Shown piece after piece: positions 1 through 40,808 of a stretch of 40,808 bases of DNA. How positions within the stretch are numbered: position 1 is the first letter of the stretch; the number at the start of each line of letters is the position of its first letter. The notes under the pieces are model-generated. The model was not told the DNA's origin, did no database searches, and was given only the letters and a program-made list of their open reading frames with translations. The stretch lies in assembly GCA_018819285.1 (NCBI GenBank), contig JAHJQM010000052.1:1-40808 (forward strand), read 5' to 3'. Made by a program: the position numbers and the translations under genes. This DNA is from Candidatus Omnitrophota bacterium. GTDB lineage: Bacteria; Omnitrophota; Gorgyraeia; Gorgyraeales; Gorgyraeaceae.

Positions 1-212
1 GATTTACAGCGAGCTTCGGTCGGTTGACAAAGCGATAGTCGAGAGAGTTGCGAGCTGTAAACCGTAGCGGACCGCTAAAATTATTTCAGTGCCGAATGGC
101 CCCGGCCTGCTTAACGGGACACCGTGCCCGCTCGAATCGGCGAGGCTTTTCTCAGGCCTGCCAGGGCTGGCAAAAGCCCCTTAGCGTTATCTGATCACTA
201 AAATAATATATC
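1..212. other. Hairpin-rich noncoding stretch, unidentified
   Basis: No convincing coding region lies here. The stretch is clearly richer in G+C than its surroundings. An 8-bp stem is possible between 3-10 and 54-61. A 12-position stem with one mismatch is possible between 80-91 and 196-207, enclosing about 100 nt that include a GGCTTTT/AAAAGCC pairing. It could be a structured RNA, the end of one, or a dispersed repeat. I compared it by eye with SRP, RNase P and tmRNA hallmarks and saw none. The window edge may cut it. Confidence 0.3.
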
Positions 213-222
213 TCATTTTCTG

Positions 223-251
223 TTGTACATTTTAGCTTGAGACGTTATAAT
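223..251 (+). promoter_or_regulatory. Predicted sigma70 promoter of the FNT transporter gene
   Basis: TTGTAC, a 17-nt spacer, then a perfect TATAAT at 246-251. Transcription would start near 258, leaving a short leader that contains a GGGAGG ribosome binding site just before the ATG at 284. The -35 matches only in its first three bases. Confidence 0.5.
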
Positions 252-283
252 TACAATATAGCAGGTTAACTATAGGGAGGGAT

Positions 284-1099
284 ATGAACAAGCTTTTTTT
301 GAGCCCTTTGGAGATGTCAAAGGCCATAAGCGATATTGGAGAAAAGAAAGCAAGCGAAACTATATTTGAGTTATTTATCTTTGGAATTTTGGCTGGGATG
401 TATATTGCGTTCGGAGCCAGCGTTGCGACTAGTGTCTTGAGCGGAGGCACGCTGGACGCGGGCCTGGCTAAATTTCTAGCAGGGAGTGTCTTTAGTGTCG
501 GGCTCATGTTGGTGCTAATCCTTGGCTCAGAACTTTTTACCGGGAATATACTCATGACAATAGGGCTTATATATCAAAAATATTCATTTGGCAGGGTTCT
601 TCGCAATTGGCTGGTTGTTTATTTCGGCAATTTATTGGGGTCAGTGATTATAGCCTGGCTAGTATTCAGCTCCGGCCTTCTTGTTAATGCTGGCGGCTTG
701 ACGTCGATAGGAACCGCGGCAGTTAAAATTGCCGAAGCAAAACTGCAATTAGGCTTCATGGAAGCGCTCTCTAGAGGGATATTATGTAATATGCTTGTCT
801 GTCTGGCAGTGATTATGTGCATTGGTTCCAAAACTCTTGAAGGCAAGATCTTGGGAATTTATTTTCCAATCATGACTTTTGTCGCTTCAGGTTACGAGCA
901 TTCAGTGGCTAATATGTATTTTCTGCCCGCAAGCCTTATGGCAAAAGGTGAATTTATATCCAGATTCTTTACTATTTTTAATAATCTGATCCCTGTGACT
1001 ATCGGCAATATTATAGGAGGCCTTTTGATAGTCTTGTTACATCCTAAAATTGAAGAGAGAATAGCCCGCATTCTTATCAGAAGAAACAATAGCCATTGA
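284..1099 (+). CDS. Formate/nitrite transporter (FNT) family channel
   Basis: A 271-residue, highly hydrophobic protein with the length and six-helix layout of the FNT family, which moves formate, nitrite or hydrosulfide across the inner membrane as a pentamer. Both family signatures are visible: LILGSELFTG near residue 80, and an RGILCNMLVCLA segment near residue 165. The GYEHSVANM segment near residue 205 carries the central histidine used for protonating the anion. A good ribosome binding site precedes the ATG. It appears to be a single-gene unit, because a separate weak promoter precedes the next gene. No formate or nitrite enzyme lies nearby, so the substrate cannot be chosen from context. 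Confidence 0.93.
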   Translation: MNKLFLSPLEMSKAISDIGEKKASETIFELFIFGILAGMYIAFGASVATSVLSGGTLDAGLAKFLAGSVFSVGLMLVLILGSELFTGNILMTIGLIYQKYSFGRVLRNWLVVYFGNLLGSVIIAWLVFSSGLLVNAGGLTSIGTAAVKIAEAKLQLGFMEALSRGILCNMLVCLAVIMCIGSKTLEGKILGIYFPIMTFVASGYEHSVANMYFLPASLMAKGEFISRFFTIFNNLIPVTIGNIIGGLLIVLLHPKIEERIARILIRRNNSH

Positions 1100-1119
1100 A
1101 TCTAATGATGATTTTTTAA

Positions 1120-1148
1120 TTGCATTAAAACCCCAGATGCTGTAGAAT
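1120..1148 (+). promoter_or_regulatory. Possible promoter before the small membrane protein
   Basis: TTGCAT, 17-nt spacer, TAGAAT. The -10 matches consensus at five of six positions and the -35 at three. A start near 1155 would leave a leader of only about five nucleotides before the ATG at 1160, which has no ribosome binding site. Confidence 0.3.
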
Positions 1149-1159
1149 TTATCAATATC

Positions 1160-1510
1160 ATGGATATAGTTTTATATATAGGGTCATTAAAAACAGTTTT
1201 CCTGCCTTATATTAAAAGCATTCAAAGCTTTCACTTTTATTACAACAATCCATTGTTCTGGGTATTTTTTATGGTTTTGTATCTGATACTGTGGATAGGC
1301 AGAAGTTGGAACCGAGGCAAGGCATTTTTCTTTTGCATAAGCATAGCCTCTATTTTATTGGCTACTACGTGGCTTGAAAAGCCGCTCATAGATATGTTTA
1401 CAGTCCATGGATATGCAGTAGGGGGGTTTGACCCATTTATATTAAAGGTAGCGTCTCTGGTTATGATTTCAATAATAGTAATATATTTTGTATTTGTGGA
1501 TAATTCTTAA
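1160..1510 (+). CDS. Small membrane protein of unknown function
   Basis: I do not recognise this 116-residue protein. It has about three hydrophobic segments (roughly residues 33-50, 55-70 and 92-113) and an Arg/Lys-rich turn (GRSWNRGK) after the first, suggesting an inner membrane protein. The ATG at 1160 has no Shine-Dalgarno sequence. The next gene starts 8 nt after its stop, so it probably heads the unit with ybgC and the PKD gene. It could be a minor component of an envelope system, but nothing in the sequence proves that. Confidence 0.6.
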   Translation: MDIVLYIGSLKTVFLPYIKSIQSFHFYYNNPLFWVFFMVLYLILWIGRSWNRGKAFFFCISIASILLATTWLEKPLIDMFTVHGYAVGGFDPFILKVASLVMISIIVIYFVFVDNS

Positions 1511-1518
1511 ATTAGATT

Positions 1519-1920
1519 ATGGAAGACCATTACATAGAAAAGAAAATCTATTACCATGATACAGACGCAGGCGGCGTGATGTATTATGCTAATTACCTCA
1601 ACTATCTTGAGGAAGCGCGCTTTGAATTCTGTCTCAAAAAGGGCGTTAGTCTGCCGGAATCCGCTAAGCAGGGCGTGTTATTTGCGGTTGTTCATGTAGA
1701 TATTGATTATAAATCGCCTGCCAGGTACGGAGATGTGATCCGTATCTTCACGAGTATAGAAAAGATAGGTTTTTCTTCGGTCCATTTTTTAGAGGAAATA
1801 AAAAGAGGGGAAATCGTGCTTGTAAAGGCCAGGGCAGTGTGGGCCTGCGTCAATGAAGCTTTAAAACCTCAGGCCATACCTGATAAAATAAAACAGGCGT
1901 TAAAAAAGGAGGAATTATGA
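1519..1920 (+). CDS. ybgC: YbgC/FadM-type acyl-CoA thioesterase
   Basis: A single hotdog-fold domain of 133 residues, the usual length for this family. The N-terminal HDTDAGGVMYYANYLNYLE segment is the family hallmark, and Asp16 is the expected catalytic residue. YbgC enzymes hydrolyse acyl-CoA or acyl-ACP thioesters in the cytoplasm and in many Gram-negatives sit next to tolQ/tolR. Here an ExbB/ExbD (TolQ/TolR-like) pair lies about 3 kb downstream. The stop overlaps the start of the PKD-protein gene by 4 nt, so the two are translationally coupled. Confidence 0.9.
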   Translation: MEDHYIEKKIYYHDTDAGGVMYYANYLNYLEEARFEFCLKKGVSLPESAKQGVLFAVVHVDIDYKSPARYGDVIRIFTSIEKIGFSSVHFLEEIKRGEIVLVKARAVWACVNEALKPQAIPDKIKQALKKEEL

Positions 1921-4412
1921 AAGCAAGGTATTTAAATGTGTTTGTGGTGCTTGCAGTTGCGTTTTTTATACTGGCGCTGGTTCTACCAATGGATGCGCAT
2001 GCTTACAATGTGCCTCAGGATAATTCCAGGGCCAAATATTTTTACGTATTCGGGCCAGAAGGGGATCCTGATCTCGGGGCAGGGGATGCTCACTCAATGG
2101 ATTTGTACGTGGATGTGCCTGAGTCCAGTTCCGGTGAAGTAATGATTGCTGTATATGACCCTGATACAGGCGGATTCAGAGATATGAAAACGATAACCCA
2201 GGAAAAGTGGAATACAATTACAGAATATACAGTCTACGGCGCGGATGACAAAGAGCTCAATACTCAGAAAGTAGGAGAGGATGCAAAACTTGACAGAAAT
2301 TACCTTCAGTTCGGGCCATATCCAGTAACAAGCGGTAAAAAAGTAGGAAATTCTTACAGGTTTAAACTGGCAGTAAGAGGCATTGAGGGCCAGGATGAAA
2401 ACCTTTTCTATGTAAAGGTATCTCCTGATAATGCGGAGGTTTTTGGATATCAGTTGAATATAAGATTGTTGGATCAGGAAGGCGACAAGATGTATTTTTA
2501 TGCCGGTGTTCCGGAGAATACGGCAGACATACTGGTTGAGAATTATGATTTTGACCTGGATGGCGGTACCGCAGAACTTTATGTGCCTGATCAAAATACC
2601 AGATATTCCATAGTTACCTCAGGTAGCGATAAATGGGTCCAGACAAAGGTACCTGTAAATTCTAGGCAGGCAGAGAGAGTGGATTATGTGCTTACTAAAG
2701 GCACTCAGAAATATGCAAATGCCGTCCTTAGAGTTAAAGACGAAAATGGCAATAATCTGCCTATTTATTTCAGGAGCGCAAATGCCCCTCGCATAGCAGT
2801 TGCGGCCTCCAAGCCAGTGGCAGGGCCTAAAGTAAAAGAAGGGAAAAAAGAACCAGGGGTTTGCAATAAATTTACATTTGATGCAACTCAGTCTTACGAT
2901 CCAAATAATGAAGAACTCACATATATGTGGGATTTCGGGGATGGCACTACAAGCGACAAACCTATCGTGACCCATGTTTATGAAAAGGCAGGTGAATATA
3001 AGGTAATGCTTACTGTAAAGGATAATTCCGGCATGAAATGCGATACTTCGTCTACTTCTCAGGTGGTAAAGGTAAATACAGCGCCTGTAGTTAATTTCAG
3101 TTCGCCTGCGAAGATCTGCGTAAACGGGGAAATAGAGCTTGATGCCGGCGCGACAACTGATGATACCGAAGACCAATTGACTTATAAATGGGATTTTGGG
3201 GATGGAACCAGCGCGACAGGCGTAAAGGTTTCCAAGGTGTATAAATCAGGCGGGAAATACAAAATAAGGCTTACTGTGGATGATAATGCAGGCACAGCCT
3301 GCAGCGTTACATCGCAGGAGAAAACTATTATAATTAATTCTGCGCCCATAGTGAGCGCAGGAAGCGATATTGAAAAATGTCTGTCTATGTCCCAGGATTA
3401 CAAGGTCAGTTTTAATGCTGACGGCAAAGACTCTGACGGAGATACTTTAAAATATACATGGGATTTTGGAGACGGTAGTACTGCAACAGGAAAAAGCGTG
3501 ACTCATACTTATACCAAAGGCGGATCATATACAGCCAAGGTAACTGTGGATGACGGAGCTGAGTCAGCTTGTTCAATAGCTACTTCTAGTGTGAATGTAA
3601 AACTTAATAAGAGGCCTATAGCTGATGCAGGCGTTGATCAGCAAGCTTGCGTAGGAGAAGTAGTGTCTTTTGACGGCTCTGGTTCCCAGACAGAAGGAAG
3701 CAATGCTGCCTACAGATGGGATTTTGGAGACGGCAATAAAGGCGAAGGCATTAATACTACCCATGCATATAAGACAGGCGGTAAGTATCAGGTGAAGCTT
3801 ATTATCGACGACGGTAAAAACACTGATTGTTCAACAGCAGAAGATATAGCAGTTGTCATGGTAAACACAAATCCTGTGGCGGTTTTGGCAGATATCCAGA
3901 AGACTTCTGTTGGAAAACAGGTTATTCTTGACGCCTCGGGTTCCAGCGATAGTGACGGAGACCCTCTTAAATATGCCTGGGATTTTGGAAACGGCACGAC
4001 TAAGACAGGTGGCGTCAGAGAGACTTATATATATCAGGAAGGCGGGAGATACGAAGCCAAGGTTACTGTTAACGATGGCCGCGGTTCTTCATGTTCCAGC
4101 GATACGAAGGCTGTAGAAGTTATTGTCAATACTCCTCCGGTTGCGGACGCAGGCCCAAATCTGGTATGCTGCATAGGCACAGAGAACATATTTGATGCAT
4201 CGTTCTCAAAAGATGCTGATGGAGATGATTTGACCTATGCCTGGGATTTTGGGGATGGAGAGACAGCTGAAGGCGCCAAGGTAAAGCATACATATAATAA
4301 ATCAGGAAACTATACTGTAACGCTGAAGGTTAGCGACGGTACAGCTGTGTCTACTAATACATTTAGCGCAAAAGTGAACGAAAGCCCTGTTTCAGTAATA
4401 AAGGTTAAGTAA
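1917..4412 (+). CDS. Exported protein with six PKD domains
   Basis: An 831-residue protein. A signal peptide (hydrophobic residues about 7-24, AHA cleavage site near residue 29) indicates export. Residues about 30-290 form a beta-rich region I do not recognise. Six PKD domains follow, with WDFGDG-type motifs near residues 338, 425, 514, 601, 688 (WDFGNG) and 776, a spacing of about 87 residues. PKD domains are Ig-like adhesion or spacer modules of surface proteins. Domains 1-4 each have a cysteine near the start and one near the end, domain 5 has only the late one, and domain 6 has only the early ones. There is no C-terminal anchor, sortase signal or catalytic domain. The start overlaps ybgC, and a terminator follows. 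Confidence 0.88.
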   Translation: MKARYLNVFVVLAVAFFILALVLPMDAHAYNVPQDNSRAKYFYVFGPEGDPDLGAGDAHSMDLYVDVPESSSGEVMIAVYDPDTGGFRDMKTITQEKWNTITEYTVYGADDKELNTQKVGEDAKLDRNYLQFGPYPVTSGKKVGNSYRFKLAVRGIEGQDENLFYVKVSPDNAEVFGYQLNIRLLDQEGDKMYFYAGVPENTADILVENYDFDLDGGTAELYVPDQNTRYSIVTSGSDKWVQTKVPVNSRQAERVDYVLTKGTQKYANAVLRVKDENGNNLPIYFRSANAPRIAVAASKPVAGPKVKEGKKEPGVCNKFTFDATQSYDPNNEELTYMWDFGDGTTSDKPIVTHVYEKAGEYKVMLTVKDNSGMKCDTSSTSQVVKVNTAPVVNFSSPAKICVNGEIELDAGATTDDTEDQLTYKWDFGDGTSATGVKVSKVYKSGGKYKIRLTVDDNAGTACSVTSQEKTIIINSAPIVSAGSDIEKCLSMSQDYKVSFNADGKDSDGDTLKYTWDFGDGSTATGKSVTHTYTKGGSYTAKVTVDDGAESACSIATSSVNVKLNKRPIADAGVDQQACVGEVVSFDGSGSQTEGSNAAYRWDFGDGNKGEGINTTHAYKTGGKYQVKLIIDDGKNTDCSTAEDIAVVMVNTNPVAVLADIQKTSVGKQVILDASGSSDSDGDPLKYAWDFGNGTTKTGGVRETYIYQEGGRYEAKVTVNDGRGSSCSSDTKAVEVIVNTPPVADAGPNLVCCIGTENIFDASFSKDADGDDLTYAWDFGDGETAEGAKVKHTYNKSGNYTVTLKVSDGTAVSTNTFSAKVNESPVSVIKVK

Positions 4413-4442
4413 AAAAAGCTAACTTGTATGAGATTTAAAAAA

Positions 4443-4474
4443 GCAGCTCTGTCTCTATGGCAGGGCTGCTTTTT
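4443..4474 (+). terminator. Rho-independent terminator after the PKD gene
   Basis: GCAGC at 4443-4447 pairs with GCTGC at 4465-4469, extended by further pairs with G-U wobbles around a short loop and followed by a T run. It ends the unit running from 1160 to 4412. Confidence 0.85.
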
Positions 4475-4479
4475 ATTGA

Positions 4480-4508
4480 TTGAAAAGATACGGAATATCC
4501 TGTAAGAT
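4480..4508 (+). promoter_or_regulatory. Predicted promoter of the ferritin-like/exbBD unit
   Basis: TTGAAA, 17-nt spacer, TAAGAT, directly after the terminator and 24 nt before the next ATG. An AAGGGG ribosome binding site lies in between. Confidence 0.5.
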
Positions 4509-4532
4509 GCTTATATAAAAAAGGGGATAGCC

Positions 4533-5009
4533 ATGAATGTATTCAGCATATCGGAAATAGTTGAAATGGGAATAGAGAAAGAGAAGAAAAGAAAAGATTT
4601 CTATGCGATGATTTCGGAGTATTTCAAAGATGAAGATATGAAAGTCCTTTTTTTAAAATTGAAAAACTGGGAAGAAGAACATATAAAAAAATTTTCCGAG
4701 ATAAGGGATTCCGTGAAAGAGCCGAAAGAGACAGAGATATACGAAGGCGAGATGAGCGCTTATATACAGGCGCTTCTAGATGATAAGCTTTACAACGATG
4801 TTTCTCCTGGTAAGTTCAGCTCTAATGTGAAGACGCCTTTGGACGCTATCTCATATGGAATAGCGTTTGAGAAAGATTCAATTATATTTTTTAACGAGAT
4901 TATAAATTATACTGTTGACGCAAGAAAAGAGGTAATAAAAAAACTTATTGAAGAGGAAAAGCAGCATATCGTATATCTTTCCCTTTTAAAAGAAAAGATA
5001 GGAGGGTGA
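4533..5009 (+). CDS. Ferritin-like (rubrerythrin-type) diiron domain protein
   Basis: A 158-residue helical protein with the four-helix diiron pattern: Glu17 before FY, the EEEH cluster at 47-50, Glu113 in AFEKDS, and EEEKQH at 140-145. This matches rubrerythrin-like domains without the C-terminal rubredoxin module. The family handles iron, peroxide or oxygen stress in anaerobes, and here the electron donor would have to be another protein. It starts behind a clear promoter and lies 4 nt before the exbB-like gene, so it is probably co-transcribed with it. The exact reaction cannot be read from the sequence. Confidence 0.8.
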   Translation: MNVFSISEIVEMGIEKEKKRKDFYAMISEYFKDEDMKVLFLKLKNWEEEHIKKFSEIRDSVKEPKETEIYEGEMSAYIQALLDDKLYNDVSPGKFSSNVKTPLDAISYGIAFEKDSIIFFNEIINYTVDARKEVIKKLIEEEKQHIVYLSLLKEKIGG

Positions 5010-5013
5010 TTAG

Positions 5014-5643
5014 ATGGGGATATTTCAGTTAATCAGCAAAGGCGGGATTACGATGTATGTGCTTATCCCCTGCTCTATATTATCCGTAGCTATTACCATA
5101 GAAAGGATTCTGTATTACTACAGGCGATCCAGGGTTAAAAGAGAAGATTTTATGATGGATATAAGAAACCAGTTAGATCGCGATAATCCGAGACATGCCA
5201 TGTCTATGTGCATTGGTATATGCAAGGACACAAATACCCCATTCGCTAATGTTGTATGCGCTGGCCTTACCGCTTACGGCCGAGGAGAAAAAGAAATATC
5301 AAGCAATATGGAGAGAAGTATTGTCATAGAAACAAACATGTTAAGCCGTTTCACCGCCATAGTAGGGACAATAGGAAGTATTGCTGTTTACATAGGGCTT
5401 TTCGGTACAGTGCTTGGGATAATGAAGGCATTTCATAATATTTCTGCGACAGGCGCAGGTGGCATAAGCGTTGTTATAAACGGAGTATCAGAGGCATTGA
5501 TTACTACTATTGCTGGATTATGCATTGCTGTGCCCGCAGTTATTTTCTATAATTATTTTGTGAAAAGCATAGATAACTTTATAATAGACATGGAATTATG
5601 CGCCTCTGAAATATTAGATATAATCTCCGGAAAGCAAAAATGA
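5014..5643 (+). CDS. MotA/TolQ/ExbB proton channel family protein
   Basis: 209 residues with three predicted transmembrane helices (about 13-32, 117-137 and 155-178) and the large cytoplasmic loop between the first two. The GTIGSIAVYIGLFGTVLGIM segment and the following small-residue-rich helix are typical of ExbB/TolQ. The protein forms the stator of a proton-motive-force-driven motor with ExbD/TolR. It overlaps the exbD-like gene by 4 nt. No TonB, TolA, TolB or Pal gene is nearby, so Tol and Ton roles cannot be separated, although ybgC upstream hints at Tol. Confidence 0.9.
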   Translation: MGIFQLISKGGITMYVLIPCSILSVAITIERILYYYRRSRVKREDFMMDIRNQLDRDNPRHAMSMCIGICKDTNTPFANVVCAGLTAYGRGEKEISSNMERSIVIETNMLSRFTAIVGTIGSIAVYIGLFGTVLGIMKAFHNISATGAGGISVVINGVSEALITTIAGLCIAVPAVIFYNYFVKSIDNFIIDMELCASEILDIISGKQK

Positions 5644-6047
5644 ATAGAAGATCATTGAGGCCTAAAATAGTAGCAGAGATAAATATAGCCCCTCTTACAG
5701 ATGTAGCTCTTACATTATTGGTAATCTTTATGATAACCACACCCTTGATCCTCCAATCCAGCATAAAGATTAACCTTCCCGAGGCTGCGAGCGGAAAACC
5801 TTTCACGAATACCAGGCAGATAAATATTACTATCAGTGATAATAACATCATATATATTGACGATAAGCTTGTTACAAGAAAAGATCTGATATCCAAGGTC
5901 AAGATGGCGCGCAAGGACAACCCTGACCTGGAAGTGATCCTTTTTTCAGACAAGATGGTCAGGTTCAAAAATATTGTAGCCATACTTGACGATCTCAATG
6001 AGATAGGCATAAGAAATCTTAATATAGCTGCGAAGGTAGAGCAGTGA
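5640..6047 (+). CDS. Biopolymer transporter ExbD/TolR family protein
   Basis: 135 residues: a short cytoplasmic N-terminus, one transmembrane helix (about 20-40) containing Asp21 in APLTDVALTLLVIF (the protonatable residue of the family), and a periplasmic domain. It is the usual partner of the ExbB/TolQ protein encoded immediately upstream with a 4-nt overlap. Length and layout are normal. The TonB- or TolA-like effector must be encoded elsewhere. Confidence 0.92.
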   Translation: MNRRSLRPKIVAEINIAPLTDVALTLLVIFMITTPLILQSSIKINLPEAASGKPFTNTRQINITISDNNIIYIDDKLVTRKDLISKVKMARKDNPDLEVILFSDKMVRFKNIVAILDDLNEIGIRNLNIAAKVEQ

Positions 6048-6086
6048 TATGAATGAAATTATGTTTAAAACATAAGGAAGGCTATT

Positions 6087-6365
6087 ATGAAAAAAGAATT
6101 ATCTTTTATAACTGTGATCGGAAAAGATAAGCGGGGCATTGTAGCTAAGGTATCAGACCTTTTGTACAAAAATAATATTAATATAGAGGATATAAATCAA
6201 AAAATCATGGAAGGGCTTTTTGTCATGACAATGCTTGTGGATATAAGCGGATGCAGATGTCCCATCAAGAGATTAAACTCAAGCCTTGAGAATATAGGCA
6301 AAAAGATGGGCCTTAAGATTCAATTACAGCACGAAAACATCTTTAAAATGATGCACAGGGTATGA
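6087..6365 (+). CDS. ACT domain protein (UPF0237 type)
   Basis: 92 residues forming a single ACT domain: the ITVIGKDKRGIVAKVSDLL start is typical of the amino-acid-binding beta-alpha-beta fold. Small stand-alone ACT proteins of this type are commonly encoded directly before a DUF711/UPF0210 gene, as here with a 1-nt gap, and presumably bind an amino acid as a regulatory partner. An AAGGA ribosome binding site precedes the ATG. Function of the pair is not established to my knowledge. Confidence 0.88.
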   Translation: MKKELSFITVIGKDKRGIVAKVSDLLYKNNINIEDINQKIMEGLFVMTMLVDISGCRCPIKRLNSSLENIGKKMGLKIQLQHENIFKMMHRV

Positions 6366-6366
6366 T

Positions 6367-7725
6367 ATGGCTATAACAGTAGACGAGGTTTTTGAAACAT
6401 CCAAAATGATCCTTTACCAGAACCTGGATATAAGGACAACTACGCTAGGAATCAATTTAAAAGACTGCGTAGATTCTGATTTCAGAACTTTTAAGAAAAA
6501 GGTATACGACAAGATTTATAAAAACGGGTCAGTTTTGATAAAAGAGGCTAAAAAATTAGAGCTGAAATACGGCGTTCCTATTGTAAATAAGAGGATATCT
6601 GTTACTCCTGTGAGCCTTATAATGGAGACGCATCTGCGCAAGGAAAAATTTTTAGAAATGGCAAAAGTCCTTGATAATGCAGCAAAGGATGCAGGCGTTG
6701 ATTTTATAGGGGGCTTTGGTGCTCTGTGCCAGAAAGGCCTTACTCGTTCAGACAGATTATTAATAGAAACTCTGCCGGATGTTCTTTCAAAGACAAAACA
6801 TGTATGCTCTTTCTTGAACGTAGGTTCAAACGTCAGCGGCATGAATTTAGATGCAGTGAATCTGTTGGGGGCTATGCTTAAGAAAATTGCCAAAAAGACA
6901 AAAAACGGTTCAGGGTGCGCAAGGTTTGTAGTCTTTGTAAATGCGCCTGAAGATAATCCTTTTATGGCAGGCGCTTTTCACGGCGTCGGAGAAGGAGACG
7001 CTGCTTTAAACATAGGCATAAGCGGCCCAGGCGTTGTAAGAAGCGTTGTTGAAAAAAATAAAGACTGCGATCTGACAGAGCTATCTGAGATCATAAAGCG
7101 GACTGTTTTTAAAATAACAAGGGCGGGGGAGCTGATAGGGAGGGAGCTTGCGAAAAATCTTAAGATACCGTTCGGCGTAGTGGATATATCCCTGGCGTCA
7201 ACTACGAATAAAGGCGACTCTGTGGCAGATGTTATAGAGGCGTTTGGAATAGAAAGCATTGGGGCTCACGGTTCTACATTGGCGATAGCTTTATTAATGG
7301 ACGCTGTTAAAAAAGGCGGAGCGATGGCGAGCGCGAACGTAGGAGGCCTGAGCGGGACATTTATACCTGTTAGCGAAGACTTGGGTATGGTAGAGGCAGT
7401 AAAAAGAAAATCCCTCAGCCTTGATAAATTAGAGGCGCTAACAGCAGTCTGCTCCGTAGGCCTGGATATGGTTGCAATACCAGGAAACACCCCGGAAGAA
7501 ACTATAAACGCGATAATCGCAGATGAACTTAGCATAGGTATTATAAATAATAAGACAGTAGGCGTAAGAATTCTGCCTATACCAGGGAAGAAGCCAGGGG
7601 ATTTAGTAAAGCTTGGAGGCCTGTTGGGCATTGCGCCTGTAATGAGTGTTAATAAATATTCTGCTAAAAATTTTATAAAAAGAGGCGGCAGGCTTCCAGC
7701 GCCTGTCACAAGCCTCAGGAATTAA
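6367..7725 (+). CDS. PFL-like DUF711 (UPF0210) family protein
   Basis: 452 residues, the normal length of this family. The N-terminus NLDIRTTTLGINLKDC is characteristic, and the C-terminal half has conserved glycine-rich stretches (VGLDMVAIPGNTPEET, LGGLLGIAPVM). The family is structurally related to pyruvate formate-lyase-type barrels, but its biochemical role is unsettled. It follows the ACT-domain gene, its usual partner, and the two form a two-gene unit. No terminator is visible directly after the stop at 7725. Confidence 0.9.
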   Translation: MAITVDEVFETSKMILYQNLDIRTTTLGINLKDCVDSDFRTFKKKVYDKIYKNGSVLIKEAKKLELKYGVPIVNKRISVTPVSLIMETHLRKEKFLEMAKVLDNAAKDAGVDFIGGFGALCQKGLTRSDRLLIETLPDVLSKTKHVCSFLNVGSNVSGMNLDAVNLLGAMLKKIAKKTKNGSGCARFVVFVNAPEDNPFMAGAFHGVGEGDAALNIGISGPGVVRSVVEKNKDCDLTELSEIIKRTVFKITRAGELIGRELAKNLKIPFGVVDISLASTTNKGDSVADVIEAFGIESIGAHGSTLAIALLMDAVKKGGAMASANVGGLSGTFIPVSEDLGMVEAVKRKSLSLDKLEALTAVCSVGLDMVAIPGNTPEETINAIIADELSIGIINNKTVGVRILPIPGKKPGDLVKLGGLLGIAPVMSVNKYSAKNFIKRGGRLPAPVTSLRN

Positions 7726-7779
7726 TAACCTACCCTATTCCCGGAATAAATTCTACCTTTTTTCCAAACAAACCAGAGC

Positions 7780-7808
7780 TTGACAAACCCCTATTTATTA
7801 TGTATACT
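7780..7808 (+). promoter_or_regulatory. Strong predicted sigma70 promoter
   Basis: Perfect TTGACA at 7780-7785, 17-nt spacer, TATACT at 7803-7808 (five of six). Transcription would start near 7815. The first thing downstream is a terminator at 7909-7947, not a gene, so it may drive a small RNA or a terminated leader of the large gene at 8103. Confidence 0.75.
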
Positions 7809-7814
7809 TATTAT

Positions 7815-7947
7815 GTACTTTATAAATCTATTATGAGTATAGTAAAATAAATATTACGCATTTAAAACAAAGTAAATTAGCCATGGGAACCTTAATATTA
7901 AACAATATAAGCCAGGTAATTATGAATAATAATACCTGGCTTTTTTA
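7815..7947 (+). ncRNA. Candidate small RNA or attenuated leader
   Basis: A transcript from the promoter at 7780-7808 to the terminator at 7909-7947 would be about 130 nt long and AT-rich. Its start and end are supported only by the promoter and terminator patterns. If the terminator is leaky, the rest of the gap (7948-8102), with the palindromic repeat, would be the remaining 5' leader of the large gene. The 7726-8102 gap holds no convincing protein gene. A 55-codon frame from 7883 to 8050 runs through the terminator and I do not call it. Confidence 0.4.
7909..7947 (+). terminator. Rho-independent terminator
   Basis: AAGCCAGGTA at 7909-7918 pairs with TACCTGGCTT at 7933-7942, with extra A-T pairs inside and a T run that continues to 7946. 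It is a strong hairpin lying about 95 nt after the predicted transcription start. Confidence 0.85.
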
Positions 7948-8041
7948 TTATGTTCTAACAATATATCTAGGGCATTGCCTCTTAATGAATAGGACCTCTC
8001 TCCCATGGCAGGCCTATACACCAGAAAGACATGCCCTGGAT

Positions 8042-8080
8042 GTAAGTTGACACTCTTACATTGTTAAAGTGTCAACTTAC
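8042..8080 (-). repeat. Interspersed palindromic repeat, copy 1
   Basis: 39 nt: arms GTAAGTTGACACT and AGTGTCAACTTAC are perfectly complementary, and the inner pairs before the 3-nt loop contain two mismatches. The asymmetric core shows it is inverted relative to the other four copies (loop ATT instead of AAT). It ends 22 nt before the start codon at 8103. This is the most diverged copy. Confidence 0.85.
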
Positions 8081-8102
8081 AGAAAGCTTAAAAGAGGTTT
8101 AG

Positions 8103-11100
8103 ATGTTAGACTGGCAGAGTAAAACCTGGTTAAAGATAATATCAGCAGTTGTACTCGTAACATTCGCTGTTACAAGTACGTGCTATGGTATAGACTTGCC
8201 AAATAAGACGCATCTAAGGCCCAATCTTACAGGTAATTCAAAGGAAGGAAGAGATAGATTACAAAAGGCCTTATCTTTTGAAAGTGGACAGCAACCAGAA
8301 CCAGTTTCCCGGGTTTCACTTGAGACGCAGGTAATTAAATTCATAGAGGAGATGCAGGTTAACACAGAGACAGGTAAAGGTTTTCTACAGGCCATGGAAG
8401 AGGTATATGGCTGGGAGAATATCGATTGTTCTTATGGCGTGGAAGTTTTTTCACTCTTATTACACAATAAGTTTAAAGAGTTAGGATATGAGGTGCCTAT
8501 CTCGTCGGAAGGAGAATACAGGATCCAGTTTGTTAATATAGGGGTAAGTTCGTATAGTACTGCTGTATGGCCGCAGCATGTAATCGTAGTTTATTGGGCG
8601 GGGAAACCTTCGCTTTATATTGATCCTACTTTCTCCTGTTTTTTCAGTAATGGTAAACGGGCATATGAAATGTTAATTGCGCCTATCCAGAGTATTGAGA
8701 CAGCGGAATTACAGCGCATCTTTGATGAGCGTGGAATAGCAGCAACGATTATGCGGGTTAATTCTGGAGAAGCATGGCATTCGACTAGCTTTACTGACGC
8801 AAAGATACTGGCCTTAGTCTCTCAGGATAAGCAGATGTCGAAGGTTATTCAACTGGTGCATAACCCCTCTTCTTCGTCACATGCAGAACCAGCAGGATCA
8901 ATTACGCCTCAAGCCGAAGCCGTCGCGCCACAGGTTAATTTTTTAAAGCCAGAGGAAGAAATATTAAAAAAGATTTTTGCCAGCCTTGGTTTTGATAGCT
9001 TTACCAGCTCTGCCTTTGCTGAGTGTGTAGAAACAAAGACGGCGTTTGGTTTGATGATACGCAGGTTCAAACTCAATAAAGCAATAGAGCGCGCCAATTT
9101 GTCCCAGGGTATAGGCCTTCTTGTCAACGAAATGATTAATACGCAATCAGAATTAGAGGAATTTGAATTTGAGGTTCTTTATAATGATAAAGGAATCCCC
9201 ATTGCGATATTTCCTGTTTTAACTGACCAGGTAAGAGGGATATTAGGAAAGGCAAGTTTAAGGTATTTTGACCTGGGGCCGTATTATTTTGATATTAAAG
9301 CTAGCCAGCCTGCAAGTCCCCACGCAAAAGAGAATTGGGAATTATTAAGAAGACAAAGGGCGGATGAATTGGAATTAATGGGCCGTTATAAAGAGGCGGC
9401 CTTTGGCAGTAAATGGGCAAAATTAGTAGACCCCATCGACCGTAAAAGCCCTTATACATATGTTGCGATAGACTCAGCTGGGAATCTGGAGGCCAAAGAG
9501 ATAGATTTATATAATCCTGTTATCCCGGCTTATGATTCTGAGAAAAAACAGATTATTATACCTATCTTTCCCACGGTTATTACTCCCGGACAATATAGTC
9601 AGGATGATGACTTCTATTATTTTAAAAATATTCATCGCGCTGCAATAAATGAGAACGAAGAAGTGCTTGTGGTAGGGCCTGGCTCAGGGATTGATGCCTG
9701 GGTAGCATCTTTTAAGAGCAAAAAAACTATTTATGCAATAGGTATTAACCCCCTTGAGATACTAAATACACAGCTTACTGCCCAGATCGGCGGCTTCAGC
9801 GTAGAAGGAATAATAGCTGATAACATCGTCTCCGAAGATTTAAAGCCGCGCATATCTCATAAACGTTTTGATTGGATTTTCTGGAATATGCCTGCATATT
9901 CAGGGGGTAGTTTTTCTCCGGAGTTAGTTTTTTGGCGTACGCCTGCTTATTGGGGAGGACCTTATAGATACAGTGACTATTGGGACGGAGATTATAAGGG
10001 AAGAACTTTACAGCGCTTTGCCCAAGGGTTGCACCTGGTTCTTAAACCGAATGGCCAGGCAGTGATATGGAATAGGGCGATGTATATTAGAGAGATGGTT
10101 GAAGCGCATATTGTGGAAGAAATTTTAAGAAATTATGGCCTTGAGGTCCTACAGGTCGCTCAAGCCAATTACCGTATAATGCTGCCAGATGATGAGGTAA
10201 AAGCTTTAATTAGCGGCAGTGGAATAGGTGTTAATGGATTTAGGCTTACCGGGGGCGCAATACTTAAGACCCGATTAGACGAAGACGAGGCTAAATTGCT
10301 TATGTCAGACCAAAAAGAACAAGAATTTATAGTTGCCCATATGCCTGATTCAGGGAAGCTTAGAGTTATTAAAACCCAAAAGCGGCCATGGGATGAGGTG
10401 CATACTTCGTTATCGAGAATAAGCAAGCTTCTTAATGTAGATTTAGCCTCTTTTCTCCGTAAATACCAGAAAGAAGTCAACAGGCCTATCACCGTGCTTG
10501 ACTGGGGTTGCGCAGGCGCAGATGCGTTGATTGAACTGGCCGAGAAATTAAAAGATATTCCAGTAACATTTATTGGTTTTAGCGATATACCTTTTACAAA
10601 CTGGAACAAGGCGCCGCCAAATGTTACCTTTATCCTAGATGCAGCGATGCAACTATCTCTTTATTTTAACCAAGGCTCAGTAGATATTATCTATAGCATG
10701 GGCGGATTAAGTCAACTGCCTTTATTAAACGGTGAGGGTGGAAGCAGCACAGAACATTTAAAACAACTTTATTATCTTCTCCATCAAGACGGGGTAATAG
10801 TTACCAATGACTCCCCCAAAGGAACAAGCGAAGCGGGATTTAGAATAGCAAGAATTAATGAAAAGTCAAACGGATATATATTGTTAAAATTAGCAGCCGA
10901 AGCATCTGAAGCAGAAAGGGCAACTACCATACTGACTCAGAATTTATTACCATCTAAGCCTATCTCCGGTGGTTCGTCTTCTTTTTCAGGAAGACAGGAC
11001 GAAGTAGTGGATATAGTCGAGACTGTTACAATATATGAGCGCGAATATATAACAGATAAACTCATCGCTTTTGAAATGCTTATATCGCCAGAAGAATGGA

Positions 11101-11402
11101 CGCGTCAAATTGCCCAGCTTATAGTTGACAATGCGATTAAATACTGCCCGGAATATTCAATCTTTATGTGCGGCATTGATATAAAACAAAATCCTGCTCA
11201 GGCGATTGATAGAATTTCTGAATTTTTAGCTTTGTTACTGAAAGAAAACGCGCCTGCTTTCCTTATGGAGGCAGGAATATTTGATAAATTAATTCTTCGT
11301 AAAATTATTGATGCGGGAGTTGCAGCTACTGCAGAGGCTGAGCATTTAGCCCAAGAAGTTGCGAAAGGCAGAGTTTCGCGGTTTTTAGGAACCAATATTT
11401 AA
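8103..11402 (+). CDS. Large protein with transglutaminase-like and two methyltransferase-like domains
   Basis: A 1099-residue protein of unknown function. The N-terminus (WQSKTWLKIISAVVLVTF) is a hydrophobic segment at about 8-28, followed by a THLRP stretch, a style I associate with large Omnitrophota proteins. Residues about 80-190 look like a transglutaminase-type thiol fold: Cys109 in NIDCSYG, His159 in PQHVIVV, Asp174 in YIDPTF. Residues about 515-660 resemble a class I SAM methyltransferase (VVGPGSGID at 523-531, WNMPAY around Asn595). Residues about 795-930 resemble a second one (LDWGCAGAD around Asp800). The 170-residue C-terminus is unrecognised. The ribosome binding site is AGAGG. 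Copies of the palindromic repeat lie on both sides. The domain calls rest on motifs and spacing only. Confidence 0.75.
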   Translation: MLDWQSKTWLKIISAVVLVTFAVTSTCYGIDLPNKTHLRPNLTGNSKEGRDRLQKALSFESGQQPEPVSRVSLETQVIKFIEEMQVNTETGKGFLQAMEEVYGWENIDCSYGVEVFSLLLHNKFKELGYEVPISSEGEYRIQFVNIGVSSYSTAVWPQHVIVVYWAGKPSLYIDPTFSCFFSNGKRAYEMLIAPIQSIETAELQRIFDERGIAATIMRVNSGEAWHSTSFTDAKILALVSQDKQMSKVIQLVHNPSSSSHAEPAGSITPQAEAVAPQVNFLKPEEEILKKIFASLGFDSFTSSAFAECVETKTAFGLMIRRFKLNKAIERANLSQGIGLLVNEMINTQSELEEFEFEVLYNDKGIPIAIFPVLTDQVRGILGKASLRYFDLGPYYFDIKASQPASPHAKENWELLRRQRADELELMGRYKEAAFGSKWAKLVDPIDRKSPYTYVAIDSAGNLEAKEIDLYNPVIPAYDSEKKQIIIPIFPTVITPGQYSQDDDFYYFKNIHRAAINENEEVLVVGPGSGIDAWVASFKSKKTIYAIGINPLEILNTQLTAQIGGFSVEGIIADNIVSEDLKPRISHKRFDWIFWNMPAYSGGSFSPELVFWRTPAYWGGPYRYSDYWDGDYKGRTLQRFAQGLHLVLKPNGQAVIWNRAMYIREMVEAHIVEEILRNYGLEVLQVAQANYRIMLPDDEVKALISGSGIGVNGFRLTGGAILKTRLDEDEAKLLMSDQKEQEFIVAHMPDSGKLRVIKTQKRPWDEVHTSLSRISKLLNVDLASFLRKYQKEVNRPITVLDWGCAGADALIELAEKLKDIPVTFIGFSDIPFTNWNKAPPNVTFILDAAMQLSLYFNQGSVDIIYSMGGLSQLPLLNGEGGSSTEHLKQLYYLLHQDGVIVTNDSPKGTSEAGFRIARINEKSNGYILLKLAAEASEAERATTILTQNLLPSKPISGGSSSFSGRQDEVVDIVETVTIYEREYITDKLIAFEMLISPEEWTRQIAQLIVDNAIKYCPEYSIFMCGIDIKQNPAQAIDRISEFLALLLKENAPAFLMEAGIFDKLILRKIIDAGVAATAEAEHLAQEVAKGRVSRFLGTNI

Positions 11403-11435
11403 GTATGGATAGCGCTATATAATATTTTTCGATCC

Positions 11436-11457
11436 GCCTTCAAGGCTTACTTTTTTT
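11436..11457 (+). terminator. Weak possible terminator
   Basis: A short GCCT/AGGC stem with a 3-nt loop, followed by TTAC and seven T, about 35 nt after the large gene. The stem is only four base pairs, so termination is uncertain. Confidence 0.3.
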
Positions 11458-11503
11458 CATCCTTCCATATTTCGCTTTTATATAGGATAGATATATAGTA
11501 AAA

Positions 11504-11540
11504 TAAGTTGACACTCTGACAATGTTAGAGTGTCAACTTA
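11504..11540 (+). repeat. Interspersed palindromic repeat, copy 2
   Basis: 37 nt: two 17-nt arms pairing fully except for one G-T wobble around the loop AAT. It ends 14 nt before the ATG at 11555, just before the AAGGGGGG ribosome binding site. Its sequence is identical to copy 4 at 23687 and almost identical to copy 5 at 34727. Confidence 0.95.
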
Positions 11541-11554
11541 AAGGGGGGTATGGT

Positions 11555-11854
11555 ATGAAAAAATGTCCTTTTTGCGCTGAGGAAATACAGGATGAGGCGA
11601 TAAAGTGCAGGCATTGCGGAGAAAACCTGGATAAGAAGGAAAAAGGCAAATGGTATTTTAGTATGGCTACATTTATAATGGCGCTTCTTTGCGTCGGCCC
11701 GTTTGCATTGCCTCTTTTCTGGCTTAATCCGCGTTTTACAATGGCGAGAAAGATACTTGTAAGCGTTATTGTCCTTATTATAACTTATTTTTTAGGCGTT
11801 ATGTTTGCAAGAAGCATGGCTTCTTTAAAGAGTTATTATCAAATGGTACAATGA
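11555..11854 (+). CDS. Zinc-ribbon membrane protein
   Basis: 99 residues from the ATG at 11555, which has a strong GGGGGG ribosome binding site. The in-frame ATG at 11522 lies inside the palindromic repeat and is unlikely to be used. Residues 4-22 form a zinc ribbon (CPFC, then CRHC), followed by a charged linker and two hydrophobic helices at about 37-60 and 68-85. Such proteins anchor a small zinc finger at the membrane, and the role is unknown. The stop overlaps the glycerol kinase start by 4 nt, so it heads the glycerol operon. Confidence 0.75.
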
Positions 11855-13332
11855 AATACATCCTAGCCATAGATCAGGGCACTACAGGAAGCAGGGCTGT
11901 TGTTTATAACAGGCGCGGCAGAAAAATAATAAGCGCATACGAAGAATTCCCTCAGTATTTTTCAAGACCAGGATGGGTAGAGCATGATCCCGAAGAGATA
12001 TGGCAAAGCGTTAATAGTTCTATCCAGAAAGTCCTAAAAAAAATTCCGACAGATTTAATCCAGGCAATAGGCATCACCAATCAGCGCGAGACAACGGTTT
12101 TATGGGATAAAGATACAGGTAAACCTGTTTACAATGCTATTGTGTGGCAGTGCAGGCGCACAGCCCATAGGTGCGATCAGCTTAAGGCTGTAAAGAGCCA
12201 AAGCGATTTCTTCAGAAAAAGAACAGGCCTTCCTATAGATGCGTATTTTTCAGCAACAAAGATAGAATGGATTTTAAAAAATGTAAAAGGCGCTTTAAAT
12301 AAAGCTAGAAGCGGAAAATTATTATTCGGCACAACTGATGCATGGATTTTATGGAAATTGACAGGCGGCAAGATTCATGCTACTGACTATACAAACGCAT
12401 CCCGCACAATGCTTTTTAATATTGAAAAACTGGAATGGGATAATGAAATACTGAAAATATTTAAGATTCCAAAACAGATCTTACCTGAAGTTAAAAGATC
12501 GTCAGGAGTCTTTGGAAGAACCGTAAAAATAGGAAAACTTTCAGCAGATATTCCTATATCAGGCATAGCTGGAGATCAGCAAGCGGCATTATTTGGCCAG
12601 ACATGTTTTGAACCAGGCAGTATGAAAAATACATATGGAACAGGATGTTTTGTTTTACTAAATACCGGGAAAGATAGAGTGGTTTCAAAGCACGGACTTA
12701 TCACTACTTTAGGATGCGGGCCTGATGGTAGCCCTGTTTATGTGCTTGAAGGAGCAATATTTATCGCAGGAGCTGCTATACACTGGATAAGAGATGGCCT
12801 CAAGCTTTTATCCTGCGGCTGTGAATCTGAAAAAATGGCAACTTCAGTCAAAGATAACGCAGGCGTTTATTTTGTACCTGCCCTTACAGGTCTGGGAGCG
12901 CCTTACTGGGACCAGAATGCGAGGGGCGCTATCTTTGGGATTACAAGGGGTACGAATGGCAACCATATTGTGAGGGCAGCGCTCGAAGCAATGTGTTATC
13001 AGACTAAAGATGTGCTGGAAGCCATGCAAAAGGATTCAGGTTTAAAGATAAAAAGCCTGAAGATTGATGGCGGAGCGTCAGCAAATAATTTTCTATGCCA
13101 ATTTCAGGCAGATGTTCTCAGAATTAGTGTTATAAGGCCAAAGGTAATAGAGACTACATCTTTAGGGGTTGCATATTTGGCAGGTCTTGCAACAGGCTAC
13201 TGGAAAAATACTAGCGAAATAAAAAGATGTTGGGAAGAAGATAGAATTTTTAAGCCTGAAATAAAAAAAGAAATAGCTTTAAAGTATTGCAACGAATGGC
13301 TTGACGCAGTCAGTCGTACGCTTACTAAATGA
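11851..13332 (+). CDS. glpK: Glycerol kinase
   Basis: 493 residues, normal for GlpK of the FGGY kinase family. The N-terminal [10 protein letters not shown] phosphate-binding segment, [28 protein letters not shown] and the C-terminal [16 protein letters not shown] segments are all recognisable. It phosphorylates glycerol with ATP to glycerol 3-phosphate in the cytoplasm. It overlaps both neighbours by 4 nt, and the next gene encodes the dehydrogenase that uses its product. No glycerol facilitator gene (glpF) is in the window. Confidence 0.97.
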
Positions 13333-14753
13333 AAATATATGATGTAGCGATAATTGGCGCAGGGGTGATTGGGACTTCGATTGCCAGGGAGTTATCTCGC
13401 TACAGATTAGACGTTGCGCTGCTTGAAAAAGAAACAGAACTTGCCTTTGGTGTTTCAAAATCAAATTCAGGAATTATCCATCCAGGAACCCAGAATCCCC
13501 CAGCTTCTTTAAAAGGAAAATTATGCGTGCAGGGGAATTTCCTGATAAGAAAAATCTCAAAAGAATTAAACGTTGATTTTAAAGAAGTCGGGGAGTTGAT
13601 AGTCGCGTTTAATGAAGATGAAATAAAAGAACTTTTGCGCCTTAAAAAAGAAGCAGAGTTTTTGGGCGTGCCAGGTTTAAAGACTGTTGATAAAGCTTGG
13701 CTTAAGGAAAACGAACCGAATCTTAACAGCGTTGTAGTTTGCGGCCTTTATGCTCCTACAGCAGGGATTATAAGCCCTTATCGCTTTGTGTATGATCTTG
13801 CTGAAAATGCCATTAAAAATGGAGTTGAAATTCATACTGAAACAAAAGTTATAGATATAATTAGAGTAGATAAATATTTTGAAATAGTTACTTCTAAGGA
13901 ATTATTTAAAACAAAATATCTTATCAACGCGGCAGGTTTATTTGCAGACGATATATCTAAAATGTTGACTATAGATGATTTTAGGATCAAGCCTCGTAAA
14001 GGCGAAGAATTTATCCTTGATAAGAAAAAAGAAAACCTGACAAATCATTTGATTTTTCCCCTGCCATCCAAAATATCAAAAGGCGTTTTGATTATAAAGA
14101 CTGCCGACGGAAATCCTATGATAGGGCCTACGGCTGAAGATATTGAAGATAAAGAAGACTTTTCTACTTCTGACTCAGGGTTCAGTAAGGTCCTGCTATC
14201 CGCCAGGCGCCTGATCCCATCGATAAACGATAAAGATATAATCTCTTATTTTGCAGGCCTTAGGCCTGTGGCAGGAGATGATTTTATCATAAGGCATGAA
14301 AGCAAAGCCCCTGGATTTATAAATGTTGCAGGCATGCAATCTCCTGGTTTAACAGCCAGCCCTGCAATAGCGCTTTTAGTCGCAGATATTCTAAAAAATA
14401 ACGGCCTGGCTCTTAAAAAGAAATTAATATTTCACGCTCATCGTAAAAAAACAATACATCTATTTGCGATCCCATTGCCGCAAACAAAAAAGCTTATCAA
14501 AAAAGATGCCTCTTACGGAGATATTATCTGCAGGTGCGAGATGGTTTCCGCTAAAGAAATTCAGGATGCAATAAAGCGCGGGGCAAAAACAATGGATGGC
14601 GTAAAATTCAGGACCAGGGCGCAATCAGGCAGATGCCATGGAAGTTTCTGCACCACAAGGATTATGAAAATCCTGGCAGAGGAAACTCAAACGCCTTTGG
14701 CGGGGATAACAAAAAGAGGCAAAGGTTCAGAGATAATAAAAGAAAGAATTTGA
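13329..14753 (+). CDS. glpA: FAD-dependent glycerol-3-phosphate dehydrogenase, GlpA-like
   Basis: 474 residues. An N-terminal dinucleotide-binding motif (AIIGAGVIGTSIAREL) and the SKSNSGIIHPG segment place it in the DAO/GlpA-type oxidoreductases. The C-terminus carries a BFD-like [2Fe-2S] domain with cysteines in ICRCEM near residue 400 and GRCHGSFC near residue 435. It would oxidise glycerol 3-phosphate to dihydroxyacetone phosphate, passing electrons to the flavoprotein encoded next. Overlap with glpK is 4 nt and the next gene follows after 3 nt. This glpK / glpA / FAD oxidoreductase / DUF1667 order is known from anaerobes such as Thermotoga. Confidence 0.9.
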   Translation: MKIYDVAIIGAGVIGTSIARELSRYRLDVALLEKETELAFGVSKSNSGIIHPGTQNPPASLKGKLCVQGNFLIRKISKELNVDFKEVGELIVAFNEDEIKELLRLKKEAEFLGVPGLKTVDKAWLKENEPNLNSVVVCGLYAPTAGIISPYRFVYDLAENAIKNGVEIHTETKVIDIIRVDKYFEIVTSKELFKTKYLINAAGLFADDISKMLTIDDFRIKPRKGEEFILDKKKENLTNHLIFPLPSKISKGVLIIKTADGNPMIGPTAEDIEDKEDFSTSDSGFSKVLLSARRLIPSINDKDIISYFAGLRPVAGDDFIIRHESKAPGFINVAGMQSPGLTASPAIALLVADILKNNGLALKKKLIFHAHRKKTIHLFAIPLPQTKKLIKKDASYGDIICRCEMVSAKEIQDAIKRGAKTMDGVKFRTRAQSGRCHGSFCTTRIMKILAEETQTPLAGITKRGKGSEIIKERI

Positions 14754-14756
14754 TTT

Positions 14757-15698
14757 ATGATTAAAAGAGATCTAGTGATAGTTGGAGGCGGGCCCGCAGG
14801 AATGGCGGCAGCTGTTTCAGCGTACGAAAACGGCGTAAAGGATATTTTGCTTCTTGAAAGAGACCAATATCTCGGAGGTATTTTAAATCAGTGTATACAC
14901 ACAGGCTTTGGAATTAATTATTTCAAAGAGGTTTTAACAGGGCCTGAATATGCCGGCAGGTTTATTAAAAAGATCAAAGGCGTATCTGGCATAGAAGTCA
15001 GTTTAAAATCAATCGCGGTCAAATTAACGAATGATAAAACTATTACATTTTTAAGCCCGGGAAGATTAAAAACAATTAAGGCAAGGGCAATTATCATGGC
15101 CACAGGATGCAGGGAAAAGACAAGAGAGATGACGCATATACAAGGCACAAGGCCTGCAGGAGTTTTTTCAGCCGGGTTGGCTCAGAAACTGATAAATATA
15201 GAGGGCCTTTTGCCTGGCAAAGAAGTTGTAATTATTGGCTCAGGGGATATAGGCCTTATTATGGCGAGGAGGTTTGCGCTGGAAGGCGCAAAGGTAAAAG
15301 CTGTTATTGAAATCCAGAAAAAAAGTAGAGGGCTTTTACGTAATATGGTGCAATGCGTAGAGGATTTTGACATACCTGTTTATTTTAACCATAAGATCTC
15401 CAGAATTTACGGAAAAGATAGGGTAGAAAAGGTAAGCGTGATGAAAGTAAACGATAATTTTAATGAAATCCCGGGCTCTATATTTGAAATCAAATGCGAC
15501 ACCATATTGATGTCAGTAGGCCTTATTTCCGAGAACGAGCTTATAGAGATGGCAGGGGTTAAGATAGAAGAGAACAAAACATCTGTGCCAGGAATTTTTG
15601 TATGCGGAAACTCTTTTAAGATATACGACGTAGTAGACTCTGTTACAACTGACAGCTATCTTATAGGTAAACTCGCCGCAGACTACACACTAAGTTGA
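14757..15698 (+). CDS. NAD(P)/FAD-dependent oxidoreductase of the glycerol operon
   Basis: 313 residues with two dinucleotide-binding motifs: VGGGPAGMAAAVSAYE at the start for FAD, and IIGSGDIGLIMARRFALEG near residue 160 for NAD(P)H. An ATGCRE segment lies between them. Proteins of this kind accompany GlpA and DUF1667 proteins and probably connect the dehydrogenase to NAD(P) or another carrier. The protein is shorter than many homologues, which carry an additional C-terminal region. Its last codon and stop (AGT TGA) lie inside the left arm of palindromic repeat copy 3, so the repeat defines its C-terminus. Confidence 0.88.
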   Translation: MIKRDLVIVGGGPAGMAAAVSAYENGVKDILLLERDQYLGGILNQCIHTGFGINYFKEVLTGPEYAGRFIKKIKGVSGIEVSLKSIAVKLTNDKTITFLSPGRLKTIKARAIIMATGCREKTREMTHIQGTRPAGVFSAGLAQKLINIEGLLPGKEVVIIGSGDIGLIMARRFALEGAKVKAVIEIQKKSRGLLRNMVQCVEDFDIPVYFNHKISRIYGKDRVEKVSVMKVNDNFNEIPGSIFEIKCDTILMSVGLISENELIEMAGVKIEENKTSVPGIFVCGNSFKIYDVVDSVTTDSYLIGKLAADYTLS

Positions 15699-15728
15699 CA
15701 CTTCTGACAATGTCAGAAGTGTCAACTT
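15692..15728 (+). repeat. Interspersed palindromic repeat, copy 3
   Basis: 37 nt: perfect 17-bp arms with loop AAT. Compared with the other copies it has an extra T in the left arm and the matching A in the right arm (CACTTCT/AGAAGTG against CACTCT/AGAGTG), so pairing is kept. It supplies the TGA stop of the preceding gene and ends 15 nt before the chosen start of the next. Confidence 0.95.
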
Positions 15729-15743
15729 GCTTGAGGGATGAAG

Positions 15744-16103
15744 ATGGTAGTGAGAAAATTTACATGCATAGAATGCCCGAAAGGGTGCAGGCTTATAGTT
15801 GACGTAGAAGACGGGAAAGTGGCCAGGGTTACTGGCAATGAATGCCCCAAAGGAGAGCAATACGCAATATCTGAGATTGAAAACCCTGTGAGGACGCTGA
15901 CCTCAACTGTCTTAGGCCAGGGGTTAGATCTAAAGATGATTCCTGTCAGGACTAATAAGCCGATACCGAAATCCAGGATATTTGAAGCAATGGATGAAAT
16001 TAAAAAGATCAAGGTTAAAAAGCCTTTAAACGCAGGCGATATTATTGTTAAAAATTTTTTAGGGCTGGATGTGGATCTTATTGCAACAAGGAAGGCAGAA
16101 TGA
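15744..16103 (+). CDS. DUF1667 family iron-sulfur-type protein
   Basis: 119 residues from the ATG at 15744, which has GAGGG at a normal distance. An in-frame ATG at 15738 lies too close to that site. The N-terminus has CIECPKGC and later NECPKGEQYA, together the cysteine pattern of DUF1667 proteins, which resemble a molybdopterin-type 4Fe-4S domain. The family is regularly encoded after GlpA and a FAD oxidoreductase, and is probably an electron-transfer subunit of that complex. It overlaps the Nudix gene by 4 nt. Confidence 0.87.
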   Translation: MVVRKFTCIECPKGCRLIVDVEDGKVARVTGNECPKGEQYAISEIENPVRTLTSTVLGQGLDLKMIPVRTNKPIPKSRIFEAMDEIKKIKVKKPLNAGDIIVKNFLGLDVDLIATRKAE

Positions 16104-16537
16104 ACAAAGAATTTTCAGCAGGCGCAGTTATTTTTAAAAGGGAAAATAAAGATATTTTATTCCTTATAATATATAGTGGCAGGAATGGGATATGGGGTTT
16201 TCCAAAAGGGCATCTGGAACAAGGCGAGACTGCAAAGGAAGCTGCTCTCAGGGAGGTAAAAGAGGAAGTGGGCTTGGAAAATTTACATTTTATTGATGGG
16301 TTTGGAGAAGAGGTTATGTATGAAACGATAGCTAAAAGGCCGCCTTTCAAAGGAGAAAGAATAGAAAAATATGTAACATATTTTTTGTGTGAAATAAGAT
16401 TTCAGGATATAATAGTGGATGGTAGGGAAATAACAGATTATAAATTTTTGCCTTTAGATAAGGCAGAACGAATGATCAAATTTCGCAATTTAACTGTTTT
16501 ACTTAGGAGAGCTTATGATTTTTTGCAAGGCATGTAA
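16100..16537 (+). CDS. Nudix hydrolase
   Basis: 145 residues with a complete Nudix box (G-x5-E-x7-REV-x-EE-x-G-L) in the segment starting GHLEQGE and ending REVKEEVGL, around residues 36-58. Nudix enzymes cleave nucleoside diphosphates linked to another group. The PKGHLEQGET context resembles diadenosine tetraphosphate hydrolases, but the substrate is not certain. It overlaps DUF1667 by 4 nt, so it is co-transcribed with the glycerol genes, probably without a functional link. The next gene begins 23 nt before its stop. Confidence 0.9.
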   Translation: MNKEFSAGAVIFKRENKDILFLIIYSGRNGIWGFPKGHLEQGETAKEAALREVKEEVGLENLHFIDGFGEEVMYETIAKRPPFKGERIEKYVTYFLCEIRFQDIIVDGREITDYKFLPLDKAERMIKFRNLTVLLRRAYDFLQGM

Positions 16538-17129
16538 ATTTTACGTAATTATCGCCGGGCTTATGTTTTTAAACGGTTGTTCTGTCTTTAAAGTCGCGGG
16601 CACTGCTGTTGGGACTACATGTAAGGTAGTCTATACAACAGCCAAGGTTACAGGAAAAGTTGTGGGAACAACTGCCAAGGTTGTGGGCAAAACCGCTGTA
16701 GTGACAGGCAAAGGGGTCAGGACAGTAGTTAATATGGCAACAGGAAAACATACTGTAAAACTTACAAGGCGCGGTAATAGCCTTACTACAAGCGTGCTTT
16801 TAAACAGAAAGGTCAAAGAGGAGCTTATTGTTGACACAGGCGCGACAGATACTGTTATTTCCAGCAGCCTGGCTAAAAAAATAGGTATATCTACTGCTAA
16901 AGGCCAGAATGTCCTATGCCAGGTAGCTGATGGCCGCACAGTGAATGGCAAGCAAGTTAGAATCAAAGAGGTAAGGGTGGGGGGCGCAAAGGTCTACAAT
17001 GTACAGGCAGTGGTACTTGATTCGGGGGAAATAGGCAACAGCCCTGGATTATTAGGTATGTCTTTTCTGAATAATTTTGTTTTTAAGGTAGATACTGAAA
17101 AAGAATTATTAGTGTTACAAAAAAGGTAA
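16515..17129 (+). CDS. Retropepsin-like aspartic protease lipoprotein
   Basis: 204 residues. A lipobox LNGC puts the lipid-modified cysteine at residue 22. Residues about 25-70 are a low-complexity stretch of Thr, Lys, Val and Gly with repeated TTAKVVGK-like units. Residues about 80-204 form a clan AA aspartic protease domain: IVDTGATDTVIS with catalytic Asp107, and a GLLGMSFLNNF segment near the end. A single domain implies a dimer. It would act at the periplasmic membrane face, substrate unknown. The AGGAGA ribosome binding site before 16515 supports this start inside the end of the Nudix gene. Confidence 0.87.
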   Translation: MIFCKACKFYVIIAGLMFLNGCSVFKVAGTAVGTTCKVVYTTAKVTGKVVGTTAKVVGKTAVVTGKGVRTVVNMATGKHTVKLTRRGNSLTTSVLLNRKVKEELIVDTGATDTVISSSLAKKIGISTAKGQNVLCQVADGRTVNGKQVRIKEVRVGGAKVYNVQAVVLDSGEIGNSPGLLGMSFLNNFVFKVDTEKELLVLQKR

Positions 17130-17157
17130 CAAACCCGCCTATTCAATCCTTTCACTA

Positions 17158-17186
17158 TTGACAGGGCTTTGAAAATATGATATATT
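17158..17186 (+). promoter_or_regulatory. Predicted sigma70 promoter of the marR/efflux operon
   Basis: Perfect TTGACA, 17-nt spacer, TATATT (five of six). The predicted start near 17193 falls at the edge of the palindrome at 17195-17221, so a repressor bound there would block the start site. Confidence 0.85.
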
Positions 17187-17194
17187 TAATATAG

Positions 17195-17221
17195 TTGATA
17201 GTTAACTATATTAACTATCAA
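17195..17221. promoter_or_regulatory. Palindromic operator, probably for the MarR protein
   Basis: Perfect inverted repeat: TTGATAGTTAA, five central bases, TTAACTATCAA. A further GTTAACTAT word overlaps the start codon region at 17226-17234. It lies between the -10 element and the ribosome binding site of a MarR gene, the classic place for autoregulation. That this protein binds it is inferred from position. Confidence 0.75.
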
Positions 17222-17232
17222 GGAGGTTAACT

Positions 17233-17679
17233 ATGAAAGTTTCTCTGGAGGCCTTTGCTGATCGGATAAATGACATAATGCCGGTTCTGATCAGGGAATT
17301 TACGAAACGCCAGGTGAATGAACTTTACAAGGGCAAGATTACCCTGCCGCAATTTTTAATTTTAGGTTTTCTGGAAAAAAGCGAAGAGGCAAAGATGACA
17401 GATCTTGCTCATTTTATGTCTGTGTCCACCGCTGCTATGACAGGTTTAATAGAAAGGCTTGTGAGATATGGTTATGCAGCCAGGGATCAAGAGCCAGGCG
17501 ACAGAAGAGTTATTAATATCAAGCTTACTTCAAAAGGCAAGGATATTATAAAAAAGATTAACGCCCAGCGCCGGCACATGATTATTGATATATTCGGCAA
17601 GGTTTCAGAGATAGACAGGGCTGATTACCTAAGGGTCCTCACCAGGATAGAAGAGATATTGTCAGGGCAGGCAAGATGA
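17233..17679 (+). CDS. MarR family transcriptional regulator
   Basis: 148 residues with the winged-helix core of MarR: KMTDLAHFMSVSTAAMTGLIERL as helix-turn-helix (about residues 55-77) and the DRRVINIKLTSKGK wing (about 93-106). Long N- and C-terminal helices would form the dimer. MarR repressors typically control multidrug efflux genes and release DNA on ligand binding. AGGAGG precedes the ATG. The stop overlaps the TolC-family gene by 4 nt, so regulator and pump are one operon behind one operator. Confidence 0.93.
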   Translation: MKVSLEAFADRINDIMPVLIREFTKRQVNELYKGKITLPQFLILGFLEKSEEAKMTDLAHFMSVSTAAMTGLIERLVRYGYAARDQEPGDRRVINIKLTSKGKDIIKKINAQRRHMIIDIFGKVSEIDRADYLRVLTRIEEILSGQAR

Positions 17680-18968
17680 AAAAGATAATCGGATTATTCG
17701 TTAAAAGCAGTTTAATAGTTATTATTCTCTGTTCGCTGTGTTACGCGGGCTTGGCAGAAAACATTAAATCAAATAAACTGAAGCTGGATGAATGTTACAG
17801 CCTGGCGCTCAAGCGAAGCGAAACAATTGCAATTGATTCAGAACTTATTGGAGAGGCTGAGGCGCGTTTTTTGCAGGCCCTTGGCACGATTTTGCCCCAG
17901 GTTTCTTTTGTCTGGACTCAAACCAATCAAGATTCAGAAAGGGCGTTCAGTTCTTATAATAGAAACGGCAGTTTTGAAAGCAAGTTTGTTTTCAAGCAGA
18001 CTCTTTTTTCAGGTTTTAAAGAATTTGCAGGCATGAAAGGGAGTTCTCTTGAAAAAAGTCAGCGCATTTATGAAAAAAGGCGCGCTGAGCACCTGCTCTT
18101 TGTTGATGTGGCTGACGCGTTTTATCTTCTGCTGGAACAGCAAGAGGATTTAAAGACCATAGGCCTTATAAGAAAGGCGCTGAATGACAGGGTTAGTGAG
18201 CTAAAGAAAAGAGAGGAAATTGGCAGGTCCAGATACAGCGAGGTAGTCAACGCAGAATCCCAGCTTTATAACATAGAGGCGGATATCCAGGTTGTTAAAA
18301 GCCAAGAGCTTATTGCAAAAGAACTTTTATCATTTCTTATAGGAACTGATCCGGGTGCGCTTTCTGATGAGGCAAATATCCCAAATTCCCTAGGGCCAGA
18401 GGCGCTTTACAATAGTCATGCTGACTTGCGGCCTGATGTCAAGGCATATGGCTTTGCAACAGGCGTTGCTCAAAAAGAGGCTTATATCGCGAAGACAGCG
18501 CTTCTTCCAGTAGTGACGCTGGAAGGGGATTATTACGAAAGACGGAATACAACACCTTTAGATGTTGATTGGTCTACTATACTTAAGGTAAGCGTACCTA
18601 TTTTCGAAGGAACAACTCAGTATGGAAATATCAAACAGGCCAATGCAAAGGCCAGAGAAGCCCAATTGCAATATCAACAGGCAAAACGTCTCGCAAACCA
18701 GGATATACATGATTCTTATGTCAGGGCTTACTCAGCCATATTAAGATTCAATGCCATGGAAAAGGCCTTGAAATCCGCAGAGTTAAATTATTCTTTGCAG
18801 AAAGAGGATTATAAAAATAACCTTGTTTCTAATCTAGATGTGCTGACAGCTATACAGAATTTCAGTGACACAAGAAGAAGTTATATGCACACGCTTTATG
18901 AAAAAAAGCGGACGTACTGGCAGCTGCAAGCAGCTGTTGGAAATGTTATAGAGGATAAAATAAAATGA
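17676..18968 (+). CDS. TolC family outer membrane efflux protein
   Basis: 430 residues with an N-terminal signal peptide (hydrophobic core about 8-24, cleavage near AGLA) and two repeats of the outer membrane efflux fold made of long helices with few aromatic breaks. Such proteins form a trimeric channel through the outer membrane and periplasm. It overlaps both marR and the RND gene by 4 nt. It is the exit duct of the pump encoded next, although no periplasmic adaptor gene is present. Confidence 0.92.
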   Translation: MKKIIGLFVKSSLIVIILCSLCYAGLAENIKSNKLKLDECYSLALKRSETIAIDSELIGEAEARFLQALGTILPQVSFVWTQTNQDSERAFSSYNRNGSFESKFVFKQTLFSGFKEFAGMKGSSLEKSQRIYEKRRAEHLLFVDVADAFYLLLEQQEDLKTIGLIRKALNDRVSELKKREEIGRSRYSEVVNAESQLYNIEADIQVVKSQELIAKELLSFLIGTDPGALSDEANIPNSLGPEALYNSHADLRPDVKAYGFATGVAQKEAYIAKTALLPVVTLEGDYYERRNTTPLDVDWSTILKVSVPIFEGTTQYGNIKQANAKAREAQLQYQQAKRLANQDIHDSYVRAYSAILRFNAMEKALKSAELNYSLQKEDYKNNLVSNLDVLTAIQNFSDTRRSYMHTLYEKKRTYWQLQAAVGNVIEDKIK

Positions 18969-21900
18969 CGCTTTCCGATATAGCGATTAAAAACCCGGTT
19001 TTTTCATGGATGCTGATGCTCGGGCTTATATTATTCGGGCTTATAAGTTTTAATATGCTGGGCGTAAGCCAGCTGCCTGATGTTGACTTTCCAGTTGTGT
19101 CTGTAAGCCTTACCTGGGAAGGCGCTGCGCCGGAAGTCATGGAATCAGACGTGGTAGATATCGTAGAAGGCGCGATAATGGGCGTCCAGGGCGTGCGCGA
19201 TGTCTCGTCTCAGATACGGCAGGGGAGCGCGAATGTTACAGTTGAATTTGAGCTTGACAGAAATATTGATGTAGCCATGCAGGATATCCAGACAAAGATT
19301 GACCAGGCTCAGAGAAATCTCCCTAAAGATATGGATCCTGCAGTTGTGACCAAGACCAATCCTGATGACCAGCCTATAGTGTTTATTTCAATATCTTCTG
19401 ACAAGATGTCTATGCGTGATTTGATGACTTATGTTCAGAATCACCTGAAAGACAAGTTATCCACTATTAGCGGAGTAGGTGAAATATTTTTGGGCGGATT
19501 TACAGATCGAAATCTCCGCATATGGGTGGACGCGGATAAGCTGGATCAGTATCAGCTGACAGTAGGGGATGTTGTTGGCGCAGTGCAGGAAGAACATCAG
19601 GAAATGCCCGCGGGCCGCATCGAATCCAAAGAAAAAGAATTTAATGTCCGCGTTATGGGCGAAGCCTTGACTACTGAGGAATTTGAGAATATCCTGATTC
19701 CAAAACGCTCTGGGCAGCCTGTATATAAACCGATTTATTTAAAAGATGTCGCTTCTATTGAAGACGGCCTTGCGGATATCAGGCGGATTGTGCGAACCTC
19801 TGGAAAACCAGCCGTTGCTATGGGTATCCGGAAACAGCGCGGATCCAATGAGGTTGAAGTAGCGCATAAGGTTTTAAAACGGCTTGAAGAAATCAAAAAA
19901 ACGCTTCCTGAAGGCATGCAGGCTGTTGTGCGTTTTAACCGTACCAAGTTCAGTGAGGATTCAATTCATGAATTGACATTTACTCTTTTGCTCTCAGCGC
20001 TTCTTACATCCCTTGTTTGCTGGCTTTTTCTGGGTTCATGGAGCGCTACATTGAATATCCTGCTTGCCATTCCCACGTCTATTTTGGGTTCGTTTATTGT
20101 AATATATTTTTTAAAATTTACGCTTAATACCTTTACTGTTCTCGGGCTTTCTCTCGCTATCGGTATTGTAGTGGACGACGCTATTATGGTTTTGGAAAAT
20201 ATTGTGCGTTACAGAGAGAAAGGAATCGAGCAGGTTGAGGCAGCCAGGCAGGGCGCGCGCCAGATTACTTTTGCCGCGTTTGCCGCTACAATCGCGCTTA
20301 TTTCAATATTTCTGCCAGTGGCTTTTATGTCAGGGATAATCGGGAAGTTTTTTTATCAGTTCGGCATGACTATTTCTATAGCTGTAGCTATTTCTCTTTT
20401 GGCGGCTTTAACGCTTGCGCCGATGCGGTGTTCGCAATTTCTTGAAATAGGAAAACGCAAAACTTTTATAGGAACAAATATTGATAATGGCATTCAGTAT
20501 CTATCGGAACGTTATCAGGCCGGGCTTGCCATGGCTTTAAATAATAGAAAAAAGGTTGTTGCCTTCGCTATTCTTTTTTTTCTCGTATCTCTTCTATTCC
20601 TAGGATTTTTACGAAAAGAATTTATACCGGCTCAGGACCAGAGTATGTTTATGTGCAGGCTGCAGACGCCTGTAGGCTCTTCCCTTACTTTTACGGACGA
20701 ACGTTTTAAAAAGGCAGAGGAGTTTGTTTTAGCTAGGCCTGAGGTAGAAGGCGTGATAAGCATAATAGGCGGCTTCGGAGGGGGGGAAGTAAATTCCGGA
20801 ATATTTTTCGTAACGTTTAAAGATCCAGGAGATAGGCCTATAGTGCCTCCTGCCAGGCATAGGCTTTCACAGGCTGAATTGATGGTTGTCTTCCGCAAAA
20901 AATTAAACCAGGTACCTGATATTAAAGCCACTATTCAGGATTTATCGCTTTCCGGATTTTCTGCGCAAAGAGGTTACCCTATTGAATTTTCAGTGCGCGG
21001 GCCTGACTGGGAAAGATTGGCAGAATATTCGGAAAAGATCCGTAAAGAGATGGAAAAAAACAGCCTCATGATAGACGTAGATACCGACTACCTGGTTGCT
21101 ATCCCTGAAATCCGGATCATACCTGATAGGCTGAACGCTGATGCCAGGGGAGTCAGCATAGGTATCATTGGAAGCACTATTAATTCTCTTATAGGAGGAG
21201 AGCGCATCGGTAAATACACAAAAGATGGCAGGCGTTATGACGTGCGAATCCGCTTAATACCTTCTCAACGTACTGAGAGTGAGAATATAGACAGGTTATG
21301 GGTCTGGAATAATAGAGGAGAGCAGGTTAATTTAAAAGACGTTATAAAAATTACTGAGAAACTTACTCCATTAACCATTACGCGCAAAAATAGAGAAAGG
21401 GCTATTTCTATTTTTGCCAATGTGGCTCCCGGAAAATCTCAGGTTGCCGCCATGGATGAAGTTAGTAAAATTGCAAAAAGAATTTTACCTGAAAATTATC
21501 ATATCGTTTTTAGCGGAAGCACTAAAACTTTTCAAGAATCATTTGCCAGTCTTGTGTTTGCATTCTGGCTGGGTATTATTGTTGCATACATGATCCTGGC
21601 GTCACAGTTTAATAGTTACATTCATCCGATTTCAGTGCTTTTTGCTCTTCCTTTTAGTATTTCCGGAGCCCTTATAGCCTTGTGGGTTGCAGGCCAGTCT
21701 TTGAATATTTATAGTATTATCGGCCTTATTCTTCTAATGGGCATTGTCCAGAAAAACTCTATCCTTCTGATTGATTTTACCAATCAGTTCCGGGACGAGG
21801 AAAACATGGCTCCCCGCGAGGCATTATTAAAAGCATGCCCTACGCGGTTACGCCCAATTCTCATGACTGCAGCATCTACTGTAGGCGCAGCAATACCTCC

Positions 21901-22078
21901 GGCGCTGGCTTTAGGGCCTGGCGCTGAAACCCGTATTCCTATGGCGGTAACAATCATAGGCGGAGTTACGGTTTCGACGATGCTTACATTGTTCGTAGTG
22001 CCATGCATTTACAGCCTTTTTGTGAAGATCGAAGGCAAGAGAAAGAAAATTGTTTTCTCATCTGATTCAGGCCAATAA
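18965..22078 (+). CDS. RND family (HAE1-type) efflux pump permease
   Basis: 1037 residues, normal for AcrB-like pumps: one helix at the N-terminus, a large periplasmic loop, a block of helices (about 335-540), a second loop and a final block (about 855-1025). The proton-relay pair of aspartates is in GIVVDDAIMVLENIV near residue 400, and the matching lysine is in GIVQKNSILLIDF in the second block. It uses proton import to expel substrates together with the TolC-like protein. An adaptor (HlyD/AcrA family) would normally be encoded alongside and is not. Confidence 0.95.
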   Translation: MTLSDIAIKNPVFSWMLMLGLILFGLISFNMLGVSQLPDVDFPVVSVSLTWEGAAPEVMESDVVDIVEGAIMGVQGVRDVSSQIRQGSANVTVEFELDRNIDVAMQDIQTKIDQAQRNLPKDMDPAVVTKTNPDDQPIVFISISSDKMSMRDLMTYVQNHLKDKLSTISGVGEIFLGGFTDRNLRIWVDADKLDQYQLTVGDVVGAVQEEHQEMPAGRIESKEKEFNVRVMGEALTTEEFENILIPKRSGQPVYKPIYLKDVASIEDGLADIRRIVRTSGKPAVAMGIRKQRGSNEVEVAHKVLKRLEEIKKTLPEGMQAVVRFNRTKFSEDSIHELTFTLLLSALLTSLVCWLFLGSWSATLNILLAIPTSILGSFIVIYFLKFTLNTFTVLGLSLAIGIVVDDAIMVLENIVRYREKGIEQVEAARQGARQITFAAFAATIALISIFLPVAFMSGIIGKFFYQFGMTISIAVAISLLAALTLAPMRCSQFLEIGKRKTFIGTNIDNGIQYLSERYQAGLAMALNNRKKVVAFAILFFLVSLLFLGFLRKEFIPAQDQSMFMCRLQTPVGSSLTFTDERFKKAEEFVLARPEVEGVISIIGGFGGGEVNSGIFFVTFKDPGDRPIVPPARHRLSQAELMVVFRKKLNQVPDIKATIQDLSLSGFSAQRGYPIEFSVRGPDWERLAEYSEKIRKEMEKNSLMIDVDTDYLVAIPEIRIIPDRLNADARGVSIGIIGSTINSLIGGERIGKYTKDGRRYDVRIRLIPSQRTESENIDRLWVWNNRGEQVNLKDVIKITEKLTPLTITRKNRERAISIFANVAPGKSQVAAMDEVSKIAKRILPENYHIVFSGSTKTFQESFASLVFAFWLGIIVAYMILASQFNSYIHPISVLFALPFSISGALIALWVAGQSLNIYSIIGLILLMGIVQKNSILLIDFTNQFRDEENMAPREALLKACPTRLRPILMTAASTVGAAIPPALALGPGAETRIPMAVTIIGGVTVSTMLTLFVVPCIYSLFVKIEGKRKKIVFSSDSGQ

Positions 22079-22122
22079 TTTTTCTCGCCAACAAACATCT
22101 TTTGTGATATAACAATAGAACT

Positions 22123-22656
22123 GTGAATATTCAAGATGGCTGGGAAAAAGCTTTAAAACATACTAAAATCATAAGGCCGAGGCCTAAGGATCTTCTGACC
22201 TTTGAGGCTACAGAGGTGCCGTATATATTTTTATCTGAATCTCTGGTCAATCTGGGAGATACTGTGGTCAGGAAAGGCCAGGTAATGGTTGAAAAGCCCG
22301 CCATAATACTTCCCTCTAACCTGCCTCGATTCGAAGGGTTTGATTTTGAGAAGGAATTTCATTCAGGGCAGGATATGATTTTAAATTTTCTTCTTGTCCG
22401 AGGGGTTACTTTCCCGTCCTTAAAATATAATAATAAGACCTATTCTCTTGATGTTTATGAAGGCCACCTCGAAAAGGCGATTGGATATTATTCTGATAAA
22501 TTACAGCGGGGAGAAGATGTCACTAATGGCCTGGTGGTAGGGCCTGAAGACTCCTGGCAGTTTTCCATCCTGATTTTTATAGCTACCCAGATTATGCGAT
22601 CAGCAGACAGCGATATAAAAAGGTTACTAGAACGATTCAGAAAAGAACAAGGTTAA
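22123..22656 (+). CDS. Conserved-looking hypothetical protein
   Basis: I cannot assign this 177-residue protein. It starts with GTG and has no clear ribosome binding site. It is mixed alpha/beta, soluble and without signal peptide. A segment NLGDTVVRKGQVMVEKPAIILP recalls a beta-rich binding module, and the C-terminal half is helical. It ends 6 nt before rlmN, so the two are probably co-transcribed. The distance from the RND gene and a TATAAC at 22108-22113 suggest it has its own promoter, but no -35 is convincing. Confidence 0.6.
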   Translation: MNIQDGWEKALKHTKIIRPRPKDLLTFEATEVPYIFLSESLVNLGDTVVRKGQVMVEKPAIILPSNLPRFEGFDFEKEFHSGQDMILNFLLVRGVTFPSLKYNNKTYSLDVYEGHLEKAIGYYSDKLQRGEDVTNGLVVGPEDSWQFSILIFIATQIMRSADSDIKRLLERFRKEQG

Positions 22657-22662
22657 TCTGTT

Positions 22663-23694
22663 ATGGATTCCTTGAAAGATCTAAAGAATCTTGCTTTGGA
22701 GGAATTTAAGCAAGAATTGGAAAAGATTTCAGAGCCTTCATACAGGGCTGAGCAGATATTTTCCTGGATTTATAAAAAGGGCATAGAAGATTTTGATGCC
22801 ATGGATAACCTGCCGAAATCATTCAGGGATAAATTAGCCAAATCCTTTTATATAGGCGCAATAAAACCCTTAAAGCACCTGAAGTCTATTGACGGGACTG
22901 AAAAATTTTTGTTTGAACTTAGCGATGGCAACCTTATAGAGACAGTTTTAATATATGCCTGGCAGAGAAAGACGGTGTGCATATCTACCCAGGCAGGATG
23001 CAAGTTCGCATGTTCTTTTTGCGCAAGCGGCATGAATGGTTTTAGAAGAGACCTCAGCATTTCAGAGATATTGAGCCAGATACTGTCTATCGAACACAAT
23101 CTGAAGCATAAGATAACAAATTTTGTTTTTATGGGAATAGGAGAGCCCTTGGATAATTATGAGAATGTGTCAAAGGCTATAAAAATAATGAATTCCAAGA
23201 AGGCAATGGGCATAGCTGCCAGAAGGATCACTATTTCCACTTCTGGCATAATTCCAGGCATTGAAAAATTTAAAGAATTAGGCTTGCAGGTTAATTTATC
23301 CATATCGCTTCACGCCGCTAGCAATGAATTGCGCGACAGGCTTATGAGCGTTAATAAAAAATATCCTCTTGAGGAGCTTTTAGGGGCTTGCGAAGACTAC
23401 ATGAAAAACGGCGGCAGGATGCTTACTTTTGAATACATATTGATTAAGGGCATAAATGATTCTCAAAAAGATATTGACGAGCTGGTAAAAGTTGCAAAGA
23501 GGTTAAAGGCAAAAGTAAATCTGATAGCTTACAGTCCGGTGCCAGGACTTGATTTTCAGGCGCCTCTGGAAAAAGATGTGAAAATCTTTGAAGATAAACT
23601 AATAAAAAGAGGCGTTAATGTAACTATTAGGGATTCTAAGGGCAAGGATATAATGGCTGCCTGCGGCCAGCTCGCAGGTATCTTTGTAAGTTGA
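22663..23694 (+). CDS. rlmN: 23S rRNA (adenine-C2)-methyltransferase RlmN
   Basis: 343 residues of the radical SAM superfamily with the cluster motif Cys113-x3-Cys117-x2-Cys120 (CKFACSFC) and the conserved C-terminal Cys334 in AACGQLAG, which takes part in the methyl transfer. RlmN methylates C2 of A2503 in 23S rRNA and of A37 in some tRNAs. Length and motifs are normal. The final serine codon and TGA stop lie inside palindromic repeat copy 4, so the last residues derive from the repeat. Confidence 0.96.
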   Translation: MDSLKDLKNLALEEFKQELEKISEPSYRAEQIFSWIYKKGIEDFDAMDNLPKSFRDKLAKSFYIGAIKPLKHLKSIDGTEKFLFELSDGNLIETVLIYAWQRKTVCISTQAGCKFACSFCASGMNGFRRDLSISEILSQILSIEHNLKHKITNFVFMGIGEPLDNYENVSKAIKIMNSKKAMGIAARRITISTSGIIPGIEKFKELGLQVNLSISLHAASNELRDRLMSVNKKYPLEELLGACEDYMKNGGRMLTFEYILIKGINDSQKDIDELVKVAKRLKAKVNLIAYSPVPGLDFQAPLEKDVKIFEDKLIKRGVNVTIRDSKGKDIMAACGQLAGIFVS

Positions 23695-23723
23695 CACTCT
23701 GACAATGTTAGAGTGTCAACTTA
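23687..23723 (+). repeat. Interspersed palindromic repeat, copy 4
   Basis: 37 nt, identical in sequence to copy 2. Its left arm contains the last codons of rlmN (AGT TGA), and it ends 16 nt before the radC start codon. Confidence 0.95.
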
Positions 23724-23739
23724 TTTGGGATAAATATAT

Positions 23740-24423
23740 ATGGAAAAGATAAGCATAAAGAAATGGCCGAAGGGCGAAAGGCCGAGGGAAAAGCTTTTTA
23801 AATATGGCGAGCACACGCTTACAAATGCAGAGCTTTTGGCAATAATATTCCGCATGGGCGCAAAAGGCGTGAGCGCAGTGGATCTAGGCAGGCAGGTAAT
23901 AGAACATTTTAAGACTTTTAGAAATATGAGCCACACCAATATTTCTGAGATGAGAAGTTTTAAAGGCTTAGGGGACGCAAAGATTGCGCAATTAAGAGCC
24001 AGTTTTGAAATAGCAAGACGTTTTATGTCTGAGCCTAAAAAGACATCCAATACAATAAAATCCCCAAAAGACGCTGTCAAACTTTTTATGCCAAGGTTAA
24101 GGGATATCAAAAAAGAGATATTTCAGATATTGCTGTTAAATAGTAAAAATAATATAATAGATATTATTGAAATAGAAGAAGGGACTGTTGACCAGGCTAA
24201 CCCGCAGATCAGGGAGATAGCTTTGAAAACGCTTCAGAATTTTGCAACAGGTATAATCGCGGTGCATAACCACCCTTCAGGAGATCCTGAGCCCAGTAAA
24301 GAGGATATAATGTTTACTAGAAACCTTACAACAGCCTGCAGGGCTCTTGAGATAAGCGTTATGGACCATATAATCATAGGAGACAATAAGCATTACAGCT
24401 TTGCAGAGCATAAGCAGCTTTAG
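23740..24423 (+). CDS. radC: RadC family JAMM-domain protein
   Basis: 227 residues, normal for RadC/YicR. The N-terminal part has the helix-hairpin-helix region (SFKGLGDAKIAQLRASFEIARR, about residues 68-90). The C-terminal part is the MPN/JAMM domain with zinc ligands His176 and His178 in HNHPSG, then Ser186 and Asp189. Once thought to act in DNA repair, the family's real function is unsettled. The gene begins directly after repeat copy 4 and ends 12 nt before tRNA-Arg. Confidence 0.93.
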   Translation: MEKISIKKWPKGERPREKLFKYGEHTLTNAELLAIIFRMGAKGVSAVDLGRQVIEHFKTFRNMSHTNISEMRSFKGLGDAKIAQLRASFEIARRFMSEPKKTSNTIKSPKDAVKLFMPRLRDIKKEIFQILLLNSKNNIIDIIEIEEGTVDQANPQIREIALKTLQNFATGIIAVHNHPSGDPEPSKEDIMFTRNLTTACRALEISVMDHIIIGDNKHYSFAEHKQL

Positions 24424-24435
24424 AATGAACTAGAT

Positions 24436-24512
24436 GCGCCCGTAGCTCAGATGGATAGAGCGGCTGGCTTCGAACCAGCAGGCTGGGTGTTCGATCCACC
24501 CCGGGCGCGCCA
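24436..24512 (+). tRNA. tRNA-Arg (anticodon TCG)
   Basis: Full cloverleaf: acceptor GCGCCCG/CGGGCGC, anticodon loop CTTCGAA, T-arm GGGTG/CACCC with loop TTCGATC, encoded CCA. Unlike the three following tRNAs, no duplicated 3' end follows it. Confidence 0.97.
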
Positions 24513-24533
24513 TGTTGTAAATTTTGAAAATTA

Positions 24534-24562
24534 TTGACGAATTTTTTAACCTGTGATATCAT
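24534..24562 (+). promoter_or_regulatory. Predicted promoter of the tRNA-Lys/Leu/Gly cluster
   Basis: TTGACG, 17-nt spacer, TATCAT. Both hexamers match consensus at five of six positions. It lies 27 nt before tRNA-Lys. Confidence 0.7.
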
Positions 24563-24588
24563 TTAGGCTTAACGTCTGGATTAAGTAC

Positions 24589-24664
24589 GCCCCCATAGCT
24601 CAGCTGGTAGAGCACCTGACTCTTAATCAGGGCGTCACAGGTTCGAACCCTGTTGGGGGTACCA
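24589..24664 (+). tRNA. tRNA-Lys (anticodon CTT)
   Basis: Full cloverleaf: acceptor GCCCCCA/TGGGGGT, anticodon loop CTCTTAA, T-arm ACAGG/CCTGT with loop TTCGAAC, discriminator A, encoded CCA. Its last 21 nt (24644-24664) recur exactly at 24790-24810 and 24994-25014. Confidence 0.97.
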
Positions 24665-24810
24665 CAATATTATTCGGGCTACAGGGTTCGAATAGAGCTC
24701 TGCGCCGAGCGAAGCGAGGAAAAGTCCGCCAAGAATATTGGCGGACGACAGCAGAGCGAATGGCCGACTTTGCCCGAAGGGCAAAGCGCCGAACCCTGTT
24801 GGGGGTACCA
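24665..24810 (+). mobile_element. tRNA-3'-end-duplicating element, Lys copy 1
   Basis: 146 nt directly after the tRNA-Lys CCA. After a 16-nt spacer it has a 12-nt inverted copy of the tRNA T-loop and T-stem (24681-24692). Next come GCTCTGC, a perfect 9-bp hairpin (GTCCGCCAA/TTGGCGGAC), its partner GCAGAGC, the shared core GCGAATGGCCGA, an 8-bp hairpin (CTTTGCCC/GGGCAAAG) and CGC. It ends in an exact copy of tRNA-Lys positions 56-76. No protein is encoded. Mobility is inferred from the duplicated end. Confidence 0.75.
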
Positions 24811-25014
24811 CAATATTATTCGGGCTACAGGGTTCGAATAGAGCTCTGCGCCGAGCGAAGCGAGACTGCTATTGCGACGAATAGGAGCAATGTTTAGCAG
24901 GCCAGCCGAGATGTGAGGCTGGCAGAAGTCCGCCAAGAATATTGGCGGACGACAGCAGAGCGAATGGCCGACTTTGCCCGAAGGGCAAAGCGCCGAACCC
25001 TGTTGGGGGTACCA
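24811..25014 (+). mobile_element. tRNA-3'-end-duplicating element, Lys copy 2
   Basis: 204 nt, a tandem second copy of the same element. Its first 54 nt and its last part are the same as copy 1, but about 60 extra nt lie in the middle. These hold two further stem-loops: ATTGC/GCAAT enclosed by CTGC/GCAG, and GCCAGCC/GGCTGGC. It ends in the same 21-nt tRNA-Lys 3' end (24994-25014) and carries the inverted T-arm at 24827-24838. Confidence 0.75.
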
Positions 25015-25017
25015 GGG

Positions 25018-25102
25018 GGGCGGATGGCGGAATTGGCAGACGCGCGCGGCTTAGGACCGCGTGGAGCAATCCTTGGAGGTTCAACTCCTCTTCCGCCCAC
25101 CA
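25018..25102 (+). tRNA. tRNA-Leu (anticodon TAG)
   Basis: Class II tRNA of 85 nt with long variable arm: acceptor GGGCGGA/TCCGCCC, anticodon loop CTTAGGA, T-loop TTCAACT, discriminator A, encoded CCA. Its last 21 nt (25082-25102) recur at 25234-25254. Confidence 0.97.
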
Positions 25103-25254
25103 AATGGTTTAAAGATTTTGTTATTTGAAAAAGGGCAGGAGTTGAAGGGACGAGTGGCCGATCTTGAGCGACCGAGGACGTAATGTCCGAGGAAGTGCCG
25201 AGGCCCTCCGGACGAGGCCGAAGCGAAAGGCGCCAACTCCTCTTCCGCCCACCA
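25103..25254 (+). mobile_element. tRNA-3'-end-duplicating element, Leu copy
   Basis: 152 nt after tRNA-Leu. After a 34-nt AT-rich spacer comes AGGAGTTGAA (25137-25146), the exact reverse complement of this tRNA's T-loop and T-stem. The shared core CGAGTGGCCGATCTTGAGCGA follows almost immediately, so the left hairpin domain of the Lys and Gly copies is missing. Hairpins GGAC/GTCC and a GGCC-type stem come next, then GAAGCGAAAGGCGC and an exact copy of tRNA-Leu 3' end. Confidence 0.75.
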
Positions 25255-25275
25255 AATTTTGCTTTGTAAAATTTC

Positions 25276-25350
25276 GCGGGAGTAGCTCAGTGGTAGAGCT
25301 TCTCGTTGCCAACGAGAAGGTCGCGGGTTCGAACCCCGTCTCCCGCTCCA
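25276..25350 (+). tRNA. tRNA-Gly (anticodon GCC)
   Basis: Full cloverleaf: acceptor GCGGGAG/CTCCCGC, anticodon loop TTGCCAA, T-arm GCGGG/CCCGT with loop TTCGAAC, discriminator T, encoded CCA. Its last 21 nt (25330-25350) recur at 25484-25504. Confidence 0.97.
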
Positions 25351-25504
25351 TTAATATTAAGCTAGGGGTTCGAAGAGAGCCCTGTTTTGAAATACGACAA
25401 GTAGGAGTATTCCAAGGGCGAGTGGCCGACCTTGAGCGAAGGCCTGCCCTTTCATAGAAAGGGCAGGGCGAAGCGAAAGGCGCCGAACCCCGTCTCCCGC
25501 TCCA
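25351..25504 (+). mobile_element. tRNA-3'-end-duplicating element, Gly copy
   Basis: 154 nt after tRNA-Gly. A 14-nt spacer is followed by GGGGTTCGAA (25365-25374), the inverted T-arm of this tRNA. A GCCCT/AGGGC stem encloses a hairpin AATAC/GTATT, then come the core GGGCGAGTGGCCGACCTTGA, a long hairpin with 12-bp arms around ATA (GCCTGCCC.../...GGGCAGGGC), GAAGCGAAAGGCGC and the exact 21-nt tRNA-Gly 3' end. Confidence 0.75.
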
Positions 25505-25567
25505 TTTTTCATTTGGCGAACGCGTCGAAGGATAAACTTTGATAAATTAAAACAGGAGGAGTGCAGT

Positions 25568-26038
25568 ATGCGCATACTTGATTTTTTGAATGAAAAGGCA
25601 GTATCAGCGGATTTAAAGTCCAAGGACAAAAATAGTATCATAAAAGAGCTTGTGGATTTATTGATCAAATCAGGCCAGTTAAAGACCAAAGACAAAGACC
25701 ATGTTGTAAAAGTTCTTTTAAACAGAGAAGCGCTTGGTTCAACCGGCATTGGCCAAGGTATTGCTATCCCCCACGGAAAATGTGAATATGTAAGTGAACT
25801 CATAGGCGCTTTCGGAGTATCTAAAAGTGGCATAAAGTTTGACTCGCTGGATGGAGAACCAGCCTATATATTTTTCCTGCTGTTGGCTCCTATAGAATCT
25901 TCAGGGCCGCATCTCAAGGCGCTGGCGCGCATTTCAAAATTATTAAAAGATAAATATTTCAGAGATTCGTTAAAAAGCGCAGACAGCGAAAAAAACCTAG
26001 TTAAGGTTATAAAAGAGGAAGATATCAGGAAAACATAG
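25568..26038 (+). CDS. ptsN: PTS IIA component, PtsN-like
   Basis: 156 residues forming one fructose/mannitol-type IIA domain. The phosphorylated histidine is His69 in GIAIPHGK. It is not fused to IIB or IIC domains and has the length of nitrogen-regulatory IIA (PtsN), which is a regulator rather than a sugar carrier. A strong AGGAGGAG precedes the ATG. It lies two genes before HPr and enzyme I, which would phosphorylate it. No permease subunit is in the window. Regulatory use is the likelier reading. Confidence 0.88.
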   Translation: MRILDFLNEKAVSADLKSKDKNSIIKELVDLLIKSGQLKTKDKDHVVKVLLNREALGSTGIGQGIAIPHGKCEYVSELIGAFGVSKSGIKFDSLDGEPAYIFFLLLAPIESSGPHLKALARISKLLKDKYFRDSLKSADSEKNLVKVIKEEDIRKT

Positions 26039-26075
26039 GTTAGTCGAAGGTTTGAAGTTAAAAACAAGGATTGAT

Positions 26076-27320
26076 ATGAAAAGATTGAAATGGTTGTACC
26101 CAGGAATGAAAATAAAACGTTGGATACTTACTTCCTCTACAGGTATTTTATTGGTTGCGATAGGTTCTATTATACTCATCCTCAAAAGATTTTCTGATTC
26201 AAGGATTATTGGCGGCACTGTTATAATTCTGGGTGCATTGATAGTTGTATATGGTATGAAGAGGATGATAAAATCATTCATTGCAGTTTTTCTTCCTAAG
26301 AGAGAAAGAGAACTTGTAGATATTATGTATCATTACCGCCAGCTTGAAAAAGGGCCAAAGGTAGTGGTTATAGGAGGAGGAACAGGCCTTTCAACCATTC
26401 TTCATGGTTTAAAAGAGCAAACAAGCAATATTACAGCAATAGTGACTGTTGCAGATGATGGCGGGTCTTCCGGAAGACTGAGAGAGCAGTTTGGGATACT
26501 TCCACCAGGAGATATAAGAAACTGCCTTGTTGCGCTTGCGGATGCAGAGCCTTTGATGCGCGAGTTGTTTCAGTTCAGGTTCGGGAGCGAGTCAGAACTA
26601 AGCGGGCATAGTTTCGGAAATCTATTTATAACCGCGATGTGTAAGGTTACCGGAGATTTCGAAAAAGCAATAAAGGAATCCTCTAAAGTCCTTGCAATAA
26701 GAGGCAGGGTTATTCCTTCTACATTTGACAAGGTTAAACTTGTGGCAGAATATCATAATGGGCAGAAGACAGTAGGCGAGACAAAGATAGTAAAACAGAA
26801 TTCTCCTATACAAAAAGTATATTTAGACCCTGAGCATTGCAAAGCTAGCTCAGAATCATTTGAGGCAATAGCTGAGGCAGACATAATAATCCTTGGGCCT
26901 GGCAGCTTATACACAAGTGTTATACCAAATCTCCTGGTAGATGGCATAGCTGAAAAGATTGCTCAATCCAAGGCGCCCAAGGTCTATATCTGCAATGTGA
27001 TGACGCAGTCCGGCGAAACAGATAATTATACAGCATTTGACCACTTGAACGCCCTTATAACTCATACACGGCCTGACATCCTTAATTATTGTATTGTAAA
27101 TATAGGGAAGGTGCCTAAAGAACTTCTTAAGAAATACGAAGAAGAAGGCGCTTATCCTGTTGTGGCTGACACAGATAAAATTATAGAGAACGGTTATAAC
27201 GTAATAGAAGGCGATGTAGTAAATGCTCAGAATCATGTAAGGCATGATGCCAAAAAACTTTCAAAGGTTATTATAGACCTTACTCTTAAGACAAAAGGCA
27301 AAAAGATATCCATTGATTAG
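26076..27320 (+). CDS. yvcK: YvcK/CofD-like protein with N-terminal membrane anchor
   Basis: 414 residues from the ATG at 26076, which has AAGGA at a good distance. A TTG 24 nt upstream in frame is less likely. Two hydrophobic helices (about residues 18-36 and 43-60) are followed by the YvcK domain: VVIGGGTGLSTILHGLK, VADDGGSSGRLREQFG and PPGDIRNCLVALAD are hallmark segments. YvcK binds UDP-GlcNAc-type sugar nucleotides and affects carbon use and cell-wall synthesis in Bacillus. Placement between PTS genes fits a role in carbon control. Confidence 0.92.
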   Translation: MKRLKWLYPGMKIKRWILTSSTGILLVAIGSIILILKRFSDSRIIGGTVIILGALIVVYGMKRMIKSFIAVFLPKRERELVDIMYHYRQLEKGPKVVVIGGGTGLSTILHGLKEQTSNITAIVTVADDGGSSGRLREQFGILPPGDIRNCLVALADAEPLMRELFQFRFGSESELSGHSFGNLFITAMCKVTGDFEKAIKESSKVLAIRGRVIPSTFDKVKLVAEYHNGQKTVGETKIVKQNSPIQKVYLDPEHCKASSESFEAIAEADIIILGPGSLYTSVIPNLLVDGIAEKIAQSKAPKVYICNVMTQSGETDNYTAFDHLNALITHTRPDILNYCIVNIGKVPKELLKKYEEEGAYPVVADTDKIIENGYNVIEGDVVNAQNHVRHDAKKLSKVIIDLTLKTKGKKISID

Positions 27321-27331
27321 GTGAATCCAGC

Positions 27332-27595
27332 ATGTTGATAGAAAAAAAATTAACCATTAAGAATAAACAGGGGCTTCATGCCAGGCCTGCGGCAATATTT
27401 GTGCAGATAGCCAATAAATACGAAAGCGATATTGCTGTAAAAAAAGGCAGGCAGGAAGTGAATGGAAAATCCATAATGGGGCTATTGACTCTTGCGGCAG
27501 AAAAAGGCGCCAAGCTTCATATCAAAGTAAACGGTCCTGATGCAAAAGAGGCAATCGAGGAACTTGAAAAGATAATACTGGGAGAAATGTCATAA
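27332..27595 (+). CDS. ptsH: Phosphocarrier protein HPr
   Basis: 87 residues, standard HPr. The active-site His16 is in GLHARPA, and Ser47 in GKSIMGLLTL is in the position of the regulatory serine phosphorylated by HPr kinase in many bacteria. It passes phosphate from enzyme I to IIA proteins. Its stop codon overlaps the enzyme I start by one base. No HPr kinase gene is in the window. Confidence 0.96.
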   Translation: MLIEKKLTIKNKQGLHARPAAIFVQIANKYESDIAVKKGRQEVNGKSIMGLLTLAAEKGAKLHIKVNGPDAKEAIEELEKIILGEMS

Positions 27596-29346
27596 TGTTA
27601 TTAAAAGGTATACCGGCTTCGCCTGGAGTAGCTGTAGGCAAAGCATTTTTATTTGATACAAGACAGCTTATAGTAACTGAAAAGGATATCAAACAGGATG
27701 CTGTCCCTTCCGAAATTGTCCGCTTTGAAGAAGCCCTTATAAAGACGCGTTCTGAGATACTTGCCATACAGAAAAAGATTTCACGCGAAATGGGTACCCA
27801 GCACGCAGAGATATTTAACGCTCATCTGCTGGTCCTGGAAGACAGGATGCTGATAGAAGAGGTTATAGAAAAGCTTAAAAAAGAACGTAAATGTGTGGAA
27901 TATATATTTTCAAAGATTATCAGTAAATATATAAATGTCTTTTCAAAAATGAATGATGAATATCTGAAAGAAAGGACCAGCGACATAGAGGACGTAGGCA
28001 AAAGGATTTTAAAAAATCTTATAGGCATTCAGGAAAAGACTCTTAGCGACCTGAAAGAGCAGGTAATAGTGGTTGCGTATGATATTTCTCCGTCGGACAC
28101 CGCTAATATGCATAAAAAGAATGTCATGGGGTTTGTCACTGATATAGGCGGCAGGACCTCGCATACTGCAATTATGGCAAAGTCTTTGGAAATCCCTGCT
28201 GTAGTGGGCCTTGAAAAGGCTACAACTAAAATAAGGCCAGGGGATATCCTGATTGTTGATGGGACAGATGGGGTTGTGATAGTAAACCCGGATAAGGCGA
28301 CCCTTAAAAAATATGAGGTAAAACAACAAAAATTAGTAAAATTCGAAAAGACTCTTTTAGATTTTAAAGATACGCCTGCTGTCACTATTGACGGCCACAA
28401 AGTGGAGGTTTCGGCAAATATCGAATTGCCGGATGAGGTCGACTCTGTTATTGCGCATGGAGCAGAAGGCATAGGGCTCTACCGCACAGAATTTCTTTAT
28501 ATGAATAGAAATGATTATCCTGGAGAGGAAGAGCAATTCGAGGCATATAAAAAAGTAGCTGTCAAGCTTGCCAAAAACCCTGTTATCATACGCACACTGG
28601 ATATCGGAGGGGATAAGTTTTTATCACAGCTTAAGGTCCCGCATGAGATGAATCCGTTCATGGGATGGAGGGCTATAAGATTCTGCCTTGCAAGGCCGGA
28701 GGTGTTCAAGGTGCAGTTAAGGGCGATATTGCGCGCAAGTGTATCCGGAAATATCAAAATTATGTTTCCCATGATATCCGGCCTCGGAGAGCTCAGGCAG
28801 GCGATAAAAGTTTTAGAAGAAGCAAAAGAGGAGCTGAGGAATAAGTCGATGAATTTTAACCAGGATATAGAAGTAGGGGCAATGATAGAGATACCATCAG
28901 CTGCTTTAACCTGCGATCTTCTTGCCAAAGAAGTGGATTTTTTCAGTATAGGGACCAATGACCTTATACAATATTCTCTGGCAGTGGACAGGGCCAATGA
29001 AAAGATAGCTTATTTATATAAGCCTACTCACCCGGCTATATTAAGGCTTATAAAAAATATTATAGATTCTGGCCACAAAGAAAATATATGGGTAGGTTTG
29101 TGCGGAGAGATGGCAGCAGAGCCTGGATTTGTTCTCATACTCTTGGGGCTTGGGTTGGACGAATTTAGCATGAGCCCTGTGGTGATTCCTGAGGTGAAAT
29201 ATGTTATCAGCAATGTAAGATTTGAAGATGCCAGAAAAGTTGCAGAACAGGTTATGACCTTGTCTACAGGCAAAGAGATAGAGACCTTTACAAACAAACG
29301 GCTGAACGAGCTTATCCCATGGCTCAAGAAGACGAAAAAACAATAA
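27595..29346 (+). CDS. ptsI: PTS enzyme I (phosphoenolpyruvate-protein phosphotransferase)
   Basis: 583 residues, normal for enzyme I. The N-terminal HPr-binding and swivelling domain carries the phosphorylated His190 in GGRTSHTAIMAK. The C-terminal PEP-binding barrel shows EGIGLYRTEFLYM and the catalytic cysteine segment GLCGEMAAEP. It takes phosphate from PEP and loads HPr, encoded directly upstream. With HPr and the IIA protein it forms a phosphorelay without a visible sugar permease. Confidence 0.96.
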   Translation: MLLKGIPASPGVAVGKAFLFDTRQLIVTEKDIKQDAVPSEIVRFEEALIKTRSEILAIQKKISREMGTQHAEIFNAHLLVLEDRMLIEEVIEKLKKERKCVEYIFSKIISKYINVFSKMNDEYLKERTSDIEDVGKRILKNLIGIQEKTLSDLKEQVIVVAYDISPSDTANMHKKNVMGFVTDIGGRTSHTAIMAKSLEIPAVVGLEKATTKIRPGDILIVDGTDGVVIVNPDKATLKKYEVKQQKLVKFEKTLLDFKDTPAVTIDGHKVEVSANIELPDEVDSVIAHGAEGIGLYRTEFLYMNRNDYPGEEEQFEAYKKVAVKLAKNPVIIRTLDIGGDKFLSQLKVPHEMNPFMGWRAIRFCLARPEVFKVQLRAILRASVSGNIKIMFPMISGLGELRQAIKVLEEAKEELRNKSMNFNQDIEVGAMIEIPSAALTCDLLAKEVDFFSIGTNDLIQYSLAVDRANEKIAYLYKPTHPAILRLIKNIIDSGHKENIWVGLCGEMAAEPGFVLILLGLGLDEFSMSPVVIPEVKYVISNVRFEDARKVAEQVMTLSTGKEIETFTNKRLNELIPWLKKTKKQ

Positions 29347-29358
29347 AAAATCTTCAGC

Positions 29359-30426
29359 ATGAATAAACTGGACAATTTGGAATTCATAAAAAAACTGGAC
29401 TGTTCAAATATGCTGAAGTTTATTCTAGATTTGCCTGAACAATGCCGCGATGCATACGCAATTGGAAATTCCAGCAATATAAATAATCCTGCAATAAAAA
29501 TAGAGAATATAGTATTTGCAGGCGTGGGAGGGTCTGCCATAGGGCCTGACCTGGTAAAGGTTTACCTGGGAGATGAGCTCAAGATACCTGTATCAATATG
29601 CCGCAATTATACCTTGCCTGATTTTGTGGACGAGAGAACGATCTTATTCTGTTCAAGCTATTCTGGCAATACTGAGGAGACGCTTTCTTGTTTTAAACAG
29701 GGCCTTAAAAGAAATGCTTTTATAATTACCATGGGTTCAGGCGGCAGATTAAAAGAGCTATCTTCAAAAAACAGCAATACTCATATATCGATTCCTTTAG
29801 GATATCCTCCCAGGGCAGCCATTGGTTACATGTCTATAACGGTGCTTGGTGTTTTAGCAAAGCTTGGGCTCATAAAAGATAAAGAAAATGATGTAAAAGA
29901 ACTTTTTTCTATACTTACTGATGTCAGAGATAAAGAAATAGGTTTTAGCGTCTCTCTGGAAAAAAATATCTCCAAACAGATAGCCGTTAAACTCTATAAA
30001 AGATATCCTATAATATATGGCACGGCTGATACCACAGAAGCTGTAAGCAATAGATGGAGAGAACAGATCGCAGAGAACGGAAAGGCGCTTTCATCCAGCA
30101 ATACGCTGCCTGAGATGAATCACAACGAGATAGTCGGCTGGAAATTTCCAGAAAAATTTCTTAAAGATTTTAAGGCCATAATACTTTGCGATAAAGATGA
30201 TCACGAAAGAATAAAGGAACGCGTAAGAATCACCAGCGAGATTATAAAAAAGTCAGGCGCAGAGGTTATGGTATTAAAAAAAGATAATGGCGGAAGGCTT
30301 GCGAGGATATACTCTCTTTTATATATAGGAGATTTTGTGAGTTTTTACCTGGCTATTCTTAATAATATTGACCCAACCCCGGTAAAGACAATAGATTATC
30401 TGAAAAAGGAACTAGGAAAGATATGA
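29359..30426 (+). CDS. Bifunctional phosphoglucose/phosphomannose isomerase
   Basis: 355 residues with two SIS domains. GVGGSAIGPDLVK and FCSSYSGNTEETLSC bind the sugar phosphate, and EMNHNEIVGW near residue 252 is the signature of the bifunctional PGI/PMI family first described in archaea. It interconverts fructose 6-phosphate with glucose 6-phosphate or mannose 6-phosphate. It overlaps the nucleotidyltransferase gene by 4 nt, which suggests supply of activated hexoses. Confidence 0.9.
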   Translation: MNKLDNLEFIKKLDCSNMLKFILDLPEQCRDAYAIGNSSNINNPAIKIENIVFAGVGGSAIGPDLVKVYLGDELKIPVSICRNYTLPDFVDERTILFCSSYSGNTEETLSCFKQGLKRNAFIITMGSGGRLKELSSKNSNTHISIPLGYPPRAAIGYMSITVLGVLAKLGLIKDKENDVKELFSILTDVRDKEIGFSVSLEKNISKQIAVKLYKRYPIIYGTADTTEAVSNRWREQIAENGKALSSSNTLPEMNHNEIVGWKFPEKFLKDFKAIILCDKDDHERIKERVRITSEIIKKSGAEVMVLKKDNGGRLARIYSLLYIGDFVSFYLAILNNIDPTPVKTIDYLKKELGKI

Positions 30427-31172
30427 AGGTTCTATTATTAGCCGCAGGTTATGCCACAAGGCTGTATCCATTGACATTAAATACTCCAAAGCCGCTTCTT
30501 GAAGTGGCTGGCAAAACTGTCATGGGGTATATATTCGATCTTGTTGAGCCTTTGAAAGATGTGGATGAGGTTTTTATTGTGACCAATGAAAAATTTTATC
30601 AGAATTTTGAAGATTGGAAACATGATTTCAAAAGCTCAAAAAAAATAACAGTTGTAAATGACGGCACCTCTTCTAATGAGACAAGACTTGGAGCCACCGG
30701 AGACATAGAGTTTGTCATAGAAAAAGAAAAAATATCGGATGATTTGCTGGTCCTTGCAGGAGATAATCTTTTCAGGGCGGACCTTTCTATATTTACAAAT
30801 TTTTGCATATCGAAAAAGCCTTCTATTACAATAGGCCTTTATGATATAAAAGACTTGACCCTTGCTTCTAAATACGGTATAGTATCCGTTGATAAAAATA
30901 ATAAGGTCGTTGATTTTAAGGAAAAACCCGCTATCCCAGCCTCTACTCTTGCGGCAATGTGTCTTTATTTCTTCCCAAAGGAAAGATTGGGCATAATGAA
31001 GAGATATATGGGAATGGATAACGCTAAAGATGCGGCAGGTTATTTTCTGGAGTGGCTTTATAAAAAAGAATCGTTATTTGGTTACGTATTTAAAGATAAA
31101 AAGTGGTTTGACATAGGGGATAAAAAATCATTAGAAGAAGCTGAAAAGGAATTTAGTAAGGGCAGTCAGTGA
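30423..31172 (+). CDS. Sugar-phosphate nucleotidyltransferase
   Basis: 249 residues, GT-A-type nucleotidyltransferase. The N-terminal LLLAAGYATRLYPLTLNTPKPLLEVAGK binds the nucleotide (the usual GxGTRL reads GYATRL here), VLAGDNLF carries the metal-binding aspartate, and VVDFKEKP is the conserved sugar-binding lysine segment. It activates a hexose 1-phosphate to an NDP-sugar. Glucose- or mannose-1-phosphate is likely from the neighbouring isomerase, and the nucleotide base cannot be told. Confidence 0.87.
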   Translation: MKVLLLAAGYATRLYPLTLNTPKPLLEVAGKTVMGYIFDLVEPLKDVDEVFIVTNEKFYQNFEDWKHDFKSSKKITVVNDGTSSNETRLGATGDIEFVIEKEKISDDLLVLAGDNLFRADLSIFTNFCISKKPSITIGLYDIKDLTLASKYGIVSVDKNNKVVDFKEKPAIPASTLAAMCLYFFPKERLGIMKRYMGMDNAKDAAGYFLEWLYKKESLFGYVFKDKKWFDIGDKKSLEEAEKEFSKGSQ

Positions 31173-31205
31173 CCGCCCTCTACGATAATGCGAAAGGGAG
31201 GAAGA

Positions 31206-32372
31206 ATGCCTAAAGGAAAATATTACGTTACTTCGGAATCAGTTGGGGAAGGCCATCCTGATAAGTTGTGCGATCAAGTCTCAGATTCAATACTGGATGA
31301 GGTTTTGCGTCAGGATTCAAGGGGCCGGGTTGCATGCGAAACATTTGTAACAATGGGCCTTATTATAGTAGGAGGAGAAATCACCACCACTGCTTATGTA
31401 GATGTAATAAATACCGCGCGAGAAGTGGTTAAGAGGATAGGCTACACAGACCCTAAATATGGAATGGATTATAAGACGTGCGCTGTTGTAAATACAATAC
31501 ATAGTCAGTCTCCTGACATTGCGCAGGGCGTTGATAAAGGCGGTGCAGGCGACCAGGGTTTTATGGTTGGATACGCGTGCGATGAAACCAAAGAACTGAT
31601 GCCTTTGCCGATTATGCTGGCGCATAAACTTGTTAGAAAAATGGCTGAGTTGAGAAAGAATAAAACGCTAAAGTATCTCGGGCCTGATTCTAAAAGTCAG
31701 GTAACAGTTGAATATAAAGACGGCAAAGCGGTCAGAATAAATTCAGTGGTTCTGGCGTGCCAGCACACAGAAGAGATATTGGATAAGGGAGGGGAACACA
31801 TAACAGAAAAGGCGAGAAAAGAGATTATAGAAAAAATAGCAAAACCTATAGTAGGTAAATTTGTCGACGACAAGACAGAATATTATGTAAATCAAACAGG
31901 AAAGTTTTTAATAGGCGGGCCGCAGTCTGATACCGGTATGACAGGAAGAAAAATAATAGTGGATACGTACGGCGGAATCGTATCCCACGGCGGCGGGGCT
32001 TTTTCAGGCAAGGATCCTACAAAGGTTGACCGCTCAGGTGCGTATATGGCAAGATATGTTGCAAAAAATGTGGTAGCCGCAGGCCTTGCCAAAAAATGTT
32101 GCATTCAGCTTGCGTATGTAATAGGTAAGGCAGAGCCATTGGCGGTAATGGTTGAGACCTTTGGGACAGGAAAGATTTCAGAAGAAAAGATCTCAGCGCT
32201 TATACGGGAACATTTTGACCTGACCCCGAGAGGCATAATAACAGAGCTGGATCTTCTTAAGCCTATCTATAGAAAGACAGCTGCCTATGGGCATTTTGGC
32301 CGTGAGGAAGAAGGTTTTACATGGGAAGAAACTGACAAGGTGGATCTCCTAAAGAAAGGTTGTGTGTGTTAA
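31206..32372 (+). CDS. metK: S-adenosylmethionine synthetase
   Basis: 388 residues from the ATG at 31206, which has GGGAGG a few bases upstream. The in-frame ATG at 31188 would place that site inside the gene. Family segments are [19 protein letters not shown] at the N-terminus, [12 protein letters not shown] (about residue 112) and [19 protein letters not shown] (about residue 258). It makes SAM from methionine and ATP. The next gene removes the S-adenosylhomocysteine by-product, so the pair forms most of the activated methyl cycle. Confidence 0.97.
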
Positions 32373-32373
32373 C

Positions 32374-33630
32374 ATGCATTTTGATATAAGCAATATAAAA
32401 TTAGCTCCTACCGGAAAATTAAGAATAGAATGGGCCAATGAGAATATGCCTGTTCTGAAGCTTATAAGAGAGAGATTCTCTAAAGAAAAACCATTGAAGG
32501 GCGTTAAAATCAGCTGCTGCCTTCATGTAACTACAGAGACAGCGGTCTTAATGAATACCTTGAAATCAGGAGGAGCGGAGGTGAATCTATGCGCTTCTAA
32601 TCCTCTCAGCACTCAGGACGATGTGGCTGCGTCCCTGGTAAAAGATTTTAATATCCCTGTTTTTGCAATAAGAGGAGAGGACAATAAAGTCTATTATTCT
32701 CATATAGAAAGCTCTCTGGGGCTAAAACCGAACATAACAATGGATGACGGCGCAGACCTTGTGTCCACTATCCATAAATCCAGGCTAGACCTTGTGCCGA
32801 ATATATTGGGTAGCACAGAGGAAACTACCACCGGGATAATAAGGTTAAGGAGCTTGGAGCAGAATAAAAAACTTCTTTTTCCTGTAATTGCTGTAAATGA
32901 TGCAGATACAAAACATCTTTTTGATAATCGTTATGGCACAGGCCAGTCAACAGTGGATGGGATCATAAGGGCTACAAATGTTCTGATAGCAGGTAAAATT
33001 GTGGTTGTGCTTGGTTACGGTTGGTGCGGCAGGGGATTTGCCATGCGCGTAAGAGGCATGGGAGCCAATGTCATAATTACAGAAGTAGACCCTACAAAAG
33101 CGCTCGAAGCAGTAATGGATGGTTATTCAGTAATGCCAATGAAGGAAGCTGCTAAAAAAGGAGACTTATTTGTAAGCCTGACAGGCAATACTACGGTTAT
33201 TGCAGAAGAACATTTTAAAGTGATGAAAGACGGGGCAATAGTAGCCAACTCAGGCCATTTTAATGTTGAGATAGAGATACCTGCTCTTGAAAAAATGAGC
33301 TCAAAGAAGCGAGTTATCCGCAACGGAGTTGAAGAATATCTTTTAAAAGACCACAGGCGTATTAATCTTTTAGGAGAGGGCAGGCTTGTAAATCTTGCCT
33401 GCGCAGAAGGCCATCCTGCAATAGTAATGGATATGAGCTTTGCAAATCAGGCGCTTGCTGCTGAATATCTTGTAAAGAACCATAAAAAGCTTAGTAAGAA
33501 AGTTTACAGGATGCCTGAAGCGATAGATAAAGAAATAGCCAGGCTTAAGCTCAAGAGCATGGGCATTCGAATAGACACACTTACTGCGTTCCAGAAGAAA
33601 TATCTTTCCAGCTGGGAATTAGGAACTTAA
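32374..33630 (+). CDS. ahcY: S-adenosylhomocysteine hydrolase
   Basis: 418 residues from the ATG at 32374. A GTG at 32362 is an alternative, and neither has an ideally spaced ribosome binding site. The NAD-binding motif GYGWCGRG lies near residue 213, with the substrate segment [13 protein letters not shown] and the C-terminal [20 protein letters not shown]. It lacks the insertion of longer AhcY forms, as in many archaeal and thermophile enzymes. It cleaves SAH to adenosine and homocysteine. Its TAA overlaps the stop of the convergent lptG-type gene in TTAA. Confidence 0.95.
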
Positions 33631-34721
33631 TTTTTAATTAAGATTATCCCGATCAATCCAAATAATATATTTGCCAGGTGGGCTGAGAGGAACGCTGGAA
33701 GGGTTCCGCTTTTACCGAAGGCTATGCAGCTTGCCATAAAGGCATAATATATAAATCCTATCGCGATACTCATTCCTATACCTAATAGAGCAGTGGCTTT
33801 GCCTCGTTGTCTTACCCTCAATGCGAAACCAGCTCCTATTAATATCACTACAAGGTTTATAAAAGGAAGGCTTATTTTTTGATGCAAATCCACGCGGAGC
33901 CTTGTTATTAATTTTGGAGATGTTTCGGAAAAATTCTTTGTATAATTTAATAGATCACGAAAACTCATGTATTCATAGTTAGTGCCTTTTAATATAAGGT
34001 CTTTAGGTTTTTCCATATTAATCACCTTTTCCTGGAAAAATTCAGGCGATCCGATAACTGTTCCTTTATTGTCCAATTTATACGTTAATATATTTGAAAA
34101 AACCCATTTCCCATCCAGCCATTTTGCTTCATGAGCGCTTATCTTCAATGACACATTGTCTTTTTTATCTTGCTTCAGTATGGTAATACCCATTGCGGTT
34201 TTAGAAGTTGGATCGAAATTGTCTATGAATATGAGGCGGTTATCTTTGCCGTAAAGCGCAATATTGGGTATCATTGTTCTGTTAACGGGCTTACTTTTAT
34301 CAATATTTTCTATAGAACTTGCTCTTATAGATTCCGCCTTTCTCATGCTCTGAGGCAGGATTTTTTCAGATATGCTAAATACTAATATCGTTATAGCAAA
34401 CCCGATATATATAAAAGGCATTAGTATTCTATATATGCTTATCCCGGCTGAGCGCATGGCTGTTATCTCTCCGTATTTATTGAGCGTGCCTAGGACATAT
34501 ATAGCGGAGATTAGGCTTGCCACCGGTGAGGTCTGTATGACAATCAAAGGTATCATTGATAGGTAATATTCCAACAGTATTCCAATCTTAATATTTTGTT
34601 TCAGGACCTCATCCATACGGCCAAAAAGATCTATAATGATATAGAGTACTATAAATACCATAAGGCAATATAAAAAAGGCAGTATAAAATATTTGACTAT
34701 GTATTTATCCAGTATTCGCAT
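33627..34721 (-). CDS. lptG: LptF/LptG family permease (second of pair)
   Basis: 364 residues from the ATG at 34721. A GTG start at 34736 would lie inside the palindromic repeat. Three transmembrane helices at each end flank a periplasmic beta-jellyroll region, the YjgP/YjgQ layout. The N-terminal [12 protein letters not shown] is typical. With LptF and LptB it extracts lipopolysaccharide from the inner membrane. No Shine-Dalgarno is seen, and the hairpin of repeat copy 5 ends only 5 nt upstream of the start. F versus G is assigned by order only. Confidence 0.88.
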
Positions 34722-34726
34722 GATAT

Positions 34727-34761
34727 AAGTTGACACTCTGACAATGTTAGAGTGTCAACTT
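34727..34761 (+). repeat. Interspersed palindromic repeat, copy 5
   Basis: 35 nt, the same sequence as the inner part of copies 2 and 4, but lying between two minus-strand genes. It begins 10 nt after the lptF stop and ends 5 nt before the lptG ATG in the direction of transcription. In the mRNA the single imperfect pair is A-C rather than G-U. Confidence 0.95.
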
Positions 34762-34771
34762 TGATATTGTC

Positions 34772-35869
34772 TCAGGTTTCTATGGTTTTGCGTAGCAGTA
34801 CTATTCCTGCCGCGCCGATTATTATATTTGGCATGTACATCCAGAAGCCAGGGTTCAAGATGCCCTTTAAAGATAAAGCTATGCTCGCAGCCATTAATAT
34901 ATAATATACTACAATTACCCCTAGAGCTATGGCAAACTGTATGGTTTTTTCTCCGCGCCTGGTAAATATGCCAAGAGGTATGCCTATAATTATAAATACT
35001 AGGCTTGCAAAGGATATCGAAATCTTCCTATGGAATTCCGTGATAAGCGATGGGGTGTCTACATGGTACTTGCCAAGACGATCAATCTCATTGTTTATTT
35101 CTTGAAAATTCATTTCCTTAGGTTTTTTATCTGTATAACCGCTAGGCGCTATCGATTCGTCTATGCTTAGGGTAAGGTAATACGTTTTGAAGTTCAGTTT
35201 ATAGAAATTTATCGGATTTTTAGGATTTGGCTCGTCGCTTGTGCCATTGATAAGTTTTAGCTTGATCGCATTCTGATTATCAAGCGTTATAAACTCCCCT
35301 CTTTCAGCTATTATAGTTCTCGTGGAATGTTCATCCTGCGGCTGATAAATGCGGACGCCTTTGAGTTTATTTTTATCTATCCCATTTATGAATATTATAT
35401 AGCCCTTGAAACTTTTTATAAATGTGCCTGGCTCAAGATATGCTGCTGGAGTTTTTATGCCTATATTTTTTATAATTTTTCTGGATTCAAAATGCATCTT
35501 GGGTATTATATCGTTATTTAATGCTATTGAAAAAAGGCTGAGCACAAGGCCCATCACAAGCAGGGGAAAGCTTAACCTGTAGATATTTATGCCGCTTGAG
35601 CGGATAGCTACGATTTCATTATCTCCTGAAAGCCTGCCGAATACCAAAAGCGCAGAGGTCAACATAGACATGGGTATGGTATAGCTCAATAAAAACGGTA
35701 TTAGATAAAGAAAAAGTTTACCCACGAGCCTTATATCCACGCCTTTATTTATTACGAGCTCCGCGAGCTTTATGATATTTCCCACCACAAGGGTAAATGT
35801 GAATATGATAAGGGAAAATACAAACATAATAATAATTTCTTTTATCATATAATTACGCAGTATTTTCAT
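34772..35869 (-). CDS. lptF: LptF/LptG family permease (first of pair)
   Basis: 365 residues with the same YjgP/YjgQ layout as its downstream neighbour: N-terminal helices in MKILRNYMIKEIIIMFVFSL and following segments, a periplasmic domain of about 170 residues, and three C-terminal helices. It forms the transmembrane part of the LPS extractor with the next gene's product. The start overlaps the comF stop by 4 nt. Presence of the pair indicates an LPS-bearing outer membrane. The ATPase LptB is not in the window. Confidence 0.9.
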   Translation of the reverse strand: MKILRNYMIKEIIIMFVFSLIIFTFTLVVGNIIKLAELVINKGVDIRLVGKLFLYLIPFLLSYTIPMSMLTSALLVFGRLSGDNEIVAIRSSGINIYRLSFPLLVMGLVLSLFSIALNNDIIPKMHFESRKIIKNIGIKTPAAYLEPGTFIKSFKGYIIFINGIDKNKLKGVRIYQPQDEHSTRTIIAERGEFITLDNQNAIKLKLINGTSDEPNPKNPINFYKLNFKTYYLTLSIDESIAPSGYTDKKPKEMNFQEINNEIDRLGKYHVDTPSLITEFHRKISISFASLVFIIIGIPLGIFTRRGEKTIQFAIALGVIVVYYILMAASIALSLKGILNPGFWMYMPNIIIGAAGIVLLRKTIET

Positions 35870-36582
35870 GCGCTATCTCCCCGCGCCAGCGTTATTACTT
35901 CTACGTATTTTGCGCCTGAGTTTTTAAGAAGCCTTGAGCATTCATTAACAGTGGAGCCGGTTGTAAAGAGGTCATCTACTAGTAGTATATTTTTATTGCG
36001 GACAATCGAGGTGTCTTTTAAAGAGAAGCTCGAATATAGATTTTTTATTCTAGCCTCTCTTTTAAGTTTGCTTTGAAGCGGCGTATCTTTTGTTTTCTTT
36101 AGAGTGTTTCTGGAATAAGAAATACCAAGTTTTCTTCCTAAGGCCCTAGCCAGGATATCGGCGTGATTAATTTCTCTTTTGAATAATCTATTAGGATGCA
36201 TTGGTATGGATAGAATCATCTGAGCGTCTTTTCCGACATTATATTTTTTCATGAAACCAATAATTAAAGCTGTGAAATCTGTTGAAAGAGAGGTTATTTT
36301 CTTATATTTGAAATCATGGATCAAGTCTTTTAACAGCTCGTCGTAACAGCAGGCTGACCAGGCCCTGTCAAAATATAGCTCATCTTTTTTACAGTCCGGA
36401 CATGTGGTTATTAATTCAGGACTTCCTTTAAGCTGCCTGCCGCATTTTACGCAGAAAGGAGGAAGCCTTTCTTTTATCTTCTTAACGCAATCATCGCAGA
36501 TGTTGCGGTCAAATTCATTTATTTTTTTAGAGCAGACCCTGCACAGGGCAGGATAAAATAAGTTTATTATTGCCCCTAACAT
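35866..36582 (-). CDS. comF: ComF family phosphoribosyltransferase-like protein
   Basis: 238 residues. The N-terminus carries a cysteine-rich zinc region (CRVCSKK, CDDC, CVKCGRQ, CPDC, within residues 14-65). The C-terminus is a PRTase-type domain with NILLVDDLFTTGSTVNE near residue 197. ComF proteins take part in DNA uptake and processing of transported single-stranded DNA in competent bacteria. The ATG at 36582 coincides with the predicted transcription start, so the mRNA seems leaderless. It is first in the operon with lptF and lptG. Confidence 0.9.
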   Translation of the reverse strand: MLGAIINLFYPALCRVCSKKINEFDRNICDDCVKKIKERLPPFCVKCGRQLKGSPELITTCPDCKKDELYFDRAWSACCYDELLKDLIHDFKYKKITSLSTDFTALIIGFMKKYNVGKDAQMILSIPMHPNRLFKREINHADILARALGRKLGISYSRNTLKKTKDTPLQSKLKREARIKNLYSSFSLKDTSIVRNKNILLVDDLFTTGSTVNECSRLLKNSGAKYVEVITLARGDSA

Positions 36583-36588
36583 ATGATA

Positions 36589-36617
36589 AATATAACATAG
36601 GGTTTGGATAAAGTCAA
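36589..36617 (-). promoter_or_regulatory. Predicted promoter of comF-lptF-lptG
   Basis: On the minus strand: TTGACT (36617-36612), 17-nt spacer, TATATT (36594-36589). Each hexamer matches consensus at five of six positions. The expected start, about 7 nt further, falls on the A of the comF ATG at 36582. Confidence 0.75.
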
Positions 36618-36624
36618 AGCAGAT

Positions 36625-36653
36625 GTAGGAAACGGTTTCAAACCGTTCCCTAC
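36625..36653. repeat. 29-nt palindrome between two divergent promoters
   Basis: 14-nt arms around a single central base, with one mismatch (GTAGGAAACGGTTT and AAACCGTTCCCTAC). It lies 7 nt from the -35 of the comF promoter and 8 nt from the -35 of the promoter at 36662. It could be an operator for both directions or a dispersed REP-like palindrome. Only one copy is in this window. Confidence 0.7.
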
Positions 36654-36661
36654 AAAAATGC

Positions 36662-36690
36662 TTAACAATTGTATCTTTTTATGCTATATT
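36662..36690 (+). promoter_or_regulatory. Predicted promoter of the TPR/PilZ run
   Basis: TTAACA, 17-nt spacer, TATATT. Each hexamer matches consensus at five of six positions. The expected start near 36697 is two bases before the ATG at 36699. Confidence 0.7.
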
Positions 36691-36698
36691 GTTCAAAT

Positions 36699-37430
36699 AT
36701 GGAAGATAATAATATAGATAATATAGAGCAGAAGATAAAGAATCTTGAAGAATGGAACAATGAGCGCGCAAATATCAAACCTATTCTAGAGATAGCTGTT
36801 GACTGCCATAATAAGGCGCGGCGTGAGTCATATTGGAAGAACTACGAAAAGGCATCGGAGTTTTTCAAGCAGGCCATCGAAAACTATAGAAGCACGTTAA
36901 AACTCAATCCAAAATATTATCTTCAGGATGTTATAGAAAGGGTGGATTCTGTTATAGGGGAGTATATAAATAATATTTTTAGTCTCAAGATTTCTGGCGA
37001 TAGGTTAAAGACCGAGCAAGGCGTAATAGAATATATGGAATTTATAGAAAGCCTTAACTCTGAAGAAAAAAAATACATAGGCCAGTACGAGATAGCCCTG
37101 AGCTATTTTAAGATAGGCGCTATATATTTTGAAGATGGTAATTTTGACAGGGCATATGAATTTTTTAACAAAACGGCAAACCTAGAGTGCAACAGGCCTT
37201 TTCTAAATAGAGACACTTATTTTAAGATAGGCCAAATACTTTTTAATAAAAAAAGATTCAAAGAAGCCCTTGTGAGTTTTGTCTCCGTGCTTTCTTTCGA
37301 CAGGGACAACATGGACGCAGTCAACTATCTTGATAAATGCTTAAAAGAGTTAAAAATATTCGAACACAAGTTTAAATTCGTGTCTGCAACGCCTACTGAA
37401 GCAAAAAAACTGATAATGGAGGTGTTATGA
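36699..37430 (+). CDS. Tetratricopeptide repeat protein
   Basis: 243 residues from the ATG at 36699. Upstream in-frame starts lie inside the predicted promoter. Residues about 40-80 and 130-225 contain helical pairs of TPR type, clearest in ALSYFKIGAIYFEDGNFDRAYEFF and YFKIGQILFNKKRFKEALVSF. There is no signal peptide, so it should be a cytoplasmic scaffold. The start lacks a ribosome binding site, matching a nearly leaderless mRNA. It overlaps the PilZ gene by 4 nt. Confidence 0.8.
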   Translation: MEDNNIDNIEQKIKNLEEWNNERANIKPILEIAVDCHNKARRESYWKNYEKASEFFKQAIENYRSTLKLNPKYYLQDVIERVDSVIGEYINNIFSLKISGDRLKTEQGVIEYMEFIESLNSEEKKYIGQYEIALSYFKIGAIYFEDGNFDRAYEFFNKTANLECNRPFLNRDTYFKIGQILFNKKRFKEALVSFVSVLSFDRDNMDAVNYLDKCLKELKIFEHKFKFVSATPTEAKKLIMEVL

Positions 37431-37810
37431 TAAACGATATATTCAAGGAAAGAAGAAAGTATCCCAGAATCGAATTAAAGCTTAGCGCCAAGTATAAAGT
37501 GCTTGATTATGAGCAGGTATTTCAATTTACGAAGACGGAGAATATATCTGCGGAAGGCGCATCCTTTGAGTCTAAAGAGCTCTTAAAGCCAGGAGTTTAT
37601 GTGCAGCTTGAAGTAGATATTGAAGATGCCTATCCGCCCATATCCATGGTGGCTGAGATAAGATGGGTGGGAGATATGAATTCTGGTAAAGATAATAAAT
37701 ATATCAATGGCATCAAGATTATAAGCATGCCCGTGAAAGATGAAGCCAGATTTTTAAAATATTACTGCGACAAAATAGTTGAGAAGTTATCAGCTTATCT
37801 TAAAAAATAG
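37427..37810 (+). CDS. PilZ domain protein (c-di-GMP receptor type)
   Basis: 127 residues forming one PilZ domain. The RRKYPRI segment at about 9-15 supplies the RxxxR motif, and NISAEGASF near residue 40 is the second (D/N)xSxxG motif, both needed for c-di-GMP binding. Single-domain PilZ proteins relay c-di-GMP levels to motility, polysaccharide or other machinery. The partner is probably the TPR protein encoded just upstream with a 4-nt overlap, which is inference. Confidence 0.9.
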   Translation: MINDIFKERRKYPRIELKLSAKYKVLDYEQVFQFTKTENISAEGASFESKELLKPGVYVQLEVDIEDAYPPISMVAEIRWVGDMNSGKDNKYINGIKIISMPVKDEARFLKYYCDKIVEKLSAYLKK

Positions 37811-37835
37811 ACTTATAAATGAAAGGGGGATTAGC

Positions 37836-38222
37836 ATGATAATACGTTTAATTATGGTTTTTGTGTTACTGATGGGTTTGACCGGTTGCCTCAAAAAGGC
37901 TGTAGATGAAAATGCGTCTATGGAGCCTGCTATTACAGAAGAAGCGCTGGTAGATGTTGCTCAAGAACCGCAGGCTAGCCAAGGGAAAAGCGTTTCTGTG
38001 GAACCTGCTGTTAGTCAGGTGGCAACTGTTGGAGAACCAAGTGTCCAGGATATACAGCAGGCTTTGAAAAATGCTAATCTTTATGAAGGTAAAATAGATG
38101 GTATCCTTGGCCCGAATACCAGAAAGGCTATAGAAGCCTTCCAGTCTCAGAATAGTTTAAAAGTAGATGCTAAGGTAGGCCCAAAGACATGGCAGAAACT
38201 AAAAGAATATCTTGTTAAATGA
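37836..38222 (+). CDS. Lipoprotein with peptidoglycan-binding domain
   Basis: 128 residues from the ATG at 37836, which has a GAAAGGGGG ribosome binding site. Upstream in-frame ATG 37779 lies within the PilZ gene and is not needed. A lipobox LTGC puts the lipidated cysteine at residue 18. A Pro/Glu/Ala/Val-rich linker (about 20-65) leads to a PG_binding_1 domain (about 68-126: IQQALKNANLYEGKIDGILG, then TRKAIEAFQ). It would bind the cell wall from a membrane anchor. It overlaps the RluA gene by 4 nt. Confidence 0.9.
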   Translation: MIIRLIMVFVLLMGLTGCLKKAVDENASMEPAITEEALVDVAQEPQASQGKSVSVEPAVSQVATVGEPSVQDIQQALKNANLYEGKIDGILGPNTRKAIEAFQSQNSLKVDAKVGPKTWQKLKEYLVK

Positions 38223-38875
38223 AACCGGGCAATCAAAAGAGATATGATATAGTTTATGAAGACGAGCATATTTTTATAATCAATAAACCTTCCGGGATAT
38301 TAGTGGTGCCTACCCCAAAAGGAGAAACAAATACTCTTACGGATCTTCTGAATCAGGAGTTGGATAGGCGTGGCGTTTTGGCTAATGCCTATCCCTGCCA
38401 CAGGATTGATAGGGAGACCTCAGGCCTTATAATTTACGCAAAAGGTAAATCTATCCAAGAAGCCATGATGGAGCAGTTTAAAAAACATCTTGTAAAAAAG
38501 ACGTATATCGCTTTTGTTCACGGTACTGTGCGGAAAGATTCTGACACCTTACAAGGCAATGTTTACAATAAAAAGAAAAGAAAAACAGAATTCATGGTAA
38601 CGAAATTCAAGGTCCTTGAAAGAAGAAGAGATTTTACAATAGTCGAGGTGCAGCCTGTTACAGGAAGGACAAACCAGATCAGGATACATCTTAAAGGACT
38701 TGGCCATCCCTTGGTTGGAGAGAGCGTATATGCCTTCAGAAAGGATTTTAAGCTGAGATTTAAAAGGGTTGCGCTTCACGCAAAGGCATTAGAATTCAGC
38801 CATCCCGTAACAGGAAAAAGAATGAATTTTAATTTGCCGCTAGCGGATGATATGACAAACTTTATACAAAAATGA
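38219..38875 (+). CDS. RluA family pseudouridine synthase
   Basis: 218 residues, the catalytic domain only, without an S4 domain. The active-site segment is CHRIDRETSGLIIYAK with the catalytic aspartate of HR(I/L)D near residue 64. VQPVTGRTNQIRIHL is the second conserved segment. The enzyme isomerises specific uridines in rRNA or tRNA, but the target site cannot be told from sequence alone. It overlaps both neighbours by 4 nt. Confidence 0.92.
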   Translation: MKPGNQKRYDIVYEDEHIFIINKPSGILVVPTPKGETNTLTDLLNQELDRRGVLANAYPCHRIDRETSGLIIYAKGKSIQEAMMEQFKKHLVKKTYIAFVHGTVRKDSDTLQGNVYNKKKRKTEFMVTKFKVLERRRDFTIVEVQPVTGRTNQIRIHLKGLGHPLVGESVYAFRKDFKLRFKRVALHAKALEFSHPVTGKRMNFNLPLADDMTNFIQK

Positions 38876-39885
38876 AAATAATCATAGAACTTATAGTCCT
38901 TGTAATATTGCTTTTAATAGGAGCCTTGACAGCTGCTTCAGAGACAGCTGTTATTGCAGCGAGTATTATAAAACTCAGGCGGCTCGCAGCTGATGGCTCA
39001 AAGACAGCTAAAACAATATTAAAGATCTTGGAAACTCCTGAAAAATTTTTCGGAACCATCCTCGTAGCGAATAATATAGTAGATGCCCTTATAGCGTCTA
39101 TAGTAACTGTTATTATCATTTCTTTTATGGGCGGGCATTCAAAGAGCATATTGCTTGCGACGATCATATCCTCTTTTCTTATAATAATTTTTGAAGTAGC
39201 CGCTAAGACATTGTCTGCAAAAAATCCAGTAAGGATAGCGTTATCTTTTTCCGGGACAGTTAAATATCTTATAATCATTTTATCTCCTGTCGTAAGGATC
39301 CTTTCTGTAATAACTAATTTTATAGTAAATCTTATAGGCGGAAAGACAAAAGGCAAACCCTCTCTTGTAGTGGAGGACGAGATAAAAGCCCTCATCAGGA
39401 TAGGCGAAGAAGAAAGCCCCAGGTATAAAGATAAATACAAAATGCTTTCAAAGGTCTTTGAATTCAGCAATACTGTTGTAAAGACCGTTATGATACCCAA
39501 AGACAGAATGATTCTTATTAATATAGACGCAAATATAGAAGACATTCTGGATAAGGTGCTTGAATCAGGGCATTCCAGGCTTCCTGTCTATAAAGATAAT
39601 CCGGACAATATAATCGGCGTTATAAATATGAAGGATTTACTGAATCTTTCTGTCAATAGAGACCTTGTGATTCTGCATGATATAATATATCCGCCTATAT
39701 TTGTCCCTGATTCCAAGAATGTGGCGGAGCTACTGAAGGAATTCCAGAAAGGCCATACGCACCTGGCTATTGTAATTGATTCGTACGGCAAGATTCAGGG
39801 CCTGGTGACCATGGAGGATCTGCTTGAGGAAATAGTGGGCGAGATCGAGGATGAGCACGATATTAGGAAAAGAGTAAAAAAATAG
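38872..39885 (+). CDS. CNNM/CBS domain protein (hemolysin C/CorC relative)
   Basis: 337 residues. The N-terminal CNNM (DUF21) membrane domain has helices at about 1-24, 60-80, 85-108 and 115-145. A pair of CBS domains follows (about 200-330), with HSRLPVYKDNPDNIIGVINMKDLL and HTHLAIVIDSYGKIQGLVTMEDLLEEIVGEIEDE. The family is linked to magnesium or other cation export. Many relatives continue with a CorC_HlyC domain of about 80 residues, which is missing here because the protein ends directly after the CBS pair. The next gene begins immediately after the stop. Confidence 0.92.
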   Translation: MKIIIELIVLVILLLIGALTAASETAVIAASIIKLRRLAADGSKTAKTILKILETPEKFFGTILVANNIVDALIASIVTVIIISFMGGHSKSILLATIISSFLIIIFEVAAKTLSAKNPVRIALSFSGTVKYLIIILSPVVRILSVITNFIVNLIGGKTKGKPSLVVEDEIKALIRIGEEESPRYKDKYKMLSKVFEFSNTVVKTVMIPKDRMILINIDANIEDILDKVLESGHSRLPVYKDNPDNIIGVINMKDLLNLSVNRDLVILHDIIYPPIFVPDSKNVAELLKEFQKGHTHLAIVIDSYGKIQGLVTMEDLLEEIVGEIEDEHDIRKRVKK

Positions 39886-40808
39886 ATGCAAAAATTTGAT
39901 ATTGCGGTTATAGGCGGCGGCGCAGCTGGGATAATAGCAGCTATAAGCGCCAGGCGCAACGGTAAAGATGTTGTAATCTGCGAAAAGATGCTGCGGCTTG
40001 GAAAAAAAATACTCATTTCAGGCTCAGGCAGGTGCAATATCTCTAATCTGGATTTAAGCGAAACGCATTATAATCCGGAATCGCGCGAACTCGTGAAAAG
40101 CGTATTTTCCCGGTTCGACAGAGAGAAAATAGAAGATTTTTTCAACGGGCTTGGCCTGAAGCTTTGTTGCGAAGGGAACAGGGTTTTTCCGGTCACGCTT
40201 CAGGCAGCAAGCGTTTTAAAGGTCCTGGAAGACGAGCTGAAAAATTTAAAAGTAGCGATAGAATTGGATTTTGAAGTAAGTGGCATTACAGGCTCTGCAA
40301 AAAGATTTACAGTAAAATCTAAAACCGGCAAAAGTGTTTTATGCGATACTGTTATAATTACCGGAGGTGGGAAAACCTATCCGAGCCTTGGCTCTGATGG
40401 AAGTTGTTACAGTTTAGCTAAAGCAGTTGGCCATAAAATAATAGAACCTGTCCCAAGCGCCGTGCCGCTTTTAGCAAAGGACAGATTTTGCCATCTGCTT
40501 CAAGGCCAGAAAATACAATGCATTGCAAAAAGCGTAATAGATGGTAAGATACAAAAAGAAATAGAAGGGGAATTACTTTTTACAAAATACGGGTTATCAG
40601 GCACTGCCATACTGGATATAAGCGAGGATATTTCAATAGCGATAAATAGGCTTGGAAAAAAATTCGTTCAGGTTTCGATTGATATGGTGCCTTTTATTGA
40701 TAAACCCAGTCTTAAGAAAGAGGTTGAGACAAGGATGTCCAGGCATCTTGCAATTGAAAATCTGATGATAGGTATCCTTCCCAATAAATTCAGCCTTGTT
40801 TTCAGGGA
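39886..40808 (+). CDS. HI0933/YhiN-type flavoprotein, 3' end cut by window
   Basis: At least 307 codons, open at the window end. The ATG follows the preceding TAG directly. The N-terminus FDIAVIGGGAAGIIAAISAR is a FAD-binding motif, and KKILISGSGRCNISN is the hallmark of the HI0933 (BaiN/YhiN) family of NAD(P)/FAD-dependent oxidoreductases. A second conserved segment ITGGGKTYPSLGSDGSCYSLA lies near residue 160. The family has few assigned reactions. About 80-100 residues are probably missing beyond the window. Confidence 0.92.
   Translation, partial: MQKFDIAVIGGGAAGIIAAISARRNGKDVVICEKMLRLGKKILISGSGRCNISNLDLSETHYNPESRELVKSVFSRFDREKIEDFFNGLGLKLCCEGNRVFPVTLQAASVLKVLEDELKNLKVAIELDFEVSGITGSAKRFTVKSKTGKSVLCDTVIITGGGKTYPSLGSDGSCYSLAKAVGHKIIEPVPSAVPLLAKDRFCHLLQGQKIQCIAKSVIDGKIQKEIEGELLFTKYGLSGTAILDISEDISIAINRLGKKFVQVSIDMVPFIDKPSLKKEVETRMSRHLAIENLMIGILPNKFSLVFR

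Follow-up and report, generated by a model that had tools for sequence, protein, structure and literature searches.

Elements behind the tRNA genes of the window

The window is the whole stretch of DNA analysed here, 40,808 nucleotides long, and belongs to a Candidatus Omnitrophota genome of 1.56 Mb that is 94% complete. Genes for tRNA-Arg, tRNA-Lys, tRNA-Leu and tRNA-Gly were located by ARAGORN at the positions given in the initial annotation, and the last three are followed on the same, forward strand by four small elements. The gene for tRNA-Lys(CTT) (24589-24664; ARAGORN and Rfam tRNA) is an intact host with its C56 at 24644. A trailer (24665-24680), which recurs at 24811-24826 within a 75-nt direct repeat, leads to the arm of Lys element 1 (24681-24690), an inverted repeat complementary to tRNA-Lys 56-65 that forms the left strand of stem P1 in the minimum-energy structure. 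The P2 stem region (24697-24757; minimum-energy structure and parse) and the conserved 3' core (24757-24789), composed of CGAATGGCCGA, the P3 hairpin and AGCGC, precede a first copy of tRNA-Lys 56-76 (24790-24810) that is identical at 21 of 21 positions. Lys element 2 (24811-24993; model match 24827-25004) lies in tandem with the same trailer and arm, has a longer P2 with a GCGAC..AGGAGC hairpin, and ends at a second copy of tRNA-Lys 56-76 (24994-25014). The next host is tRNA-Leu(TAG) (25018-25102, C56 at 25082; ARAGORN), whose element (25137-25233; model match 25135-25244) possesses the arm AGGAGTTG and a core with enlarged P3 and with P2 reduced, so that no normal P2 stem is present, followed by the tRNA-Leu 56-76 copy (25234-25254). 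Behind tRNA-Gly(GCC) (25276-25350, C56 at 25330; ARAGORN) the element (25365-25483; model match 25363-25494) consists of the arm GGGGTTCG, P2 with its hairpin, CGAGTGGCCGA at 25419-25429, P3 and GGCGC, and the identity of its tRNA-Gly 56-76 copy (25484-25504) extends 2 nt further.

The four elements claimed in the initial annotation were thus reproduced, with exact 21-nt repeats of the tRNA 3' ends at spacings of 146, 204, 152 and 154 nt, all starting at C56 and all preceded by GCGC. Its second claim, that each element carries near its left end the reverse complement of the T-arm of its own tRNA, was confirmed for 12 nt in Lys, 10 in Leu and 10 in Gly. The core CGARTGGCCGA, described there as shared, has four occurrences in the window and seven genome-wide, against none for the reversed-pattern control. 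Searches of Rfam 15 returned only tRNA for the window at gathering scores, and only tRNA and chance matches for six loci at E<=1.

Anatomy and predicted fold of the family

The family comprises non-coding elements of about 100-200 nt with a common order: tRNA gene, native 3' flank, arm, three-way-junction core, and copy of the tRNA 3' end from C56. The flank between tRNA and arm, here called the trailer, is about 5-80 nt long, and the arm is complementary to the tRNA from position 56 to about 64. The core runs through AARNGA, P2, CGARTGGCCGA, P3 and GGCGC directly into the tRNA copy; AARNGA, CGARTGGCCGA and GGCGC are its conserved motifs, and P2 is a variable stem, often capped by the hairpin GCGAC-NNNN-AGGAGC. 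Minimum-energy folds contain the P1/P2/P3 three-way junction in nearly all elements. Two-sided changes were found at 18 of 27 pairs in an alignment of 18 sequences. In an alignment of 105 model matches, which was fitted to the model and leans towards it, 97.3% of the cells were paired and 460 were double-change cells; the controls nonetheless lie far away, with 108 +- 10 double-change cells after shuffling and 35.6-49.5% paired cells after sliding.

Other hairpins were encountered in the same genomes. The GCGAC-NNNN-AGGAGC hairpin is also enriched outside tRNA elements, only in element-bearing genomes (G004, G008, G082 and G261; for example L235:1350-1560, L252 and L258). These occurrences include double-hairpin repeats located right after intrinsic terminators, of the form TTTTTTAATGAG[stem]CGAATTAATCC..GAG[hairpin]GAAGGATC. 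A further hairpin type starts immediately behind the CCA end of tRNAs and is also located behind right-hand copies (AAATCCGCC..GGCGGATTTGATCCTGAG; CCAAATTTTGCTTTGTAAAATTTCG); it was seen at L237, L260, L045 and L058, and at 25255-25275 of the window.

Distribution in the genome, the phylum and beyond

A search for the core beside tRNA genes, proposed in the initial annotation, yielded further members both in the genome of the window and in its relatives. Additional elements of this genome lie behind tRNA-Trp, tRNA-Tyr and tRNA-Thr(TGT) and, by inspection, behind tRNA-Thr(CGT) and tRNA-Gly(CCC), so that at least 8 of its approximately 38 tRNA genes bear elements. The strict pattern occurs in 38 of 384 genomes of the class, the reversed pattern in almost none. 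Among the surveyed genomes, which are fragmented metagenome-assembled genomes (MAGs), the covariance model R1 found members in 87 of the 384 phylum genomes and in 66 of 283 genera, and its matches extend to other families outside the class of the window.

Pattern matches elsewhere are Candidatus Omnitrophota records. True elements were also found in the bacterial MAGs FK4.bin61 (11 model matches) and JPMR_maxbin.046 (2), whose phylum may or may not be Omnitrophota. The strict scan outside the phylum covered one genome per species, and among the matches listed those in Actinobacteria, Proteobacteria and other phyla were rejected as chance, having neither a nearby tRNA nor the structure. Carriage by viruses was rejected likewise: all six IMG/VR pattern matches are chance hits in GC-rich coding sequence with weak model scores.

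The genome with the most copies, G082, has at least 12 model matches, many of them in tandem arrays, at seven tRNAs: Arg(TCG), Arg(ACG), Gly(CCC), Gly(TCC), Thr and two CAT tRNAs. Between two of its Arg(TCG) elements lies a block of about 2 kb with flanking inverted repeats of about 40 bp (L199:1700-3750), whose genes appear by eye to encode an XRE-type HTH protein and a RES-domain-like protein, resembling a toxin-antitoxin pair.

Ends follow the adjacent tRNA

Because R1 contains the core and is blind to the identity of the upstream tRNA, its matches provide an unbiased test of the ends. In 86 of 99 matches ARAGORN calls a tRNA no more than 420 nt upstream, in the same orientation. Of these 86, the copy agrees with that tRNA at 10 or more of 12 positions in 82, and for the arm 85 reach at least 7 of 9 positions. 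At least 17 tRNA isotypes are targeted. The counter-evidence named in the initial annotation, cores with ends unrelated to the adjacent tRNA, was not borne out, since the ends match in 82-85 of the 86. Several of the remaining 13 matches lie at contig edges, assembly gaps or uncalled tRNA 3' ends, and a few have no visible tRNA. Uncalled tRNAs at L065:1300-1500, L352 and L374 appear to be split by group I intron-like sequence, which would explain why ARAGORN misses some tRNAs next to elements.

In 71 elements parsed by hand-written rules, complementarity of the arm to the own tRNA exceeds that in every permutation, which excludes chance and extends the T-arm claim beyond the window. The own and permuted values are 0.96 and 0.79 at tRNA position 57, 0.97 and 0.33 at 59, 0.93 and 0.67 at 60, 0.79 and 0.44 at 63, and 0.49 and 0.25 at 64. 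Tailoring is clear only at positions 57-64, is weak at 65 and falls to background from 66; a full-length terminal inverted repeat of tRNA 56-76 is not supported on this account. Nor is the trailer supported as a regular part of the element, for trailers of different tRNAs are near the similarity of shuffled sequence. Exceptions occur, as in G091, where the trailers of L194 and L190 (tRNA-Arg CCT and tRNA-Lys TTT) are 0.89 alike, as if travelling with the element. The clearest exception to the rule on ends is a tandem element at tRNA-Val TAC of G083 (L211:700-1030), with an arm complementary to tRNA 56-73 (17 of 18) but right ends unlike the tRNA.

Spread of cores and the empty site

Mean core identity is 0.70 between elements at different tRNAs of the same genome (0.88 in G082, 0.99 in G177); between genomes it is 0.58-0.61 for the same tRNA and 0.58-0.59 for different tRNAs. 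Cores therefore cluster by genome and ends by local tRNA, indicating that cores spread between tRNAs and that their ends would be re-tailored.

The initial annotation proposed to look for empty sites in close strains, and a clean pair was found at tRNA-Val(GAC), empty in the genome of the window and filled in G006, a sister species of the same genus. When positions 1-55 of the G006 tRNA are joined to the right-hand copy, the result is identical to the empty sequence over the tRNA and the first 16 nt of flank, and the flanks are alignable beyond these 16 nt. Removal of the segment from C56 to GGCGC thus restores the empty site. The element has inserted exactly between U55 and C56, and the original DNA is the right-hand copy with its flank. 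At tRNA-Gly CCC (L266/L267) no element is present in G102, and G023 has a diverged element-like block, missed by the motif, between GGGGCGAG and the tRNA copy.

Duplication of the flank and upkeep of the copy

The flank behind the tRNA is repeated after the right-hand copy in 30 of 117 elements. In 19 of the 30 the arm follows there too, so these are likely tandem copies or their remains; the other 11 have no full arm in this position, and most of them look like simple target duplications. Plain duplications of tRNA 3' end and flank were found at L200 (49 nt from C56), L213, L338 and L075, and at L075 a terminator-like hairpin was duplicated along with the flank. In 81 of the 117 elements a flank repeat is not detectable, partly explained by the other hairpin elements that start right after CCA. 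Of these 81, 65 nevertheless have an exact tRNA copy, suggesting that the copy is kept identical to the tRNA or that a second mode of insertion exists.

At an orthologous Lys insertion the tRNA differs between G000 and G004 (CGAACCCTG) on one side and G008 (CGAATCCTG) on the other, and arm and copy differ in step, which indicates that part of the tailoring arises after insertion. In the Lys element of G010 tRNA and copy have changed, but the arm retains G opposite T. Hairpins are known to be made perfect by template switching between imperfect inverted repeats (PMC8794818, PMC7202029), and this process is a candidate for such concerted change after insertion.

Proposed mechanism

On balance, and with limited confidence, we favour the reading that the family is a trans-mobilised, non-autonomous, non-coding structured DNA element of tRNA genes, inserting at U55/C56 with an arm guided by or rewritten from the T-arm of the target. 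Of the three mechanisms offered in the initial annotation this is closest to the satellite moved in trans, although a dedicated integrase is absent from G082. A more specific version falls just short of probable: the arm would be made from, or guided by, pairing with the target T-arm, and one core could colonise any tRNA gene, re-writing its own end at each jump through a host or novel structure-specific DNA enzyme.

In the proposed sequence of steps, a folded strand with the P1/P2/P3 three-way junction would insert, its 3' end GGCGC being joined to C56, and the other break would fall at the tRNA 3' end or beyond it. Repair synthesis would then restore tRNA 56-76 and a stretch of flank, leaving the tRNA whole and its 3' part duplicated; in apparently recent cases 12-65 nt of native flank are duplicated with it. 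The left arm would pair with the duplicated T-arm as P1. Either the arm guides the element to a similar T-arm and hairpin-templated repair afterwards corrects it to a perfect match, or the arm is copied from the displaced target T-arm during gap filling; in either case hairpin-templated correction may keep it perfect.

Alternative explanations

An RNA or tRNA intermediate, the second mechanism of the initial annotation, could take the form of target-primed retrotransposition. Reverse transcription of an element RNA that terminates in GGCGC would start from a 3'-OH of the bottom strand at C56, and the cDNA would create the arm by snapping back on the T-arm. The fixed 3' junction, variable second edge and duplicated flank are as in target-primed insertion. 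The wobble pairs bear on both sides of this question. The ratio of G.T to A.C is 10 : 10 in P1, 4 : 6 in P3, 5 : 5 in the P2 hairpin and 35 : 4 in P2 (7 : 7, 0 : 1 and 8 : 5 for P1, P3 and P2 in the rule-parsed set), against 36 : 0 in the T-stems of the host tRNAs. These ratios lean towards a DNA-level process, and a purely RNA structure was rejected for the scarcity of wobble pairs in P1, P3 and the P2 hairpin; the excess of G.T in P2 leaves room for an RNA or a tRNA-sense strand form. Terminator-like hairpins between tRNA and element at L075, L082, L348, L352 and L374 argue against a need for co-transcription. Beside tRNA genes that encode no CCA the copies lack it too, which rules out mature tRNA as their template. 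Finally, RVT_1 is found in neither G082 nor G000, both MAGs about 95% complete, and shows no correlation with the elements. Retrotransposition is accordingly considered improbable.

We also rate as unlikely a tyrosine-recombinase satellite, in which P1, folded or circular, would serve as an attP-like site for integration into the tRNA through XerC/D or an integrase acting in trans, comparable with phage and island att sites or attC. Integrases specific for tRNA genes typically cross over in the T-loop and leave a direct repeat that extends to the tRNA 3' end, and the latter trait, with an intact tRNA, is present here; tandem arrays and the newer element located between tRNA and older element in G010 also agree with such a satellite. 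However, crossover with a different tRNA would yield a hybrid, broken tRNA, recent cases duplicate flank beyond the tRNA, and no dif- or attC-like boxes were recognised. The only Phage_integrase genes of G082 (95% complete) are two of 294 and 320 amino acids, the size of XerC/D, and element-free genomes possess the same number and size of XerC/D-type integrase genes. The initial annotation had further proposed a search for co-occurring recombinases or reverse transcriptases, and among the families looked for in G082 no dedicated mover emerged: beside the absence of RVT_1, G082 has no Y1_Tnp despite its many copies, neither G082 nor G000 has Transposase_20 (IS110-family recombinase), and the element itself is non-coding. 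None of a reverse transcriptase, Y1 transposase, dedicated integrase or IS110 enzyme is therefore supported as the mover in G082, and the enzyme supplied in trans would be Xer, some other enzyme of host repair or replication, or a protein not yet recognised.

That the element is a structured RNA or cis element serving the tRNA transcript in processing, quality control or regulation, vertically inherited and co-evolving with the tRNA, is more doubtful still. Strong covariation, the exact preservation of copies and the pairing retained in orthologous Lys elements after a change of the T-arm would all fit it. The third mechanism of the initial annotation, a structured RNA acting in tRNA processing, is nevertheless disfavoured together with it by the patchy and mobile occurrence of the family, with empty sites and tandem arrays, by cores that cluster by genome rather than by tRNA, by the intervening terminators, and by the rarity of wobble pairs in most stems. 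Tandem duplication of tRNA genes followed by decay, which the initial annotation had set against its own reading, would account for copies of tRNA 3' ends and can be dismissed, being refuted by a non-tRNA core common to at least 17 isotypes, the fixed C56 junction and the empty site.

Relation to known elements and significance

The favoured reading, a non-autonomous DNA element moved in trans, may be compared with several known systems. tRNA-integrating islands, IMEs and phage satellites with tyrosine integrases, among them tycheposons and PICMIs, are alike in the T-loop or 3'-end site, the intact tRNA and the direct repeat of the 3' end. They differ in being kilobases long and in usually encoding or borrowing an integrase for one tRNA; the elements described here are far smaller and non-coding, occur at no fewer than 17 isotypes, and have an inverted arm adapted to the tRNA in each case. 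REP/REPIN sequences (RAYT, Y1) and MITEs likewise consist of short structured repeats without coding capacity that have spread through a genome in trans, but their inverted arms are constant and do not vary with the target, they lack the strict tRNA site, and no Y1_Tnp accompanies the elements in G082. Integron cassettes share imperfect attC hairpins with conserved unpaired bases, tandem arrays and a defined crossover base, but not the tRNA-derived arm or the targeting of any tRNA, and no integron integrase was seen in G082. Compared with the G^TTRRRY cleavage site and conserved R boxes of attC, short of a formal attC search, the T-loop GTTC has C where R is needed and the junction falls after GTT. 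The retroviral primer binding site is complementary to a tRNA 3' end and is rewritten to match the tRNA used; it pairs with positions 59-76 rather than 56-64, and the elements, unlike it, insert at the tRNA gene and have no reverse transcriptase found with them. IS110/IS1111 bridge-RNA elements differ by their Transposase_20, absent from G082 and G000.

The view of the initial annotation that no named family has this architecture held in the open-access full-text literature, where no comparable one was found, and in Rfam; subscription papers lay outside this scope and may hold a description. The family is apparently undescribed, and is large in Omnitrophota. Each of the known kinds considered lacks a defining feature that was tested here, and no kind is known in which an element of about 100-200 nt with no gene has ends tailored to its targets, here at least 17 isotypes; the mechanism is a proposal. 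The filled and empty pair and the multi-copy genome make this mechanism directly testable. If it is true, about 100 nt without a gene would target any tRNA gene and tailor their own end, a capacity unknown among described small elements, and would account for a class of repeats left blank by current annotation. Recognition of the target would then proceed through pairing with the tRNA T-arm, and a novel mobilising enzyme would exist in a widespread uncultivated phylum.
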